Shown here piece by piece: positions 1 through 64,000 of a stretch of 64,000 bases of DNA (within the stretch, counting starts at the first letter, position 1; each line of letters starts with the position of its first letter). The notes beneath the pieces were generated by a model, which saw only the letters and a program-made list of their open reading frames with translations, did not search any database and was not told the origin of the DNA. The position numbers and the translations under genes were made by a program. The stretch is from Jiella pacifica (GTDB taxonomy: Bacteria; Pseudomonadota; Alphaproteobacteria; Rhizobiales; Rhizobiaceae), in the NCBI RefSeq assembly GCF_010500815.1, contig NZ_JAAAMG010000001.1, positions 248,001 through 312,000 of the forward strand, in the 5' to 3' direction.

Positions 1-356
1 CTCATCGGGCAAGCGGGATATTGTGATCTTACGGAGGGGAATCCGGCCTCGCTCCACGGCGATCTGCAGCCTGCTGGCGCGTAAGGCGGCGCCGCAAGAG
101 CGGCGTCGGAATCCGGAAGCCCCCGGGACATGGCCGTGGCCGAGAACGGCGCGAGAACAGCAAGTGCAGCCTGCCGGAGCGAACCGACAGCCGCCGATGC
201 GCGTCTGCGGGGCCCATCCGTGCCGATACCCAGCGGGTGGATGCCTCAGCGGCCTTGCCGCGAGGTTTCAGTTGGCATGGGCCGAGACGGGCATTCCGCT
301 CCCGCCGGTCCGCCGGAGCTTCGGGGCAACGCCAACCGAGCGTCTGAACCGAACCG
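1..356. other. left-edge stretch without a supportable gene
   Basis: The bases before the 3' end of ribB are GC-rich and contain only short open frames of low-complexity Arg/Pro/Ala composition. I see no recognisable protein, tRNA, riboswitch or T-tailed hairpin here. It may hold a promoter or leader for a gene left of the window. Confidence 0.4.
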
Positions 357-1490
357 TCATTCCTTGACGAGAATGGTCTCGCACACCTCGATGCCGAAGC
401 CGGTCAGGCCGACATAGGCGCGCTCGTGGGTGGCGAGGACGGCGATCGAGGAGACGCCGAGATCGCGCAGGATCTGCGCGCCGATGCCTACTTCCCGCCA
501 GCGCTGGCGGCGGATCCGGGCGCTGAGATGCCGTTCGCCGTCGGCAACCGGTTCGTCTCCTGCAGCCGGCCTCGCCTCGAGGTCGTCGATCTGCGGCGAG
601 CGCAACAGCATCACGACGCCCTGGCCGCTCGCCTTGATCTTCTCAACCGCGACGTCGACCCAGCTTCGTCCGCCGCCGACCAGCGACAGCATGTCGAGAA
701 CCGGCTGCTCGCGATGGATGCGGGTCGGAACCTGGTTGCGTCCGCGGACCTCGCCATGGACGAAGACGACGTGCTGGATGTCGTCGAAGGGCGTCTCATA
801 GATGCGGATCTTGCCCGGCAGACCGGCGAGGGAAAAGTCCTCCTCGCGAACGCAGGTGACGAAGGACTCCCGGCGGATGCGATAGGAGATGAGGTCTTCG
901 ATCGAAATGATCTTCAGCCCGTGCTCGCGGGCGAAGGGGACAAGCTCCGGCAGGCGCTTGACGGTGCCGTCGTCGTTGACGACCTCGGCGAGGACGCCGG
1001 CGGGCTCGAGGCCGGCGAGGCGGGCGAGATCGATTCCGGCCTCGGTGTGGCCGGAGCGGGTGAGGACGCCGCCTTCGCGGCCGATCAGCGGGAAGATGTG
1101 GCCGGGGCGCAGGAAGTCGCTGGGAGCGCAGTTGGTGTTGGCGAGAGCACGGCAAGTGTTGGCGCGTTCCTCGGCGGCGATGCCCGTGGTCATGCCGACC
1201 TTATAGTCGACCGAGACGGTGAAGGCGGTGCGCATCGGATCGAGATTGTTGGCGACCATCGGCGGCAGATTGAGCGTCTCGGCGCGCTGGCCGGTCATCG
1301 GAACGCAGATGATGCCGCTGGTGTGGCGGATCATGAAGGCCATCTTCTCCGCCGTCGCCTTGGACGCGGCCATGATCAGGTCGCCCTCGTTCTCGCGATC
1401 GGTGTCGTCGACGACGACGACGAGTTCACCTTCGGCGATGGCAGCGATCGCGTCTTCGATGGAATCGAGAGTGAGATCATGATCGGTCAT
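357..1490 (-). CDS. ribB: RibB, 3,4-dihydroxy-2-butanone 4-phosphate synthase with degenerate RibA-like domain
   Basis: The 377-residue cytosolic protein converts ribulose 5-phosphate into the four-carbon precursor of riboflavin. The N-terminal ~205 residues carry the family hallmarks: the acidic loop DDTDRENEGDL, GIICVPMTG, LRPGHIFPL and TRSGHTEAG. The remaining ~170 residues resemble the GTP cyclohydrolase II (RibA) fold, but the zinc-binding Cys cluster of RibA is missing: the segment TRIHREQPVLDML has no Cys. A second activity is therefore unlikely. ATG 1490 is chosen because the family homology starts right after it; an in-frame extension to 1577 has no homology. It is followed on the same strand by nothing recognisable; queF lies upstream. 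Confidence 0.93.
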   Translation of the reverse strand: MTDHDLTLDSIEDAIAAIAEGELVVVVDDTDRENEGDLIMAASKATAEKMAFMIRHTSGIICVPMTGQRAETLNLPPMVANNLDPMRTAFTVSVDYKVGMTTGIAAEERANTCRALANTNCAPSDFLRPGHIFPLIGREGGVLTRSGHTEAGIDLARLAGLEPAGVLAEVVNDDGTVKRLPELVPFAREHGLKIISIEDLISYRIRRESFVTCVREEDFSLAGLPGKIRIYETPFDDIQHVVFVHGEVRGRNQVPTRIHREQPVLDMLSLVGGGRSWVDVAVEKIKASGQGVVMLLRSPQIDDLEARPAAGDEPVADGERHLSARIRRQRWREVGIGAQILRDLGVSSIAVLATHERAYVGLTGFGIEVCETILVKE

Positions 1491-1586
1491 GGTCGGTCCT
1501 GTCGGTGAGGCTGCGCTGGCGCGGGGTTGGCTCGAGAGCAATGAGGCTGGCCGGCATTTACGGCGGCAGGCCGGCAATGATCAATA

Positions 1587-1602
1587 AGCGGCGCTTGCCG
1601 CT
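1587..1602 (-). terminator. small hairpin after queF
   Basis: Read leftward, a 6-bp perfect stem (AGCGGC/GCCGCT, loop AAGC) followed by TATTGAT lies just past the queF stop codon. The short stem and broken T-tract make it a weak terminator candidate at best. Confidence 0.28.
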
Positions 1603-1604
1603 CG

Positions 1605-2063
1605 CTATCCCCGGCCACGATAGGGCGGGACGCCCTGGTCCGGCAGGTAGACGCCCTCGGGTACCGGGCCGGTCTGCCAGAAGACGTCGATCGGGATGCC
1701 GCCGCGCGGATACCAGTAGCCGCCGATCCGCAGCCACAGCGGCTTCGTCGCTTTGACGATACGGCGGGCGATCATGACGGTGCAGTCCTCGTGGAAGGCG
1801 CCGTGATTGCGGAAGCTGGTCAGGAAGAGTTTCAGCGACTTCGATTCGACCAGCCGGGCGTCGGGCGCGTAGTCGATGACGATGTGGGCGAAGTCCGGCT
1901 GGCCGGTGACCGGGCAGAGCGAGGTGAATTCCGGGCAGGTGAAGCGGACGATCGCGGGGGTACCGGCGCCGCGGGCGTAGGGGACGGTTTCTAGGACGGC
2001 TTCGTCCGGCGTGGCGGCGGGGCGTGCGGCGCGGCCGAGTTGGGAAAGATCGTCGTGGGGCAT
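1605..2063 (-). CDS. queF: QueF, NADPH-dependent 7-cyano-7-deazaguanine reductase
   Basis: The 152-residue short-type QueF reduces preQ0 to preQ1 on the queuosine tRNA-modification pathway. The catalytic Cys lies in [14 protein letters not shown], and the family motif [20 protein letters not shown], which carries the conserved Glu and His, follows it. Length matches the unimodular QueF class. ATG 2063 is used because the homologous region starts a few residues later; the open frame upstream to 2480 overlaps the LysR gene on the other strand and has no homology. Confidence 0.93.
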
Positions 2064-2337
2064 CGAAAGGTCCGGTTCTGAAGCGCACGGGGGGAGGAGG
2101 GTTCGAAGCCCTACAGCATCGGCTCCAAGATCGGAATCGATCCCGCCGCGCAAGAGGCGTCGAAGGGCAGGGCGGGAACTGGCCTGATCGCGCGAGAGGC
2201 TGCAAAACGCCCGCGCGTCTTGCCGATAGCGCCGGCAAATGGTCGGATGGATGGCGGGTGGCGCGCCGAATTCGGATCGCACGGACGCCGGCCTTTTTGG
2301 CCGACGCGCCGGCACGGTCCGTTCGTGGAAAGTCGGA

Positions 2338-3222
2338 ATGATCGACAAGCTGGAATATCTGATCGCGCTTTCGGGCGAAAAGCATTTCGGACGGGCGGCC
2401 GATCGGCTCGGCATCACCCAGCCGACGCTTTCGGCGGGCATCCGCCAGCTGGAGGAGCGGCTGGGCACGACGCTGGTCAATCGCGGCTCGCGCTATCGCG
2501 GGCTGACGGAGGAGGGCGAGCGGGCGCTCGCCTGGGCGCGGCGGATCACCGACGACGTCAGGACGATGCGCGAGGAGGTCAAAACCGTCAAACGTGGCCT
2601 GTCGGGGCATCTGCGGATCGGAGCAATCCCGACGAGCCTTGCGGTGGTTGCCAAGCTGACGGCGCCCTTCCATGAAAAATACGAGAACGTGACCTTTGAG
2701 ATCACCTCGCAGACCGCGACAGAAATCCTGTCGGCGATCGCCAATTTCGAGATCGACGTCGGCCTCACCTATGTCGACGACGAAAGGCTGAAGAAGCTCG
2801 ACAGCCACGTCCTTTACGACGAACACTATTGCCTGGTCACTCGAAAGGGCAGCGACTTCCACGATCGCGAGGAGGTGACCTGGGAGGAGGTCGCGACGCT
2901 CAGGCTCGGTCTCCTCAGCTCGACGATGCGCAATCGCCAGATCCTCAATCGCCATCTCGGTGCCGGCGGTCGGCCGTTCCGGGCCGTGACGGAATCCAAT
3001 TCCATGGTGGCGCTCCTGTCGCAGACGCGGCTCGCCGGAATCGCCACCGTGATGCCCTACCGGTCGGCGGCGGTGCTCGGCCTTGCCGATCCGCTGGTGG
3101 CGATCCCGATCACAGGGCCGGATGTCGGTTACAGGATTGGTCTCGTCACCGCGAGGCGAGAGCTGAGGCCGCCGATCGTCGCTGCGTTCTGGGAGGAATC
3201 GCGGCTGATCGGGCCGGTCTGA
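2338..3222 (+). CDS. LysR-family transcriptional regulator of the formate dehydrogenase operon
   Basis: The 294-residue regulator has an N-terminal winged helix-turn-helix (about residues 3-60; [35 protein letters not shown], quoted here as the family-typical pattern in two parts: [17 protein letters not shown] and [10 protein letters not shown]) and a LysR substrate-binding domain from about residue 90. It lies immediately upstream of, and in the same direction as, the fds operon. LysR proteins next to fds genes are known activators of formate dehydrogenase, so control of fdsG and its downstream genes is the likely role. An inverted repeat of LysR type lies between it and fdsG. The inducer cannot be told from sequence. 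Confidence 0.88.
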
Positions 3223-3321
3223 CGCACCGTCCGATCAGCGGTGGGTGGTTCGCCTTGCGCTGACGGACGCGGGCTGGGCAATCTCCGTTGGTGCCGGAAA
3301 AGCCACGGTCCGGCTGCGGTA

Positions 3322-3340
3322 CGATAGAAATTCTCTATCG
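3322..3340. promoter_or_regulatory. LysR-type operator candidate upstream of fdsG
   Basis: The sequence CGATAGA-AATTC-TCTATCG is a 7-bp perfect inverted repeat with a 5-bp spacer. It contains ATAG-N7-CTAT, the shape of an OxyR/LysR half-site pair (T-N11-A). It lies about 90 bp before the fdsG start and about 100 bp after lysR, which suits an activator site for the fds operon. Confidence 0.5.
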
Positions 3341-3427
3341 ACATACGGGGATTGCCGCATTGATTCCTGCGCGTTCTGGGTGTTCCGTTCCTGGAAGGAT
3401 TCAAAACCAGGTGCGGGAGGTAAACGC

Positions 3428-3901
3428 TTGGTTTCTCAGGCGCAGTACGACGAAGGCGAAGTCGCCGAGATCATCGCCGACCATGCCGGACTCGAAGGGC
3501 CCATGCTGCCCATTCTGCACGGCATCCAGGAGCGGTACGGCCATGTGCCGGAAGCGGCGGTGCGTCAGATCGCGGCCGCGCTGAACCTGACGCGCGCCGA
3601 GGTCTATGGGGTCGTCACCTTCTATCACGACTTCCACAAGGAGCCGCGCGGCCGTCATGTCCTGAAAGTCTGCCGGGCGGAGGCCTGCCAGGCGGCCGGC
3701 AGCGACGCGATGGCGGGTGCATTCGAAAGAGCGCTGGGCGTGAAGTTCGGCGAGACCACCGAGGACGGCCAGGTGACGCTCGAGGCAGTCTACTGCCTCG
3801 GACTTTGCGCTGCGGCACCTTCCGCCATGCTCGACCGGCGGATCGTCGGGCGGCTGAACGAGGCCAAGATCGGCGCGCTTGTCGAGGAGGCGCGGCTGTG
3901 A
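3428..3901 (+). CDS. fdsG: NAD-dependent formate dehydrogenase gamma subunit (NuoE-like)
   Basis: The 157-residue [2Fe-2S] subunit belongs to the soluble, molybdenum-dependent, NAD-linked formate dehydrogenase. It is a thioredoxin-fold homologue of complex I NuoE. The cluster ligands are visible as KVCRAEACQ (C-x4-C) and YCLGLCAAAP (C-x3-C). I place the start at TTG 3428 because a strong Shine-Dalgarno GGGAGG lies 8-9 bases before it and the family homology begins at once; upstream in-frame codons have neither. The stop overlaps the GTG start of fdsB, indicating translational coupling. Confidence 0.92.
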   Translation: MVSQAQYDEGEVAEIIADHAGLEGPMLPILHGIQERYGHVPEAAVRQIAAALNLTRAEVYGVVTFYHDFHKEPRGRHVLKVCRAEACQAAGSDAMAGAFERALGVKFGETTEDGQVTLEAVYCLGLCAAAPSAMLDRRIVGRLNEAKIGALVEEARL

Positions 3902-5451
3902 CGAAGCTCTACGTTCCGCTGGATTCCTTCGCCGTCGCCTGCGGCGCCGACCAGATCGCCGAGGAATTCGCCCGGCTCAACGCCGATCGCGGCCTGTCCC
4001 TGGAGATCGTCCGCAACGGTTCGCGCGGCATGGCGTGGCTCGAGCCGATGATCGAGGTCGAGACGCCGGACGGGCGCATCGCCTATGGTCCGATCGAGCC
4101 GGGTGAGGCGGACGCGCTGGTTGATGCCGGCATTCTGTCGGGAGCCGGGCATCCGAGGCGGATCGGGAAGGTCGAGGAGCATCCGTTCTTCGCCCGCCAG
4201 ACGCGCCACACCTTCAAGCGCTGCGGCATCATCGATCCCTTGTCGCTCGACGACTATCGGGCCCATGGCGGCCTGAAGGGACTGGAACGGGCGATCGGCA
4301 TCGGCGCCGAGGCGATCGTCGCCGAAGTCACCCAGTCCGGCCTGCGAGGGCGGGGCGGGGCGGGCTTTCCGACCGGCATCAAGTGGAAGACCGTCGCCGA
4401 GGCGAAGGGCGCGCGCAAATACATCGTCGCCAATGCCGACGAGGGCGATTCCGGGACGTTCGCCGACCGGATGATCATGGAGGGCGATCCGTTCTGCCTG
4501 ATCGAGGGCATGGCGATCGCCGGCGTCGCCACCGGCGCGACCAAGGGCTACATCTATCTGCGCTCCGAATATCCCGTCGCCATCGACGTGATGCGCGAGG
4601 CGATCAGCCGGGCGCACGAGGCGGGCGTGCTCGGCTCCTCCGTGCTCGGTTCGTCGAACGTCTTCGACATCGAGGTGCGGGTCGGGGCAGGGGCCTATGT
4701 CTGCGGCGAGGAGACCTCGCTGCTCGACAGTCTCGAAGGCAAGCGCGGGCAGGTCCGCTTCAAGCCGCCGCTGCCGGCGCTCCAGGGCCTGTTCGGCATG
4801 CCGACGGTGATCAACAACGTCATCTCGCTGGCCTCGACGCCGGAGATCCTGGCAGCGGGCGCGGAAGGCTACAAAGAGCTCGGCATGGGTCGCTCCCGCG
4901 GCACCATCCCGATCCAGCTCGGCGGCAACGTCAAGCATGGCGGCATGTTCGAAGCCCCCTTCGGCATGACGCTCGGCGAAATCGTCAACGAGGTCGCCGG
5001 CGGCACGGCCTCGGGCCGGCCGGTGCGGGCGGTGCAGGTGGGCGGGCCGCTGGGCGCATACTTCCCGGTATCGCTGTTCGATACGCCCTTCGACTACGAG
5101 GCCTTCGCCGCCAAGGACGGGCTGATCGGCCATGCCGGCATCGTCGTCTTCGACGACACGGTCGACATGCTGGCCCAGGCACGCTTCGCCTTCGAGTTCT
5201 GCGCGATCGAGAGCTGCGGCAAGTGTACCCCCTGCCGGATTGGCGCGGTGCGCGGCTATGAAACGATGAAGAAGATCATCGACGGCGACAAGCCGGCGGA
5301 GAACCTCGCGCTGATCGAGGACCTCTGCAACACCATGAAGTTCGGCTCGCTCTGCGCATTGGGCGGCTTCACGCCCTATCCGGTGATGAGCGCGATCCGG
5401 CACTTTCCGGAGGATTTTCACGGGGAGCCAATGAGGGTGGCGGCGGAGTAG
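3898..5451 (+). CDS. fdsB: NAD-dependent formate dehydrogenase beta subunit (NuoF-like)
   Basis: The 517-residue subunit carries FMN, NAD and a [4Fe-4S] cluster and hands electrons from formate to NAD+. After an N-terminal thioredoxin-like part come the Gly-rich NADH/FMN motif GRGGAGFPTGIKWK (about residue 148), GAGAYVCGEETSLLDSLEG (about 264) and the cluster motif ESCGKCTPCRIG (about 438) with a distal Cys in FGSLCALGG. Start GTG 3898 overlaps the fdsG stop by 4 bases. Unlike in most fds operons the next gene is not fdsA: a BrnT/BrnA pair intervenes. Confidence 0.94.
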   Translation: MTKLYVPLDSFAVACGADQIAEEFARLNADRGLSLEIVRNGSRGMAWLEPMIEVETPDGRIAYGPIEPGEADALVDAGILSGAGHPRRIGKVEEHPFFARQTRHTFKRCGIIDPLSLDDYRAHGGLKGLERAIGIGAEAIVAEVTQSGLRGRGGAGFPTGIKWKTVAEAKGARKYIVANADEGDSGTFADRMIMEGDPFCLIEGMAIAGVATGATKGYIYLRSEYPVAIDVMREAISRAHEAGVLGSSVLGSSNVFDIEVRVGAGAYVCGEETSLLDSLEGKRGQVRFKPPLPALQGLFGMPTVINNVISLASTPEILAAGAEGYKELGMGRSRGTIPIQLGGNVKHGGMFEAPFGMTLGEIVNEVAGGTASGRPVRAVQVGGPLGAYFPVSLFDTPFDYEAFAAKDGLIGHAGIVVFDDTVDMLAQARFAFEFCAIESCGKCTPCRIGAVRGYETMKKIIDGDKPAENLALIEDLCNTMKFGSLCALGGFTPYPVMSAIRHFPEDFHGEPMRVAAE

Positions 5452-5462
5452 GCGCTTCGTTC

Positions 5463-5770
5463 ATGCCGGCCATCTTCGACGAAATCGAATGGGATCAAGG
5501 CAATCGCGACAAATGCGGCAAGCACGGCGTTTCAGTCGATGAGATCGAATATGCTCTGCGGGCACTTCCCTTGATCGTGGAGGACCCGTCGCATTCGACG
5601 CAGGAGCAGCGTTTCAGGGCGATCGGGCGATCGGGCGAAACGGGGCGGGGCGGCCTATATTGGTCGTCTTCACGGTTCGCCAGCGCGGCGAGAGGTTTCT
5701 GGCCCGACCGCTCAGCGCCCGGTACATGCATTCGAAGGAGGTACGGTTCTATGAGCAAGACCACGCTTAA
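5463..5770 (+). pseudogene. brnT: BrnT-family toxin, frameshifted
   Basis: BrnT is a RelE-fold ribonuclease toxin paired with BrnA. The first ~60 codons from ATG 5463 give the family start (EIEWDQGNRDKCGKHGVS, then PLIVEDPSHS and EQRFRAIGRSGETG). The frame then runs into unrelated sequence and on into brnA. In another frame from about 5653 the expected C-terminus appears: PILVVFTVRQRGERFLARPL and SARYMHSKEVRFYE, ending at TAA 5770. The switch coincides with a tandem duplication of GGGGC (5642-5646 and 5647-5651); removing one copy restores one continuous BrnT of ~100 residues. The catalytic-end helix is therefore lost and the toxin is probably inactive, unless the duplication is an assembly error. 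Confidence 0.72.
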
Positions 5771-6011
5771 GCCGATGCCGCAATTTGCGACCGACGAGGA
5801 GGCCGAGCGCTTCGTCGATGAGGCAGACCTTTCGGAATACGACCTGGCCGGCTTCAAGCCGATGAAGATCAGTCGACCCAGCGATTACAGCATGTACGGC
5901 CTGCGTCTACCGAGCGAGTTGCTCTTCCGCATCGACAAGCGTGCGAGCGAGATGAACGTTTCCATCGACGACTATCTCGTGTCGCTGGCGACAAAAGACC
6001 TCGGCGAATGA
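5751..6011 (+). CDS. brnA: BrnA-family antitoxin
   Basis: This 86-residue protein has the BrnA layout: an N-terminal acidic segment that wraps the toxin (SEYDLAGFKPMKISRPSDYS) and a C-terminal ribbon-helix-helix-like part (YGLRLPSELLFRIDKRASEM). It would neutralise BrnT and repress its own operon. It overlaps the restored end of brnT by 20 bases, the usual arrangement. With the toxin broken, it may persist as a repressor or as a relic. It ends 82 bases before fdsA, whose own Shine-Dalgarno is intact. Confidence 0.72.
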   Translation: MSKTTLKPMPQFATDEEAERFVDEADLSEYDLAGFKPMKISRPSDYSMYGLRLPSELLFRIDKRASEMNVSIDDYLVSLATKDLGE

Positions 6012-6093
6012 AGCCGAATTCGGACGAGTGACCAGACCACGACACTGGCGCATCTGACGTATCAATCGAATGCCCGTCAGGGAGGAAAAACCC

Positions 6094-8955
6094 ATGAGCC
6101 TCATTCGCGAAATCGACTACGGCACGCCCGCCTCGAGGGCCGAGAAGACCGTTACCCTGACGATCGACGGGCAGGAGATCACGGTGCCCGAGGGCACGTC
6201 GCTGATGCGGGCGGCGATGGATGTCGGCGTCCAGGTGCCGAAGCTCTGTGCCACCGACATGATGGACGCCTTCGGCTCCTGCCGGCTCTGCGTCGTCGAG
6301 ATCGAGGGGCGGAACGGCACGCCGGCCTCCTGTACGACGCCGGTGGCGGCGGGCATGAAGGTCTCCACCCAGACCGAGCGGCTGAAGAAGATCCGCAAGG
6401 GGGTGATGGAGCTCTACATCTCCGACCATCCGCTCGACTGCCTCACCTGCGCCGCCAACGGCGACTGCGAATTGCAGGACATGGCCGGCGCCGTCGGCCT
6501 GCGCGACGTGCGCTACGGCTATGAGGGCGAGAATCATCTCGGCAAGGAGAAGGACGTCTCGAACCCCTACTTCCAGTTCGACCCGTCGAAATGCATCGTC
6601 TGTTCGCGCTGCGTCAGGGCCTGCAACGAGGTGCAGGGAACCTTCGCGCTGACGGTGGCGGGCCGCGGCTTCGATTCGATCATCTCCGCCGGTACGAGCT
6701 TCGACGACTTCTTCTCCTCCGACTGCGTCTCCTGCGGCGCCTGCGTCCAGGCCTGCCCGACCGCGACGCTGGAAGAGAAGTCGGTCATCGAGATCGGCAC
6801 GCCGGAGCATTCCGTCGTCACCACCTGCGCCTATTGCGGCGTCGGCTGCTCGTTCAAGGCTGAGATGCGCGGCGAAGAGCTGGTACGCATGGTGCCCTAC
6901 AAGGACGGCAAGGCCAATCGCGGCCATAGCTGCGTCAAGGGCCGCTTCGCGCTCGGCTATGCGACCCACAAGGACCGCGTTCTCAACCCGATGATCCGCG
7001 ACCACTACACGCTGCCGTGGCGCGAAGTCTCCTGGGAGGAGGCGCTGTCCTTCACCGCCGCGAAGATCAAGGACATCCAGGCGAAATACGGCAAGGGCGC
7101 GATGGGCGGCATCTCGTCGTCGCGCTGCACGAACGAAGAAGTCTACCTCGTCCAGAAGCTGGTGCGGGCTGGTTTCGGCAACAACAACATCGACACCTGC
7201 GCCCGCGTCTGCCACTCGCCGACGGGCTACGGCCTCAACTCGACCTTCGGCACGTCGGCGGGAACCCAGGATTTCGACTCGGTCGAGGATACTGACGTCA
7301 TCCTCGTCATCGGCGCGAACCCGACCGACGGTCATCCGGTCTTCGCCTCGCGCATGAAGAAGCGGCTGCGCGGCAAGCCGGGCGAGCCGGGTGCCAAGCT
7401 GATCGTCATCGATCCGCGCCGCATCGATCTGGTCAAGACGCCGCATGTGAAGGCCGACCATCACCTGCCGCTGAAGCCCGGCACCAACGTCGCGATGTTG
7501 ACGGCGCTCGCTCATGTCATCGTCACCGAAGGCCTTGTGAACGAGAGCTTCGTGCGCGAGCGCTGCGACTGGGACGAGTTCCAGGAATGGGCCGCCTTCG
7601 TCGCCGAGGAGCGGCATTCGCCGGAAGCGGTCGAAAGCGTCACCGGGGTCCCGGCGGCCGATGTGCGCAAGGCGGCGCGGCTCTATGCGACCGGCGGCAA
7701 CGGGGCGATCTATTACGGCCTCGGCGTCACAGAGCACAGCCAGGGCTCGACCTCGGTCATCGCCATCGCCAACCTCGCCATGGCGACCGGCAACATCGGC
7801 CGCAAGGGCGTCGGCGTGAATCCGCTGCGCGGCCAGAACAACGTCCAAGGCTCCTGCGACATGGGCTCCTTCCCCCATGAGCTGCCGGGCTATCGCCACA
7901 TTTCGATGGACGCCGTGCGCGAGACCTTCGAGGACCTTTGGGGCGTCAAGATCGACAAGGAGCCGGGGCTGCGGATCCCGAACATGTTCGACGCGGCGGT
8001 CGAGGGGACCTTCAAGGGCCTCTACTGCCAGGGCGAGGACATCCTGCAGTCCGACCCGGACACCAAGCACGTTTCGGCAGGGCTCGCGGCGCTCGAACTT
8101 CTCATCGTCCACGACCTCTTCCTGAACGAGACGGCGAACTACGCCACGGTCTTCCTGCCCGGCTCGAGCTTCCTGGAAAAGAACGGCACCTTCACCAATG
8201 CCGAACGGCGGATCAACCGCGTGCGCAAGGTGATGGCGCCGAAGAACGGCTACGAGGACTGGCAGGTCACCCAGCTGCTCGCCCAGGCGATCGGCATGGA
8301 CATGAACTATTCCCATCCCTCCGAGATCATGGCCGAGATCTCGGCGATGACGCCGTCCTTCGCCAACGTCACCTACGAGCTGCTCGACGAGAAGGGCTCG
8401 GTGCAGTGGCCCTGCAACGAGGCGCATCCGGAAGGCTCGCCGATCATGCATGTCGACGGCTTCATGCGCGGCAAGGGCAAGTTCATCATGACGGAATACG
8501 TCGCGACGGACGAGCGGACGGGGCCGCGCTTCCCGCTGCTGCTCACGACGGGCCGCATCCTCTCGCAGTACAATGTCGGTGCCCAGACGCGGCGGACCGG
8601 CAACGTCGTCTGGCACGACCAGGATCTTCTGGAGATCCACCCGCATGATGCCGAGCAGCGGGGCGTGCGCGACGGCGACTGGGTGAAGCTTGAAAGCCGC
8701 TCGGGCTCTACGGCAATCATGGCGAAGGTCACCGACCGCGTCGCTCCCGGCGTCGTCTACACGACCTTCCACCACCCGATGACGCAGGTGAACGTCATCA
8801 CCACCGACTTCTCCGACTGGGCGACCAACTGCCCCGAATACAAGGTGACGGCGGTGCAGATCTCGCCCTCCAACGGCCCGACCGAGTGGCAGGAGGACTA
8901 CCGCGAACTGACGATGGAAAGCCGGCGGATCGCGCCGGCCGAAGCGGCGGAGTAG
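6094..8955 (+). CDS. fdsA: NAD-dependent formate dehydrogenase alpha subunit (catalytic, Mo-bisMGD)
   Basis: The 953-residue catalytic subunit oxidises formate to CO2 at a bis-MGD molybdenum centre. In order: an N-terminal [2Fe-2S] ferredoxin-like domain (Cys from about 52, including FGSCRLCVVEIEG), a NuoG-like motif HPLDCLTCAANGDCELQ (about 112), two [4Fe-4S] motifs (CIVCSRCVRAC about 167; CVSCGACVQACP about 211), a further cluster CAYCGVGCSF (about 246), and the metal-ligating Cys373 followed by His374 in CARVCHSPTGYG. The C-terminus is a molybdopterin-dinucleotide-binding domain. ATG 6094 follows GGAGG at ideal distance; an ATG at 6070 lacks this. The protein is full length. Confidence 0.95.
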   Translation: MSLIREIDYGTPASRAEKTVTLTIDGQEITVPEGTSLMRAAMDVGVQVPKLCATDMMDAFGSCRLCVVEIEGRNGTPASCTTPVAAGMKVSTQTERLKKIRKGVMELYISDHPLDCLTCAANGDCELQDMAGAVGLRDVRYGYEGENHLGKEKDVSNPYFQFDPSKCIVCSRCVRACNEVQGTFALTVAGRGFDSIISAGTSFDDFFSSDCVSCGACVQACPTATLEEKSVIEIGTPEHSVVTTCAYCGVGCSFKAEMRGEELVRMVPYKDGKANRGHSCVKGRFALGYATHKDRVLNPMIRDHYTLPWREVSWEEALSFTAAKIKDIQAKYGKGAMGGISSSRCTNEEVYLVQKLVRAGFGNNNIDTCARVCHSPTGYGLNSTFGTSAGTQDFDSVEDTDVILVIGANPTDGHPVFASRMKKRLRGKPGEPGAKLIVIDPRRIDLVKTPHVKADHHLPLKPGTNVAMLTALAHVIVTEGLVNESFVRERCDWDEFQEWAAFVAEERHSPEAVESVTGVPAADVRKAARLYATGGNGAIYYGLGVTEHSQGSTSVIAIANLAMATGNIGRKGVGVNPLRGQNNVQGSCDMGSFPHELPGYRHISMDAVRETFEDLWGVKIDKEPGLRIPNMFDAAVEGTFKGLYCQGEDILQSDPDTKHVSAGLAALELLIVHDLFLNETANYATVFLPGSSFLEKNGTFTNAERRINRVRKVMAPKNGYEDWQVTQLLAQAIGMDMNYSHPSEIMAEISAMTPSFANVTYELLDEKGSVQWPCNEAHPEGSPIMHVDGFMRGKGKFIMTEYVATDERTGPRFPLLLTTGRILSQYNVGAQTRRTGNVVWHDQDLLEIHPHDAEQRGVRDGDWVKLESRSGSTAIMAKVTDRVAPGVVYTTFHHPMTQVNVITTDFSDWATNCPEYKVTAVQISPSNGPTEWQEDYRELTMESRRIAPAEAAE

Positions 8956-8976
8956 GGACTGGCAGAGCGGACGACG

Positions 8977-9879
8977 ATGGTCGACGAAACCGCCCGGCAC
9001 GTCGCGAGCCTCGTTTTCAGGGACGGGGCTTTCTGCCGTTCGCAGCGGCAGGTGCCGGCCGAAGTCGCGGTCGCGATCTCGATCGGTGGCTCGACCCATG
9101 CGGTGATGATGGCGACGCCGGCCGATCTGGAGGAGATGGCGATCGGCCTCGTCCTCAACGAGCGGATCGTCGAACGGATCGACGAGATCGAGCACCTGGA
9201 GATCGTCGAGACCGAGGCCGGCATCGACTGCCAGATCCGTCTGGTGGAAGAGCGGGCCGGCAGCTATGTGGCGCGCCGGCGGCAGATGACCGGGCCGGTG
9301 GGCTGTGGGTTGTGCGGGGTGGAATCGCTGGAACTTGCGGCGCCGGCACTGCCGCGGGTCGCGGCTGGTGCCGCAGTGGCGTCGATCGCGCCGCAGGCGA
9401 TCACCGAGGCGGTGGCCGCCATGGCGCGGGAGCAGGATCTGAGCCGGCTGACCCGCGCCGTCCATGCGGCGGCGTTTCATCGGGTGGGCGAGGGGACCGG
9501 CGGGAGCCCCGTCGTGACCCGCGAGGACGTCGGCCGGCACAATGCGCTCGACAAGGTGGCCGGGCATCTCGCTCGCGCCGGCATCGATCCGGGCAAGGGG
9601 TTCCTCACCATCACCAGCCGGGTGTCGGTGGAGCTGATCCAGAAGGCGGCGCGGATGGGATGCGGGCTGATCGCCGCGGTGTCGGCACCGACGGCGCTGG
9701 CGATCAGCGAGGCCGAGGCGGCGGGGATCACCCTCGTCGCCGTGGTGCGCGGCGAGGAGTTCGAGATTTTCACCCATCCGCAGCGCATCGCCGGAACCGA
9801 CCGTGGCGATGCGGCGACAGACGAAAAAGGGGGCCGGGAGCAGGACCGGCCGCAGGGGAGAGCCGTCCATGGAACGTGA
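8977..9879 (+). CDS. fdhD: FdhD/FdsC, sulfurtransferase chaperone for formate dehydrogenase
   Basis: The 300-residue FdhD-family protein passes sulfur to the molybdenum cofactor and is needed for an active FdsA. The conserved CGLCG motif (about residue 109, in GPVGCGLCGVESL) carries the essential Cys pair, and TREDVGRHNALDKV and TSRVSVELIQKAAR are typical for the family. The C-terminal ~20 residues are charged and probably unstructured. It sits between fdsA and fdsD and overlaps fdsD by 11 bases. Confidence 0.93.
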   Translation: MVDETARHVASLVFRDGAFCRSQRQVPAEVAVAISIGGSTHAVMMATPADLEEMAIGLVLNERIVERIDEIEHLEIVETEAGIDCQIRLVEERAGSYVARRRQMTGPVGCGLCGVESLELAAPALPRVAAGAAVASIAPQAITEAVAAMAREQDLSRLTRAVHAAAFHRVGEGTGGSPVVTREDVGRHNALDKVAGHLARAGIDPGKGFLTITSRVSVELIQKAARMGCGLIAAVSAPTALAISEAEAAGITLVAVVRGEEFEIFTHPQRIAGTDRGDAATDEKGGREQDRPQGRAVHGT

Positions 9880-10129
9880 CAAGCTGGTCCACATGGCGAA
9901 CCAGATCGCCAAGTTTTTCGAATCGGCCAAGGAGGGCGCCCGCTCCAAGGGTGTCGCCGATCACATCAACAAGTTCTGGGAGCCGCGCATGCGCACCCAG
10001 CTGTTCGAGCGGGTGGATGGTGGCCGGACCGAAGGCCTGCATCCGCTGGTGCTTCAGGCGATGGACGCGATCCGGCGACCGGAAGCTCCGTCGGGTGCGC
10101 CCAACCAGAACGATCCGTCACTCGCCTGA
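9869..10129 (+). CDS. fdsD: formate dehydrogenase delta subunit
   Basis: The 86-residue FdsD-type protein is the last gene of the operon. The family pattern is visible as LVHMANQIAKFFES and HINKFWEPRMRTQLFE. It is thought to help assemble or stabilise the holoenzyme; it binds no known cofactor. The start overlaps the end of fdhD. Only 2 bases separate it from the convergent DUF1353 gene, and no T-tailed hairpin is seen between them. Confidence 0.9.
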   Translation: MERDKLVHMANQIAKFFESAKEGARSKGVADHINKFWEPRMRTQLFERVDGGRTEGLHPLVLQAMDAIRRPEAPSGAPNQNDPSLA

Positions 10130-10131
10130 GG

Positions 10132-10713
10132 CTACATCTGCGGGACGCGTTCGAGCGGGATCGCGGGCGTGACCTGCAGGCCGCGGGCGATCCTGGCGTC
10201 GATCTCGTCGAGGGATGGATCGGTCATCTCGATGTCGTTCTTCAACTCCATGAAGTCGTCCATGGCCATGTGGGTCTCGAGCGCGACGCCCCGGCTCTTT
10301 GCGAGGGCGTCGAAGCCGAAGCTGGACACGACGGCCTCATCGTGGGTCCAGTTCGGCCCGAAGGCCGTAACGGCGGCATACATCGATTTCGCCCGGACGT
10401 AGGAGACGCCGCCGGCGCGGCAGGCATCGTAGAACATCCGATGGACTTCATGGGCCGGGCGCGTCCTGACCTCGCAGAAATAGTCGTGGACGACGGAGGC
10501 GCGGCGGTAGTCCCCGACGAAAGGCGGACCGAACAGCGTCCAGAAGGTCTGCGGGATCGACGCTCCATTGACGATCGCTCCGGCTGGGACGTTCCAGCGC
10601 GCGCCGTCTTCGCCGACGAAGGCGAAAGCCTCCCGCAGTTGCATGTTGCGATCGGCACCCCCGTGCTCGAGCCATTCGACCACAACTCGTCCCTCGAACC
10701 TGCCGTCAGCCAT
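10132..10713 (-). CDS. DUF1353 family protein
   Basis: The 193-residue protein carries the DUF1353 core: VPAGAIVNGASIPQTFWTLFG, then YRRASVVHDYFCEV with a conserved His-Asp, followed by a helix rich in Ala. DUF1353 proteins occur in phages and bacteria and their function is not established. ATG 10713 follows GGAG at 8 bases and is preferred to the TTG 18 bases upstream. It converges with fdsD and shares no operon partner. Confidence 0.75.
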   Translation of the reverse strand: MADGRFEGRVVVEWLEHGGADRNMQLREAFAFVGEDGARWNVPAGAIVNGASIPQTFWTLFGPPFVGDYRRASVVHDYFCEVRTRPAHEVHRMFYDACRAGGVSYVRAKSMYAAVTAFGPNWTHDEAVVSSFGFDALAKSRGVALETHMAMDDFMELKNDIEMTDPSLDEIDARIARGLQVTPAIPLERVPQM

Positions 10714-10902
10714 CGACGTCACTCCGTGCAAGGATTTGCATGCAGGAGTTGTATCACGCTCATCTCTTTACGTCACCATCCCCCGGATGGATGCGCGCGA
10801 GTGCGGAGCTGCCGGCGGCCAAGGGGAGAACAGCCGGCAACCGAAGATTAACCTTAACGCCTTACCAATCCGGTGGTCAGCAACGCCACTGGGCCGGTCC
10901 AC

Positions 10903-11754
10903 ATGCGCTCCACGCGAGTTCTCCTTTCCGCCGTTCTCGCAGCCTCGTTGCTGTCCGGTTGCGCCCGGAACGACCGATATTCGATGGCGCTAGCTGGTGC
11001 GCCGGCGACGAGCGCCTCGGCCACTCTCGTCGGCTATCAGCCGCCCGAGGCCGACAAGACGTTTCCGCTGTTCCAGTCGTTCCAGCCGCCTGTCGGCTCA
11101 TCGTTGTCCGGACGGACGATCGCCGTTTCGCGCTATTCCGACATCGCCCTTCGCGACAAGGAGGTTGTGCTGACCTTCGACGACGGCCCGATGCCGGGCA
11201 AGACCCACAAGATCCTCGCGGCGCTCTCCGACCATGGCGTCGGAGCGACCTTCCTGATGGTCGGGCAGATGGCCAAGGCCTATCCAAACATCGCCCGCGA
11301 AGTCGCTGAGGCCGGCCACACCATCGGCACCCACACCTATCGGCATGCCAATCTGCGGACCATGAGCGACGCGGCGGCGATGGCCGAAATCAGGAAGGGG
11401 GAGCTCAGCGTCGCCGATGCCCTGCGGCCCATCGGCATGCGGCCGGCACCGTTCTTCCGCTTTCCCTATCTCGCCGACACGGCAAGCCTGCGCCATCGTC
11501 TGGCGAGCGACGGGATCGTCGCCATCGACGTCGACATCGATTCCAAGGACTATTTTCGCGACGCGCCGGAAACGGTGCGCGATCGCACCCTGCGCACGCT
11601 CGACAAGCACGGCCGCGGCATCATCCTGATGCACGACATCCAGGGGCGGGCGGCGGCGATGCTCCCCGGTTTCCTCGCCGAACTCGAAAAGCGCGGCTAC
11701 AAGGTGGTGCGGCTGGTGCCGGCCGACGAAGCCTCGCAGGTCGCGGGCCTCTAG
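10903..11754 (+). CDS. polysaccharide deacetylase lipoprotein (NodB domain)
   Basis: The 283-residue protein has a lipoprotein signal peptide with lipobox LLSGC and a NodB-type deacetylase domain from about residue 85. The metal and catalytic residues are visible in LTFDDGP (about 91) and in HTYRHANL; FFRFPYL and IILMHDI are further family motifs. It should remove N-acetyl groups from a cell-envelope glycan, in the periplasm and anchored to a membrane. Its exact substrate is unknown. The promoter region contains tandem TTAACC-like hexamers. Confidence 0.88.
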   Translation: MRSTRVLLSAVLAASLLSGCARNDRYSMALAGAPATSASATLVGYQPPEADKTFPLFQSFQPPVGSSLSGRTIAVSRYSDIALRDKEVVLTFDDGPMPGKTHKILAALSDHGVGATFLMVGQMAKAYPNIAREVAEAGHTIGTHTYRHANLRTMSDAAAMAEIRKGELSVADALRPIGMRPAPFFRFPYLADTASLRHRLASDGIVAIDVDIDSKDYFRDAPETVRDRTLRTLDKHGRGIILMHDIQGRAAAMLPGFLAELEKRGYKVVRLVPADEASQVAGL

Positions 11755-11797
11755 CGCTCACGCGGGGCAAAGCCACGAGGAGCCTGCCGGACGGCGC

Positions 11798-12748
11798 TCA
11801 GACGGCCTCCTTGGCATCCTCGCGGGGGCGGGCGTCGATCGCCCGTCCGTCGGCGAGGAGCTCGCGCTCGCGCACCCAGCCGATGCCGGGCTCGTTCTCG
11901 CGGTGGCCGCGCTCGCGCTGGATCAGCGTCCAGGTCGACGGTCCGCCGGAGATCTCGAAGAGGTTGTAGCGCGACGCCGGGTTCTTGCTGCCGGGCGCCT
12001 GGCTGGCGGAGGGAACGCCGACGACGGGGATCTGCTTGTCCGGGCCTTTCAGCCAGTAGAGCGTATCGAGATGCGTATGGCCGTGCAGCACCAGCTCCGC
12101 TCCGACGTCGCGCATCACCTTGGAGAAGAACTGCTTGCCAATCAGCCGCTTGTGCCAGGAGGTGGAGCCGGAGATCGGCGGGTGGTGGATCAGGACGACG
12201 CGGAACAAGCCGAGGGCCCGGGTCGTCTCCAGGAGTTTGGCGAGCCGCAGCGCCTGACCGCGCTTGAACGTGCCGGTGGCGAAGAACGGCGCCGTCGCTT
12301 CCGCCGTCGAGACGCCGAGGATCGCGACGTTTTCCCGGATCCGCAGATAGGGAAACGACTTGGCAGTGGAATTCAGCGCGTCGTCCCCGGTCATGTACGG
12401 TTGCCACTCCTTGTAGGAGCGCTTCAGCGCGCCGGGGACATAGGCGTCGTGATTGCCGGGGACCAACGAGACGAGTTGGGGTGTTCCGAGATCGCGCAGC
12501 CACAGGCCCGAGGCGATCGTTTCCTTCTTGGTGGCGAGATTGACGAGGTCGCCGGTCACCGCGATATGGTCGGGGTTCTCGGCCTGGAGGTCGAGGACGA
12601 GATCGCTCAGCGTGTCGCCGAACATCATGCGACGCCGGTTGCGCTGCCAGTTGTACCAGCCGGTGACGCGCTTGGAGGCCAGCTCGCGAAAGGACAGTTC
12701 CGGCAACGGCCCGAGATGAATGTCGGAGAGATGGGCGAGACGGAACAT
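11798..12748 (-). CDS. calcineurin-like metallophosphoesterase
   Basis: The 316-residue protein has every block of the two-metal phosphoesterase fold in order: HLSDIHLG (about residue 7), VTGDLVN, PGNHDAYVPG, LIHHPP and LHGHTH. It may hydrolyse a phosphodiester such as a cyclic nucleotide or a phospholipid head group; the substrate cannot be told. ATG 12748 starts directly before the first metal motif. It diverges from the downstream NUDIX gene and converges with the deacetylase. Confidence 0.87.
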   Translation of the reverse strand: MFRLAHLSDIHLGPLPELSFRELASKRVTGWYNWQRNRRRMMFGDTLSDLVLDLQAENPDHIAVTGDLVNLATKKETIASGLWLRDLGTPQLVSLVPGNHDAYVPGALKRSYKEWQPYMTGDDALNSTAKSFPYLRIRENVAILGVSTAEATAPFFATGTFKRGQALRLAKLLETTRALGLFRVVLIHHPPISGSTSWHKRLIGKQFFSKVMRDVGAELVLHGHTHLDTLYWLKGPDKQIPVVGVPSASQAPGSKNPASRYNLFEISGGPSTWTLIQRERGHRENEPGIGWVRERELLADGRAIDARPREDAKEAV

Positions 12749-12903
12749 CGCATTTCCCAAGGTCGAAATCGGCCTCGAGCGGGACGGCGTCTGGGCGACG
12801 CTGTTCCGCAGGAAGCGATTGTTTTTTCACGCTGGCCGAGGGAGGCGCAATTGCGCATCCTCGGCATGTATCAATTGTAGACACGAAGACGGAGAGGGGA
12901 ACC

Positions 12904-13365
12904 GTGCGGTTTCAGAAATTGCTGGTCGCGGCCATGCAGAGCGCCCATCTCCTGGCGCGGCCGATGACCCTCGGGGTGCGCGGCGCGGCCTTCGACGAGG
13001 AGGGGCGCATCTTCCTCGTCCGGCACACCTATCTGCCGGGCTGGTACATGCCGGGCGGCGGCGTCGACCGCGGCGAGACGGTGGAGGAAGCGCTGCATCG
13101 GGAAATGGCCGAGGAGGGCAATCTGGTCGCCCCCCGCCCGCCGGAACTCTTCGCCGTCTACTACAACCGGGCCGCCTCCAAACACGACCACGTCGTCTTC
13201 TACCGCTGCGACGGCGTGGTGCAGGCGAGCGAGAAGAAGCCCGACCGGGAGATCGCCGAGTCGGGCTTCTTCCCGCTAGACGACCTCCCGGACGGACTGA
13301 CCGACGCCACCCGCCGGCGGCTGGACGAACTCGCCGGCGGGGGCGCACCCGATCCCTACTGGTAA
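12904..13365 (+). CDS. NUDIX hydrolase
   Basis: The 153-residue protein contains a complete Nudix box, GGGVDRGETVEEALHREMAE followed by EGNL, at about residues 54-77, so it should hydrolyse a nucleoside diphosphate linked to another group. The preceding HTYLPGWYMPGG is typical. I use GTG 12904, just after the purine-rich sequence GAGAGGGGA. Its 3' end overlaps the convergent hydrolase gene by 10 bases. The substrate is not predictable. Confidence 0.87.
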   Translation: MRFQKLLVAAMQSAHLLARPMTLGVRGAAFDEEGRIFLVRHTYLPGWYMPGGGVDRGETVEEALHREMAEEGNLVAPRPPELFAVYYNRAASKHDHVVFYRCDGVVQASEKKPDREIAESGFFPLDDLPDGLTDATRRRLDELAGGGAPDPYW

Positions 13366-14468
13366 GCGGCATTCGCTGAGGCCGAGGCAACCGCAAGGCC
13401 GAGGAAGCGGGCGACGGCCTCGATCACCCTCGCGTGGATCGTCGCCCGGTCCGAGCCCTCGGGGTCGGTGCAGACCGGATCGTCCTGTTCGGCTTCCAGA
13501 AGCTGTGCGGCCTCCGGCTTGCAGAGGCCGAGGAAGGTGAAGTGGGAGGCCGGGCGGATCGTCTCGAGGCTCGCCCGGGGCAGGCGAGCGGCGAGATTGG
13601 AGCCGGAGGCGGAGACGTCCACGGCACGCCACGGGTTGGGCGCGCCGAGGCCGATCAGCTGGACCGGCAGCGTCATCGCCGCGATGCTCTCATCCGACAG
13701 GGCGTCGGTCAGGCCGGGTTCGACGGCGACGATAGAGGAGATTCGCGGGTCGCGGACGTCGGCTTCCATTTCCACCGGCAGATGGTCGAAATCGATCCCG
13801 CCCTTTTGGAAGAAGACGCAGTCGCCCTGATCGGCGAACCGCTTGCAGTAGTCGCGAAACTTGGTCCGCTCGAAACGGCCGCCAGCGAGGTCGATGACGG
13901 TGCTGCCGCCGAGGGAGAAGCCGAGGGCGCTGATACGGCTCTTGTCGATCAGCGGGCCGAAGCTCGGATCGGCCAGCACCGTGTCGAGGGCGGCGGAGAG
14001 ATCCTTCGCTCGCTGGTCGAGACGCGGTGTGCGGCGGGGCGAAGAATCGCCAGACGTCGTGCCGGGATGGTTGACGGCGACGACCAAGGCGCCGCGCTGG
14101 GCGAGCTCTGACGACAGCCAGCCGAGACCGTCCATGTTGCCGCCCGAGCCGTGGGACAGGAGGATCAGCGGATGCTTGCCCCCTTGAGCCGCCGCGCCGA
14201 CGAGGGCCCGGGTGCCCGTAAAGACCGGGTTGTCGCCGATCGGGACGGCATAGGTGCGGGTGGAAGCCGGATACCAGATCGAGCCGGGAACAAGGACGGC
14301 GCGATGGGAAGCCGTAATGTCGAATCGGTCGTAGCCGGCGAGTGGCTCGACATGGTGCTGCGCCGGGGTGGTCACCTCAACGGACGCTCCCCCATCGGTT
14401 TCGGCATGGGCTGCACCGGCGAGGAGAATGGCGGTGAAGCAGGCGAGGAGAGAGAGGCGGCTTTTCAT
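13356..14468 (-). CDS. secreted alpha/beta hydrolase (dienelactone hydrolase-like)
   Basis: The 370-residue protein starts with a clear Sec signal peptide (MKSRLSLLACFTAILLAGAA, cleavage after AHA). The mature part is an alpha/beta hydrolase: oxyanion segment LLSHGSGG and nucleophile elbow LGFSLGGS (Ser in G-x-S-x-G), with a late SHFTF that may hold the His. It resembles periplasmic dienelactone-hydrolase-like and PAF acetylhydrolase-like proteins; the substrate is unknown. A GGAG Shine-Dalgarno precedes ATG 14468. It is divergent from an AraC regulator, which may control it. Confidence 0.83.
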   Translation of the reverse strand: MKSRLSLLACFTAILLAGAAHAETDGGASVEVTTPAQHHVEPLAGYDRFDITASHRAVLVPGSIWYPASTRTYAVPIGDNPVFTGTRALVGAAAQGGKHPLILLSHGSGGNMDGLGWLSSELAQRGALVVAVNHPGTTSGDSSPRRTPRLDQRAKDLSAALDTVLADPSFGPLIDKSRISALGFSLGGSTVIDLAGGRFERTKFRDYCKRFADQGDCVFFQKGGIDFDHLPVEMEADVRDPRISSIVAVEPGLTDALSDESIAAMTLPVQLIGLGAPNPWRAVDVSASGSNLAARLPRASLETIRPASHFTFLGLCKPEAAQLLEAEQDDPVCTDPEGSDRATIHARVIEAVARFLGLAVASASANAAYQ

Positions 14469-14616
14469 GTGGCGCTCCTTGTGGCGATGATCTCGGGCAG
14501 GGTGCCCGGGCACCGCGATGCGCCGTCGCAGGGTTTTCGGCGTCCTCGATCCGGTTCCAGGTCGCGCCGAACCCGTTCGAGGCCTAACGAGGAATCCCGA
14601 TCAACGGAGCGCTTCC

Positions 14617-15705
14617 ATGCTCGCATTGCCGATTTCGCTCGTCGTCTCGCTCGCCCTCGCCTATGTGCTGGCCCGCCTCCTGCATGGGGGCCGCCTGGCG
14701 ATGCCGCTCGCCGCGCTGCTCGTCGCCTGCATCCTGCAGGGCGTCGTGAACGCGCTGGCGCAGTATTACGGGGTGCCGGGCTTTCGACCCTTGCAGCCGG
14801 TGACCGCCGTCACGATCCCGCCGCTCGCCTTCCTGGCGCTGCAGGCGGCGCAGGGGCGGGGCCGGACGGGAGTGGCGCTTCATCTGTTGGCCCCGGCCTT
14901 CGTCGCCTTCTGCGTCCTGACGGCCCCGCAGGTGATCGACGTCGCGGTGGTCGCGATCTTCGCCGGTTACGGGGCGGCGATGCTTGTCGCCCTGCGCTCC
15001 GGCGCCGACGCCCTGCCGGAGGCGCGGCTCGACGCCGGCGACTGGCCGCCGCTGGTCTGGCGGGCGCTCGCCGCGTCCCTGGTCGCCTCGGCACTGAGCG
15101 ACGTGGCCATCGCGCTTGCGGTGTTCTTCGGCGCGGCTTGGCTCAAAGCCTGGATCGTCAGCTTCGGCACGAGCCTGACGCTGCTCCTGATCGGCGCTCT
15201 CGCCGCCTCGCGAAGCCTCGGCGCGCCGGCGAGCGAAGCCGTTGCGGAGCCTGGTCCGTCAGGCTGCGAGGCGAGCAGCGAAGACGAAGCCGAGCGGCAG
15301 CGCGACGCCGCCATCATGGCCGAGCTCGAGCAGTTGCTCGCCGAGCAGAAGCTCTATCGCGACAGTGACATGACGCTCGCGCGGCTGGCAAGGCGGCTCG
15401 GCCTGCCGGCAAAGCGCGTTTCCGAGGCGATCAACCGGCGAACCGGCGAGAACGTCTCGCGCTACGTCAACGGGTTCCGCATCGCCGCGGCCTGTGCGGC
15501 CATCGACGCCGGACAATCGATCACCGATGCGATGCTGGACAGCGGCTTTGCCACCAAGTCGAACTTCAACCGCGAGTTCCGCCGAGTGACCGGCCGGGCG
15601 CCGACGGAATGGGCCCGCGGACTGGCCGCGAAGACCCTGGCCGCCGAAGCGATGCCATCGGGCGGCCAGCCGACGAGACTGGCTGTCGTGCCGAACGGAC
15701 ATTGA
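14617..15705 (+). CDS. membrane-anchored AraC-family regulator
   Basis: The 362-residue protein has about seven hydrophobic segments over residues 1-205 and a C-terminal AraC DNA-binding domain from about residue 250 (SDMTLARLARRLGLPAKRVS and SGFATKSNFNREFRRVTGRA are the two helix-turn-helix units). Such membrane AraC proteins sense an envelope or lipid-soluble signal. Its start lies 148 bases from the divergent secreted hydrolase, so that gene is its most likely target. It converges with the glutathionyl-hydroquinone reductase gene. Confidence 0.85.
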   Translation: MLALPISLVVSLALAYVLARLLHGGRLAMPLAALLVACILQGVVNALAQYYGVPGFRPLQPVTAVTIPPLAFLALQAAQGRGRTGVALHLLAPAFVAFCVLTAPQVIDVAVVAIFAGYGAAMLVALRSGADALPEARLDAGDWPPLVWRALAASLVASALSDVAIALAVFFGAAWLKAWIVSFGTSLTLLLIGALAASRSLGAPASEAVAEPGPSGCEASSEDEAERQRDAAIMAELEQLLAEQKLYRDSDMTLARLARRLGLPAKRVSEAINRRTGENVSRYVNGFRIAAACAAIDAGQSITDAMLDSGFATKSNFNREFRRVTGRAPTEWARGLAAKTLAAEAMPSGGQPTRLAVVPNGH

Positions 15706-15737
15706 ACGGGAGGAGGCGCCCGGAAACGCCACGACGG

Positions 15738-15773
15738 GCCCATGCGGCAGATTTGCCGAACGGACCCATGGGC
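15738..15773. repeat. nested inverted repeat between convergent genes
   Basis: The arms GCCCATG and CATGGGC enclose an inner 5-bp stem CGGCA/TGCCG with loop GATT. It lies between two convergent stop codons, where a bidirectional transcription end would be expected, but no T-tract follows on either side. Confidence 0.3.
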
Positions 15774-15810
15774 GAAGAGGCCGCCCCATTTCCGATCATG
15801 CCGGCTCCCC

Positions 15811-16803
15811 TCAGGCTTCGGAGGGGACGCTCTCCCGCCCGTGCGGCCGGTCGAGGTCGAGCTGCGGCCCGAGCGGCACGATGCCGGTGGGATTGATGGT
15901 CTTGTGGCTGGTGTAATAGTGGCCCTTGATGTGCTCGAAATTCACCGTCTCGGCGACGCCCGGCCACTGGTAGAGTTCGCGCATATAGGCATCGATTGCG
16001 GGATAGTCGGCGATGCGCCGTTGGTTGCACTTGAAGTGGCCGTGATAGACCGCGTCGAAGCGGATCAGCGTGGTGAACAGCCGCCAGTCGGCCTCTGTCG
16101 GCGCCTTCGAACCGACCAGATAGCGCTGCCGAGACAGACGATCCTCCAGCATGTCGAGGGTTTCGAACAGCGGATGGAAGGCCTTCTCATAGGCTTCCTG
16201 GGTGGTGGCGAAACCGCATTTGTAGACGCCGTTGTTGACCGTGTCGTAGATGCGATCGTTGATCGCGTCGATATCGGTCAGATGCTGCTGCGGCGTGACG
16301 TCGACGGAATTGTCGGCAAAGTCCGAAAAGCCGGTGTCGAGGATGCGGATGATCTCGGCCGACTCGTTGTTGACGATGGTGCCGGTCTGCTTGTCCCAGA
16401 GCACCGGCACGGTGACGCGGCCGGTGTAGCGCGGATCTGCCTCGAGATAGACCTCGTAGAGCCGCTGCTTGCCGAGGACCGTGTCGGGGATCGCGCCGGG
16501 GCGTTCGGAAAACACCCAGCCTTCCTCGCCCATGTGATAGTCGACCACCGACAGCGAGACGACGTCTTCGAGCTTCTTCAGCTTGCGGGTGATCAGCGTC
16601 CGGTGCGCCCAGGGGCAGGCGAGCGAGACGTAGAGATGATAGCGCCCGGCCTCGGCGGGAAAGGCCGTCTGTCCTTTCGGTCCCGGCGAGCCGTCAGGCG
16701 TGATCCAGCTGCGGAAGGTGGTCTTCGAGCGCTCGAACTTTCCGCCGGTCTTGTCGGTGTCGTACCACTTGTCCTGCCATTTGCCGTCGACGAGAAGTCC
16801 CAT
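15811..16803 (-). CDS. glutathionyl-hydroquinone reductase (Xi-class GST, YqjG/EcfG4-like)
   Basis: The 330-residue protein belongs to the Xi class of glutathione transferases, which remove glutathione from glutathionyl-hydroquinones. The catalytic Cys lies in YVSLACPWAHRTLI (about residue 63); VTVPVLWDKQTGTIVNNESA and the C-terminal helical domain with GHFKCNQRRI and WPGVAETVN are typical. The length equals that of characterised members. It acts in the cytosol in quinone or chlorinated-phenol detoxification. Confidence 0.9.
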   Translation of the reverse strand: MGLLVDGKWQDKWYDTDKTGGKFERSKTTFRSWITPDGSPGPKGQTAFPAEAGRYHLYVSLACPWAHRTLITRKLKKLEDVVSLSVVDYHMGEEGWVFSERPGAIPDTVLGKQRLYEVYLEADPRYTGRVTVPVLWDKQTGTIVNNESAEIIRILDTGFSDFADNSVDVTPQQHLTDIDAINDRIYDTVNNGVYKCGFATTQEAYEKAFHPLFETLDMLEDRLSRQRYLVGSKAPTEADWRLFTTLIRFDAVYHGHFKCNQRRIADYPAIDAYMRELYQWPGVAETVNFEHIKGHYYTSHKTINPTGIVPLGPQLDLDRPHGRESVPSEA

Positions 16804-17153
16804 GGCGATCGTCTCCCGAGTGTTCGGATGGATGATGGGCTGGCGGTGATCCGAAAGACCGCGCCTGCCGCAATGTCGTTCCCTTGCAACCCGGCGGCAA
16901 CGACGGGTGTTCCGAGATCGGCGCGACAGTGCGTCACCTTCCGAGGCGAAGCGACGGCGATGGGCGGTGGACCGTTGGCCGGGAAGGTGCTAACGGCGAC
17001 GTCGCATAGCCATGGGACCGAGCGCGATGATCATCCGGCGACGACGAATGAGGCCGAGCGCACACCAGCGCTGACCATCCGTCGTTGGCGACCGGCGATC
17101 ACCCGGAGGCGAGCGGCGAGACCGCTATCATCCCGCTTTCGGACCCTTCCTCC
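16804..17153. other. intergenic stretch without a supportable gene
   Basis: About 350 bases lie between two divergent genes. I see no RNA gene or conserved protein; it presumably holds the two promoters. An in-frame ATG at 17085 could lengthen the GNAT gene, but the added residues show no homology. Confidence 0.4.
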
Positions 17154-17654
17154 ATGTCATTCCTGAACGATGTCAGCTTTCGGCCCGAGCTTGCCGAGCA
17201 TCACCAAGCGATCGACGCGATCGCGGACGAGGCTTTCGGGCCCGGCCGCTTCGCCCGCGCGGCCGAGCGGGTGCGAGAGATGGCGCCGCACGATCCGGCA
17301 CTGTCCTTCGTCGCCGAACATGACGGCGCGATCATCGGCTCGGTGCGGCTGACGCCCATCCTCGTCGGCGGGACGCCGAGCCTTCTGCTGGGGCCGCTGG
17401 CGGTCCGGCCGGCCTTCAAGAACCGCGGTGCCGGCAAGGCCCTGATGCGGCTCGCCGCGGAGGCGGCGCGGCAGAAGGGCGAGGGTTCGATCATTCTCGT
17501 CGGCGATCCGCCCTACTACGCGCCACTCGGCTACCGCCCGCTCCCGTCCGGCTCCGTCGTCATGCCGGGACCCGTCGACGCGCGTCGGCTGCTCGGGCTG
17601 GAACTCCTCGAGGGTGCGCTCGAGGGATTGCGGGGAGCCGTCCTCGGCCGATGA
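17154..17654 (+). CDS. GNAT-family N-acetyltransferase
   Basis: The 166-residue protein has a GNAT fold with the acetyl-CoA loop NRGAGKALMRLA (about residue 90) preceded by LLLGPLAVRPAFK, and the late strand LVGDPPYYAPLGYRPL typical of the YhbS-like group. The acceptor substrate is unknown. ATG 17154 is chosen because homology starts there. It converges with the GGDEF-EAL gene. Confidence 0.83.
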   Translation: MSFLNDVSFRPELAEHHQAIDAIADEAFGPGRFARAAERVREMAPHDPALSFVAEHDGAIIGSVRLTPILVGGTPSLLLGPLAVRPAFKNRGAGKALMRLAAEAARQKGEGSIILVGDPPYYAPLGYRPLPSGSVVMPGPVDARRLLGLELLEGALEGLRGAVLGR

Positions 17655-17737
17655 CGCGAAGGCGGCGGAGGGGCTTTGCCTGCGGCGGCCAGCCGCATCT
17701 GCAGGTGAGGAAAGCGCGTGCACATTGGGGGGCGGCT

Positions 17738-19579
17738 CTAACCTGCCGGCACGGCGACCTGGGCGGAGCTGATCGCCCTCGGCGCCCGTGAACGCAGAAG
17801 CCATGCCGTTCGTTCGGCATCCGCAGGCGGCGCGAAATAGTAGCCTTGGCCATACTCGCAACCGTGCTGGATCAAGCGGCGCGCCTGCAATTCGCTTTCG
17901 ATGCCCTCGGCGATGATCCGCAAGCCGATCCGGTCGGCGATCCCTATCAGCGCCTCGACGATTGCCTCGCCCGCTTCGCATGCCGACAGTCGGGCAACGA
18001 AAGACTTGTCGATCTTGATCGCATCGACGGGGAGCATCAGGAGATGGGTGAGGGAGGCGTAACCCGTTCCGAAATCGTCCAGCGCGATATTGAATCCTCT
18101 GTTGTGGAGGGATTTGATGGCACGGCCGATCCGACAAGCGCCGCCTTCGATGACGACCGTTTCGGTGATCTCCAGCGTGACCCTTTCGAACGGAACGCCA
18201 CGGGCTCGGAAGATCGCGTCAAGTCGATCGTCGAGGCCGCCCTCGGCGAAGTCTGCACCGGAGAGATTGATTGCAATCCGTTCGGGAGCGATTCCTGCCG
18301 AAAGCCAGGCGGCCATGTCCTTCGCCGTCTGCTCGGCGACCCGACGTGTCAGGGCGACGGCCAATCGACGATCGGAAAATGCCTCGAGAAACTCGCCGGC
18401 GGGGACGATGGTGCCGTCGAGCGCGCGCATGCGCGCCAGCACTTCCAGGCCGGAGATCTTGCCCTCGTCGATCCGGACGACCGGTTGGTAGTAGTTCAAG
18501 ATGCGGCCGTCATCGAGGGCGTCGCGCACCAAGCGGATCGTTTCCATCCTCCGCATCATCGAGGTGCGCAGGCTCGGCTCGAAGAAGACGAAGCTGCCGC
18601 GCGCCGTCTCCTTGGCGTGATAGAGGGCGAAGTCGGCGTTCTGGCGCGAATGGGAGGGATCGTCTTCGCCCGCCCCATGCACCACGCCGCCGATGGAAAC
18701 GGAGGGGAGGAGGGAATGCCTCTGGTGCTCGAAAGGGAGCGCCATCGCCTCGAGCGTTCGCTCGGCGATCCGCCGCAGCGCGTCGTGGTCGCTGCATCGT
18801 CCGACGATCACCGCGAATTCGTCGCCGCCGATGCGGTAGGCCGCGGCATCGTCCGGCAGATCGGCCAGCCGACGGCTGATTTCGGCGATGAGGCTATCGC
18901 CGATCGCGTGGCCGAACGTGTCGTTGACCATTTTGAGATGATCGACGTCGATCATCAGGAGGCCGAACACGCCCCCCGCTTCGCTGAGAGCCGCATAGGT
19001 TTCTTCGAACCGTCGCCGATTGGGCAGACCGGTCAGTTGGTCGAAATGAGACAGGTCGAAGTTTCGCTTCAGCATCTCGCCATAGGCGATGGCCACCTTG
19101 CACAGGTGCATGCAGGTGAAGACGATGGCGCGCTCGACTTCGGTCGCCGGCCGGCTTTGCCGGGAGTAGAAGGCGAACGTCGCCGCCACCGTTCCGTCGG
19201 AACGGACGATCGGCATCGACCAACAGGCTCGGAGCCCGAGCGGCAAGGCGAGTTGCTTGTAAGATTCCCAGAGAGGATCCGTCGCGATATCCGTGACCTG
19301 GATGGGCTTTGCCAGATAGGCGGCCGTGCCGCATGATCCGACGTTTGGGCCGACAAACAGGGTATCCACGGCGTCGCAATAATGCTTCGGCAGCGACGGC
19401 GCGGCGACCGATCGAAGACGTCCATCAGCTTCGATCGCAATGACCGTACAAACGGAGTCATTGGAGAGTTGCTCGGCCTTTCGGCAGAGCATGTCGGCAA
19501 TATATTCGAATGAAACGCCATGAGCGATTGCGTTCAATATTTGGTTCTGCAATTCTTGAAGTTCTTCATAAAGTTGCAT
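17738..19579 (-). CDS. GAF-GGDEF-EAL cyclic-di-GMP enzyme
   Basis: The 613-residue protein has a GAF sensor domain (about 15-160), a GGDEF diguanylate cyclase domain (about 185-330; intact active site YRIGGDEFAVIVG) and an EAL phosphodiesterase domain (about 345-595). The EAL domain keeps the metal and catalytic signatures ISGLEVLARM (E-x-L-x-R), NLSGADFA, DDFGTGYASL and EGIES, so both activities look possible. The product-inhibition site is absent: the position nine residues before GGDEF reads PDDA rather than R-x-x-D. No membrane segment is seen. ATG 19579 follows GGAG at a rather long spacing. Confidence 0.88.
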   Translation of the reverse strand: MQLYEELQELQNQILNAIAHGVSFEYIADMLCRKAEQLSNDSVCTVIAIEADGRLRSVAAPSLPKHYCDAVDTLFVGPNVGSCGTAAYLAKPIQVTDIATDPLWESYKQLALPLGLRACWSMPIVRSDGTVAATFAFYSRQSRPATEVERAIVFTCMHLCKVAIAYGEMLKRNFDLSHFDQLTGLPNRRRFEETYAALSEAGGVFGLLMIDVDHLKMVNDTFGHAIGDSLIAEISRRLADLPDDAAAYRIGGDEFAVIVGRCSDHDALRRIAERTLEAMALPFEHQRHSLLPSVSIGGVVHGAGEDDPSHSRQNADFALYHAKETARGSFVFFEPSLRTSMMRRMETIRLVRDALDDGRILNYYQPVVRIDEGKISGLEVLARMRALDGTIVPAGEFLEAFSDRRLAVALTRRVAEQTAKDMAAWLSAGIAPERIAINLSGADFAEGGLDDRLDAIFRARGVPFERVTLEITETVVIEGGACRIGRAIKSLHNRGFNIALDDFGTGYASLTHLLMLPVDAIKIDKSFVARLSACEAGEAIVEALIGIADRIGLRIIAEGIESELQARRLIQHGCEYGQGYYFAPPADAERTAWLLRSRAPRAISSAQVAVPAG

Positions 19580-20077
19580 GACAACGGTTAACTCCAGAGA
19601 AACGCGTAATTAGTCTACTACTCTCAGGTAAATTATCGCTAAAATCAGTGTCTCATATTCGCTGGATGACATAGCAAGGCAGGACAGTTGTATTTTGAAA
19701 TTATGCGTTCTCGTGGATGCGGACGTGATTGAGCTGATCATCGTATTCTCGTATGAAATTATACAGAACTGATTTTCAGGTGACGCTGGGGTCGATCTGC
19801 CGGCAATGGCCAAACGAATCTTTGCATAACGGAACGCCAGAGATGGACGGCATCGACGTTCCGAAACGGTCGTTTTTGATGATGGGGCCGCCACTGGCTG
19901 CGATATCGTGATGGGCTGGTCCCGCGGCTGGTCGAAGCATTCTTGGGTCAACGCAGAGACCGATCGACGGCAGCAATGCCCGGCCGATCACGGACCCGTG
20001 TCGAAAACGCCAGGAGAATTCGAACCCTGCGAAGGCATCGGCGCCGTGGCGCCTCCGCCGTCAAGGGCCGATATGCA
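19580..20077. other. AT-rich intergenic region
   Basis: About 500 bases without a supportable gene. The part from about 19595 to 19790 is far richer in A and T than any neighbouring sequence and contains repeated TGAAATTAT-like words. It must hold the promoter of the GGDEF-EAL gene. A leftward 113-codon open frame spans it but has no family features and I do not call it. Confidence 0.45.
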
Positions 20078-22162
20078 TCAACGCCCCTCGCGATACCAAG
20101 TGGCCGAGAGCGCCAGAAGCAGCACGGCAAGGCCGAGGAAGCCGGCGAAGAGTGGGGTGCGGTCGACCCCCTTGAGGATCGTCTCGTCCGTGGTCTTCAG
20201 GCCGATCCAGTCGCGGCCATCGCCGTCGGCCCGCCCGCTGATCGGGACGATGCGGGGAATGGACACGTCGGTGGTGCCCTCGCTGCCGATGCGACGGACG
20301 CTGCCCCTCGTCGCCTCGGCGATCGGCCGGAGCTTCTCGGTGGTCGAGATCGCCTGGCGGTATTCGCGCGGATTGACCGGACCGACTGTGCCGAGCGCGC
20401 GGAGTTCACCGTTCGCTGCTTGAAAGAGCCCCATCTCGTCGGTTTCGAGGACGCCTTCCCAAAGGCCGGGGCTGACGCTTTTGAGCGGCAGGTTTTCAGC
20501 CTTGCCGGAGGGGGTGATGACCGTTGCCGGGCCCGGATCGTCGCCGATGGTCTGGCGGGTGACGACGAGATCCGACCCTCTCGCCTCCGCGTCGAGGGAT
20601 TCTTCCTCGAGCTCCGGCTCCTTCATCAGCCAATGAGCCACCCGGCGAAACAGCGCGACATGGGGGCCGCCGCCCTCGAAGCCTCGGGACCACAGCCATT
20701 CCTGATCCGACAGGAGGAGGGCGATCCGGCCTTCGCCGACGCGGTCGAGGACGAGGAGGGGCTTGGCGTCGGGACCGGTCATCACCGTCTCGCCCTTGGG
20801 ATCGGAGACGTCGATCGAGCGGAACCAGGGGCTCCAGTCGGGCGGCTCAGTATTCGAGCCCGGCAGGTTGCGCGTCACCGGGTGCTTCTTTCCGAGGTCG
20901 GAGACTTCGGGATGGAAGGCCCTTTCCTCGACCTGGCCGGTCGGCAAAGCGGGCAGGATCCACTGCAGCGGCGTCTGCGCGATCGACTCGTTGCCGGCAT
21001 ATTCGGGGCCCGAGGCGATCAGCATCGCGCCGCCGTTCTCGACATATTGGGCGATGTAGTCGAAATAGAGCGAGGGCAGGACGCCGCGTTCCTGATAGCG
21101 GTCGAAGATGATCAGATCGAAGTCGCTGATCTTCTCGACGAACAATTCGCGGGTCGGGAAGGCGATCAGCGACAATTCGTCGATCGGCGTTCCGTCCTGC
21201 TTTTCCGGCGGACGCAAAATGGTGAAGTGGACGAGATCGACGGTGGCGTCGGACTTCAGGAGGTTGCGCCAGGTGCGCTCGCCGGCATGGGGCTCACCGG
21301 AGACGAGAAGGACGCGAAGGTTCTCGCGGATGCCGTCGATGACCGCGATCGCCTTGTTGTTGACGCCGGTGATCTCCCGGTCGTCGCGGGCGACGGACAG
21401 TTCGAGGATGTTCTTGCCGGCGCGCGGCAGGCGGAAGGTGACGGTCTCGTCCGTGCCGGGCGTCGCCTGCTCGCGCGAGACGAGATCGCCGTTGAGGAAG
21501 ACCTGCACCGGGACCGGCGTCTGGCCGGCGCCGGCGCCTTCCTCGACAACCCGATAGGTCAGCCGCTGATCTTCGTCGACGAGGCCGAAGCGGGGGCTGT
21601 TCAGAACCTCGATCCGCCGGTCGAACTCGCCGTCGTGGCCGGTGACGAGACCATGAATGGGCGCGTCGAAGCCGATCCTGTCGGCCGAGGCGGGAATGTC
21701 GTGGATTTCGCCGTCGGTCACCATGACGGCGCCGGCGACGCGGGCCGGCGCGACATCCTTCAAGGCATCGGAAAGCGCGCCGAAGAGCGCAGTTGTCGCC
21801 CCGTCCGACGGGCTGCCGGCGGAATTCGCCTCGACGGTGCGCACCTCGAACTCCGGGAAGCGGGCGAGGCTCGCCTGCAGCGCCGCCTCGGCCTTGTCGG
21901 TCTGGGCGGTGCGCTCGCCGATCGACTGGCTCTGGCTGCGATCGACCACGAGGGCGACGACGCTCTTCATCGGATCGCGTTCTTCGCGCAGCATCACCGG
22001 ATTGGCGAGCGCCAGAATGAGCGCTGCGATCGCCACGACGCGCACCAAGGCGCCGGGCGTGCGGGCGATGAGAAGGACGAGTGCGAGGATCGCCGCTGGA
22101 ACGGCGAGGGCCGCAAGGACGATCCAGGAGAAGAAGGGATCGAAGGCGATGGACCAGCTCAT
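20078..22162 (-). CDS. large membrane protein of the MoxR/DUF58 cluster (glutamine amidotransferase-like)
   Basis: The 694-residue protein has two N-terminal membrane helices (about residues 10-55) and one at the C-terminus (about 665-685), with a large periplasmic part between. That part begins with a von Willebrand-like segment (VVALVVDRSQSQSIGE), followed by Ig-like stretches and a class I glutamine-amidotransferase-like fold (LRVLLVSGEPHAGERTWRNL; DLIIFDRYQERGV; GGAMLIASGPEYAG). The amidotransferase nucleophile is not apparent. It is the last gene of the leftward cluster and its start overlaps the end of the preceding gene by 4 bases. Function unknown. Confidence 0.8.
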   Translation of the reverse strand: MSWSIAFDPFFSWIVLAALAVPAAILALVLLIARTPGALVRVVAIAALILALANPVMLREERDPMKSVVALVVDRSQSQSIGERTAQTDKAEAALQASLARFPEFEVRTVEANSAGSPSDGATTALFGALSDALKDVAPARVAGAVMVTDGEIHDIPASADRIGFDAPIHGLVTGHDGEFDRRIEVLNSPRFGLVDEDQRLTYRVVEEGAGAGQTPVPVQVFLNGDLVSREQATPGTDETVTFRLPRAGKNILELSVARDDREITGVNNKAIAVIDGIRENLRVLLVSGEPHAGERTWRNLLKSDATVDLVHFTILRPPEKQDGTPIDELSLIAFPTRELFVEKISDFDLIIFDRYQERGVLPSLYFDYIAQYVENGGAMLIASGPEYAGNESIAQTPLQWILPALPTGQVEERAFHPEVSDLGKKHPVTRNLPGSNTEPPDWSPWFRSIDVSDPKGETVMTGPDAKPLLVLDRVGEGRIALLLSDQEWLWSRGFEGGGPHVALFRRVAHWLMKEPELEEESLDAEARGSDLVVTRQTIGDDPGPATVITPSGKAENLPLKSVSPGLWEGVLETDEMGLFQAANGELRALGTVGPVNPREYRQAISTTEKLRPIAEATRGSVRRIGSEGTTDVSIPRIVPISGRADGDGRDWIGLKTTDETILKGVDRTPLFAGFLGLAVLLLALSATWYREGR

Positions 22163-25026
22163 TGGCCGAGCCTTTCGAGCAGTGCCGGAACGTGGACCTG
22201 ATCGGCCTTGTAGTTGCCGGTGAGGACGTACATCACGATGTTGACCCCGGCCCGGTAGGCATATTCGCGCTGGGACGGGTCGGAGGAATCGGTGGGGTAT
22301 AGGAACAGGCCCCGATCATCGACGGCCCAGGCGCCGGCAAAGTCGTTCGAGGTGATCATCAGGGACGAGACGCCGTCGCCGCCACGGGCGGGACGGGAGT
22401 TGCCCTCGGCATCCGGCACGAGCGATTCCACCCAGAGCGGCGAATCGGAATGAAGGCCCGGGAAGGAGCTGAGGATGTAGAACGCCTTGGTCAGCACGTG
22501 GTCCTGGGGCACCGGTTCGAGCGGCGGGATGTCGAGATCGCCGAGAATGTCGCGCAGCCGCCGCTGGCCCGGCGAGACGGAATTGCCGAGAGAGGACAAG
22601 GCGTCGTCCGAGACGTCGAAGAGGACGGTGCCGCCCTGCTTCATATAGGCATCGACCCGGCTGATCGCGGCCTCGGAGGGCATGGGCGCATCGGCGTCCA
22701 CCGGCCAGTAGAGCAGCGGGAAGAAGGAGAGCTCGTCGGTGGCGATGTCGACGGCCATCGGTGCGCCGGGCTCCAGCGCGGTCTTGGCGGCGATGTATTG
22801 CGACAGTCCCCGCAAGCCGGCCTGGGAACGGTCGTCGAGCGATGCATCGCCGGTCTCGACATAGGCGAGGTGGGTTTCCGACGTCGCCTCGATCGCGCGC
22901 TGGACGTCGAAGCCCTCGGGTCGCTCGGCGGTCTGTGCGCTGTTCTGAGCGACGGCGCCGGTCGGCATGAGGATCGCCCCCGCTGCTCCCAGTCCGACGA
23001 ATGCGAGGAGGACGATCGAGACGGCGGTGCCGGCCGAGCGACCGGCGAGCCGGCCCTTGAAGCGGTCGAAACCGCCATTCAGCCAGAGCATGGCAAAGGC
23101 ATCCAGAGCAAAGAGGACGAGCGCGGCGGCGAACAGCCACGGACGCAGATCGAGGCTGTCGTCATTGGCGTAGGACCGCGCTTCGGTGGCCGCGCCGAGG
23201 TCGAGGGCGGGCAGGGATGCGAGCCGGGCTTCACGGCCGAGGAGATTGTGGGCGACGTAGCCATCCTCGCTGCCGTAGAGGCCGGGCGGGTTCTGCAGGC
23301 TGACGGGCGGGGCGGCATCGGCGGCAAGCGAGAGCGGCTGCGCCTCCGGGCCCGGCGAGACCAGACGTCCGCTGCCGTCGAGGACGCGGTAGGGCGGCAG
23401 GCTGTCGGCCGCGGTCTGGCCCTCCGGCGCGCCGGCATTGGCGCGCGACAGGCTGACGATCCGCCGCAGCATCGAGACGAAGGTGCCGGAGATCGGCAGG
23501 TTCGACCAGGTCGCCTCTGCGGTTACGTGGAAGAGGACGATGGTGCCCGCACCCTGACCGCGGGCGGTGACGAGGGGCGTGCCGTCGGCAAGGCTCGCCC
23601 AGGTGTGCTCGCCGAGATCGGCCGAGGGCTCGGCGAGGATCTGGCGCGACACCGTCACGTCTTCCGGCACGGCGATGCCGGTGAAGGGGCTCGTCTCGCT
23701 CATCGCCGCGAGCCTTTGCGGCTCAGACCACGACATGGCGCCGCCGAGCTGGCGTTCGCCGGCGCGCAGGCGAACCGGCACCAGCGGGTCCTCGCCGGTG
23801 GTGGCGGCAAGCCGCGGGCCGGCGAAGCGGACGAGATAGCCGCCGTCCTCGACGAATTTTGCCACCGCGGCCTGCGCTTCCTCCGGCAGGACGCCGATGT
23901 CGGCGAGAACGACGACCGAGGGCTTGCGCTCGAGCATCTCGGGGATCGCCTCGGCGAGATTGGCTGTCGACGGACGGACGAGATCGGCGAAGGGTTCGAG
24001 CGCCCGGGTGATGTAGTAGAGCGGCGAGAGCAGCGGCTGCGCGTCGTCGGAGGATTCGCCGGAGACGAGCGCCACGCGGCGGCGGCGGAAACTGTCGTCG
24101 AGCAGCCGGACCGCGCCGGCGGTATCGGCGCCGTCGACCTCGATGCGGGCGATGTCGTTGCGCATCTCGACGGGAATGGCGAAGCGCGCTTCGCCGGTGC
24201 CGTCAGTGGCCGAGAAATCGACGGGCGTCCGGCCGATCTCGCGCGACTGCTGATCGCGGGCGACGAGGGTGAAGGCGCCGGCCGGCACGTCCGCGGGTCG
24301 CACGGCGGAGACGACCAGCGCCTCGGTCGAATTGTCGGCATTGGTCAGGCCGACGACGCCGTCGACCGACGGCTCGTAGACGATCGCCTGACCGGGCGCG
24401 AGGGCGGCGAGGGCGGTGGCGGCATCACGGGCATCTGAAGAATCGAGCCCGTCGGACAGGAAGACGAGCGTACCCGGTCGCTGACCTTCGAGCGCCGTCG
24501 CAATGCGTCTTGCGGCCGCAAGCCGGTTGGTCGGCACGGGCCGGGGCTGGGCGGCGGCGAGACGCTCCAGCGCCGTCGCGGCCTCGACCGGGGTGGCGTC
24601 GTCGCCGGCGGCTTCCGCCGAGAACGCCATCGCGATGGGCCGGCCGGCCTCGCCCGCCTGGCGGATGATCTCCTCGGCGGCGCGGCGCCGCTGATCGAAA
24701 TTGCCGCCGGAGGACCAGCCGTTGTCGACGAGCAGGGCGAGGGGCCCGGAACCCGCGATCGCCGTCTCGCGCGGATTGAGGGTCGGCGCGGCAAGGGCGA
24801 AGATGACGAGGGCGGCGAGCAGCAGCCGCAGAAGCGTCAGCCACCATGGGCTCTTCGACGGCGTCTCCTCGCTCTTCAGGACACGCTGCAGGATGCGCAG
24901 GGGCGGAAAGGTCTCGACCTGCGGGCGCGGCGGCGTCAGCTTCAACAACCACCAGATGACGGGCAGCGCGAGCAGACCGGCCAGGACGAAAGGGGCGCCG
25001 AAACTGAGCGCGAGACCGCCGATCAC
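22159..25026 (-). CDS. BatA-like/DUF4159 membrane protein
   Basis: The 955-residue protein starts with a BatA-type aerotolerance region (two helices within residues 1-85; PPLRILQRVLKSEETPSKSP, WWLTLLRLLLAALVIFALAA) and a von Willebrand-like domain (GPLALLVDNGWSSGG). Two further helices (about residues 640-725) separate it from a C-terminal DUF4159 domain (LSFFPLLYWPVDADAPM, GGTVLFDVSDDA, FYILSSFPGL). It starts with GTG overlapping the DUF58 stop by 4 bases. With MoxR, DUF58 and the following gene it forms the complex-like cluster conserved in Rhizobiales; envelope protein folding or stress tolerance is suggested, not shown. Confidence 0.85.
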   Translation of the reverse strand: MIGGLALSFGAPFVLAGLLALPVIWWLLKLTPPRPQVETFPPLRILQRVLKSEETPSKSPWWLTLLRLLLAALVIFALAAPTLNPRETAIAGSGPLALLVDNGWSSGGNFDQRRRAAEEIIRQAGEAGRPIAMAFSAEAAGDDATPVEAATALERLAAAQPRPVPTNRLAAARRIATALEGQRPGTLVFLSDGLDSSDARDAATALAALAPGQAIVYEPSVDGVVGLTNADNSTEALVVSAVRPADVPAGAFTLVARDQQSREIGRTPVDFSATDGTGEARFAIPVEMRNDIARIEVDGADTAGAVRLLDDSFRRRRVALVSGESSDDAQPLLSPLYYITRALEPFADLVRPSTANLAEAIPEMLERKPSVVVLADIGVLPEEAQAAVAKFVEDGGYLVRFAGPRLAATTGEDPLVPVRLRAGERQLGGAMSWSEPQRLAAMSETSPFTGIAVPEDVTVSRQILAEPSADLGEHTWASLADGTPLVTARGQGAGTIVLFHVTAEATWSNLPISGTFVSMLRRIVSLSRANAGAPEGQTAADSLPPYRVLDGSGRLVSPGPEAQPLSLAADAAPPVSLQNPPGLYGSEDGYVAHNLLGREARLASLPALDLGAATEARSYANDDSLDLRPWLFAAALVLFALDAFAMLWLNGGFDRFKGRLAGRSAGTAVSIVLLAFVGLGAAGAILMPTGAVAQNSAQTAERPEGFDVQRAIEATSETHLAYVETGDASLDDRSQAGLRGLSQYIAAKTALEPGAPMAVDIATDELSFFPLLYWPVDADAPMPSEAAISRVDAYMKQGGTVLFDVSDDALSSLGNSVSPGQRRLRDILGDLDIPPLEPVPQDHVLTKAFYILSSFPGLHSDSPLWVESLVPDAEGNSRPARGGDGVSSLMITSNDFAGAWAVDDRGLFLYPTDSSDPSQREYAYRAGVNIVMYVLTGNYKADQVHVPALLERLGQ

Positions 25027-25937
25027 GAGCGGTGTCCCGCCGACTGGGTCATGCCGGAAAGCCGGGTGTGCAGCGCCACCAGCGCCTCCGAGGCGAGCCT
25101 GTCGGTGCGATGGGGAACAAAGCTCCAGCCGAGCCGGCGGCAATGATCGGCGAGGATCTCGCGGCGGGCCTGATAAAGCTCGGTATATTCCTGCCTGAGC
25201 GTTTCCGCCCGGCCGGCGGTGAGCCGCCCGCCGCCTTCGGGATCGCGGAACTCGGTGCGCCCGGCATAGGGAAAGGTTTCCTCCGCCGGATCGGCGATCA
25301 TGACGAGATGACCCCTGATGCCGCGGCGGCCGACCTTGTCGACGAAGGCGAGAATATCGTCGAGGGGATCGAGGCAGTCGCTGACGATGACGATCTCCGA
25401 AAAGCGGCGCAGCCGGTCGTCCGGGGCGAATCGATGTTCGGGACGATCGTTCATCAGTGCGGCGGCGAGGCGCTCGGCGGCATTTCGGGCGGCGATCGGC
25501 TCGATCACGCCGGGATAGCCGATCCGTTCGCCCGAGCGGGACAGCAGCTCGGCCAAAGCGAGGACGAGGACGAGGGCGCGCGACTCCTTGGAAACCGGCG
25601 CCTGGGTGGACTGGTAGCGCATCGACGGCGAGGGGTCGGCCCACAGCCAGACGGTATGGGCGGCCTCCCACTCGCGGTCGCGAAGATAGACATGGTCGTC
25701 CCGGGCCGAGCGTCGCCAGTCGATGCGTGAGACCTGCTCGCCCTCGACGAAGGGACGGAACTGCCAGAAGTCCTCGCCGATGCCACGGCGGCGGCGGCCA
25801 TGCCAGCCGGCGATCACCGTGGAGACGATGCGCTGGGCATCGACCAGGAGATCGGGCATCAGGACGGCCCTCTGGCGGGCGCGGACGAGGGCGTCCGGTG
25901 CGTCGGTGAGCTCGACGGAGGAGCCGATCGGCATCAA
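25023..25937 (-). CDS. DUF58 domain protein
   Basis: The 304-residue cytosolic protein has the DUF58 signature GEDFWQFRPFVEGEQVSRID followed by WRRSARDD, then a von Willebrand-like fold beginning VWLWADPSPSMRYQS. DUF58 proteins are coupled to MoxR ATPases and to membrane von Willebrand proteins. The gene lies 13 bases after moxR and overlaps the next gene, so the group is translated together. Confidence 0.88.
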   Translation of the reverse strand: MMPIGSSVELTDAPDALVRARQRAVLMPDLLVDAQRIVSTVIAGWHGRRRRGIGEDFWQFRPFVEGEQVSRIDWRRSARDDHVYLRDREWEAAHTVWLWADPSPSMRYQSTQAPVSKESRALVLVLALAELLSRSGERIGYPGVIEPIAARNAAERLAAALMNDRPEHRFAPDDRLRRFSEIVIVSDCLDPLDDILAFVDKVGRRGIRGHLVMIADPAEETFPYAGRTEFRDPEGGGRLTAGRAETLRQEYTELYQARREILADHCRRLGWSFVPHRTDRLASEALVALHTRLSGMTQSAGHRS

Positions 25938-25950
25938 GCCAGCTCCCCGA

Positions 25951-26958
25951 TCAAGCGACGTCGCGCTTCAACGAGGCGATGACGTCGCGCACGCTCATGC
26001 CCTCGGCCCGTGCGGCGAAATTGAGCGCCATGCGGTGCTGAAGGATCGGTTCGGCGAGGGCCATGACGTCATCGATCGAGGGCGCGAGGCGGCCTTCGTA
26101 GAGCGCCCGGGCGCGGACGCAGGTCATCAGCGACTGCGAGGCGCGGGGGCCGGGACCCCAGGCAATGTGGGTGTCGGCCTCCTTGTGGCCGCTGCCGGGA
26201 CGGGCGGAGCGGACCAGCGACAGGATCGCCTCGACGACGCTTTCGGGCACCGGCATGCGGCGCACCAACGCCTGGATCTCGCGGAGCCGCTCCGCCGTCA
26301 GCACCGCCTCGGCTCGATCCTCGTCGCCGCCGGTCTCCAGCAGGATGCGCCGCTCGGAGGCGAGATCGGGATAGTGGACGTCGACCTGCATCAGGAAGCG
26401 GTCGAGCTGGGCCTCGGGGAGGGGATAGGTGCCTTCCTGTTCCAGCGGGTTCTGGGTCGCGAGAACGTGGAAGGGAGCGGGAAGGTCGTAGCGCTCGCCG
26501 GCGACGGTGACGTGGTACTCCTGCATCGCCTGGAGAAGGGCGGACTGGGTGCGCGGCGAGGCGCGGTTGATCTCGTCGGCCATCAGGAGCTGGGCGAAGA
26601 CCGGGCCCTTCACATAGCGGAAGGAGCGGCGGCCGGTCTCGTCCTGATCCATCACCTCGGTGCCGATGATGTCGGACGGCATGAGATCCGGTGTGAACTG
26701 GATGCGCCGGGCATCGAGGCCCATGGCGATGCCGAGCGTGTCGACGAGCTTGGTCTTGGCAAGGCCCGGCACGCCGACGAGCAGCGCGTGGCCGCCGCCG
26801 AGAATGGCGATCACCGTCTGCTCGACGACGCTCTCCTGGCCGAAGATGACGCGGCCGACGGATTTCCGCACCCGGGCAATGTCGGCAAGGGCCGCTTCGG
26901 CAAGGCGGACGATCTCACCTTCGCTGAGGCGCGACTCCTGCGGCGTCAAAATCGTCAT
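25951..26958 (-). CDS. MoxR-family AAA+ ATPase
   Basis: The 335-residue ATPase carries Walker A in LVGVPGLAKTKLVD (about residue 61), Walker B in AQLLMADEINRASPRTQSAL, sensor 1 in HVLATQNPLEQEGTYPLPEA and an arginine-rich C-terminal lid. MoxR ATPases act as chaperones that activate partner proteins with von Willebrand domains, here the neighbouring products. It is the first gene of the leftward cluster; ATG 26958 lies 204 bases from the divergent DUF1285 gene. Confidence 0.93.
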   Translation of the reverse strand: MTILTPQESRLSEGEIVRLAEAALADIARVRKSVGRVIFGQESVVEQTVIAILGGGHALLVGVPGLAKTKLVDTLGIAMGLDARRIQFTPDLMPSDIIGTEVMDQDETGRRSFRYVKGPVFAQLLMADEINRASPRTQSALLQAMQEYHVTVAGERYDLPAPFHVLATQNPLEQEGTYPLPEAQLDRFLMQVDVHYPDLASERRILLETGGDEDRAEAVLTAERLREIQALVRRMPVPESVVEAILSLVRSARPGSGHKEADTHIAWGPGPRASQSLMTCVRARALYEGRLAPSIDDVMALAEPILQHRMALNFAARAEGMSVRDVIASLKRDVA

Positions 26959-27162
26959 GAGTGGTGATCTCCAATGCCGGAACCGAAATCTCATGCCGCC
27001 AAGCGAATCCTCGATGGCCGGCGTGATCGTACGGGCTTTTCAATCAATACGATGGCAAATCCCGGTGGCAAGCGCCCGAGGGCCAACTATTTCGTGAGGG
27101 CGAAGGCAGGCGAAAGTGAGACGGGCTGCCGTCGACCTCCAGAGGACGAGCAAGCGGAACGC

Positions 27163-27729
27163 ATGACGAATCAAGCCACTGACATGAGCGTGAGCCTCTC
27201 GGCCCTGATCTCCCGCGCCGAACGGGCGGGCAAGGGTGCGCCTCCGGTCGAGCGGTGGAACCCCGACTTCTGCGGCGACATCGACATGGTGATCAGATCC
27301 GACGGAACCTGGATCTACCAGGGAACGCCGATTCGGCGAGAGGCGCTGAAGCGGCTGTTCTCCTCGGTGCTGCGCAAGGACGAGGACGGCCGGACCTATC
27401 TCGTCACGCCGGTCGAAAAGCTCGGGATCACCGTCGAGGACGCGCCGTTCCTGGCGGTGGAGATGAGCCGCGAGGAACGGGTGGGCGACAAGGTGCTGAC
27501 GTTTCGAACCGACGTCGGGGACGTCGTCGAAGCAGGGGCGGAGCAACCGCTGCGCTTTGCCGCCGAAACCGAGGCATTCCGTCCTTATCTCCTGGTTCGC
27601 GGACGGCTCGAGGCGGCTCTGACCCGGGCGCTCGCCATCGACCTTGCCGATCTCGTCGAGGAGGACGAGCGGGGCTTCTTCGTCATGTCGAGCGGTGCGC
27701 GGTTCGATCTGCCGACGGGGGTCGCGTGA
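27163..27729 (+). CDS. DUF1285 family protein
   Basis: The 188-residue protein has the DUF1285 pattern: PPVERWNPDFCGDIDMVIRS, DGTWIYQGTPIRREALKRLF, YLVTPVEKLGITVEDAPFLA. Function unknown. It starts the rightward operon with a CoA pyrophosphatase and the CCA enzyme and ends overlapping the next GTG start by 4 bases. Confidence 0.86.
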   Translation: MTNQATDMSVSLSALISRAERAGKGAPPVERWNPDFCGDIDMVIRSDGTWIYQGTPIRREALKRLFSSVLRKDEDGRTYLVTPVEKLGITVEDAPFLAVEMSREERVGDKVLTFRTDVGDVVEAGAEQPLRFAAETEAFRPYLLVRGRLEAALTRALAIDLADLVEEDERGFFVMSSGARFDLPTGVA

Positions 27730-28382
27730 CCGCGGCAATTCGGCCGGGGCTGACGGCCGTCGATCTGAGGGCCCGGATCATGGCGCGCCGGGAAGACGAT
27801 GGCAGCGAGACGTCGCTGGCGGGAACGGCACCGGAATTCGGCGACCATCGGCTCAATCCCGATCTCGTCGCGGAGATGGCGAAATCGGATTCGCGGGAGG
27901 CGGCGGTGCTCGTGCCCGTGGTGGACCGCGGCGAGGAGGCGACGGTCATCCTGACGACCCGTACGCGCTCGCTGCGCAAGCATTCCGGCCAGGTGGCCTT
28001 CCCAGGCGGGGCGGTCGACGATACGGACGCCTCGGCGGAAGAGGCGGCGATGCGCGAGGCCTTCGAGGAGATCGCCCTTCGTTCCTCTCACGTCGAGCCG
28101 ATCGGTCGGCTCCCGCGCTATCTGACCACGACCGGCTTTCGCATCACCCCGGTGGTGGCGATCGTGACGCCGGGCTTCGAGCTTCATCCGAATCCGGCGG
28201 AAGTCGAGGACATCTTCGAAGTGCCGCTCGGCTTCCTGATGGACGCCGCCAATCACCGGCAGGAGAGCCGCACATTCGACGGGCTCGTCCGCCACTACTA
28301 CACGATGCCGTTCGGCGAGCGCTTCATCTGGGGCGTGACCGCCGGCATTCTGAGAACCCTTTACGAACGGTACTACGCATGA
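27726..28382 (+). CDS. NUDIX CoA pyrophosphatase
   Basis: The 218-residue protein belongs to the YeaB/NudL group that splits CoA and related nucleotides. It shows the UPF0035-like motif LRKHSGQVAFPGGAVD followed by the Nudix box GGAVDDTDASAEEAAMREAF-EEI (about residues 95-118). It starts with GTG overlapping DUF1285 and ends overlapping the CCA gene by 4 bases, so the three are translationally coupled. Confidence 0.9.
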   Translation: MTAAIRPGLTAVDLRARIMARREDDGSETSLAGTAPEFGDHRLNPDLVAEMAKSDSREAAVLVPVVDRGEEATVILTTRTRSLRKHSGQVAFPGGAVDDTDASAEEAAMREAFEEIALRSSHVEPIGRLPRYLTTTGFRITPVVAIVTPGFELHPNPAEVEDIFEVPLGFLMDAANHRQESRTFDGLVRHYYTMPFGERFIWGVTAGILRTLYERYYA

Positions 28383-29632
28383 CCAAGATCTCCGCCGAAT
28401 GGCTGCAGGACGAGCGGCTGCAGGCCTTGTTGGCCGCGCTGTCTGCCGGCGACGAAGAGGCGCGGGTGGTCGGCGGCGCGGTGCGCAATACGCTGATGGA
28501 GCGACCGGTCACCGACATCGACATCGCCACCACGACCCTGCCGGAAGAGACGATCCGCCGCGCCGAGGCGATCGGGCTGAAGACCGTGCCGACCGGGATC
28601 GACCACGGCACCGTCACGGTGATTGCCGACGGCCGCCCCTACGAGGTGACGACGCTGAGGCGCGACGTCGAGACCGACGGGCGCCACGCGGTGGTCTCCT
28701 TCGGCCGCGACTGGAAGGCGGACGCGGAACGCCGGGACTTCACCATCAATGCGCTCTATGTCGACGCTGCGGGCGAGGTCCTCGATCTCGTTGGAGGGAT
28801 CGCCGACATCGAGCGGGGAGTACTGCGCTTCATCGGCGATGCGGAGCAGCGGATCCGCGAGGACGGCCTGCGCATTCTGAGGTTCTTCCGCTTCTTTGCC
28901 TGGTACGGGCGGGGGCGACCGGACGCCGACGGTCTGCGCGCCGCGACGCGGCTGAAGGACGCGCTGACGCGGCTTTCTGCCGAACGGCTGTGGAACGAGA
29001 CCCGCAAGCTCCTTGCGGCGCCCGATCCCTCGCGGGCGCTCCTCTGGATGCGGCAGACCGGCGTTCTGACGGCGGTCCTGCCTGAGAGCGAACGCTGGGG
29101 CATCGATACGATCCACCCCCTTGTCGCGACCGAAGCCGGACGCGGCTGGCAGCCGGACCCGCTACTGCGCCTGATGGCGATCGTCCCGCCGGACCCCGAC
29201 CGGCTGGACGAGCTGGCGCGGCGGCTAAAGCTCGCCAACCAGGAGCGTGACAGGCTGCTCGCCTTCGCCAAGGAGCCGTCGACCAACCCGGACGAAAGCG
29301 ACGCCGCGCTGAGGAGCCGGCTCTATTTCGGCGACAGGCAGGCGGCCGAAGACAGATTGCGGCTGGCGCTCGTCGTCTGGCAAGGCAAGGTCGGTCAGGA
29401 CGCGGCGGCGCTGGAGACCGTGGCGAAGCTCTCGGCGCGGCTGGCGGTCGTCCAAGCATTCGAGGCGCCGAAGTTTCCGCTGAACGGCGGCGATCTCAAG
29501 GCCAAGGGGTTCGTGCCGGGGCCGGAACTCGGGCAGGAGATCGAGCGGCTGAAACGGCTCTGGGCTGATGGCGGGTTCAAGCTCGGGCGCGAAGAGCTCC
29601 TTGCCCAAGCGGGGTCCGCGGACGAGGGCTGA
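28379..29632 (+). CDS. cca: CCA tRNA nucleotidyltransferase / poly(A) polymerase family
   Basis: The 417-residue class II nucleotidyltransferase adds or repairs the 3' CCA of tRNAs. The N-terminal catalytic domain has VVGGAVRNTLM and the two-Asp motif TDIDIATTTLPEE, then RRDVETDGRHAVV and AERRDFTINALYVD; the nucleotide-selecting region is REDGLRILRFFRF. The C-terminus is helical and typical in length for alphaproteobacterial CCA enzymes. Confidence 0.92.
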   Translation: MTKISAEWLQDERLQALLAALSAGDEEARVVGGAVRNTLMERPVTDIDIATTTLPEETIRRAEAIGLKTVPTGIDHGTVTVIADGRPYEVTTLRRDVETDGRHAVVSFGRDWKADAERRDFTINALYVDAAGEVLDLVGGIADIERGVLRFIGDAEQRIREDGLRILRFFRFFAWYGRGRPDADGLRAATRLKDALTRLSAERLWNETRKLLAAPDPSRALLWMRQTGVLTAVLPESERWGIDTIHPLVATEAGRGWQPDPLLRLMAIVPPDPDRLDELARRLKLANQERDRLLAFAKEPSTNPDESDAALRSRLYFGDRQAAEDRLRLALVVWQGKVGQDAAALETVAKLSARLAVVQAFEAPKFPLNGGDLKAKGFVPGPELGQEIERLKRLWADGGFKLGREELLAQAGSADEG

Positions 29633-29638
29633 CGCAAT

Positions 29639-29669
29639 CGCCAGCGATTAGTCCTCCCGCTCGCTGGCG
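29639..29669 (+). terminator. inverted repeat after the CCA gene
   Basis: CGCCAGCGA and TCGCTGGCG form a perfect 9-bp stem with a 13-base loop, 7 bases after the stop codon. No T-tract follows, so it may stabilise the mRNA 3' end rather than stop transcription by itself. Confidence 0.4.
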
Positions 29670-29800
29670 GACAGGGCTCTTCACGGCGTGATCACATTTG
29701 TGCGTATCGCAGCGGCGGGGCGGCCAGATCTTTGGAAGACAAACGAAAACGGCGACACCAGTGGTGCCGCCGTCCGATCCGTCGTGTCGATTCGGGATGC

Positions 29801-29995
29801 TCAGGCGGCCCGTTCGGCCGCTGCCGGCAGCTCGACGATGCGCTGTCGCATGGTGTCCATCATCATCGGGCTGATCCGATCAATGCCGAGAGCATTGGCC
29901 TGGGCGATGGCGCGGCGGATGACACCTGCCTCGCTGTCGGCCCGAATGACCCGCTCGCATCCCGGAAATACCGCACTGCAATCCAGTTCGAACAT
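29801..29995 (-). CDS. small DUF1059-like protein
   Basis: The 64-residue protein starts MFELDCSAVFPGCERVIRAD, with the Cys and spacing of DUF1059 proteins, followed by a helix (EAGVIRRAIAQANALGIDRI). A strong Shine-Dalgarno GGGAGG lies just before ATG 29995. Function unknown; such proteins are often induced under stress. The region upstream is AT-rich and suits a promoter. Confidence 0.7.
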   Translation of the reverse strand: MFELDCSAVFPGCERVIRADSEAGVIRRAIAQANALGIDRISPMMMDTMRQRIVELPAAAERAA

Positions 29996-30100
29996 CGTTA
30001 CCTCCCATTTCGTTTCATGCTGATATATGCGGGTGAAACGACTTGGAATATATAGCGGTTCAATCTGGCAGCAGAAAATTTTTGCAGTCGCGTCGATAGA

Positions 30101-31009
30101 TCAAGGCCATTTAACTATCGGCGGCATGGAAGACAGAATGGACTGTACGTTGCCCCCGGTCTTGAGACCGAACAGTGTTCCACGGTCGTAGAGCAGGTTG
30201 TACTCGACATATCTGCCACGTCGCACGAGTTGTTCCTCGCGATCCTCTTCGGTGAAGGGAAGCACAGCATTCTGCCGGACGATGTGGGGATAGACCACGA
30301 GAAAGGCCTTGCCGACGTCGCGGGTGAAGGCGAAGTCCTCCTCCCAGCCGCCGGCATCCTCGGCCGAGTGCAGCCAATCGTAGAAGATGCCGCCGACGCC
30401 GCGCGGCTCGTCGCGGTGCGGCAGGTAGAAATACTCGTCGCACCATTCCTTCAGCTTCTCGTAGTCGGCAACGCGGCGATGCCGGTCGCAGACGAATTTC
30501 AGCGCCCGGTGGAAGGCGACTGCGTCGACATCGTCCTGCGTGCGCCGGCGATCGAGGGTCGGCGTCAGATCGGCTCCGCCACCAAACCACTGGCGGGTGG
30601 TCACCACCATGCGGGTGTTCATGTGGACGGCGGGAACGTTCGGATTGCGCAAATGCGCGATCAGCGAAATGCCCGAGGCCCAGAAGGTCGGATCCTCCTC
30701 GGCGCCGGGGATCTGCTGACGGAATTCCTGCGAGAACTCGCCATGCACCGTCGAGACGTGGACACCCACCTTCTCGAACAGCCGGCCGCGCATCATCGAC
30801 ATCACGCCGCCGCCGCCGTCTCCCTCGCGGGACCACTCGGTGCGCTCGAAGCGGCCCGGCTCGGCAGAAACGTCTTCGCCGAACTCGTCCTCCAGCGTCT
30901 CGAAGGCGGCGCAGATGCGATCCCTCAGGGCCTCGAACCAGGCCCTGGCGATCGCCTTCTTGCGCTCGATGTCGTCCGGCAGGCCCTGCGGCAGATCTGG
31001 TTTTTCCAT
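30101..31009 (-). CDS. hemF: oxygen-dependent coproporphyrinogen III oxidase
   Basis: The 302-residue enzyme converts coproporphyrinogen III to protoporphyrinogen IX with O2 in haem synthesis. Signatures: [43 protein letters not shown] and [20 protein letters not shown]. Full length. The open frame continues upstream to 31153, but homology starts at ATG 31009. Confidence 0.95.
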
Positions 31010-31216
31010 GGTGGTCGTCCGTCCCCCCGGATGGTCGGCGGCTCGTTCGAGCTGCTCTTGCCTTCCCGGGCGTGGCCGGACGCTCGCGATCGAGCGTTCC
31101 GCGCCGGCCACCACAGCAAGGCGCTTTCGCGCCGGACCCGTCCGATTCGTCATTTCGTCGAGACGACACTATCTTGCGTGTCGATCGATAAGAACCCGCT
31201 TTCGTTGGGAGTCCCC

Positions 31217-31498
31217 ATGTCCCGGCTCGGCCGACCTCCGCTGGAAGGGTTGAAGCGGCAGCTGAGAAACCGGCGCGATCATCTGTCGCAGGCCGGGAAG
31301 GGCGACGCGGGACGCCCGCCGCGCGACAGCTTCGTGCGCGAGACCTACACGATGGAGCGCGACGAGGCGCGGCAGAAGGCGCGCGAGTGGTTCGAGAAAT
31401 TTCCCAAAGCCGCCTATTGGACGCAGGTGGAGAGCTGGCGCCAGCTCCCCGATCAGCGGATCGAATTCACCATGCGGCGGCTCCCGACGGCGGATTGA
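31217..31498 (+). CDS. small conserved hypothetical protein
   Basis: The 93-residue protein is basic at the N-terminus (LEGLKRQLRNRRDHLSQAGK) and has a motif-rich second half (MERDEARQKAREWFEKFPKA, YWTQVESWRQLPDQRIEFTM). It resembles small conserved rhizobial proteins without known function. ATG 31217 follows GGGAG. It is divergent from hemF and converges with the YcaQ-like gene. Confidence 0.65.
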   Translation: MSRLGRPPLEGLKRQLRNRRDHLSQAGKGDAGRPPRDSFVRETYTMERDEARQKAREWFEKFPKAAYWTQVESWRQLPDQRIEFTMRRLPTAD

Positions 31499-31528
31499 AA
31501 AGGGCGGCCCATGGCAGGGCGACAGACC

Positions 31529-32725
31529 TCACCGATGCGCCGAACCCGCTGCAGCGATGATGTCGAGCGGCTCGGTGCCGACATGTTCCAGGTCCAACCA
31601 GGTGGCCATGCGGCGCAGCTCTTCGAGCAAGGCGTCGATGGTGTTTTGCGGCGCGCCTGGCTCGAGGGTCGCCTGAAGCAAGATCAACGTTCCGGCCCTG
31701 CGGTCGGCCTTCAGATCGACGCGGGCCACCAAGGCACCGTCGAGGAGGAACGGGAGGACGTAGTAGCCGTGCTCGCGCTTGTGCCGGGGCGTGTAGATTT
31801 CGAGGCGGTAGCGAAAGCCGAACAGCCGCTCCGTGCGGCCGCGGTGCCAGACGAGCGGATCGAAGGGGGACAGGAGAGCCGGTCCGGCAATCCTCCGCCC
31901 GGCCCGCGCGTCGCGGTGGAGATAGGCGTCTTGCCGCCAGCCTCGAACGCGCACGGGCCTCAGCGTGCCGTCCTCGACGAGTTGTCGGATGGGCAGGGCC
32001 GTGTCGGAGGCGGGCAGGCGGTAATAGTCGCGCAGGTCGTCCGCCGTCGCGATGCCGAGCGCCCGGGCCGCCCGCGCGATCAGTTCGCGCTGTGCGTCGA
32101 CATCCGGTGGAGTGTGCAGATCCAGCACCTTGCGTGGCAGGACGCGCTCGGGAAGGTCGTAGACCCGCTCGAAGCTCCCGCGCCGATGCGTCGCCGCGAC
32201 GAGCCCCGCCCAGAACAGCCATTCGAGCGCGTGCTTGGCTTCGCTCCAGACCCACATGCCTCTGCCCGCCGCCGCGCTCGCGACGTCGGAGGCCGCGAGA
32301 GGGCCCTCCGCGGCGATGCGTGCGAGCATCGCGTCGGATTCCCCGCGGCGCGCCGTGGCGAAGGGCTCCAGCTGACGCCAGATCCCGTTGCCGCGGCGGG
32401 CACGCTCCATTCGCCAGCGCAACAGCGGGTGGCAGTCGACGGGCAGGAGCGATGCCTCGTGGCCCCAATATTCGAAGAAGCGCTTCGGGCGCTCGACCAT
32501 GATCTGGTCGAGAACATCGCGTTCGTAGCTGCCGAGCCGCGAGAACAGCGGCAGGTAATGGGCGCGCACGAGGACGTTGACGCTGTCGATCTGCAGGAGA
32601 CCGAGCTGCGCGATCGTCCGGCGGAGCCGGGCGGGCGTGACGATCGCTTCCCGATCCTGCGCGTTGAACCCTTGCGCGGTGAGAGCGATCCGCCGCGCCT
32701 CAGCCGGAGAAATTTCTGACGCCAA
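31529..32725 (-). CDS. YcaQ-like winged-helix DNA glycosylase family protein
   Basis: The 398-residue protein belongs to the YcaQ/AlkX (DUF1006) family, whose E. coli member unhooks DNA interstrand crosslinks. The N-terminus has ARRIALTAQGF and LGLLQIDSVNVLVRAHYLPL; winged-helix repeats follow, with LSPFDPLVWHRGRTERLFGF and YYVLPFLLDGALVARVDLKA near the end. I choose TTG 32725 because GGAGAGG lies at Shine-Dalgarno distance and homology begins at once. Activity on crosslinks is inference from the family. Confidence 0.85.
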   Translation of the reverse strand: MASEISPAEARRIALTAQGFNAQDREAIVTPARLRRTIAQLGLLQIDSVNVLVRAHYLPLFSRLGSYERDVLDQIMVERPKRFFEYWGHEASLLPVDCHPLLRWRMERARRGNGIWRQLEPFATARRGESDAMLARIAAEGPLAASDVASAAAGRGMWVWSEAKHALEWLFWAGLVAATHRRGSFERVYDLPERVLPRKVLDLHTPPDVDAQRELIARAARALGIATADDLRDYYRLPASDTALPIRQLVEDGTLRPVRVRGWRQDAYLHRDARAGRRIAGPALLSPFDPLVWHRGRTERLFGFRYRLEIYTPRHKREHGYYVLPFLLDGALVARVDLKADRRAGTLILLQATLEPGAPQNTIDALLEELRRMATWLDLEHVGTEPLDIIAAAGSAHR

Positions 32726-32842
32726 ACCCTCTCCTGCCGCTGGCGGACATCGATCGATTGCGCCGGGCCGCACGGTTCGTGCATGGCCAGGCCGGCTTCG
32801 CCCATACAAGCTGACCGCCGACGAGTGAAAGGAAAATTCGCA

Positions 32843-33247
32843 TTGGCCGAGGTTGCGCTATCAGAGCATTACCGGTCCTACATCGCCTGCCTGAACCGAC
32901 AGGACTGGGCGGGGCTCGGACATTTCGTCGACGACGACGTCCGGCACAATGGTCGCCGCCTCGGGCTTTCCGGCTATCGAGAGATGCTCGTCAAGGATTT
33001 CGAGGACATTCCAAACCTGCGTTTCCAGATCGATCTGTTGGTCTGCGAGGGGGCCCGCGTCGCGGCTCGACTGTTGTTCGACTGTGAGCCCAAGGGGGAA
33101 TTCCTCGGCTTGAAAGTGGCGGGTCGCCACGTCTCGTTTGCAGAGAATGTCTTCTACGAATTCAATGCCATGAAGATCACAAGCGTCTGGTCGATCATCG
33201 ACAAGGCCGCGATCGAGGCACAGCTTTGCGCCTCGCGGACAGTCTGA
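32843..33247 (+). CDS. SnoaL/NTF2-like protein (ester cyclase type)
   Basis: The 134-residue protein has the cone-shaped NTF2-like fold of SnoaL-type polyketide cyclases: a first helix (YRSYIACLNRQDWAGLGHFV), DDDVRHNGRRLGLSGYREML and FYEFNAMKITSVWSIIDKAA. Such proteins bind small hydrophobic ligands; the role here is unknown. TTG 32843 has AAGGA at 9 bases; a GTG 18 bases earlier is the alternative. Confidence 0.72.
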   Translation: MAEVALSEHYRSYIACLNRQDWAGLGHFVDDDVRHNGRRLGLSGYREMLVKDFEDIPNLRFQIDLLVCEGARVAARLLFDCEPKGEFLGLKVAGRHVSFAENVFYEFNAMKITSVWSIIDKAAIEAQLCASRTV

Positions 33248-33281
33248 TCTGCTGACGGCCCTTGGGCCGGCGCGTCCGAGA

Positions 33282-34544
33282 CTACTTCACCGCGATGAGC
33301 GGCGCCGGCGCTTCCAGAAATTCGACCGTCGTCACGGAGGGTTGGACGAGCTTCGTCAAGACTGCCGCGTCCCAGTTGGTCAGCCGGACGCAGCCGTGGC
33401 TGCGGCTCTTGTCGATCAGGCTCGGATGGGGCGTGCCGTGGATGCCGAAGGTCGGCTTCGAAAGGGCGATCCAGGTCGAGCCGACCGGTCCGTTGGGGCC
33501 GGGCGGGATCGTCAGCGGGCCGTCATTGCCGCCCTGCTTGAAGTTCTTGGCGGGGTTGTAGCTGTAGGTCGGATTCTCGGCGATCGCCGTCACCGTGACG
33601 AGGCCGGTCGGGGAGGGGGTGTCGTCCGATCCGATCGTCGCCGGGTCCATCAGGACGACGTTGCCGTCGGCGTCGTAGGCGACGAGTTCGCCGCGGGCCT
33701 TGTCGACGACGATGCGAACCACTTTCGTCGTCGGCGCGTCGCCGACGTCGGGAACGAGGATCTGCGTGCCGACCGCTGTCAGATCGGCGGTGGGATTCAT
33801 GGCAACGAGAAGGTCCTCGTCCATGTGGAAGCGCTCGGCGAACATTTCGACTGGCGACTTGAAGCCGAGCCATTCCATCTTCGCGAGCTCGCCGTAGTCG
33901 TCCGGGATGCGATCGACGAATTTCGTGTCGACGTCGTCCTGAGTGATCACGTAGGTCTTGGTTGCCTTGCCCTGATCGAGCGACAGGATCACCCACAGAT
34001 CGGAATCGACCTCGCCGTCTTCGGGAAGGCCGCGCAACGCTTCGTAGGCGGCGATCGCCTTGCGGGTATTCTCGCCGTCGAAGCCGTCGATCACTCCCGG
34101 CGAGACGTGGGCACGATCGAGAAGGATCTGCAGGCGGATCAGAAATGGATCGGGCTGCGATGGCTCGTCCACCGTCTTCAGCCCTGCCTCGTCGGGCAAG
34201 TCCGTCGAATAGGAGGGGCTGGCGATCGTCAGATCCGGGTCACCGGTGACCGCGACGGCCTCGGTTCCCGTCGCCGCCTCGTTCGAGGGCGATGTCGGGG
34301 CGGATGCTGCATCGGCGACGCCAGCCGGCGTGGTTGCCGCATCTGCAGCGGTTTCCACGGGCGGGAGGGCGCCGTCCTGGCGGGCCGTCGCCGCTACGGC
34401 ATCGGCCTCGCGCAGGGAGGCCTGCCAGCCCTGGAAAGTCGCCGTTTCGATGGCGTCCTCCGACAGGGTTCGCCAATCTGCCTGAGCGACAGCCGGCATC
34501 GCGGCCACCAGCAAGCCGGCGGCGACAGCGAGATGGATTTTCAT
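33282..34544 (-). CDS. L,D-transpeptidase (YkuD domain), secreted
   Basis: The 420-residue protein begins with a Sec signal peptide (MKIHLAVAAGLLVAAMPAVA). A long Ala/Thr-rich linker and a peptidoglycan-binding-like region (about 130-190) precede the YkuD domain, whose catalytic motif is IHGTPHPSLIDKSRSHGCVR (Cys and His in SHGCVR). It cross-links peptidoglycan through meso-diaminopimelate residues in the periplasm, or attaches proteins to it. A CtrA-like box lies in the divergent promoter region, which would fit cell-cycle control. Confidence 0.88.
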   Translation of the reverse strand: MKIHLAVAAGLLVAAMPAVAQADWRTLSEDAIETATFQGWQASLREADAVAATARQDGALPPVETAADAATTPAGVADAASAPTSPSNEAATGTEAVAVTGDPDLTIASPSYSTDLPDEAGLKTVDEPSQPDPFLIRLQILLDRAHVSPGVIDGFDGENTRKAIAAYEALRGLPEDGEVDSDLWVILSLDQGKATKTYVITQDDVDTKFVDRIPDDYGELAKMEWLGFKSPVEMFAERFHMDEDLLVAMNPTADLTAVGTQILVPDVGDAPTTKVVRIVVDKARGELVAYDADGNVVLMDPATIGSDDTPSPTGLVTVTAIAENPTYSYNPAKNFKQGGNDGPLTIPPGPNGPVGSTWIALSKPTFGIHGTPHPSLIDKSRSHGCVRLTNWDAAVLTKLVQPSVTTVEFLEAPAPLIAVK

Positions 34545-34636
34545 GGAAATACGCCTCGAAAAGGATTGAATCCCGAGCTCAGAGACTTGGCGAGTCGCTT
34601 GCGCACTCTCGCCATGAGAAGGTTAAAAGAGTATGG

Positions 34637-34651
34637 TTAACAAAAGATTAA
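34637..34651. promoter_or_regulatory. CtrA-type box between the L,D-transpeptidase and a small membrane protein gene
   Basis: TTAA-CAAAAGA-TTAA matches the alphaproteobacterial CtrA consensus TTAA-N7-TTAA exactly and is followed by a further TTAAAC. It lies 93 bases before the leftward L,D-transpeptidase start and 45 bases before the rightward small gene, in an AT-rich patch. Confidence 0.5.
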
Positions 34652-34695
34652 TTAAACTTCCGGGCTAGTCCGGCGATGCGAGGGGGAGGACGAGG

Positions 34696-34875
34696 ATGCG
34701 GCCGGAAGAGCAATATTCCAAGCGCCGACAATCCAGCCAAAAGCTCCAAGTGGTGCTTCTCGTGGTGTTTCTGCTCGCGGTGGTCGGCGCAATCTGGATT
34801 TACGAGGGAGAGTCGGAGGGACCTTCCCTGCAATCTCCCCTCGCGCCCGCAAATGCGCCACAGCCCGACTTGTGA
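34696..34875 (+). CDS. small single-pass membrane protein
   Basis: The 59-codon frame starts at an ATG preceded by GGGGAGGA at Shine-Dalgarno distance. It encodes a charged N-terminus (MRPEEQYSKRRQSSQ), one hydrophobic helix (VVLLVVFLLAVVGAIWIY) and a Pro/Ala-rich tail, so it is probably inserted with the tail outside. The function is unknown. The CtrA-like box lies 45 bases upstream. Confidence 0.62.
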   Translation: MRPEEQYSKRRQSSQKLQVVLLVVFLLAVVGAIWIYEGESEGPSLQSPLAPANAPQPDL

Positions 34876-34896
34876 TCGAAGAGCCGCGCTCCCGTA

Positions 34897-35409
34897 TCAG
34901 CCATCGAGCCGCCATCCGAGCTGCCGCAGGGCCTCGGCCGCGACGATGCCAGCCGAGACGGCGAGATTGAGCGAGCGGGCGCCCTCGGCCATCGGGATCG
35001 TCAGCCGCGCGTCGGCATGTTCGTGGACGGCGTCCGGTACGCCGGCGCTTTCCCGGCCGAACAGCAGCCGGTCGCTCGGACGAAAGGCGAAATCGGTGTA
35101 GGCGGTCTCGGACTTCGTCGTCAGAAGGACGAGGCGGCCGGGCCTGAATTCGAGGTCGCGGAGAAAGGCAGTCCAGTCGTCGTGACGCCTGAGGCTGGCC
35201 ATCGCCAGGTAATCCATGCCGGCGCGTTTCAGGGCGCGGTCGGAGGCATCGAAGCCGGCCGGCTCGATGAGTTCGACCGTCAGACCGAAGCAGGCGGCGA
35301 GGCGGAGGATCGTGCCGGTGTTGCCGGCAATGTCGGGCTGGAAGAGGACGATCGACGGGCGCTGCGAGACGGTGCCGGGATGGTCTTCGGAATGGTCGGC
35401 TTTTGCCAT
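34897..35409 (-). CDS. trmL: TrmL, tRNA (cytidine/uridine-34-2'-O)-methyltransferase
   Basis: The 170-residue SPOUT methyltransferase modifies the wobble ribose of leucine tRNAs. Motifs: VLFQPDIAGNTGTILRLAAC, LLFGRESAGVPDAVH and IPMAEGARSLNLAVSAGIVA, the last forming the knotted S-adenosylmethionine site. ATG 35409 follows GGGAG at a good distance; homology begins about 18 residues in. Confidence 0.9.
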   Translation of the reverse strand: MAKADHSEDHPGTVSQRPSIVLFQPDIAGNTGTILRLAACFGLTVELIEPAGFDASDRALKRAGMDYLAMASLRRHDDWTAFLRDLEFRPGRLVLLTTKSETAYTDFAFRPSDRLLFGRESAGVPDAVHEHADARLTIPMAEGARSLNLAVSAGIVAAEALRQLGWRLDG

Positions 35410-35473
35410 AATCTCCCGCCAGGCGTAAGTCGTGGTTGCGGACGGACGAGCGAACACGGGCGCTGAAACCGAC

Positions 35474-36904
35474 ATGCCCCTGAAAGTGTCATTGCACAAG
35501 GCACGCACCCTCCTGGCGCGGTCGAAGCGGACGAGAGTGTCTTCGGCCGAACCCACGCGCGCCTCGCGCGTTCTGCGGCGCCTGGCCGTGCCGGCAAAGG
35601 CTGTGTGGCGGAGGGGACGACGGCTGGCGTCAAACCTGTCCTCCGGCACTGCGACGAGGGCCAGAGGGGCGAGAAGGCGCTGGGATCGAGGCTTCGATGC
35701 GGCAGGGACCGCAGTCCGAAACGGGGTCGCGTCGCTGTCGCGAACGTTGTGGTCGGGCACCGTGGCGGCGAAGCGGGAGCGCCGAGGAGCGCCGCTGGGT
35801 GCTGCGGCAGTCGTCTCGAAGGTCGCAGGGCTGGCGAAAGCGCCTTTCGGCGCCGTCAGAGCGACGGTCAGGCGGCGACGCGCCGAATTGCCACGCGGAA
35901 CGAAGCGCGAGAGGACGACCTGGGAGGCTCCAATCTCGACCAGCTCGCCGGCGGAGAAGGGCTTCGACGTCGTGGAGGTCCTCGGCCTCGTCACGCGCCT
36001 CGGCCTCGTCGCCCTGGTGATCGCCGGCGGCCTGATCGTCGTGTTCCTCAACAGCGACGCTGGCGGCTCGCTCGGTGAACGGTTCAAGCGGGCAGCGGAG
36101 ACCGGGGCGGTCTTCAGCCAGCCGGCCCGGCCGGAAGCGTCGGGGAACGTCGAGAGGGACCCCGCGGCGGGCGACGAAGCATCGACGGACAAGGCCGAGG
36201 CCCAAACACAGGTGGCGGTCATCGGCTCGCCTCGTCTCCTGACGCCGCCGGCGACGCGAGCCGCGCCGCAACTGGTGCGCCTCGCGCTGGTGAGCCCGAA
36301 GAAAATCTGCAAGGCCATCGACCCTGGCACGGACTTCATGTCCTGGCACGAAAGCCTGCTGCTCGACGGACAATGGGAGTGCTATGCGACCGCGACGGCT
36401 GAGGGCGAGCGGGTCGAGCGCGAGGACACGGGCGAAAGCGAAGAAGACGCTCTCGTCTCCAGCGATCCCGATGCCGTGGTCGAGCCGGCGCTTCCCTCGC
36501 AGCCGCAACTCTTCGTCATGGCGCGGGGAGATCAGCGCGATACGCTCACCACCGTTCGCGTCAAGCTGGTCGCCGACAGTGCGGCCAAGGCGAAACGCGG
36601 CGCGAGGCGCATTGCCGAAATCACCGGCGCGCTGTTCGACGTGCTGCAGTGGCGAGCGCCGGACGGCCTGTTGGAGAAGCTGGAGGGCTTGACGGATTTC
36701 GATCTCGAACAGGCGGGCACGCAGTTGCGCTTCAAGCGCGAACTCAGCACCGGTTGGCAGTACAATCTGATCGTGATCTTTCCCAATCCGAAGATCTACA
36801 GCCAGGGGTCGGCGTTTCATCCGCCCGAGACGACGAGCGAAGCCGGGCCTCCAGGGCCTGCCGAGCTTTCGGGTTCAACGCCCGTTTCTGGAAACGATCG
36901 CTGA
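35474..36904 (+). CDS. uncharacterised membrane protein with basic N-terminus (DUF6030-like)
   Basis: The 476-residue protein has an extremely Arg/Ala-rich cytosolic N-terminus (~150 residues), one membrane helix (LGLVALVIAGGLIVVFLNSD, about 185-205), an acidic linker and a folded periplasmic C-terminal domain beginning PQLVRLALVSPKKICKAIDP and ending YNLIVIFPNPKIYSQGSAFH. The C-terminal part resembles uncharacterised rhizobial DUF6030 proteins, from memory only. The start is uncertain: a GTG 42 bases upstream is in frame. Its 3' end overlaps the convergent DUF2336 gene by 30 bases. Confidence 0.68.
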   Translation: MPLKVSLHKARTLLARSKRTRVSSAEPTRASRVLRRLAVPAKAVWRRGRRLASNLSSGTATRARGARRRWDRGFDAAGTAVRNGVASLSRTLWSGTVAAKRERRGAPLGAAAVVSKVAGLAKAPFGAVRATVRRRRAELPRGTKRERTTWEAPISTSSPAEKGFDVVEVLGLVTRLGLVALVIAGGLIVVFLNSDAGGSLGERFKRAAETGAVFSQPARPEASGNVERDPAAGDEASTDKAEAQTQVAVIGSPRLLTPPATRAAPQLVRLALVSPKKICKAIDPGTDFMSWHESLLLDGQWECYATATAEGERVEREDTGESEEDALVSSDPDAVVEPALPSQPQLFVMARGDQRDTLTTVRVKLVADSAAKAKRGARRIAEITGALFDVLQWRAPDGLLEKLEGLTDFDLEQAGTQLRFKRELSTGWQYNLIVIFPNPKIYSQGSAFHPPETTSEAGPPGPAELSGSTPVSGNDR

Positions 36905-37921
36905 CGGCATCTTGCGGCGGCGGCCGAAGACGGTCTGCTGTCCGGCGGTCGCAGGGCGGCGCTGAGCTTCCGGGGCGTACAGCGGCTGGTGCTCGGCCTG
37001 CGGCGGTATCCGACTGGCGGCAAGGGCGGGAACATCGCTCACGCCGAGTGCGGCGGCGGATCTTTCGATCGAGAGGTCCTCGTAATGGCGGCGCAACTGC
37101 GCAAAGGCGGCGACGTCGCACCCAGCCGTCCGATGCACCATCATCATGACAGTCATGGCGTCGGCGACCGTCAGGCCCAGAAGTTTGAGTGCGGCGGCGA
37201 GCGGCGTGCCGTCGCCGTCCATCGCGAACGTCTCGACGGTGGCTGCCGGCAGCTTCAGCGACGAGGCGATCAAGGTGAGGGCGCGATCGGGCCTGCCGGC
37301 GCGCGCCTCGCGCAGCAGCGCAGCGGCGGTCCCCTCGACGCCCAGTGCTCGGGAAGCGCCGACCGGGGGCGTGTTCGGCGAGGAAGAGGAAGCCGGAAGC
37401 GGGCGCCGCGGCTTGGCCCGCACCAGGGCGCGAAGGGCGTCGCGGGCGGCCGCTGCGCTCTGCAGCGGCGGCTGAGCGGCGGCGTCTGCCAGTGAGTGCG
37501 ACCGACCTTGCGGCCGCGGCGTCCTGACCGGCAGCGCAGGACCCGGCCCATGCTGCCGCGGACCGGGGGCCGGAGCGGCATCCGGCGTCGCACCGATCGT
37601 CCTTGCGTCGTCCTTCGTCAGGCACGGGCTGGAGAACAGGAACGGAGCCGACACCTCCGCAGGTTCGACCAGCAGCAAGTCGACGACGGAACGCGGGACG
37701 TGTGGCGATGTGGCCAGCGATATCGCCAGCTGCCGCTTCGCTTCGAGCGACAGTTTCGCCCAGGTGGAGGTCACCAGCCGTGCGAAGTCGGCCGTGTGGG
37801 CCGGGCTCGGGCGATTGGAGGCGAGAAAGCTGGCGACCGCCGCCTCGACGATGGTGTCGAAGCCGACCTGCCCCCCGCGGGTTTCGAGCGTCCGGAAGAT
37901 GCGCGGCATCCTGTCGACCAT
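36875..37921 (-). CDS. DUF2336-like protein
   Basis: The 348-residue protein has an N-terminal helical part in the DUF2336 style (LSLEAKRQLAISLATSPHVP, then RSVVDLLLVEPAEVSAPFLF) and a C-terminal helical part (RALTLIASSLKLPAATVETF, ALKLLGLTVADAMTVMMMVH) joined by a ~90-residue Pro/Ala/Ser-rich linker. DUF2336 proteins are alphaproteobacterial and poorly understood; some are regulators. ATG 37921 follows GGAG. It overlaps the 3' end of the convergent gene. Confidence 0.68.
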   Translation of the reverse strand: MVDRMPRIFRTLETRGGQVGFDTIVEAAVASFLASNRPSPAHTADFARLVTSTWAKLSLEAKRQLAISLATSPHVPRSVVDLLLVEPAEVSAPFLFSSPCLTKDDARTIGATPDAAPAPGPRQHGPGPALPVRTPRPQGRSHSLADAAAQPPLQSAAAARDALRALVRAKPRRPLPASSSSPNTPPVGASRALGVEGTAAALLREARAGRPDRALTLIASSLKLPAATVETFAMDGDGTPLAAALKLLGLTVADAMTVMMMVHRTAGCDVAAFAQLRRHYEDLSIERSAAALGVSDVPALAASRIPPQAEHQPLYAPEAQRRPATAGQQTVFGRRRKMPSAIVSRNGR

Positions 37922-38088
37922 GTCGCTCCGTTGAAACTTGCTCTGACGTCGGCCGACAGTGCTCCGGCCGGTTTCCGATCCTGCGCGGCGAGTGCCGCCG
38001 GCAATCGGTAACAACGGGTTCCGGAGCGTTGCCGCGACGTCACGTCGAGGTGATCTCGAAGACTTTGGATAGGTTTAGGCAAGATTCC

Positions 38089-38104
38089 TTAGCAAGCTGT
38101 TAAC
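38089..38104. promoter_or_regulatory. near-consensus CtrA box
   Basis: TTAG-CAAGCTG-TTAAC differs from TTAA-N7-TTAAC at one base. It lies between the divergent DUF2336 gene (185 bases away) and a small rightward gene (77 bases away). Confidence 0.35.
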
Positions 38105-38180
38105 CCTCGGGGGATGTTCTGTGAGCATCCGTGTGGGGCGTGACGAGGATCGCCGGAGCGCAGCCGAGGAGGGGAAGCAG

Positions 38181-38405
38181 ATGGGCAGGGTGGTGTGGCT
38201 GAAGAAACGCTATGAGGGCCCGGAGAGGGCTGAAGGGCGAAGCGAAGTCCCGGGGCGATGCGCCGAGATCGTCATCCTCCCCTGCATTCGCTACGAGCGG
38301 CCCGAGGGGCGGCCGTTCCCGGCGGGCGCGGGGTCGACATCGCCTCATCAAGGCAAGGCTGCGTCGCACTACGGCGCCTCGACCCGCGAACCGAAAGCCG
38401 TCTGA
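38181..38405 (+). CDS. small hypothetical protein
   Basis: The 74-codon frame encodes MGRVVWLKKRYEGPERAEGR followed by a hydrophobic strand CAEIVILPCIRYERPEGRPF, a layout seen in short conserved alphaproteobacterial proteins. AGGAGGGGAAG precedes the ATG. The C-terminus is not conserved-looking and the call depends mainly on the ribosome binding site and that core strand. Confidence 0.42.
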   Translation: MGRVVWLKKRYEGPERAEGRSEVPGRCAEIVILPCIRYERPEGRPFPAGAGSTSPHQGKAASHYGASTREPKAV

Positions 38406-38520
38406 CACCTCGGCATGACAGCCGCCATGGATGGAGCGAAGCCGGGCTTCTCCGAGCGAGGCGGCGAGAAAGCGGCTGGGGCCTGCCGGGCACATTCGGT
38501 GCCGCTCGGCATCAAGGGGA

Positions 38521-39162
38521 TCAGCCGCCGCCCGTCGCCGGGGACTCGCGAGAGAACGCATCGCTGGAGAGGGTGCCGTCGCCTGCCACGGGATCGCAGC
38601 GGATCGAAGAAACGAAATCGTCGACCTCCGGGCGCTTGCTCTCCTCGTCGACCAGAACTCTGATCGTCATGTAGCCCTCGGTCATTTCGACCTCGACGGG
38701 AATCTGCGTCTGCGGCGCGTCCTCGCTCGCCGACCTGTCGACGAGCTGCTCTCTCGTTCCGACCATGAGATCGAGGACCTTGTCGACTGCCGAGCGGTCG
38801 TTGATGCTGTAGAGATTGTCGCCGCGCCGATTGTAGATCGAGGCCGACCAGAACGCCCTGCCGGCCTCAAGAGCGTGGATCCGAACCGGGCCGTCGACGA
38901 GCGAGAAACGGCATCCGGCGGTGATGAAGGCGGGATCGACGAAGGCGAACTCGCCGGCGGGCGAATTCGTCGTGGTGACGAGCGCCGGATCGGGGCTCGT
39001 CGTCAGTGCCTCGACGCGGACCACCTGATCGGGCCCGCCGATGTCGGCGAGGCGGCTCCAACCGTTTCGCTTCGCGACGTCCGGCACGGTGAAGATCACC
39101 GCGATGTGGATCAGCCCGGCGCCCACGACGCCGATCAGGACCGCCAGGATCAGCTTACCCAT
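38521..39162 (-). CDS. DUF1254-like protein
   Basis: The 213-residue protein has one N-terminal membrane helix (LILAVLIGVVGAGLIHIAVI) and a DUF1254-type domain (VDPAFITAGCRFSLVDGPVR, FWSASIYNRRGDNLYSINDR). DUF1254 and DUF1214 are usually halves of one protein; here, as in other Rhizobiales, they are separate adjacent genes. It overlaps the end of the DUF1214 gene by 8 bases. Function unknown. Confidence 0.8.
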   Translation of the reverse strand: MGKLILAVLIGVVGAGLIHIAVIFTVPDVAKRNGWSRLADIGGPDQVVRVEALTTSPDPALVTTTNSPAGEFAFVDPAFITAGCRFSLVDGPVRIHALEAGRAFWSASIYNRRGDNLYSINDRSAVDKVLDLMVGTREQLVDRSASEDAPQTQIPVEVEMTEGYMTIRVLVDEESKRPEVDDFVSSIRCDPVAGDGTLSSDAFSRESPATGGG

Positions 39163-39739
39163 CGGAACAGGACTCCCGCCGGATCGTCGGCAGCGACAGG
39201 CTCGACGCGCCGCTCGCCGCGCTCGCCGGCGTGTCGTAGAGCGACAGCACCAAGGTCATCTCGCCCGAGCCCGCGGTCGCCAGCCAGTTGCCGGCCCGCG
39301 CGGAAGGCCCGACGGCGATCTCGAAGGAATTGTCCTCGTTGCGCATCAGATTGTTGGAGGTGAGCCAGCCGGGGCGTCCGGCGGAGGGCCGTATCAGCTG
39401 GCCTTCCGGGAGGTACGCGGCGAGGGTGAAGATCCGGGACGGCGGCGTCGTGCCGACCATCACGTAGGTGCATTCGCGACGCAGCGGGCGGCCGCGTTCG
39501 TCGCGGATGCTGCGGAACTGGATGCCTTCGCCGATGCCGAGGGTGAGATTGCCGACCATGGCAAGGCGCGCCTTGGAATAGGGGTCGGCATCGGGTGCGC
39601 CGGAAAAGGGGTTGGCCTGCCAATGGTCGACCACCACCGTGCCGATCTCGGACGACTGCTGGACGGCCCATTTGGCCGACCAGCCACCGAGATAGAGGGC
39701 AATGGCGACCGCGACCATGACGAGGACTGTGAAACGCAT
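39155..39739 (-). CDS. DUF1214-like protein
   Basis: The 194-residue protein has an N-terminal signal/anchor (FTVLVMVAVAIALYLGGW) and a DUF1214 domain with YSKARLAMVGNLTLGIGEGI, PSRIFTLAAYLPEGQLIRPS and GEMTLVLSLYDTP. It is the upstream partner of the DUF1254 gene and both products probably act together in the envelope. Function unknown. Confidence 0.82.
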   Translation of the reverse strand: MRFTVLVMVAVAIALYLGGWSAKWAVQQSSEIGTVVVDHWQANPFSGAPDADPYSKARLAMVGNLTLGIGEGIQFRSIRDERGRPLRRECTYVMVGTTPPSRIFTLAAYLPEGQLIRPSAGRPGWLTSNNLMRNEDNSFEIAVGPSARAGNWLATAGSGEMTLVLSLYDTPASAASGASSLSLPTIRRESCSDG

Positions 39740-39772
39740 CGGATCGCCCGGCGCTGGCTTTGAAAATTCGGG

Positions 39773-42010
39773 CTACTGGCTGCGGGCGGGCGCCGCCGCC
39801 CCGGCGGAGGACGCGGCCGACGCCAGCTGTTCGGGATCGAGCGGCTTCATCTGATCGAACTGCTCGGCGATGTCGGCAAGAACATCCTGGGTCTTGCGGG
39901 AGAGCGTCTCGGGGGCGGCCGGACCGGAACTGTCCCCACCGGCTTCCGCGACCTTGTCGCTCTTGGCGGGGAAGGGGTTCTCGATGAATGGAATCGGCTT
40001 CAGCTCGACGTTCTTGTGGGCCGCCTCCATGAAGCGCTGCCAGGTCAGCGCCGGCAGCGAGCCGCCGGTCAGGCGGTTGGTCGGGGCGAAGCTGTCGTTG
40101 CCGAACCAGACGGCGCCGACGTAATTGCCGGTGAAGCCGACGAACCAGCCGTCGCGATAGGACTGGGTGGTGCCGGTCTTGCCACCGACGCGGGTCATCG
40201 TGAGCTGCGCCTTGCGCGCGGTGCCGCGTTCGGTCACGCCGACGAGCATCTCGTTCATGTAGCCGGTCGCCTGTTCCGACAGGACGCGCTGGCGGGCGGG
40301 CATGTCGTGGCGGGCGTCCCAGAGCACCTTGCCGGACGGGTCCATCAGCTGCTGGATGGCATGGCGGTTGGGGTTCATGCCGCCATTGGCGAAGACGGTA
40401 TAGGCGGTCGCCTGATCCATCACCGTCACCTCGCTGGTGCCGAGCGCCATGGTCTTGTCGCCGCGCAGATTCGATTCGATGCCCATGGCCTTGGCGGTCT
40501 TCACCGTGTTGTCGAAGCCGACCTTCTGGTAGAGCTTGACTGCCGGCACGTTGAGCGAACGGGCCAGAGCGTTGGCGAGCGTCACCCGGCCGGCGAAGGA
40601 GCGACCGTAGTTCTGCGGCGACCACTTGCCGATGGTGAGTGGGCTGTCGACGATCGTATCCGACGGCTTCATGCCCTCCTGCATGGCGGTCGCATAGACA
40701 TAGACCTTGAAGGACGAGCCGGGCTGGCGCAGCGCCCGCGTCGCGCGGTTGAACTGCGAGACACCGTAGTCGCGGCCGCCGACGATCGCCCTGACGCTGC
40801 CGTCGGAGGCGAGCACCACCATCGCCGCCTCGCCGACGTCGTAGGTCTTGCCGTATTGGCGAAGGTTGTATTCCACCGCCTCGTCGGCGAGCTTCTGCAG
40901 GTCGAGATCGATGGTCGTGCGGGCGGTGAAGTTGCGCTGCTTCATGCCGCTCTTCTGGGCGATGCGCTGTACCTCTTCGAAGGCGTAGTCGAGAAAGTAG
41001 TCCGGCGAGGGGGTGGAGGAGCGGTCGATCGCCGTCGCCGGCTGGCGCCGCGCGGCGATCACCTGGCCCTCGGTCAGGAAGTTCGCCTGGACCATGTTGG
41101 TCAAGACTTCGTTGGCGCGGGCCCGGGCCGCCGGCAGGTTGATGTGCGGGGCGTATTTCGCCGGCGCCTTGAACAGGCCCGCCAGCATCGCCGCCTCGGC
41201 CAGCGAGACGTCGCGGATGTTCTTGCCGAAATAGAACTCGGAGGCCGCCGCCGCCCCGAAGCTGCCGCCGCCCATATAGGCGCGGTCGAGATACATCGCG
41301 AGAATCTGCCGCTTGGAGTAATGCGATTCGAGCCACAAAGCGAGAAACGCTTCCTTGATCTTGCGATCGAGGCTTCGCTCGTTGGTCAGGAACAGGTTCT
41401 TGGCGAGCTGCTGGGTCAGCGTCGAGCCGCCCTGGACGACGCCGCCGGCCTGGGCGTTGACGGTCATGGCGCGCATCAGGCCCAGGAAGTCGATGCCGAA
41501 ATGATCGAAGAAGCGGCGGTCCTCCGTGGCGAGCAGCGCCTTGATGAAGCTGTCCGGCATCTCGTCGATCGGCACCGCGGCGGCGCGCAGGATGCCGCGC
41601 CGGCCAATCTCCTCGCCATGCTTGTCGAGGAACTGCACCGAATAGTCGCTCTCCTGCGGCAGGCCGTTCCTGGTCATCTTGATCGCCGGTTGGGCGAGCG
41701 CGAAGAGAATGACGAAGCCGACGAGGCCGAGCGTCAGCCCCTCGCAGGCGACTTCCACCAGCACCCGGTTGACGCCGCGGGCGCGGAACTTGCGCGAGAC
41801 GATAGTGACGCCTTCCCACCAGGCGACGAAAGCGTGATAGGCCCGCCAGATGCTCGAATCGATCCAGGCATCGACCTCGATGAGGCGCGAGGGCTGCCGG
41901 CGCTTTCGGGGTAGATTCGTCTCGTTCTGCACGGCCCAGCCAATCGTATCGAGCCACGCGCACAGGACGGGCGCGCCGACTGCGCTCCCTCCCACGACCA
42001 CCATGGCCAT
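39773..42010 (-). CDS. class A penicillin-binding protein (PBP1A family)
   Basis: The 745-residue bifunctional enzyme polymerises and cross-links peptidoglycan. After a membrane helix (about 85-110) comes the GT51 glycosyltransferase domain with ATEDRRFFDHFGIDFLGLMR, GGSTLTQQLAKNLFL and KEAFLALWLESHYSKRQILA. The transpeptidase domain has the active-site SxxK in QPGSSFKVY (about residue 445), SLN in ARSLNVPAVK and KTG in VGGKTGTTQSYRDGWFVGFT. The true start could be any of several codons up to 42010; the first ~40 residues are not conserved-looking. Confidence 0.91.
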   Translation of the reverse strand: MAMVVVGGSAVGAPVLCAWLDTIGWAVQNETNLPRKRRQPSRLIEVDAWIDSSIWRAYHAFVAWWEGVTIVSRKFRARGVNRVLVEVACEGLTLGLVGFVILFALAQPAIKMTRNGLPQESDYSVQFLDKHGEEIGRRGILRAAAVPIDEMPDSFIKALLATEDRRFFDHFGIDFLGLMRAMTVNAQAGGVVQGGSTLTQQLAKNLFLTNERSLDRKIKEAFLALWLESHYSKRQILAMYLDRAYMGGGSFGAAAASEFYFGKNIRDVSLAEAAMLAGLFKAPAKYAPHINLPAARARANEVLTNMVQANFLTEGQVIAARRQPATAIDRSSTPSPDYFLDYAFEEVQRIAQKSGMKQRNFTARTTIDLDLQKLADEAVEYNLRQYGKTYDVGEAAMVVLASDGSVRAIVGGRDYGVSQFNRATRALRQPGSSFKVYVYATAMQEGMKPSDTIVDSPLTIGKWSPQNYGRSFAGRVTLANALARSLNVPAVKLYQKVGFDNTVKTAKAMGIESNLRGDKTMALGTSEVTVMDQATAYTVFANGGMNPNRHAIQQLMDPSGKVLWDARHDMPARQRVLSEQATGYMNEMLVGVTERGTARKAQLTMTRVGGKTGTTQSYRDGWFVGFTGNYVGAVWFGNDSFAPTNRLTGGSLPALTWQRFMEAAHKNVELKPIPFIENPFPAKSDKVAEAGGDSSGPAAPETLSRKTQDVLADIAEQFDQMKPLDPEQLASAASSAGAAAPARSQ

Positions 42011-42117
42011 TTGCGGCCGCGACTTGTGCGGCCATCGATGTCATCTTACGTCGTCCCCAAGCGCGGTTATAGGTCGAGGCCGCGGAAAATTCTTCAAATT
42101 CACCGCATGGTTTCCCG

Positions 42118-42672
42118 ATGTCCGACGGCTTATCCGATCACGATCCCGTGCCCTACTGGAAGGCGAAGTCTCTCGAGGAGATGTCGCCCGACGAGTGGGA
42201 GCGGCTCTGCGACGGCTGCGGGCGCTGCTGTCTCAACAAGCTGGAGGACTGGGACACCGGCGAGATCGCCTGGACCGACGTCGCCTGCCGGCTGCTCGAC
42301 GGCCATGCCTGCCGCTGCCGGCAATATGAGACCCGGCACGAGGTGGTGCCGGACTGCGTCGGCCTGACGCCGGAGGCCGTGCGCTCGCTTACCTGGCTGC
42401 CGCCCTCCTGCGCCTACCGGCTCGTTTCCGAGGGGCGGGACCTCTATTGGTGGCACCACCTCGTCTCTGGCGACCGCGACACAGTGCACCAGGCCGGCGT
42501 GTCCGTGCGCGACCGGACGGTGAGCGAGGAGGGCATGGAACTGCAGGATTACGAGGACCACCTGGCGGATTGGCCGGGGGAGGACGTGGACGCGCTGGAG
42601 GCGGCGGAGGACGATGGGACCGAGCAGGCTGGTCGTGCATCGTCAGAAAAGAGATATGAAAATATTCCTTGA
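42118..42672 (+). CDS. YcgN-family cysteine cluster protein (UPF0260)
   Basis: The 184-residue protein carries the Cys-rich signature [15 protein letters not shown] and further Cys in [20 protein letters not shown], typical of the YcgN/UPF0260 family; metal binding is likely but unproven. [20 protein letters not shown] and WWHHLVSGD are conserved. The last 30 residues are acidic and variable. It is the last host gene before the GTA-like cluster. Confidence 0.9.
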
Positions 42673-42697
42673 CTGCGTGACGGTCGTCGGGTAGGGT
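42669..42697 (+). promoter_or_regulatory. candidate promoter of the GTA-like cluster
   Basis: TTGACT is followed after exactly 17 bases by TAGGGT, giving a sigma-70-like pair with a good -35 and a poor -10 element, at the stop codon of the preceding gene and 120 bases before the first cluster gene. A terminator-like hairpin lies directly downstream. Confidence 0.35.
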
Positions 42698-42721
42698 TCA
42701 AACATCATCGAAAATCTGTTG

Positions 42722-42750
42722 GCGGCGCCGGGCAACCGGGGCCGCTTTTT
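42722..42750 (+). terminator. T-tailed hairpin in the leader of the GTA-like cluster
   Basis: A 10-bp stem (GCGGCGCCGG/CCGGGGCCGC with one G-G mismatch), loop GCAA, then TTTTT. It can end the YcgN-family transcript, or attenuate transcription entering the cluster if the promoter just upstream is real. Confidence 0.65.
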
Positions 42751-42815
42751 CGTTTCCGGTCCGGCGTGGCGGAGTTCGGCTGCGGCGGGGGAGGCGGCTG
42801 TGGTTCGGAGAGCGG

Positions 42816-43259
42816 ATGGCGGAGCTTTTGTCGGACCGGTTGTTCGCGCTGCTGATGCGCGAAGTGGAACGTCTGGAGAGAGAGGATAAGGACGACGGTC
42901 CTATATCGAGGGCGCGAGTCGACGACGATGCCGGTGCGCCGGCGGCGAGATCGAAGGCGCGGGGGAGCTTCAAGGAGCGGGCCGACGCGCTCAGCCTTCT
43001 GACGCGGACGCTGGAGAAGCTGCTGGAACTGCGCGTCCTGGAGGCCAGCGCTGGCCGGGACGACGAGACGGAGACGCTGCGCCTGCGCGAGGAATTCATG
43101 CGCCGGCTGCGCTCGCTGGATGCGCGGCGCATCGGCGGGCCGCGGCTGTTTGCCGGTGACGGCGAGACGGATCCGAAGCCAGCCACCGCCAAGACGACGA
43201 AGGGGCGCGGCCCCAAGCCGGGGCCGAAGGCCGCCGGCCGAGGCGCCGATGGCGGGTAA
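42816..43259 (+). CDS. GTA small terminase-like protein (g1)
   Basis: The 147-residue protein matches the first gene of alphaproteobacterial GTA clusters, shown in Rhodobacter to be a small terminase. It has a helical core (FKERADALSLLTRTLEKLLE, EEFMRRLRSLDA) and a Lys/Ala/Pro-rich tail (KTTKGRGPKPGPKAAG). Its role would be DNA engagement for packaging. ATG 42816 lies after GGAGAG; it overlaps the large terminase gene by 11 bases. Confidence 0.72.
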   Translation: MAELLSDRLFALLMREVERLEREDKDDGPISRARVDDDAGAPAARSKARGSFKERADALSLLTRTLEKLLELRVLEASAGRDDETETLRLREEFMRRLRSLDARRIGGPRLFAGDGETDPKPATAKTTKGRGPKPGPKAAGRGADGG

Positions 43260-44595
43260 CGGAGACGAGGAGCCGTTCGGCGAGGACGAGGGGCCACTGA
43301 CCGACACGGAGTTCTGGAGCGAGACGGACGAGCTGATCGGGCGCCAGAAGGGAGCGGTGCTGGAGCGCTCGGCGGTTCTTCCCTGGATCGACGTTGCTCG
43401 CCCCTCGCAGCTGCCGCCGCCGGGAGGCTGGCGGCAATGGCTGATCGTCGGCGGGCGGGGTTCCGGCAAGACGCGGGCGGGGGCCGAATGGATCAGGGCG
43501 ATGGCGGTGGGCGAGAGCCCGTTCGCCGACCGGCCGCATATGCGGATCGGCCTCCTCGCCGAGACGCTTGCCGACGCCCGGGAGGTGATGATCGACGGGG
43601 AAAGCGGGCTTCTCGCCGTCGCCGGCCATCCGCGTCCGGTCTTCGAGGCGAGCCGGCGGCGGCTGGTGTTTTCCAACGGGGCGATCGCGCAGATCTTTTC
43701 GTCCGAGGACCCGGACGCGCTGCGCGGCTATCAGTTCGATCTCGCCTGGGGCGACGAGCTGGCGAAATGGGTGCAGGGCGAGGCGTGTTTCGACAATCTG
43801 CAGCTGGCATTGCGGCTGGGGAAAAGCCCGCGGGCGCTGTTCACGACGACGCCGCGGCCGATCCCGCTCCTGAAGCGGCTGATGGCCGATCCGCAGACCG
43901 CGACGACGCACATGAAGACGGCGGAGAACGCCGGGAACCTCGCGCCGGGCTTCCTCGCCGCGATGAGCCAGCGCTATGGCGGCACACGGCTGGGCCGGCA
44001 GGAACTCGACGGCGAGATTCTCAGCGTCCGCGAGGACGCGCTGTTCGACATCGCGCGGATCGAACGCGAACGCTGCGACGCGCCGGGCGAGCTGGAGCGG
44101 ATCGTCGTCGCGATCGACCCACCGGCGACATCCACGAAGCGATCCGACGCCTGCGGCATCGTCGCGGCCGGGCGGGGCGCCGACGGGACGATCTACGTCC
44201 TTGCCGACAAGAGCCGGCGGCGGGCGAAGCCGCATGAATGGGCGGGGGCCGCGATCGGGCTCTACCAGGCGCTTCAGGCCGACCGGATCGTCGCCGAGGT
44301 GAACCAGGGCGGCGACATGGTCGAGGCGGTGATCCGGGCGGCAAGCCCCGACACGCCGTTCCAGGCCGTCAGGGCGAGCCGCGGCAAGTGGCTGCGGGCC
44401 GAGCCCGTCGCCGCGCTCTACGAACGGGGGCGGGTGCGCCATGCGGGACGGTTTCCCGAGCTCGAGGACGAGATGGCGGATTTCGGGGCGGACGGATTGT
44501 CGGGTGGGCGGTCGCCGGACCGGCTCGACGCGCTGGTCTGGGCGGTGAACGCGCTGGCCGGCGGTGGCGAGGCGCCGCGGATCCGGGGGCTTTGA
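43249..44595 (+). CDS. GTA large terminase, ATPase/nuclease (g2)
   Basis: The 448-residue packaging motor shows Walker A in LIVGGRGSGKTRAGAEWI (about residue 64) and the Walker B region in FDLAWGDELAKW (about residue 165). The C-terminal RNase H-like nuclease domain begins IVVAIDPPATSTKRSDACGI and continues DRIVAEVNQGGDMVE. I start at ATG 43249, just inside the 3' end of the preceding gene, because the longer frame reads as low-complexity Arg/Pro upstream. Confidence 0.9.
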   Translation: MAGNGDEEPFGEDEGPLTDTEFWSETDELIGRQKGAVLERSAVLPWIDVARPSQLPPPGGWRQWLIVGGRGSGKTRAGAEWIRAMAVGESPFADRPHMRIGLLAETLADAREVMIDGESGLLAVAGHPRPVFEASRRRLVFSNGAIAQIFSSEDPDALRGYQFDLAWGDELAKWVQGEACFDNLQLALRLGKSPRALFTTTPRPIPLLKRLMADPQTATTHMKTAENAGNLAPGFLAAMSQRYGGTRLGRQELDGEILSVREDALFDIARIERERCDAPGELERIVVAIDPPATSTKRSDACGIVAAGRGADGTIYVLADKSRRRAKPHEWAGAAIGLYQALQADRIVAEVNQGGDMVEAVIRAASPDTPFQAVRASRGKWLRAEPVAALYERGRVRHAGRFPELEDEMADFGADGLSGGRSPDRLDALVWAVNALAGGGEAPRIRGL

Positions 44596-44733
44596 GGGGG
44601 AGGGCGTTAGGCGCGGCGGGTGAGCGGTGTGTGCCGGTGAGGCCCGCCGCGCGCCGGGGCGCCCGCGCAGACGGACTACCGGCCGCGCAAATGGCCAGCT
44701 TCCGGAACGCATTCCAGAACATCGGAGCGACAC

Positions 44734-45948
44734 ATGGGACTTGCGGGAACGATCGCGGGCTGGCTCGGTGCGGCCTCCCGCCCGCCGGGCGAGGGTGCCC
44801 TTGCGGCGCCTGCCGAACGGAAATCCAGCGCCACGGTTGCCGGGACGCTGGTCTTTACCGGCGGCGGCGACGGGGGATGGGTCGAGCGCTCCTATGCGGC
44901 GCTGTCGCGGGCCGGCTTCATGCAGAACCCCGTCGCCTATCGTTCCGTCAGACTGATCAGCGAGGCGGCGGCGGCGATTCCGCTGCTGCTCCATGACGGT
45001 GAGAACGAGGTGACGGAACATCGGCTGCTGGAGCTGTTCAGGCGGCCGAACCCGATGACCGACGGGGCGGCCTTCGTCGAGGCGATCTGCGGCCATCTGC
45101 TCCTGTCCGGCAATGCCTATGTGGAGGCAGCGCTGATCGACGGCGAGGTGCGGGCGCTGCATCCGCTGAGGCCCGACAGGGTCCGGCTGATCGAGGGGGC
45201 GGACGGCTGGCCGGAGGCCTACGAATACCGGGTGGGGACGAGCGTCCGGCGGATTTCTGCGGAAGGTCCGGGCGGCGAGCCGGCGACGATCCTGCAGCTG
45301 GCGCTGTTTCATCCGCTTGCCGACCATCGCGGCTTTCCGCCGCTCGGCGCGGCGCAGAACGCCCTCGACCTCCACAATGCCGCGGCTCGCTGGAACCGGG
45401 CGCTCCTGGAGAATTCGGCTCGGCCCTCCGGGGCGCTGATCTACAAGGCCGAGGGCGGCGGCAACCTGTCGCCCGACCAGTTCGACCGGCTGAAGAGCGA
45501 GCTCGAGACCGGCTATTCCGGCGCGGCCCGGGCGGGCCGGCCGCTGCTGCTCGAAGGCGGGCTCGACTGGAAGGCGATGGCGCTGACGCCGAAGGACATG
45601 GACTTCATCGAGGCGAAGAACGGCGCGGCGCGGGACATCGCGCTGGCCTTCGGCGTGCCGCCGATGCTGCTCGGGATCCCAGGGGACCTCACCTACTCGA
45701 ACTATGCCGAAGCCAATCGCGGGCTCTACCGTCTGACCGTGCTGCCGCTGGTCAAACGGATCACCGGCGCGCTCGGCGCCTGGCTCGGCGCGCATCTCGG
45801 CGAGCCGGGGCTGAGGCTGTCGATCGATCTCGACGCCGTCGAGGGGCTTTCGGCGGAGCGCGAGGCGCTCTGGGCGCGGGTTGGGGCGGCGGAATTCCTG
45901 ACACGGGGCGAGAAGCGGGAGGCGGTCGGCTATGGCCGGGAGGATTGA
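44734..45948 (+). CDS. HK97-family portal protein (g3)
   Basis: The 404-residue protein forms the dodecameric DNA gate at the capsid vertex. Typical elements are NPVAYRSVRLISEAAAAIPL, LLLSGNAYVEAALIDGEVRA, ALHPLRPDRVRLIEG and FGVPPMLLGIPGDLTYSNYA. A GGAG Shine-Dalgarno precedes ATG 44734. The stop overlaps the protease start by 17 bases. The 138 bases between the terminase and portal genes hold no other gene. Confidence 0.92.
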   Translation: MGLAGTIAGWLGAASRPPGEGALAAPAERKSSATVAGTLVFTGGGDGGWVERSYAALSRAGFMQNPVAYRSVRLISEAAAAIPLLLHDGENEVTEHRLLELFRRPNPMTDGAAFVEAICGHLLLSGNAYVEAALIDGEVRALHPLRPDRVRLIEGADGWPEAYEYRVGTSVRRISAEGPGGEPATILQLALFHPLADHRGFPPLGAAQNALDLHNAAARWNRALLENSARPSGALIYKAEGGGNLSPDQFDRLKSELETGYSGAARAGRPLLLEGGLDWKAMALTPKDMDFIEAKNGAARDIALAFGVPPMLLGIPGDLTYSNYAEANRGLYRLTVLPLVKRITGALGAWLGAHLGEPGLRLSIDLDAVEGLSAEREALWARVGAAEFLTRGEKREAVGYGRED

Positions 45949-46432
45949 GACACGCGGCGCTGCCGCCGCGGCGGGTCACGGTCGCCCGGCCGCGCCAATC
46001 ACAGCCGTCCGTATGCCGCCGCCGGCACGCTTTTCGGGCTACGCCGCGATCTTCGGCGAGGTCGATCTGTCCGGCGACCGGATCGAGCCGGGGGCCTTCG
46101 CCGCCTCGCTGATCGGCCGGCGGGCGAGCGAGGTTCGCATGCTCTGGCAGCACGATCCGGCAAGGCCGGTCGGCCGCTGGATCGCGATCGCCGAGGACCG
46201 CATCGGGCTGAAGGTCACGGGCGAATTCGCCCTCGACACGGCCGGTGGGCGAGAGGCGGCAGCGCTCGTGGCGGCGGGGGCGATCGACGGCCTGTCGATC
46301 GGCTTTCGCACCCGGCTCGCCCGGCGGGGCAGCGGCGGCGCGAGGCGGCGTCTCGTCACGGTCGATCTCTGGGAGATCTCCCTCGTGACCTTCCCGATGC
46401 AGGCGAAAGCGCGGCTGACGGTCATCGCCTGA
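45932..46432 (+). CDS. HK97-family prohead protease (g4)
   Basis: The 166-residue serine protease processes the prohead. The core FSGYAAIFGEVDLSGDRIEP, the catalytic His region VRMLWQHDPARPVGRW and the Ser region AGAIDGLSIGFRTR are all present. It overlaps the portal gene and lies 46 bases before the capsid gene. Confidence 0.88.
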   Translation: MAGRIETRGAAAAAGHGRPAAPITAVRMPPPARFSGYAAIFGEVDLSGDRIEPGAFAASLIGRRASEVRMLWQHDPARPVGRWIAIAEDRIGLKVTGEFALDTAGGREAAALVAAGAIDGLSIGFRTRLARRGSGGARRRLVTVDLWEISLVTFPMQAKARLTVIA

Positions 46433-46478
46433 GCCCGCTCGCATCAATCCGCAGATCCCATCAAAACAGGAGAACGAC

Positions 46479-47732
46479 ATGGACGAAACGGCGCGCGCCG
46501 GCTTCGAGACGAAGACGGTCACCCCGGAGGTGCGGGGCCTGCAGGACGAGATGATGCGGCTCTTCGAGGGCTTCCGCGAGGCGAACGACACGCGTCTCGA
46601 GGAATTCGAAAAGCGCATGGCGAGCGACGTCGTGACCAGCGACAAGGTCGACCGGATCGCCGCCGCCCTCGATGCGCAGAAGCAGACGATAGAGCGGCTG
46701 ACGCTGAAGGGCATGCGCCCGGCGCTCGGCAGGGAGGAGCCGGCGCGGCGCAGCGAGGCGGCGAGCGAGCACAAGGGCGCCTTCGAACGCTACGTCCGCG
46801 GCGGCGACGAGGCGGCGCTGCGGCGCTTCGAGGAAAAGGCGATGTCGAGCCTGACGGGGGCCGATGGCGGTTTCCTGGTGCCGGACGAGACCGAGACGGA
46901 AATCGGCCGTCGGCTGGCTTCGATCTCGCCGATCCGCTCGATCGCCTCGGTGCGGACGGTTTCGACGGCGGTGCTGAAGAAGCCCTTCGCGATTTCGGGT
47001 GCCGAAAGCGGCTGGGTCAGCGAGACGGCGGTGCGAAGCCAGACGGATGCGCCGCAGCTCGCCGAGCTGACCTTTCCGACCATGGAGCTCTACGCCATGC
47101 CGGCGGCGACGGCGGCGCTGCTCGACGACGCTGCCGTCGACATCGACCGCTGGATCGGCGAGGAGGTCGAGCAGGCCTTCGCCGCCCAGGAGGGCGCGGC
47201 TTTCGTCAATGGCGACGGCGTCGCCAAGCCGAAGGGCTTCATGACCTATACCAGGGCCGACGAGAGCGCCTGGGCCTGGGGCAAGGTCGGGACGGTGTCG
47301 ACCGGCGCCGACGGCGGCTTCGTCGAGGGCGAGGCGGCCGATGCGCTGATCGACCTCGTCTATGCGCTGAAGGCCGGCTATCGCCAGAACGCCAGCTTCG
47401 TGATGAACCGGCGCAGCCAGGCGGCGGTGCGCAAGCTGAAGGACGAGGACGGCAACTATCTCTGGCTGCCGCCGGCCTCGGCCGGAGGGCGGGCGACGCT
47501 GATGGGCTTTCCCATCGTCGAGGCCGAGGAGATGCCGGACATCGCGGCGGGCGTCTCGGCCATCGCCTTCGGCGACTTCTCCCGCTTCTACCTCGTCGTC
47601 GACCGGCAGGGCGTGCGGGTGCTGCGCGATCCCTATTCCGCCAAGCCCTACGTCCTGTTCTACACGACCAAGCGGGTGGGCGGCGGCATCCAGGACTTCG
47701 ATGCGGCCAAGCTGCTCGATTTCTCGGCCTGA
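46479..47732 (+). CDS. HK97-fold major capsid protein (g5)
   Basis: The 417-residue precursor has an N-terminal coiled-coil delta domain (about 1-95; LQDEMMRLFEGFREANDTRL) that the protease should remove, then the HK97 fold from about residue 120: TGADGGFLVPDETETEIGRR, DAPQLAELTFPTMELYAMPA, EVEQAFAAQEGAAFVNGDG, FVMNRRSQAAVRKLKDEDGN. A T-tailed hairpin lies 43 bases after the stop. Confidence 0.94.
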   Translation: MDETARAGFETKTVTPEVRGLQDEMMRLFEGFREANDTRLEEFEKRMASDVVTSDKVDRIAAALDAQKQTIERLTLKGMRPALGREEPARRSEAASEHKGAFERYVRGGDEAALRRFEEKAMSSLTGADGGFLVPDETETEIGRRLASISPIRSIASVRTVSTAVLKKPFAISGAESGWVSETAVRSQTDAPQLAELTFPTMELYAMPAATAALLDDAAVDIDRWIGEEVEQAFAAQEGAAFVNGDGVAKPKGFMTYTRADESAWAWGKVGTVSTGADGGFVEGEAADALIDLVYALKAGYRQNASFVMNRRSQAAVRKLKDEDGNYLWLPPASAGGRATLMGFPIVEAEEMPDIAAGVSAIAFGDFSRFYLVVDRQGVRVLRDPYSAKPYVLFYTTKRVGGGIQDFDAAKLLDFSA

Positions 47733-47775
47733 TCGAGGCTCGGGGAGCCGTTCCTGAGGAACCGACCCGAACAGA

Positions 47776-47801
47776 GGCCCGGCGCGACCCGCCGGGCCTT
47801 T
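47776..47801 (+). terminator. T-tailed hairpin between capsid and adaptor genes
   Basis: A perfect 9-bp stem (GGCCCGGCG/CGCCGGGCC, loop CGACC) followed by TTTCTCATTT. It lies inside the structural gene cluster, 20 bases before the adaptor gene start, and would partly separate head from connector and tail expression. Confidence 0.62.
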
Positions 47802-47821
47802 CTCATTTCTGGAGAGCGACG

Positions 47822-48379
47822 ATGACGACGATCGACCTCGGCCTGTCAGCCGAGCCGCTGGCGCTCGCCGAGGCGAAGGCCTGGGCGCGGATCGAGCGCG
47901 ACGACGAGGACGGGCTGATATCAGGCCTCATTTCCGCCGCTCGCGAGGCGATCGAGCGCGAGACGGGGCTGGCGCTCGTCGCCCGCAGCTTTCGCCTGGC
48001 GCTCGATCCGGTGCCGCGCGGCGGCTGGGTGGAGGCGACGCGGCGGCCGCTGGTCGCGGTCGAGAGCGTCACTGCCTATGACGCTTCGGGGAACCCGGTG
48101 GCGTTCACCGCGGCGGAGGCGGTCGCCGAGCGGCCGCGGGGGACCGACTGCTTCCGGCTGGCAGGCGCCGTCATCGACGCGGCGGCGAACGGCGTCGAGA
48201 TCGAATTCACCGCCGGGTTAGCGGCCGGCGAGTGCCCGGCGGATCTTCTTCTGGCACTGAAGTCGATCGTTGCGGCGAGCTACGAGGCGCGGGCGCTGGT
48301 CGAGCCGGGGATGCAGCCGGCGCTGCGGCCGGCGCTCGCCGATCGGCTGATCGCCCCCTATCGGCGGGTGCGGATCTGA
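47822..48379 (+). CDS. head-tail connector/adaptor protein (g6)
   Basis: The 185-residue protein matches the gp6-like head-tail connector family: LALAEAKAWARIERDDEDGL, ISAAREAIERETGLALVARS and CPADLLLALKSIVAASYEAR. It should attach to the portal on the outside of the filled head. The stop overlaps the next start (TGATG). Confidence 0.86.
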   Translation: MTTIDLGLSAEPLALAEAKAWARIERDDEDGLISGLISAAREAIERETGLALVARSFRLALDPVPRGGWVEATRRPLVAVESVTAYDASGNPVAFTAAEAVAERPRGTDCFRLAGAVIDAAANGVEIEFTAGLAAGECPADLLLALKSIVAASYEARALVEPGMQPALRPALADRLIAPYRRVRI

Positions 48380-48711
48380 TGGCGCCCTTGTTTCTCGATC
48401 CGGGAGTCTTCAATCGCCGCGTCGCGCTGGACGAGCCGGTCGTCGCTGCGGACGGCGCGGGCGGCGGCGAGACGGGCTGGCAGGAGCTGCGCGAGCTCTC
48501 GGTGCGCATCGAGCCCTTGTCCGTCGCCTCGCGAGAGCGCTTCGACCAGCGCGAGGCTACCGTGACGCATCGGGTGCTCTGCCGGGCGAACGATGTCGTC
48601 GAACGGGGCATGTCGTTCCGGCTCGGCGGGCGGCGGCTGATTATTCTGTCGGTCCACGATCCGGACGAAAGCCGGCGCTATCTCGTCTGCCGCTGCGAGG
48701 AGGAGCGCTGA
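48379..48711 (+). CDS. phage head closure/stopper protein (g7)
   Basis: The 110-residue protein has the head-tail adaptor pattern: LDPGVFNRRVALDEPVVAAD, GWQELRELSVRIEPLS and DVVERGMSFRLGGRRLIILS. It would seal the connector channel before tail joining. It is coupled by single-base overlaps (TGATG) to both neighbours. Confidence 0.84.
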   Translation: MAPLFLDPGVFNRRVALDEPVVAADGAGGGETGWQELRELSVRIEPLSVASRERFDQREATVTHRVLCRANDVVERGMSFRLGGRRLIILSVHDPDESRRYLVCRCEEER

Positions 48712-48956
48712 TGTCCATGCGGCTGACGGCGAGCGTCCGGCAGAAGCGGCTGCGCAAGAGTTTTCGGCAGCTCGTCGAGGAGGGGCTCGGGCGGGCGAGG
48801 GAGGGGAATGCGCCGAAGCGCGCCGGCGACCTGCCGCGCACCTCGAACCTTGCGCGGACGCCGGCCGGCCGGGCTCTCCTGGCGGATCCCTTCGGGGCCG
48901 ATGCAGGTCTCGGCGGCAAGTCGCCGCTCGATTCGCGAAGGTCGCGAAAAAGTTAA
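48711..48956 (+). CDS. small hypothetical protein within the GTA-like cluster
   Basis: The 81-residue, strongly basic protein (MSMRLTASVRQKRLRKSFRQ) starts by overlapping the previous stop (TGATG), which supports translation. It occupies the place where many HK97-type phages carry a neck protein (gp10/DUF646), but I see no clear homology and it is shorter. It may be a degenerate or cluster-specific protein. Confidence 0.5.
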   Translation: MSMRLTASVRQKRLRKSFRQLVEEGLGRAREGNAPKRAGDLPRTSNLARTPAGRALLADPFGADAGLGGKSPLDSRRSRKS

Positions 48957-49068
48957 AAATTCGCTCGTTGAACCCGAAGACGGGGAAACCATTTCGAGTT
49001 ATGTTTCACGGTGACAAGCAAAGTGAACGCTGGCGACGTGCACTGGCAAGTGAAGGAGGGCGAAAGCG

Positions 49069-49479
49069 ATGGCGCATCCGAGCGCTGAACTCCAGCAGTC
49101 GATTTTTTCCGCGCTGACCTCCGATCCGTCGCTGACGGCGCTGCTCGGCGGACCGAAGGTCTTCGACCGCCGGCCCGAGCGGGCGAACTTCCCCTATCTG
49201 ACCCTCGGCCGGACGGCGGTGGTCGACTGGTCGACCGGCAGCGAGGACGGGGCCGAGCACATCCTCACCCTGCATGTCTGGGCGAAGGGTGGCGGCAAGG
49301 CCGAAACCTACGCGATCATGGACAAGGTTGCCGAAAAGCTCAACGACGCGACGCTGCCGATGGAAGGGCACCATCTGGTGAACCTTCGGCTGCAATTTGC
49401 CGAAGCGCGGCGCGAGCCCGACAGCGCGGCCTATCACGGCATCCTGAGGTTCCGCGCGGTGACCGAGCCGCTTGCCTGA
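49069..49479 (+). CDS. DUF3168 tail terminator protein (g8)
   Basis: The 136-residue protein fits the DUF3168 family that caps the tail tube: LQQSIFSALTSDPSLTALLG, GPKVFDRRPERANFPYLTLG and ILTLHVWAKGGGKAETYAIM. GGAGG precedes the ATG. A T-tailed hairpin lies 101 bases after the stop. Confidence 0.87.
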   Translation: MAHPSAELQQSIFSALTSDPSLTALLGGPKVFDRRPERANFPYLTLGRTAVVDWSTGSEDGAEHILTLHVWAKGGGKAETYAIMDKVAEKLNDATLPMEGHHLVNLRLQFAEARREPDSAAYHGILRFRAVTEPLA

Positions 49480-49580
49480 GGAGAGCGGCAAGGGCTGCGG
49501 ACGTTTAGAGACGCGCTGAGTGAAGGAGCGCGGTTGAAGCCTGCTGGCCCATTCTCGGCCAGACATCGAACGATCTTTCA

Positions 49581-49608
49581 GGGCGGTCCTTATCGGGCCG
49601 CCCTTTTT
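49581..49608 (+). terminator. T-tailed hairpin between tail terminator and major tail genes
   Basis: A 9-bp stem (GGGCGGTCC/GGGCCGCCC, one G-T pair, loop TTATC) is followed by TTTTT. It is the best rho-independent terminator shape in the cluster and sits 55 bases before the major tail protein start. Confidence 0.7.
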
Positions 49609-49662
49609 CGTTGCCGCGGCGGGATGTCGCCGTGTCCACCACAGCTTGAACGGGACGCACGG

Positions 49663-50076
49663 ATGAGCGCGCAAAAAGGCAAGGATCTCCTCCTCAAGAT
49701 CGACGCGGACGGGGACGGCAGTTTCACCACGATCGCCGGCCTGAGAAGCCGGCGGATCGCCTTCAATGCCGAGACGGTCGACATCACCGATTCCGAAAGC
49801 GCCGGGCGCTGGCGGGAGCTTCTCGGCGGAGCGGGGGTGCAACGCGCGGCGCTGTCGGGCGCCGGCATCTTCAAGGACGCTGCCTCGGACGCGACGCTCC
49901 GGCAGGTGTTCTTCGAATCGCGGATTGCGGCCTTCCAGGCGGTGATCCCGGACTTCGGCAAGGTGACCGGGCCGTTCCAGGTGACGTCGCTCGAATATGG
50001 CGGCGAGCACGACGGCGAGGTGACCTTCGAGGCGACGCTGGAATCGGCCGGCGCCCTGACCTTCGAGGCGATCTGA
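49663..50076 (+). CDS. major tail tube protein, TP901-1 family (g9)
   Basis: The 137-residue tube protein shows the family sequence AQKGKDLLLKIDADGDGSFT, NAETVDITDSESAGRWRELL and LRQVFFESRIAAFQAVIPDF. The in-frame sequence continues upstream without homology, and the ATG at 49663 gives the usual length. It ends 2 bases before the chaperone gene. Confidence 0.9.
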   Translation: MSAQKGKDLLLKIDADGDGSFTTIAGLRSRRIAFNAETVDITDSESAGRWRELLGGAGVQRAALSGAGIFKDAASDATLRQVFFESRIAAFQAVIPDFGKVTGPFQVTSLEYGGEHDGEVTFEATLESAGALTFEAI

Positions 50077-50078
50077 CC

Positions 50079-50426
50079 ATGGCCGTCAATCGCCGGCGGG
50101 GCGAAGTCGCCGCCATCATCGACGGCCGGGAGCGGCGCTTGTGCCTGACGCTCGGTGCGCTGGCCGAACTGGAAGACGCCTTTTCCGCCGACAATCTCGG
50201 CGAACTCGCCAGTCGCTTTCGCGGCGGGAAGCTTTCGGCCCGCGATCTGACGCGGATCGTCGGGGCGGGCTTGCGCGGCGCGGGCGAGGCGGTGTCGGAC
50301 GCGGAGGTTGCGGCGATGCACTTCGAGGGCGCGGCGGCGGGAGCGGCGGCGATCGCCGTCGAGCTTCTGGCGGCAGCTTTCGGTGGAGACGGGGAGGCGG
50401 CCGGCAAGGGCAACGCAAACCCTTGA
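50079..50426 (+). CDS. GTA tail assembly chaperone, first frame (g10)
   Basis: The 115-residue protein matches the GTA gp10 family: VNRRRGEVAAIIDGRERRLC, LTLGALAELEDAFSADNLGE, LASRFRGGKLSARDLTRIVG. It should guide polymerisation of the tube around the tape measure. The stop codon is immediately preceded by a slippery heptamer and overlaps the start of the next frame. Confidence 0.85.
   Translation: MAVNRRRGEVAAIIDGRERRLCLTLGALAELEDAFSADNLGELASRFRGGKLSARDLTRIVGAGLRGAGEAVSDAEVAAMHFEGAAAGAAAIAVELLAAAFGGDGEAAGKGNANP
50417..50423 (+). other. candidate -1 frameshift slippery heptamer
   Basis: A AAC CCT, in frame with the g10 reading frame, fits X XXY YYZ and lies directly before the TGA. A -1 slip would lead straight into the frame of the second chaperone gene, as in the G/GT chaperones of tailed phages. 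Confidence 0.4.
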
Positions 50427-50683
50427 ACGGCGCGCCTGAGGGCGCGCTTGCGGGCAGCGGGCGGCCTCAGACGGATGGACCCGCGGCCTTTCCATGGGAC
50501 GAGGCGATGGCCGTGGGCTTCGGCGTTTTGCGGCTGTCTCCCGAGGCCTTCTGGACGATGACTCCGCGCGAACTTTCCAGCGCGCTTTCGCCGCCTCGCC
50601 AGGTCGGCGCGGCCGCGCCTTCGCCCGCCGAGTTGTTCGGGCTGATGCGCCGCTTTCCCGACGCCGACCGGCAAGGCTCATGA
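50423..50683 (+). CDS. tail assembly chaperone, second frame (g10.1, rcc01693-like)
   Basis: The 86-residue frame contains the small phage tail assembly chaperone pattern AAFPWDEAMAVGFGVLRLSP, EAFWTMTPRELSSAL and PSPAELFGLMRRFPDAD. It lies in the -1 frame relative to g10. If separately initiated, the most likely start is TTG 50423, which overlaps the g10 stop; otherwise it is made as a frameshift extension of g10. Confidence 0.75.
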   Translation: MNGAPEGALAGSGRPQTDGPAAFPWDEAMAVGFGVLRLSPEAFWTMTPRELSSALSPPRQVGAAAPSPAELFGLMRRFPDADRQGS

Positions 50684-50708
50684 CACTTCTTTCACCGGGA
50701 ACGCAATC

Positions 50709-51284
50709 ATGGACGAGGACGAGACCTTCACCGTCGCGATCAAGGCGGACACCAGCGGCCTCGACAAGGCGCTCTCCGACCTTTCCGGCAAGGCCGACCG
50801 GTTCGGCTCGGCCTTGACGTCGGCCTTCGCGGGCGCCGTCACAGGGGGACGCTCCTTCGAGAGCGTGCTGCAACAGCTCGCCGCAAGGCTCTCGACGATC
50901 GCGCTCGACGCGGCGCTGAAGCCGCTGGGCAATCTCGCCTCGAACGCCGTCGGCCAGCTGTTCTCGGCCCTTGGCGGCGGCGGCGCGGGCGATGGCGGGG
51001 GCGGCGGCGTCCTGCCATTCGCCAAGGGTGGGGTCGTCGCGGCGCCGAGCTATTTTCCGGCCGGCGGCCGGGTCGGGCTGATGGGCGAGGCCGGGGCCGA
51101 GGCGATCCTCCCGCTGTCGCGCGGGGCCGACGGGACGCTCGGCGTCGCCGCGCCGCGCGGGCAGGGCGGGTCGACGATCGTCTTCAACGTCTCGACCCCG
51201 GACGCCCCGAGCTTCAGACGCGCCGAGGCGCAGATCCAGGCGATGCTGACCAGGGCGGCATCCCGCGGGCGAAGGGGCCTTTGA
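50709..51284 (+). CDS. GTA tape measure protein (g11)
   Basis: The 191-residue protein starts DEDETFTVAIKADTSGLDKA and has a hydrophobic stretch (RLSTIALDAALKPLGNLASN, AVGQLFSALGGGG), a Gly-rich middle, then FAKGGVVAAPSYFPAGGRVG and GEAGAEAILPLSRGADG, the tape-measure C-terminal signature. It is short, as expected for the short tails of GTAs. No Shine-Dalgarno issues; GGGAA precedes the ATG. Confidence 0.87.
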   Translation: MDEDETFTVAIKADTSGLDKALSDLSGKADRFGSALTSAFAGAVTGGRSFESVLQQLAARLSTIALDAALKPLGNLASNAVGQLFSALGGGGAGDGGGGGVLPFAKGGVVAAPSYFPAGGRVGLMGEAGAEAILPLSRGADGTLGVAAPRGQGGSTIVFNVSTPDAPSFRRAEAQIQAMLTRAASRGRRGL

Positions 51285-51286
51285 CC

Positions 51287-51922
51287 ATGGCGATCGTCGC
51301 CTTCAGCGAAGAGCGCTTTCCCCTGCGGATCGCCTTCGGCACCAGCGGCGGGCCGGAGCGGCGCACCGACATCGTCCGGCTGTCGACCGGCTTCGAAAAG
51401 CGCAACCAGCGCTTCTCCCGCTCCGTGCGCCGATACGATGCCGGCTCGGGGCTGAAGAGTCTCGCCGACCTCGCCCTCGTGGTCGATTTCTTCGAGGCGA
51501 TGCGCGGCCGGCTGACCGGTTTCCGGTTTCGCGACCCGCTGGACCATGCGTCGGCGCGCTTCGGCATGGCCGTCTCGCCGACCGACCAGGCGATCGGCAC
51601 GGGCGACGGCGAGACGCGGAAATTCCCGCTCGTGAAGATCTATGGCAGTGGCGAAGGCGCCTATCACCGGCCGATTGAAAAGCCTGTCGCCGGCTCGGTG
51701 AGGATTGCCGTCGGCGGGGCCGAGACGGCGGCGGGGCTATCGATCGACGCCGTGACCGGTGTCGTCAGCTTCACCGACCCGCCCGCCGTGGGCGCGGCGA
51801 TCACCGCAGGCTTCGAGTTCGACGTGCCGGTGCGCTTCGACATCGACCAGATCGCCGTCAACATCGCCGCCTTCGAGGCCGGCGACATCCCGACCATTCC
51901 GCTCATCGAGGTGAGGCCATGA
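51287..51922 (+). CDS. DUF2460 distal tail protein (g12)
   Basis: The 211-residue protein matches the TIGR02217/DUF2460 family: FSEERFPLRIAFGTSGGPER, RRYDAGSGLKSLADLALVVD, FFEAMRGRLTGFRFRDPLDH. In the GTA particle it forms the distal tail ring. ATG 51287 is preferred; a TTG at 51281 overlaps the g11 stop. It overlaps the next gene by 4 bases. Confidence 0.92.
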   Translation: MAIVAFSEERFPLRIAFGTSGGPERRTDIVRLSTGFEKRNQRFSRSVRRYDAGSGLKSLADLALVVDFFEAMRGRLTGFRFRDPLDHASARFGMAVSPTDQAIGTGDGETRKFPLVKIYGSGEGAYHRPIEKPVAGSVRIAVGGAETAAGLSIDAVTGVVSFTDPPAVGAAITAGFEFDVPVRFDIDQIAVNIAAFEAGDIPTIPLIEVRP

Positions 51923-52809
51923 GGACGCTCCCCGCCGAACTCGCGGCCGCCGTCGAAGGCCCGGTGACGACGCTGGCCCATTGCTGGCGGCTGACCCGGA
52001 AGGACGGTCTCGTCCTCGGCGTCACCGACCACGACGAGGCGCTGGAGTTCGACGGCACGAGGTTCGAGGCGGCGACGGGCCTGACCGCGAGCGAGGCGGA
52101 AGCCGCGCTCGGCCTCGGTGCGACGACAGGCGAGGTGGAGGGCGCCTTGTCCGCAGCCTCCATCGAGGAGGCGGACATCGCGGCCGGCCGGTTCGACGGC
52201 GCGACGATCGAGACCTTCGTCGTCGACTGGCAGAACCCGCAGGCGCATGTGCGGATCGACCTGTCGGATCTCGGCGAGGTGCGGCGCGGCGAGACGGCCT
52301 TCACGGCGGAGCTGAGGAGCGTCGCCGCCAGGCTCGACGCGGTGCACGGGCGGATCTATCGCCGGCGCTGCGACGCGGTCCTCGGCGATGCGCGCTGCCG
52401 CTTCGATCTGTCGGAGCCGCCCTTCACGGTGGAATGCGCTGTTCATTCCGCCGGCGAGGGATGGCTCGTGACGCAAACGTCCCTTGGGGCACCGCCCGAC
52501 CGCTACGGATATGGCCGGCTGACGATGCTGGACGGCGAGGCGACGGGCCTTTCCGCCGACGTGTCCTCGGCGGTTACGGCGACGACCGACCGGGTCCGCA
52601 TCGCGCTGTCGTCGCCGATCGTCGCCGCCATTGCGGCGGGTGATCGCTTCCGCCTCGTCCAGGGCTGCGACAAGCTGTTCTCGACGTGCCGCGAGCGCTT
52701 CGGCAACCACCTGAACTTCCGCGGCTTTCCGCATATTCCCGGTACGGATGCCAGCCTTCAGGCGGCCAAGTCGGGGGACGTCCACGACGGATCGCCGGTG
52801 GTGCCATGA
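51919..52809 (+). CDS. DUF2163 tail hub protein (g13)
   Basis: The 296-residue protein fits TIGR02218/DUF2163 followed by the phage BR0599 C-terminal domain: CWRLTRKDGLVLGVTDHDEA, EAALGLGATTGEVEGALSAA, and a Cys-rich end RLVQGCDKLFSTCRERFGNH, FRGFPHIPGTDA. In Rhodobacter the hub protein binds an iron-sulfur cluster; the Cys here would fit that. ATGA overlap couples it to the peptidase gene. Confidence 0.92.
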   Translation: MRTLPAELAAAVEGPVTTLAHCWRLTRKDGLVLGVTDHDEALEFDGTRFEAATGLTASEAEAALGLGATTGEVEGALSAASIEEADIAAGRFDGATIETFVVDWQNPQAHVRIDLSDLGEVRRGETAFTAELRSVAARLDAVHGRIYRRRCDAVLGDARCRFDLSEPPFTVECAVHSAGEGWLVTQTSLGAPPDRYGYGRLTMLDGEATGLSADVSSAVTATTDRVRIALSSPIVAAIAAGDRFRLVQGCDKLFSTCRERFGNHLNFRGFPHIPGTDASLQAAKSGDVHDGSPVVP

Positions 52810-53237
52810 GCGAGACGATGCGGGCGTGGGCGCTGGAGAGCGCCAGGAGCTGGCTCGGTACGCCCTATCGCCATCAGGGCTCGGCGAAGGGCATCGGCTG
52901 CGACTGTCTCGGGCTAATCCGCGGCATCTGGCGGGAGCTGCGCGGCGTGGAGCCGGAGGAGCCCGGCGCCTATTCCACGACCTGGAGCCTTCGGTCCGGG
53001 CCGGACCGGTTGATGGCGGCGGCGGAGCGGCATCTCTTGCCGGTCGACATGTCACAGGCCCTGCCCGGCGACGTCCTCTTGTTTCGCTGGCGATCGGGCG
53101 CGCCGGCGACCCATTGCGCTATCGTCGACGAAAGTGGGCGCATCATCCACGCCTATCAGGGCGCGAGCGTCGTCTCGACGGCGCTGCCGAACAGCTGGCG
53201 CGGCAGGATCGCCGGTGCCTTCCGATTTCCGGAGTAG
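52806..53237 (+). CDS. NlpC/P60 tail peptidase (g14)
   Basis: The 143-residue peptidase has the catalytic Cys in GIGCDCLGLIRGIWRE, the His in APATHCAIVDESGRIIHAYQ and a Trp-rich N-terminus ARSWLGTPYRHQGSAKG. It would cut the recipient's peptidoglycan during DNA delivery. It ends 3 bases before the tail-tip gene. Confidence 0.92.
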   Translation: MSETMRAWALESARSWLGTPYRHQGSAKGIGCDCLGLIRGIWRELRGVEPEEPGAYSTTWSLRSGPDRLMAAAERHLLPVDMSQALPGDVLLFRWRSGAPATHCAIVDESGRIIHAYQGASVVSTALPNSWRGRIAGAFRFPE

Positions 53238-54571
53238 ATCGTGGCGACCATCGTTCTTCAGGCGGCAGGCGCCGTGATCGGCAGTTTCTTCGGCGGCCCG
53301 ATCGGTGCGGTGATCGGCCGTGCCGCCGGGGCGCTGGCGGGCTCGGCGATCGATCGTTCGCTGTTTTCGCAGACATCGTATTACGAGGGCCCGCGGCTCG
53401 AGGCCGGCCGGGTGATGACCGCCGACGAGGGCGCCGGCATCGCCCGGGTCTACGGCACCGCGCGGGTGGCCGGACAGGTCTTGTGGACGACCCGATTCGA
53501 GGAAGAGACCGAGACCGAACGGCAGGGCGGCAAGGGGGGCGGACAGTCGAGCGAGGTCACCACCTACAGCTATTTCGGCAATGTCGCGGTCGGGCTCTGC
53601 GAGGGGCCGATCGCGGCCATTCGCCGGGTCTGGGCCGACGGCGAGGAGATGGACCTCTCCGACATCGAGCTCAGGGTCTATCTCGGCGACGAAGAGCAGC
53701 TGCCCGATCCGCTGATCGAGGTGAAGCAGGGGGCGGGGAAGGCTCCCGCCTATCGCGGTCTCGCCTATCTCGTCTTCGAACGCCTCGCTTTGGAGCGATA
53801 CGGCAACCGGATCCCGCAGATAAGCTGCGAGGTGCTGCGCCCGATCGGCCGGCTGGAGGAGGAGATCCGCGCGGTCACCGTCATTCCGGGGGCGAGCGAA
53901 CACGGGCTCGATCCGGGGCGTGTGCGCGAGGAACTGGCCGAGGGCGAGGATCGGCTGATCAACCGCAACGTCCTTTACGGCGACAGCGACATCGAGGCCT
54001 CGATCGACGAACTCCGGGCGCTCTGTCCGAAGCTCGAACGGGCCGCGCTGGTCGTCTCCTGGTTCGGCGATGATCTGAGGGCCGGCCATTGCCGGATCCG
54101 GCCGAAGGTCGAGGTCCACGCCCGCCATGAGAACAAAGACTGGCGGGTGAGCGGCCTCAGCCGCGGCAATGCCGAGGTTCTCTCCCGCTTCGACGGTGGC
54201 CCCGCCTTTGGCGGCACACCGAGCGACTCAGGCGTCCTGCAGGCGATCCGAGCGCTCAAGGACCGCGGGCTGAAGGTCACGCATTATCCGTTCCTGCTCA
54301 TGGACGTTCCCCCGGGCAACGGCCTGCCCGATCCCCATGGCGAAGCCGAACAGGCGGCCTTTCCCTGGCGCGGGCGGATCAGCCTCGACGTGGCGGTGGG
54401 GCGGGCGGGCAGTACCGACGGAACCACTGCTGCCCGCGCCGCCGTCGCGGCTTTTCTCGGCACGGCCGGACCCGGGGACTTTTCGGTCTCGGGCAGCCGG
54501 GTGAATTATCACGGACCAGACGAATGGTCCTATCGGCGGATGATCTTCCATCACGCCCATCTGGCGGCGGT

Positions 54572-54578
54572 GGGGGGG
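54572..54578 (+). other. 7-G homopolymer carrying the frameshift in g15
   Basis: Seven consecutive G bases switch the reading from the upstream to the next frame. Removing one restores homologous sequence on both sides. Homopolymers are prone to both replication slippage and sequencing error, so it could be either. Confidence 0.8.
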
Positions 54579-55380
54579 CGCCGACGCCTTCGTCATCGGC
54601 TCGGAACTGCGCGGCCTGACCCGCATCCGCGACGACGAGGGCCGCTTTCCCTTCGTCGAGGGGCTGATCGCCATCGCCGCAGGGGTGAAGGAAATCCTGC
54701 CGGACGCCGTCGTGACATATGCCGCCGACTGGAGCGAATATTTCGGCTATCATCGCGACGACGGCTCCGGCGACGTCTTCTTCAATCTCGACCCGCTCTG
54801 GGCCTCGCCGGCGATCGACGCCATCGGCATCGACGACTATCTGCCGGTCACCGACTGGCGGGGCGACGAGGAAGACACCGGCGCGCCGTCGATCTACGAC
54901 CGCAAGGGCCTTGCGGCCGGCATCGCCGGCGGCGAGTATTTCGACTGGTATTATGCCAGCGAGGCCGGTCGGGCGGAGAAGATCCGCACGCCGATCACCG
55001 ACGGGGCTCATGGCAAGCCCTGGGTGTTCCGCCCCAAGGACCTGGTGTCCTGGTGGTCGAACCCGCATTTCGAGCGCCGGGGCGGCGTCGAGCTCGCCGA
55101 GCCCACGGCGTTCGTGCCGATGGCGAAGCCGATCTGGCTGACCGAGCTCGGCTGCCCGGCGATCGACAAGGGCGCCAACCAGCCGAACCTCTTCGTCGAT
55201 CCGAAATCTTCCGAGAGCGCCCTGCCGCACTTCTCGGACGGCAGCCGCGACGACCTCGTCCAGCGACGCTTCCTCGAAGCCCATCTCGACCACTGGACGC
55301 CCGGAGCGGCGGGGTTCTCCAATGCCGCCAATCCGATCTCGCCCGTCTATGGCGGGCGGATGGTGCCGGCGGATACGATC

Positions 55381-55388
55381 CACCTGTG
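55381..55388 (+). repeat. target-site duplication, left copy
   Basis: CACCTGTG, an exact 8-bp direct repeat of 59223-59230, as expected for IS1595-family insertion. Joining the two flanks with one copy kept restores the g15 reading frame. Confidence 0.95.
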
Positions 55389-55412
55389 CGCCCTTATGTA
55401 GCAGATGCACCA
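55389..55412 (+). repeat. IS1595-family left terminal inverted repeat
   Basis: All 24 bases match the reverse complement of the right end. The stop codon of the leftward 72-residue cargo gene lies inside it. Confidence 0.95.
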
Positions 55413-55612
55413 AGCGAGCGGATGACGTCCTCGATGGCCTTCCACTTGCTGGGCGGGCAAGGCTTCACACGTGAATTGGCATTATGGCGGTTAGGCGCAG
55501 ATCTGACTGGCAGACCCATTTCTGACTTCACATGCGCGATCCAGCACGTCTGTGGTGTAAACCCGTGCTCGCGCTTCACGTAGTCTTGGATTTGACCGTA
55601 TGTCGGCATCAT
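55394..55612 (-). CDS. 72-residue cargo protein of unknown function
   Basis: The protein starts MPTYGQIQDYVKREHGFTPQ and continues TCWIAHVKSEMGLPVRSAPN, a short conserved family found in many bacteria and mobile elements, in my recollection without known function. The Cys-Trp-Ile-Ala-His core and the basic RSAPNR segment are its hallmarks. It begins with two adjacent ATG codons overlapping the ImmA/IrrE stop, so it is the last gene of the leftward operon. Its TAA stop lies within the IS terminal repeat. Confidence 0.72.
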   Translation of the reverse strand: MMPTYGQIQDYVKREHGFTPQTCWIAHVKSEMGLPVRSAPNRHNANSRVKPCPPSKWKAIEDVIRSLGASAT

Positions 55613-56091
55613 GTTGGATGGCCGAGGCGGATGCCCATGGCGATCTCGGATACCTGCAGCTTGTGAGCCAATTCCGGTACCGACGTATATCCCTGTTTAG
55701 TCAACGCCTCGATCAGCGGAAGCGGCATCAAAAGATCGGCGGCGAACCGGTTCGCTTGCACCTCGACCCAGTTAGAGAGTCGGTCAGATCGAAGGAGATA
55801 ATTTTCGGTTACGCCTTCGCCAATACGATCACGGTGCAGCACATAATGCCCGATCTCGTGCGCTGCTGTGAACCTTTGGCGGACGTATGCTTCACCGTCA
55901 TCAACGAAGATAACGAAGCCAGATTCCGTCTCGTAAGTAGGACTGCGCTCGATCATGCCAGAGACGCCCTCTGGCAAGCTACGCTCATAGATCGCCAAGC
56001 CCAAGCGAGTCGCCACCTGATCAATATCGACAGGCGCGACAGCAAGCAGATCATCGATCTGCGCCCTTATGCGTGCCGGAATTGAAGTCAT
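55609..56091 (-). CDS. ImmA/IrrE family metallo-endopeptidase
   Basis: The 160-residue protein has the zinc-protease motif FTAAHEIGHYVLHRD (HExxH, about residue 77) and the following ANRFAADLLMP with the third ligand region, the ImmA/IrrE layout. ImmA-type proteases cleave a partner HTH repressor to switch on a mobile element. The start overlaps the end of the upstream coiled-coil gene by 4 bases. The obvious partner candidate is the DUF6471 HTH-like protein at the head of the same operon. Confidence 0.88.
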   Translation of the reverse strand: MTSIPARIRAQIDDLLAVAPVDIDQVATRLGLAIYERSLPEGVSGMIERSPTYETESGFVIFVDDGEAYVRQRFTAAHEIGHYVLHRDRIGEGVTENYLLRSDRLSNWVEVQANRFAADLLMPLPLIEALTKQGYTSVPELAHKLQVSEIAMGIRLGHPT

Positions 56092-56474
56092 TTTGGTTGC
56101 TCTTTCGGGTCTCGCTTGAATGTGTCTTCCTGAGGCTGCGGCTGTGGCGGTGTTACCATCACCAAAGTGCGCTCGCGGATCTGCTTTTCAACCTCTTCGG
56201 CGATTGACGCTTGGATGAAGGCTTTGCCTTCCGCAGTTTCTATATAGGACTTTATTCTCTCTTCGGCAATCTTTTCAGCTGCGCGCCGTGCGCCAAACCA
56301 GACCACCGCGAGGCCGATAAGGCCAAGAACGCTGATGCCAACAGACAAGAATGTAAGCCAGAAGTTTGCCGCGTTCAGAACTGTGTCGATCGAACTTAGA
56401 GCTTTATCGGCAAGCTCGGCAGCTTGAGCTTTTTCAGCTTCAAGCCCGTCTTTCATTTCCTGTATGGAAGCCAA
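56088..56474 (-). CDS. membrane-anchored coiled-coil cargo protein
   Basis: The 128-residue protein begins with a charged helix (IQEMKDGLEAEKAQAAELAD), has one membrane segment (LTFLSVGISVLGLIGLAVVW, about 38-60), then a long basic/acidic amphipathic helix (AAEKIAEERIKSYIETAEGK) and a Pro/Gln-rich tail. I recognise no family. It lies 9 bases after the DUF6471 gene and overlaps the peptidase gene, so the products probably work together. Confidence 0.65.
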   Translation of the reverse strand: MASIQEMKDGLEAEKAQAAELADKALSSIDTVLNAANFWLTFLSVGISVLGLIGLAVVWFGARRAAEKIAEERIKSYIETAEGKAFIQASIAEEVEKQIRERTLVMVTPPQPQPQEDTFKRDPKEQPK

Positions 56475-56483
56475 GAGCGAATC

Positions 56484-56708
56484 TCAGTCGACGGACAAAG
56501 TTGCGATCTTTAGAGCAGATAAAATCTGCAATAGAAACCCAGCCGTGAATTTTCCTCGGCTGACTTTATTCCGTAGGTTGCGCTCGTTCTCTTCAACTCC
56601 AATCTCGCGAAGCCGCTCGACAAGCTGCGCATATGTCACGCCGCGCCGGGCCATTTCGCCCCGGATGATGCCCTTTGCCTTTTCTTCCCAGTCCGTCCGT
56701 TCGACCAT
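56484..56708 (-). CDS. DUF6471 HTH-like protein
   Basis: The 74-residue protein fits the DUF6471 pattern: EKAKGIIRGEMARRGVTYAQ, LVERLREIGVEENERNLRNK and VSRGKFTAGFLLQILSALKI. The arrangement of helices is that of a small XRE-like DNA-binding domain. As the first gene of the leftward operon, divergent from the transposase, it is a good candidate for an element repressor. DNA binding is inference. Confidence 0.75.
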   Translation of the reverse strand: MVERTDWEEKAKGIIRGEMARRGVTYAQLVERLREIGVEENERNLRNKVSRGKFTAGFLLQILSALKIATLSVD

Positions 56709-56836
56709 GGTTCTCGCTCCTAGTTTACGTCGGAGCGGTATAATCGATTATAGGGCGCATGTCATCATTTAAGGTGCAAAAGCTCTTGACACGATGACAA
56801 TTTGTCATCATATCTAGTGCACACGCACTGGAAACG
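56709..56836. promoter_or_regulatory. divergent control region of the IS element
   Basis: Between the leftward DUF6471 gene and the transposase lie a perfect 14-bp palindrome TATAATCGATTATA (56739-56752), which holds a -10 element in both directions, and a second palindrome ATGACAA-T-TTGTCAT (56794-56808). The latter occupies the 17-base spacer between TTGACA (56786-56791) and CATATC (56809-56814), a likely transposase promoter. A protein bound there would block transposase transcription. Confidence 0.55.
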
Positions 56837-57799
56837 ATGACGATGGCCCAACACTTCCTCCTCTCCGCAGCCGCCCGCACCCTCTCTCTCCGCGCCATCT
56901 ACAAGGCCGGCGAGGAAAAGGCTTACGAGACGTTCAAGGCAATCCGTTGGGCTGAGACTGGTGGCAAGGCCGTTTGCCCGCGCTGCGGCTGCGTCGATAC
57001 CTACGAGATTACCACCCGCCGCCGGTTCAAGTGCGCCGCTTGTCATCATCAGTTCTCGGTGACGAGCGGCACGATCTTTCATTCCCGCAAGATGGGCTTT
57101 GTCGACCTCCTGGCAGCAATCGCGCTGTTCGTGAATGCCGTCAAAGGCGTCTCCGCTCTCCAGATGAGCCGCGACCTCGATTGCCAGTACAAGACGGCTT
57201 TCGTGCTTTGCCACAAGCTGCGCGAGGCCATGGCGAACGAAACCGCCGGATTCACCCTCGACGGCGAGGTCGAGATCGATGGCGCCTACTTCGGCGGTTC
57301 GATCAAGCCTGAGAACCGCAAGGAAGACCGCAAGGACCGCCGCTTGAAGGAACATCAGACCGGCACCCGCCGCGTTGTCATCGCCCTTCGCGAGCGCGCT
57401 GGCCGCACCCTGACCTTTGTTCGCAACTTCGAACACGAGGGCGTCGAGCTTGCCCGCCAGTGGGTCGCCAAGGGCGCCAAGATGTATGCCGACGAGGCCA
57501 CCCATTGGGACGTGCTTGAAGCGTTCTTCCCGACCGGCCGCATCAATCACTCGGAAGCCTACAGCGATTTCGACGGCAAGCACACGAACAACGCCGAGTC
57601 CTACTTCTCCCGCCTCCGCCGCATGGTGCGCGGCCAGCACCACGGCGTGTCGCACAAGTACCTCCACCAGTACGCCGCCAACGCCGCATGGTGCGAGGAT
57701 CACCGCCGCCGCGATAATGGCGCCAACGCTTTCGCGCTGGTCGGCAATGCGGTTTTGTCGCCGGTCAGCCGGGCATGGTGTGGGTATTGGCAGCGTTGA
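56837..57799 (+). CDS. IS1595-family transposase (ISXO2-like)
   Basis: The 320-residue transposase has an N-terminal zinc ribbon (CPRCG at 47-51 and CAACHHQF at 66-73), a helix-turn-helix-like stretch (AVKGVSALQMSRDLDCQYKT) and the DDE-type domain: first Asp in DGEVEIDGAYFGGS, second in MYADEATHWDVLEAFF, third block HTNNAESYFSRLRRMVRGQH. It is full length and intact, so the element may still move. It is GC-richer than some of the cargo. Confidence 0.92.
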   Translation: MTMAQHFLLSAAARTLSLRAIYKAGEEKAYETFKAIRWAETGGKAVCPRCGCVDTYEITTRRRFKCAACHHQFSVTSGTIFHSRKMGFVDLLAAIALFVNAVKGVSALQMSRDLDCQYKTAFVLCHKLREAMANETAGFTLDGEVEIDGAYFGGSIKPENRKEDRKDRRLKEHQTGTRRVVIALRERAGRTLTFVRNFEHEGVELARQWVAKGAKMYADEATHWDVLEAFFPTGRINHSEAYSDFDGKHTNNAESYFSRLRRMVRGQHHGVSHKYLHQYAANAAWCEDHRRRDNGANAFALVGNAVLSPVSRAWCGYWQR

Positions 57800-57851
57800 G
57801 TTGTATATGTCACACGTTTGGCGCTCGTACACCACGTGGAACCGATTCGTG

Positions 57852-57880
57852 TTGACATCTGTTTACGCCTTGCTTACCTG
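57852..57880 (+). promoter_or_regulatory. candidate promoter of the HicA/HicB-like pair
   Basis: A perfect TTGACA is followed after 17 bases by TACCTG, a weak -10, ending 11 bases before the first ATG. The leader would be very short. Confidence 0.35.
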
Positions 57881-57891
57881 GGTAGCATCTA

Positions 57892-58140
57892 ATGGCGGTT
57901 AGAACGAGGCACCCCAACAAGGAGGTTGAGGATGCAGTCGCGTACGCTGAATCACAAAAATGGACCTTTCGGAAAATGGGGCATTGGGGTCGCTTGTTTT
58001 GTTCGCAAGCGGATCGCGACGGCTGCCAATTTGGCGTCAGCGGCACCCCGCGAGATGGCGATGTCCATGCTCGCCAAATAATCCGAGCGGTAGATAGATG
58101 CCCACACCAACTAAGGGAGCATGACAATGAAAACATTTGA
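57892..58140 (+). CDS. HicA-like candidate toxin
   Basis: The 82-residue protein reads RTRHPNKEVEDAVAYAESQK, then WTFRKMGHWGRLFC, GVSGTPRDGDVHARQIIRAV. It belongs to a recurrent family of small proteins (N-terminal helix, G-H-x-W-G-R-L strand, terminal helix with HARQIIR) always paired with a larger DNA-binding partner. The topology recalls the HicA double-stranded-RNA-binding fold with its Gly-x-His. Toxin activity is inference. It overlaps the next gene by 14 bases. Confidence 0.6.
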   Translation: MAVRTRHPNKEVEDAVAYAESQKWTFRKMGHWGRLFCSQADRDGCQFGVSGTPRDGDVHARQIIRAVDRCPHQLREHDNENI

Positions 58141-58657
58141 ATTTAGTGTTATCGCTTCTGGTCTTGACCCTAGCGCAGATGACTACGAATCCCGCTTCTA
58201 CGATCATGGCTGCGACGACGCTTTAGTCTCCTTTCAAAAGGGCCATACGATCGTGGATTTTGCGCGAGAAGCTGAATCTATCTCTGACGCTATTTCGTCG
58301 GCGGTCGCGGATGTGGTTCGTGCCGGTGGAACAATTAATAGGATTGAACCAGATCCTCTTGTGAGCCTTAGTGACATAGCTACCCGAGCTAACATGAGCC
58401 GGGCCGTCGTTACTCAGTACGCAAAAGGGAATCGACGCGCAGCTTTCCCTGCTCCTGTGGCTCGTGTCACTACCAGTAGCCCATTGTGGGAGTGGGCCAG
58501 TGTTGCTTGCTGGCTTTGGAAAGAGGATAAACTTTCAAAAGCCGACGCGATTAATGCTCAGGCTGTGAAAATAGCTAATGGTTTAGTTCAGACTGGGAAC
58601 TTGGAACTTGATTGCGTCTTGAACGATCGCGTCCGAGAATTCGAACACAATTTATAA
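58127..58657 (+). CDS. HicB-like partner with HTH domain (candidate antitoxin)
   Basis: The 176-residue protein has an N-terminal alpha/beta domain (MKTFEFSVIASGLDPSADDY, GCDDALVSFQKGHTIVDFAR, EAESISDAISSAVADVVRAG) and a C-terminal MerR/XRE-like HTH (SLSDIATRANMSRAVVTQYA). This is the standard partner of the preceding small protein in many genomes; it would bind toxin and operator. ATG 58127 lies 8 bases after GGGAG and is preferred to ATG 58121. A perfect terminator hairpin follows the stop. Confidence 0.65.
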   Translation: MKTFEFSVIASGLDPSADDYESRFYDHGCDDALVSFQKGHTIVDFAREAESISDAISSAVADVVRAGGTINRIEPDPLVSLSDIATRANMSRAVVTQYAKGNRRAAFPAPVARVTTSSPLWEWASVACWLWKEDKLSKADAINAQAVKIANGLVQTGNLELDCVLNDRVREFEHNL

Positions 58658-58687
58658 AAGAAAGCCCCGCTCCGGCTGGGCTTTCTT
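58658..58687. terminator. bidirectional terminator between convergent cargo genes
   Basis: AAGAAAGCCC and GGGCTTTCTT form a perfect 10-bp stem (10-base loop) with A-rich and T-rich outer ends, directly after the HicB-like stop and 6 bases before the stop of the leftward gene. It suits termination in both directions. Confidence 0.8.
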
Positions 58688-58693
58688 GCCTGC

Positions 58694-59155
58694 CTACCCT
58701 GCCCGCCACATCCTCGCATCCCCTCGCCATCCGTCCCGCTTCACACCGCCATGGTGCTCCATACGGTGGAGGATCTTGCGCACGGCTGATAGGACGGCTT
58801 GCGGCTCTGGCTCGTGCTCGTCGTTCAGCTTGAACAGCGGCGTGACTGCTTCTGCAATCTCCGTGGTCGTCACGGCGCCACGTTCGCGCATGACGGCGAA
58901 GATGGCGCTTCGCCTAGCTTGAACGTCAGCGCGGCCAACGCGCGGCGTGGTGGCCCGTTGTAGCGGCTGGATGGTATGAGCGTCGGTTACGCCGAACATC
59001 GCGAGCACGGCGTCTAGGTGGCCAAGGTCGCGGTCTATCGCTGCCAGGTGCTCAAGGGCCTTCAACCGTTCGCCGGCTTTCTCTGCCCGCTTGGTCTTCA
59101 ATCCGGCGATTGTCAGCTTGTAGGAATCGGTACGGGTTGCGCGGTGCTTTGTCAT
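58694..59155 (-). CDS. winged-helix-like cargo protein of unknown function
   Basis: The 153-residue protein has a helical N-terminal half (LKTKRAEKAGERLKALEHLA, AIDRDLGHLDAVLAMFG) and a second half shaped like a winged helix (AIFAVMRERGAVTTTEIAEA, SAVRKILHRMEHHGGVKRDG). It starts 44 bases inside the right IS end and is transcribed into the element. I know no named family; it may bind DNA. Confidence 0.6.
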   Translation of the reverse strand: MTKHRATRTDSYKLTIAGLKTKRAEKAGERLKALEHLAAIDRDLGHLDAVLAMFGVTDAHTIQPLQRATTPRVGRADVQARRSAIFAVMRERGAVTTTEIAEAVTPLFKLNDEHEPEPQAVLSAVRKILHRMEHHGGVKRDGWRGDARMWRAG

Positions 59156-59198
59156 GCCGCATCATCGCGCTAGGCCGCTGTTTCGCCTACCGTTTTGA

Positions 59199-59222
59199 TG
59201 GTGCATCTGCTACATAAGGGCG
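59199..59222 (-). repeat. IS1595-family right terminal inverted repeat
   Basis: 24 bases, exactly the reverse complement of the left end. Confidence 0.95.
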
Positions 59223-59230
59223 CACCTGTG
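59223..59230 (+). repeat. target-site duplication, right copy
   Basis: CACCTGTG, identical to 55381-55388. Confidence 0.95.
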
Positions 59231-60965
59231 GACCTGGGACGCGCGGCCGTTTCCGGCCTTTCCGGGCCTCACCGACGTCTGGAGCGACGGCGAGAACTGG
59301 CGGCGCGGCCATTGGCTGACGGGCAGGCTGGGAACTGCCCCGGCCGACGCGCTGGTGGCGGCGATCCTGCGCGATCACGGGATCGAGGCGCACGATCTTT
59401 CCGGTCTCGAAGCCACGCTGACCGGCTGGGTCGAGACCGGTCCGTACAGCGCCCGGCAATCCCTGGAAAGCCTCTTCGGGCTGGTCGGCGCCGTTGCCCA
59501 TGTCGAGGACGGCACCCTGGTCGTCCGCTCGCTCGACCGGCTGCGAGCCGAAGGGACGATCACCGCCTTCGTCGACGAGGACGACAAGCCCTTCGTGGAA
59601 TTGCGCCGCGCCGAGGCGGCGGAGACGGTCGACGCGGTGGCACTGTCCTTCCTCGATCCCTGGCGGGACTATCAGCCGGGCAGCGCGGAAGCCATGCGGG
59701 CCAGTGTACCCGCCCCGCGACGGCGGCTCGTCAGCTTTCCGGCGGTCCTCGACGAGGGGGAGGCGAGCGCCTTCGCGGCAGCCATGCTCGCCGATGGCGG
59801 CACGGTCACCGAGGTGGCCGATTTTGCCGTGCCGGCAAGCGATCTTACTCCCTCTGTCGGCGACGTCCTGGCGCTCGAGGGGCGGAGCGGCGACTGGCTG
59901 GTGACGCGCATCGAGACGGGGCTCTCCAGCCGCGTCAGCACCCGGCGGCTGCCGATGCGGGGCGCCGGCTCGGGCGGCTCGGGCACGATCCCGGATCTCG
60001 GTTCCGGCCGGCCGAAGCTGGCCTCGCGGCCCTTCGTCGCCTTTCTCGACTTGCCTCTGCCACCCGGGGAAGCCGGCTTTGCGGGAGCGCGCATCGCCGT
60101 CAGTGCGTCGCCTTTCGCCGGTTACGAGGTGTCGAGCCTCTCCGAAGACGGCACGTTGAAGACGCGCACGCGCGTCGCCCGCCCCGGAACGCTGGGGCGT
60201 TTGACAGCGGCACTTCGGCCTGGCCCCGAGGGCAGGATCGATCCGGCCAATGCGATCACCATTGCGCTTCCCAGGGGCGCCCTGGCGTCGATTTCCCCCG
60301 CCTCGATGCTGGCCGGCGGCAATCTTTGCGCCGTCCAATGCGACGACGGCGGGTTCGAGGTGCTGCAGTTCGAACGAGCCGAGGAAATCGCATCGGGCGA
60401 ATTCCGCCTCTCTCGCCTCTTGAGAGCCCAGGGCGGCACCGAGGACGCCATGGCCGCCGGGGCCTCCGTCGGCGCGCTGTTCGTTCTCCTCGACGGCGCC
60501 GCCGCCTCACTCGGCATCGAGGCGGCTGAGGTCGGCCGGTCCATCGAGTTTCGCGTCCAGCCATACGGGCGAAGCCGGGACGACGCCTCCGTCGTCGCGC
60601 AGAGTCATGCCCTCGGCACACGCTCGGTGCGACCTCTCTCGCCCGTCCATCTGACGGCGCGGTTCGCGGCTGACGGGGCGGTCGAACTCGGCTGGGTCCG
60701 GCGCACGCGTAGCGGCGGCGACAACTGGGCGGCGGTCGAAGTGCCGCTCGGCGAAGAAGCTGAGCGCTATCGGGCGGTGATCGACGACGGCACGGGGACG
60801 ACGGCGGTGTTCGAGACCGCCGAACCGCGGATTGCCATCTCGGCGTCTGAGCAAGCTGCCCGCTTCGGCGGACTGCCGGCGGTCTTCGAGGTGAGCGTGG
60901 CGCAGGTGAGCCCGGTCTGGGGCGCCGGGACGCCGCGCCGGGCGACGTTTTCGCGGCCGTCGTGA
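59231..60965 (+). pseudogene. GTA tail-tip/host-specificity protein (g15), 3' part
   Basis: Joined to the left part after removal of the IS and one duplication copy, the frame continues exactly as DTIHLWTWDARPFPAFPG, then GENWRRGHWLTGRLGTAPAD, the expected junction of the TIM-barrel-like domain with the tail-tip domains. Further domains include VDAVALSFLDPWRDYQPGSA and a C-terminal fibronectin-like region (VELGWVRRTRSGGDNWAAVE). The fragment ends at TGA 60965. By itself it lacks a natural start and is probably not translated. Confidence 0.9.
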
Positions 60966-61265
60966 CAGACCGGCGGCCGGCAGCGCGTTCTTGGCATCGA
61001 CCGCTGCTTGCGCTCGATGCCGCTCGGACAACCAGGTCGTCGGTCATAAGAAGGCAGGATGCCGCCTTTCCCCATGAAGCCGAAATCGAGGTGGCGTGCG
61101 GCATGAGCCATTGCGTATGTTCCCGCGCTCTATCCTCGCGCGCCGATGCTTCCTATTGTTCGGGGACGCTCGGCCGACTTCGGCATTCATTCGTCATTCA
61201 GCCGCGGCTTGATAGAAGCTTCTCGTTGGGGTGAAGACATCGGCCTTACTCTCGATTGGACCAGA
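60966..61265. other. intergenic region between GTA-like cluster and FeuNPQ-like genes
   Basis: About 300 bases with no supportable gene. It should contain the promoter of the following operon; I see no clear -35/-10 pair or T-tailed hairpin. Confidence 0.4.
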
Positions 61266-61586
61266 ATGACGTTCCTTCGCACGATCGTGGCTCTCGCAGT
61301 GGCATTCGGCCTGGCCGCTGAGCCGGCCATGGCCTACGTGGGCGGCGAAGATGTTGTCGGCGAAGCGGTTGCCGTGTTCGGGCAAGATCGCCAGCATGCA
61401 CCGACGCGGGTGGCGGCGGCCGATTGCTCCGGGGCGGCGAGCCGAGCCGCGCGGCAGACCGGCGGACAGGTGCTTTCCGTCTCGACCCAGACCCAGGGCG
61501 GCCAGACGGTCTGCGTCGTCACCGTGCTCGTTCCCGGCAAGGGCAACGAACGGCCGCGCAAGCAGACCGTCACGATCAAGCCGTGA
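61266..61586 (+). CDS. small secreted PepSY-like protein (FeuN-like)
   Basis: The 106-residue protein has a signal peptide (MTFLRTIVALAVAFGLAAEP, cleavage after AMA). The mature part ends CSGAASRAARQTGGQVLSVS and VCVVTVLVPGKGNERPRKQT, a pattern close to the small PepSY-like periplasmic proteins next to PhoPQ/FeuPQ-type systems. In Sinorhizobium the periplasmic FeuN inhibits the kinase FeuQ and is encoded with feuPQ. By position and size this is the likely counterpart; homology is weak. Confidence 0.6.
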   Translation: MTFLRTIVALAVAFGLAAEPAMAYVGGEDVVGEAVAVFGQDRQHAPTRVAAADCSGAASRAARQTGGQVLSVSTQTQGGQTVCVVTVLVPGKGNERPRKQTVTIKP

Positions 61587-61688
61587 GCGTCGGACAGGAC
61601 GTTCGGCGGCCTCGTTTTCGTCCAGAGGTCGTCGCAGAATGCTCCGATCCGGATTTGCGGCGAGAGCCTGAAGGGAAGAGCCGAAGCG

Positions 61689-62360
61689 ATGCGCATCCTG
61701 ATCGTCGAGGACGACGAGACCCTCAACCGCCAGCTGACCGAAGCGCTGGCCGGCGCCGGCTACGTCGTCGATCGCGCCTATGACGGCGAAGAGGGCCATT
61801 TCCTCGGCGATACCGAGCCCTACGACCTGATCGTGCTCGACATCGGCCTGCCGCAGATGGACGGGATCAGCGTCCTGGAGCGCTGGCGCCGCGAAGGCCG
61901 CACGATGCCGGTTCTCATCCTCACCGCCAGAGACCGCTGGAGCGACAAGGTCGCGGGCATCGACGCGGGCGCCGACGACTACGTCACCAAGCCGTTCCAC
62001 GTCGAAGAGGTGCTGGCGCGGGTGCGGGCGCTGATCCGCCGCGCCGCCGGCCACGCCTCCGCGGAGATTCTCTGCGGTCCCGTTCGCCTCGACACCCGGA
62101 CTTCGCGGGTCACCGTGTCGGGCAGACCGCTGAAGCTGACCTCCCACGAGCATCGTCTGCTCGACTATCTGATGCATCACCAGGGTGCCGTGGTCTCTCG
62201 CACGGAGCTGATCGAGCATCTTTACGACCAGGATTTCGACCGCGATTCCAATACCATCGAGGTGTTCGTCGGGCGACTGCGCAAGAAGCTCGGGGCCGAT
62301 CTGATCGAGACCATCCGCGGCCAGGGCTATCGGATGGCGGCCGAAGGAGACGACAGCTGA
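61689..62360 (+). CDS. feuP: OmpR-family response regulator (FeuP-like)
   Basis: The 223-residue regulator has a receiver domain with acidic pair EDDE, phosphorylated Asp51 in LIVLDIGLPQMDG and Lys in VTKPFHVEEVLARV, and a winged-helix output domain (LKLTSHEHRLLDYLMHHQGA, IEVFVGRLRKKLGADLIETI). The sequence is of the PhoP/FeuP group; FeuP controls export of cyclic glucans in rhizobia. It lies 59 bases before its cognate kinase gene. Confidence 0.75.
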   Translation: MRILIVEDDETLNRQLTEALAGAGYVVDRAYDGEEGHFLGDTEPYDLIVLDIGLPQMDGISVLERWRREGRTMPVLILTARDRWSDKVAGIDAGADDYVTKPFHVEEVLARVRALIRRAAGHASAEILCGPVRLDTRTSRVTVSGRPLKLTSHEHRLLDYLMHHQGAVVSRTELIEHLYDQDFDRDSNTIEVFVGRLRKKLGADLIETIRGQGYRMAAEGDDS

Positions 62361-62419
62361 GCCTCCAGCGATCGGTCCGGAGGAGGCTCGGCCTGCTCTC
62401 GTCCCAGCATGGGCCGAGC

Positions 62420-63808
62420 ATGGCCGGCGCCCGCATGGAGACGCGCCTCCTGCCGCGGTCGCTGACCGCCCGGGTGATCCTGCTCACCAGCCTGTGGGCG
62501 GTGGCCGCGCTCTTCGTCGTCGGAGCGTTGATCTCGACCCTCTACGAGCGGACGGCGCGCCAGGGCTTCGAGAACCTGCTCGGCGCCCAGCTCTACAATC
62601 TCGTCAACGCCGTCAGCGTCGACGAGAGCGGCCGGCTCAGGGGCAATCCCGACCTCGGCGATCTGCGCTATGCCCGGCCGCTCTCCGGCTGGTACTGGGA
62701 GGTTCTTCCGGCGACGGACAACACCTCGGGGCGGCTGACCTCGGCCTCCCTCGTCCTGCTGACGGTTCCGCAGGCGCCGGTCTCCGAGGTTCCCTTCGAT
62801 CAGATGTATCGCCGCACCTACGAGGAGCCCGGCCTCAACGGCGAGACCCTCGCGGTACTGGAGACCGAGGTCGTTCTCGATTCGGAGAACCATACCGCCC
62901 GTTTCCGGGTGATGGGCAGCCTCTCCTCCGTTCTCGACGAGATCAGGGATTTCGATCATACGCTGTTGCTCTATCTCGGCGCGGTCGGCTTGGGGACCGT
63001 CCTCGTCAACGTCGTCGTCATTCTCGTCGCACTGAGGCCGCTCGGCCGGGTGCGCGGCTCGCTCGCCGCCATTCGCGAGGGTCGAGCCGAGCGGCTGGAG
63101 ACCGGCTTTCCCGTCGAGATCGAGCCGCTCGCCGTCGAGATGAATGCCTTGATCGACAACAATCGCCGCATCGTCGAGCGCTCGCGCACCCAGGTCGGCA
63201 ATCTCGCCCATTCGCTGAAGACGCCGATCGCGATCCTCACCAACGAGGCGGCGAGCTTGGATGCCGAGAAGGGCCGGGTCGTATCCGAACAGGCGGAGCG
63301 GATGCGCAGCCAGGTGCAGCATTATCTCGACCGGGCGCGGATGGCGGCGCAGAGCCAGAGTATCGTGTTTCGAACTCCGGTGCGGGAGGTTCTGGAGCGC
63401 CTCGCCCGCGTCATCGCCAAGCTGAACCCGCGCCTCGACGTCGAGTTCGACGGACTGGAGACGGGCGATTTGATCTTTGCCGGCGAACGACAGGATCTCG
63501 AGGAGGCCGTCGGCAATCTTCTCGACAATGCCGGCAAGTGGGCGGGAAGCCGTATCCGGCTGTCGTGCCGGGCCGAGGGGCCGGACCGGCTCTCCGTCGC
63601 CGTCGAGGACGACGGCCCGGGGCTCTCGACAGAAGAGATCCGGGAAGCGTTGAAGCGGGGCCGCCGTCTCGACGAGGCGACGCCCGGCAGCGGCCTCGGC
63701 CTGTCGATCGTCCGCGACATCGTCGGCGAATATCGGGGCGCCCTGCAACTCGGTCGGTCCGACCTCGGAGGGCTTTCGGCAAAGGTCTTTCTGCCGCGGA
63801 TGAGATAG
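62420..63808 (+). CDS. feuQ: sensor histidine kinase (FeuQ/PhoQ-like)
   Basis: The 462-residue kinase has two membrane helices (about 18-42 and 178-202) around a ~135-residue periplasmic sensor domain, a HAMP-like linker, the H-box VGNLAHSLKTPIAILTNEA (His about 262) and an ATPase domain with N-box LEEAVGNLLDNAGKWA, DDGPGLSTEEI and GSGLGLSIVRDIV. It should respond to envelope or osmotic conditions and, in the FeuNPQ model, be restrained by the small secreted protein upstream. The start may be 62420 or 62435. Confidence 0.8.
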   Translation: MAGARMETRLLPRSLTARVILLTSLWAVAALFVVGALISTLYERTARQGFENLLGAQLYNLVNAVSVDESGRLRGNPDLGDLRYARPLSGWYWEVLPATDNTSGRLTSASLVLLTVPQAPVSEVPFDQMYRRTYEEPGLNGETLAVLETEVVLDSENHTARFRVMGSLSSVLDEIRDFDHTLLLYLGAVGLGTVLVNVVVILVALRPLGRVRGSLAAIREGRAERLETGFPVEIEPLAVEMNALIDNNRRIVERSRTQVGNLAHSLKTPIAILTNEAASLDAEKGRVVSEQAERMRSQVQHYLDRARMAAQSQSIVFRTPVREVLERLARVIAKLNPRLDVEFDGLETGDLIFAGERQDLEEAVGNLLDNAGKWAGSRIRLSCRAEGPDRLSVAVEDDGPGLSTEEIREALKRGRRLDEATPGSGLGLSIVRDIVGEYRGALQLGRSDLGGLSAKVFLPRMR

Positions 63809-63967
63809 GCCGCCGCCAGACACGCGCCGGGCGCCCGTCTCCGGTCGCCCGTCCGGGCCGATTTGCGGCCTACCGCGTCCGTCCGATCCTTGACAGCGGC
63901 GCGTTCGGAAGAGCATCCCAAGGCTCGATCCTCGGCATCCCGTCCTCCCGCTCCTGGACCTTCGCGC

Positions 63968-64000
63968 ATGAGACTGGCAACGGCCATCCCCGTTCTCCTA
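63968..64000 (+). CDS. start of a truncated gene at the right edge
   Basis: ATG 63968 opens a frame reading MRLATAIPVLL up to the window end, which looks like the beginning of a signal peptide or lipoprotein. Too little is present to name it, and the 160 bases between feuQ and here hold no other gene. Confidence 0.3.
   Translation, partial: MRLATAIPVLL

Follow-up and report, generated by a model that had tools for sequence, protein, structure and literature searches.

Insertion sequences of the IS1595 family that carry extra genes are already known. Within this family, elements of the ISNha5 group have ends of the form CGGnnTT and lengths of 3.4–7.9 kb; the family itself is reportedly the subject of a 2009 paper by Siguier, Gagnevin and Chandler. 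Our literature search, covering titles, abstract openings and selected passages, found no account of a modular, repressor-controlled layout in such elements. Excerpts of one source attribute passenger genes to ISNha5-group elements and report transcription regulators in ISNha5 (PMC11891212). Excerpts of this and two further sources describe "transporter IS" (tIS) with passenger genes, including MTnSag1 and tISCpe8 (PMC11891212, PMC8101967, PMC5704250). Here we examine a cargo-bearing element that likely belongs to a modular IS1595-type family, in which a DUF6471 protein probably represses the transposase and two cargo slots are refillable.

The element lies within the GTA gene g15. In the window, the 64,000-nucleotide stretch of DNA analysed here, it occupies 3,834 bp (55,389–59,222). 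Its 24-bp terminal inverted repeats (left, 55,389–55,412, + strand; right, 59,199–59,222, − strand) match each other perfectly, and an exact 8-bp target duplication, CACCTGTG, flanks it at 55,381–55,388 and 59,223–59,230. Inside are an uninterrupted transposase ORF and seven further ORFs. An earlier note on this DNA had described the same unit, repeats, duplication, intact IS1595-type transposase and seven extra genes, as a young cargo-carrying IS1595 insertion, and the sequence bears this out. The note had also proposed looking for empty sites in relatives and for the end sequence elsewhere. The insertion point is empty and uninterrupted in 9/9 other genomes searched of the genus, where the site rejoins at the duplication, and further elements with like ends exist whose cargo can be compared between copies. 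The host genome holds one occurrence of the element and one of its end, allowing up to three mismatches. The note's joining of the two g15 halves is supported. The flanks minus one duplication copy do restore the g15 frame at ...DTIHLWTWDARPFPAFP..., but the insertion is not the sole damage. Some 800 bp upstream of the insertion, a run of G holds a second lesion, a frameshift that makes the g15 frame switch between the ORFs at 53,241 and 54,685. That region is in frame in all eight relatives aligned there (of the nine), and the frameshift could reflect genuine decay or a fault in the assembly.

The transposase (56,837–57,799, + strand) is an IS1595-family DDE enzyme with an N-terminal zinc ribbon. 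It matches PF12762 (5.8e-37), PF12760 (2e-14) and NF033547 (1.7e-45), all above cut-off, and residues C47, C50, C66, C69, D148, D219, E254 and R261, among others, are invariant in 65 elements (defined below). The features that mark the IS1595 family, a transposase domain with zinc ribbon, an 8-bp target duplication and terminal inverted repeats, are all present. Ends read mostly CGGCCTTATG among the elements and CGCCCTTATG in the window copy, and element length ranges from 2.3 to 5.1 kb. The modular family is IS1595-type and, on comparison with the description of ISNha5, probably of the ISNha5 group. Pfam and NCBIfam scans recognised no relaxase in the window element. A plasmid search returned 252 records with a match, seven at 60–80% identity.

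Relatives of the element share a fixed core and differ in what fills the spaces between. Of 183 transposase relatives the best 80 were read, and 64 of these loci are bounded elements with both ends and an 8-bp duplication; adding the window copy gives the comparison set of 65. They share a single arrangement, in which the two ends enclose slot A, DUF6471, the transposase, slot B and the winged-helix gene F2, in that order, with the same orientation and slots. DUF6471 is present in 65/65 and F2 in 64/65. The core is therefore the terminal repeats, the DDE transposase, DUF6471 and F2, and the cargo is what sits in the two slots. The genes in the slots change from element to element around a transposase that is kept, so they look dispensable; a tIS is defined by genes within its IS ends that transposition does not need. 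Two distant elements, L160 and L161, have F2 and no DUF6471 match, so DUF6471 is not universal.

DUF6471 is predicted from sequence to be an HTH repressor of the transposase. Its gene (56,484–56,708, − strand) matches PF20075 at 2.3e-31 (107.9 bits; gathering score 26.8), and its structure model is a four-helix HTH with a pLDDT of 92.8. A sequence array of four operator-like sites runs across the transposase promoter. Site 1 lies at 56,761–56,777 (+); site 2 (56,782–56,798, −) covers a −35 TTGACA (56,786–56,791); site 3 (56,804–56,820, +) covers a −10-like hexamer (56,809–56,814), 17 nt from the −35 as read from the sequence; and site 4 (56,825–56,841, −) covers the transposase start codon. 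The DUF6471 gene points away from the transposase, and its product most likely binds these four like sites and so keeps transposition low. The array has a score of 79, whereas 195 shuffles that preserved base composition only reached at most 54. By that measure 40/65 elements score above the shuffle maximum, and in 12/65, including the nearest relative, L036, no site array exceeds the 99th percentile of the shuffles. No paper on DUF6471 was found in the literature search.

Instead of repressing the promoter, DUF6471 might belong to the transposition machinery or act as a partner resembling an antitoxin, with the repeated sites belonging to the transposase or to F2. Such a role would fit its near-constant place beside the transposase, found in 29/30 loci at the order level. 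In viral contigs 18/40 DUF6471 loci, and at class level 10/25, have no nearby transposase match, some of these from cut or decayed sequence. We consider this alternative unlikely, because the sites overlie the promoter and, in a comparison covering DUF6471 and the transposase, they follow the former and not the latter. Standard site spacing occurs in only 35/65 elements, and 33 elements with it entered the covariation tests. Operator similarity follows DUF6471 (r=0.66, 0/999), even after removing the transposase (0.65); its correlation with the transposase after removing DUF6471 is −0.06 (802/999). Moreover, one DUF6471 residue matches one operator base: residue 46 is R with C in 24/24 elements and A with another base in 9/9, a 33/33 match requiring at least two forced changes on the tree. 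Under the repressor model, the DNA specificity of DUF6471 would have diversified together with its operators, giving rise to repressor classes.

Slot A of the window element lies on the minus strand. A 72-aa ORF (55,394–55,612) ends within the left terminal repeat, shares 4 nt with the protease gene and has no family match at or above cut-off in Pfam, NCBIfam or PADLOC. Beside it are an ImmA/IrrE-type (M78) metallopeptidase with a HEIGH motif (55,609–56,091; PF06114, 9.1e-17; PADLOC capP, 4e-28) and a membrane protein (56,088–56,474) with one membrane segment predicted from hydropathy and no Pfam match at E <= 1. ImmA cleaves ImmR of ICEBs1, and CapP cleaves CapH of CBASS. The protease could likewise be a control switch that cleaves DUF6471 under stress, which would make slot A regulatory rather than cargo; in favour of this, the protease is encoded downstream of DUF6471, on the strand that both share, and has the capP match given above. 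This is quite unlikely, since M78 was matched in slot A of only two elements (81 ORFs scanned) and in slot B of three others, elements without the protease still keep DUF6471, and in L057, L049 and L108 the protease again adjoins a membrane protein, which looks like a portable module. A CapP-like protease beside CBASS genes, as in CapH/CapP control, is not what we see: among the element's other proteins scanned, a set without the transposase, none matched a CBASS model in PADLOC. The preferred model, a repressed transposase with two cargo slots, treats the protease as cargo.

Slot B of the window element contains a complete candidate phage-defence pair on the plus strand. PDC-M06A (57,892–58,140, 82 aa; PADLOC, 4.6e-19) and PDC-M06B (58,121–58,657, 178 aa; PADLOC, 2.7e-26) are adjacent and overlap; our literature search found no paper naming PDC-M06. 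A short G+C-rich hairpin (58,658–58,687), an inverted repeat that may act as a terminator, lies between the two convergent genes that follow each other here. The earlier note had called the pair HicA/B-like, and neither protein has a HicA or HicB match in Pfam or NCBIfam at E <= 1. What endures of that reading is the recent cargo-bearing IS1595 insertion. Its HicA/B label falls away, its "HTH" and "winged helix" cargo are the core genes DUF6471 and F2, and the mobile island it proposed is no one-off but an instance of a family whose two fixed slots are stocked anew.

Cargo does not turn over in step with the transposase. Cargo sharing gave Mantel results against the transposase of 62/999 for slot A and 223/999 for slot B; DUF6471 and F2 do follow it (0/999 each), although the correlation of identities is only moderate (r about 0.33). 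F2 alleles show no linkage with slot B (555/999) or slot A (405/999), and DUF6471 alleles none with slot B (144/999) and weak linkage with slot A (9/999). In 30/30 closest pairs, DNA similarity ends −4 to +11 nt from the transposase stop. Inspection by eye showed no conserved recombination site there; how cargo is swapped is inferred. As candidate scars of stepwise capture, internal end-like sequences were absent from the 65 elements at up to two mismatches in 14 nt, and a 12-nt repeat at 56,060 with 10 nt in common with the end was treated as chance. The left end has no consistent leader ORF, with a CTCCAC motif in 19/65 elements. ORFs on the plus strand, opposite the F3 family, were set aside as shadows, F3 pair differences falling most often at minus-strand third positions (500, vs 330 and 254 at the others; four pairs).

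Slot A is mostly refilled with membrane proteins, whereas toxin-antitoxin or defence-candidate modules are frequent in slot B. Most slot A proteins have no family match. In at least 21/65 elements slot B has a gene recognised as toxin-antitoxin or as a defence candidate, and in about two thirds it has none; matches among its 100 scanned ORFs were BstA (6), SocA/Panacea (6), M78 (3), HicA (2), RelE (2) and PDC-M06B (2). As a control, 120 flanking ORFs gave zero matches to BstA, capP and PDC-M06, and did match other defence models (for example mad2, 6.1e-20, and mad3 in two ORFs). That this is a simple IS with randomly acquired neighbouring host genes and a functionally meaningless layout is very improbable: cargo does differ between elements, and excerpts of PMC11891212 and PMC5704250 report IS1595 elements with passenger genes, but the 65 elements agree in order, orientation and slots, and their cargo families differ in kind from the flanking ORFs among the matches listed. 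In the modular family, cargo would probably help the element persist, through addiction and/or phage defence.

F2 closes the element on the right. Its gene (58,694–59,155, − strand) starts beside the right end, and its model (pLDDT 87.6) shows a long N-terminal helix and a winged helix. From position and modelled fold, the probable role of F2 is that of a second DNA-binding regulator or of an accessory protein at work close to the right end.

These elements may have wider uses. They show how an element of 2–5 kb can hold on to its transposase through an almost complete turnover of cargo, and they give DUF6471 a testable function, that of a predicted repressor of the transposase whose DNA code can be read. 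Finding ends and reading the two slots offers a simple listing of small unknown genes, likely for defence or addiction. With copies of different repressor class in one cell, transposon immunity could be studied as in temperate phages. We also entertain, tentatively, a bolder picture of phage-like mosaic mini-transposons, miniature mobile defence islands in which a DDE transposase chassis combines DUF6471 immunity classes with swappable toxin-antitoxin or anti-phage modules. If true, immunity classes would let differently repressed copies share one cell, the family would be a place to seek unknown defence genes, and DUF6471 would gain its first function.

Foldseek with the DUF6471 and F2 models gave fold class only, with no match at E <= 0.001. 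DUF6471 resembles HipB, ClgR and the restriction controller C.Esp1396I in fold class (probability 0.97–0.99, TM up to about 0.7), but at 16–26% identity in the rows read and E of 0.28 or worse this is fold likeness that does not establish kinship. Tn7-like transposons, in excerpts of PMC8649781, likewise carry cargo including toxin-antitoxin and defence genes, whereas here an unrelated single-gene transposition machinery drives elements of the size given above, each slot holding roughly one small module. CvkR of type V-K CRISPR-associated transposons, as excerpts of PMC9938897 describe it, is likewise a transposon-encoded repressor of its own transposition genes; it is MerR-type and shown experimentally, whereas DUF6471 is a small four-helix HTH whose role is predicted. 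The IS1595, ISNha5 and tIS elements, as excerpted in the sources cited at the outset, share with the present family an IS1595-type DDE transposase, inverted ends of about 24–25 bp, an 8-bp duplication and passenger genes. Set against those descriptions, the present family differs in its fixed three-gene core, its two slots with near-complete turnover, and a predicted repressor and its operators that covary on the transposase promoter.

The transposon in the window is a 3,834-bp unit (55,389-59,222) with perfect 24-bp inverted ends, flanked on the left and right by CACCTGTG, an 8-bp target duplication. The earlier note had reported this length, the perfect repeats and the exact duplication, and a second reading returned the same figures. 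Its site was checked in sister genomes: the interrupted GTA tail-tip gene, g15, is unbroken at the insertion point in all nine other genomes of the genus. No second copy of the element was found in the host genome. The window's cargo segments have G+C contents of 0.54 and 0.51, against 0.63 for the transposase and F2, a winged-helix gene, and 0.67 for the remaining window.

Two further observations concern g15. Upstream of the insertion and independent of it, the gene carries a frameshift in a G run (window about 54,570-54,590), a region that is in frame in the eight relatives aligned there; the frameshift may be true decay or else an assembly error. The same genome encodes a second, distant g15-like gene (L157, G000:C8:98014-99600; 31% identity) with an open frame of 1,324 aa, so that at least two tail loci of GTA or phage type are present.

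Like ends recur in other genomes, as the earlier note had proposed to check. A transposase query of public genomes gave 183 relatives, and among the best 80 (identity ≥67%), 64 have ends and an exact 8-bp duplication around the transposase. End pairs were allowed up to 4 mismatches in 20, and those found have at most 3. In the 16 loci without a bounded element, the sequence is much shortened by a contig end in 12 and slightly in one; three are full-length, with ends not found. Elements span 2,346-5,064 bp (median 3,448). Seven more distant loci, read with enlarged flanks, added five bounded elements, whose ends match over the first 20 nt without exception and which have the duplication. F2 is present in all five; DUF6471, a predicted helix-turn-helix (HTH) repressor, occurs in four of the seven loci; L160 and L161, both among the five bounded elements, lack it. 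Target duplications share a palindromic pattern, S-A-N-A-T-N-T-S (n = 76, from 65 elements and 11 viral-contig loci, with two contigs fetched twice each and one locus, L189, having other ends).

The 65 elements, window included, have one gene order: left end, cargo slot A, DUF6471 (minus), transposase (plus), cargo slot B, F2 (minus), right end. DUF6471 is present in 65/65 and F2 in 64/65. At F2's usual place the exception, L057, encodes a 141-aa protein (6641-7066) that matches a PBECR3 nuclease model weakly, short of the cut-off (E 0.0045). Median pairwise identity is 0.81 for the transposase, 0.64 for DUF6471 and 0.25 for the very diverse F2. The predicted F2 structure is an N-terminal long helix plus a winged helix (pLDDT 87.6), with assorted winged-helix proteins, TubR, Fur and MarR among them, as PDB matches (best E 5.5e-03); its role we infer. 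A recurring word, GTGAATC, lies upstream of F2, between its start and the right end repeat. As GATTCAC it occurs in 25 of 63 right ends, against at most 5 in shuffles, and it is a possible F2 autoregulatory site. In L079, IS4/IS5-type transposase-matching ORFs between F2 and the right end (7615-8422) are probably a nested insertion.

Cargo turns over around this core. Across 64 elements, family sharing does not clearly track transposase identity in slot A (Mantel r = 0.107, 62/999) or slot B (r = 0.024, 223/999); F2 and DUF6471 identities track it moderately (r = 0.33 and 0.32, 0/999 each). Where transposase identity reaches 95% (12 pairs), a slot A family is common to 25% of the pairs and a slot B family to 17%. 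In 30/30 closest pairs, the matching DNA around the transposase breaks off between -4 and +11 nt from the stop codon. Between the window copy and its nearest relative in J. pelagia, with transposases 95% identical, shared DNA is limited to 27 bp at the left, some 108 bp of DUF6471 (72%), the transposase (90%) and 70 bp at the right.

What do the slots carry? We scanned the 100 of 107 slot B ORFs that reach 60 aa. Pfam matches included SocA/Panacea (6), KilA-N (4), Peptidase_M78 (3) and Bro-N, HicA, RelE and MqsA (2 each); PADLOC matches, with 25 of 32 families listed, included BstA (6), capP (3), PDC-M06B (2) and PDC-M06A (1). Recognised toxin-antitoxin or defence-candidate genes thus occupy slot B of at least 21 of 65 elements (BstA 6, SocA 6, M78 3, HicA 2, RelE 2, PDC-M06B 2), 14 assignments being checked one by one and the remainder taken from match tallies and sequence clusters. 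BstA matches span 9.5e-118 to 7.6e-08, five of six being weaker than or near 1e-15, so most are distant relatives. A HicA presumed in L056 had no match. Slot A ORFs (n = 81) mostly lack a match (M78 2, DUF7931 2, SocA 1; PADLOC PDC-S42 3). Simple hydropathy predicts a membrane segment in one or more slot A ORFs of 56/65 elements, and in slot B for 10 of the 59 elements with an ORF there. As a control we took 120 flanking ORFs of 60-330 aa, one per side where available. They gave 11 PADLOC families, none with more than 2 members; mad genes and ATPases predominate, and BstA, capP and PDC-M06 are absent. They also gave 74 Pfam families, of which the 25 listed are mainly metabolic and other host families and include no toxin-antitoxin family. 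The window itself carries a complete PDC-M06A/B pair, a PADLOC candidate defence system, in slot B; its slot A encodes a protease of ImmA type and a membrane protein. Such a protease also adjoins a membrane protein in slot A of L057 and in slot B of L049 and L108, not in L077. ICEBs1 and CBASS offer parallels for such a protease.

DUF6471 is predicted to repress the transposase through operator-like sites. Its predicted structure has four helices (pLDDT 92.8), and the best PDB matches (probability 0.97-0.99, E no better than 0.28) are HTH proteins, among them HipB, ClgR and C.Esp1396I. The stretch between DUF6471 and the transposase holds four similar sites of 17 nt, arranged as two inverted pairs; in the window they cover the start codon as well as a TTGACA (56,786) and a -10-like hexamer (56,809). 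The window array scores 79, whereas 195 base shuffles average 44.7 and reach 54 at most. Arrays exceed the shuffle maximum in 40/65 elements and the 99th percentile in 53/65; the 12 that do not exceed the latter include the J. pelagia copy (score 47). Standard spacing (5,4,4 or 4,5,4) occurs in 35/65, of which 33 score at least 52. Site sequences vary among these 33, and operator similarity tracks DUF6471 (r = 0.66, 0/999; 0.65 with transposase removed). With DUF6471 removed, it does not track the transposase (-0.06, 802/999).

Covariation extends to a single residue. All 24 elements with R at residue 46 have C as the last base of site 3, and none of the nine with A there has that C (Fisher 2.6e-8, relatedness ignored). 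On the DUF6471 tree residue 46 needs 3 changes, at least 2 of them forced. A separate search of all 65 elements for one inverted pair found spacer 4 in 35 and other spacers in 30. In the 35, which alone enter the residue count, R occurs with a C at each end of the site in 30 and at neither end in two, and A with C at neither end in three.

Among the few genomes available with a pair of good copies, those compared were G276, G257 and Roseovarius aestuarii (L069, L078). The DUF6471 recognition helix differs between co-resident copies in 3/3, as do operators in both readable pairs (G257, R. aestuarii). Transposase identity is 95% in the R. aestuarii pair, and the transposases of the G276 and G257 pairs have clearly diverged. 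These differences, in three cases and with no control, fit immunity classes. A fourth genome, G488, was dropped as having one copy plus a remnant: its partial second DUF6471, of another type and adjoining the complete one (L116 508-696; also in L239), is perhaps left from an older element.

DUF6471 mostly accompanies the transposase. It occurs in 34/397 genomes of the order (39 hits), with a transposase-profile match in 29 of 30 loci fetched (weak fragments only in L131), and in 24/385 of the class (27 hits), where 15 of 25 newly fetched loci have a divergent transposase and the other 10 are themselves, for the most part, DUF6471 hits that are weak, partial or contain stops. It was absent from all 14 control genomes. 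Among 40 viral-contig loci, a transposase match lies nearby in 22 and complete ends are present in nine, those of L189 being of another kind. The elements therefore occur on contigs classed as viral too, and DUF6471 is not found in these elements exclusively. The 18 loci with no transposase match nearby (e.g. L193, L194, L199, L200, the first two retaining F2) may be remnants of elements in decay, or repressors that phages have adopted.

The window element probably belongs to the ISNha5 group. We found no paper naming DUF6471, and no published account of a two-slot layout, cargo turnover or operator covariation; Siguier and colleagues (2009), outside the literature covered, may already mention regulators corresponding to DUF6471 or F2. 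IS1595 elements with passenger genes ("tIS") are known, as are MTnSag1 and tISCpe8, and ISNha5 with transcription regulators (PMC11891212, PMC8101967, PMC5704250). To such passenger-bearing elements the family described here appears, from the descriptions found, to add those three features.
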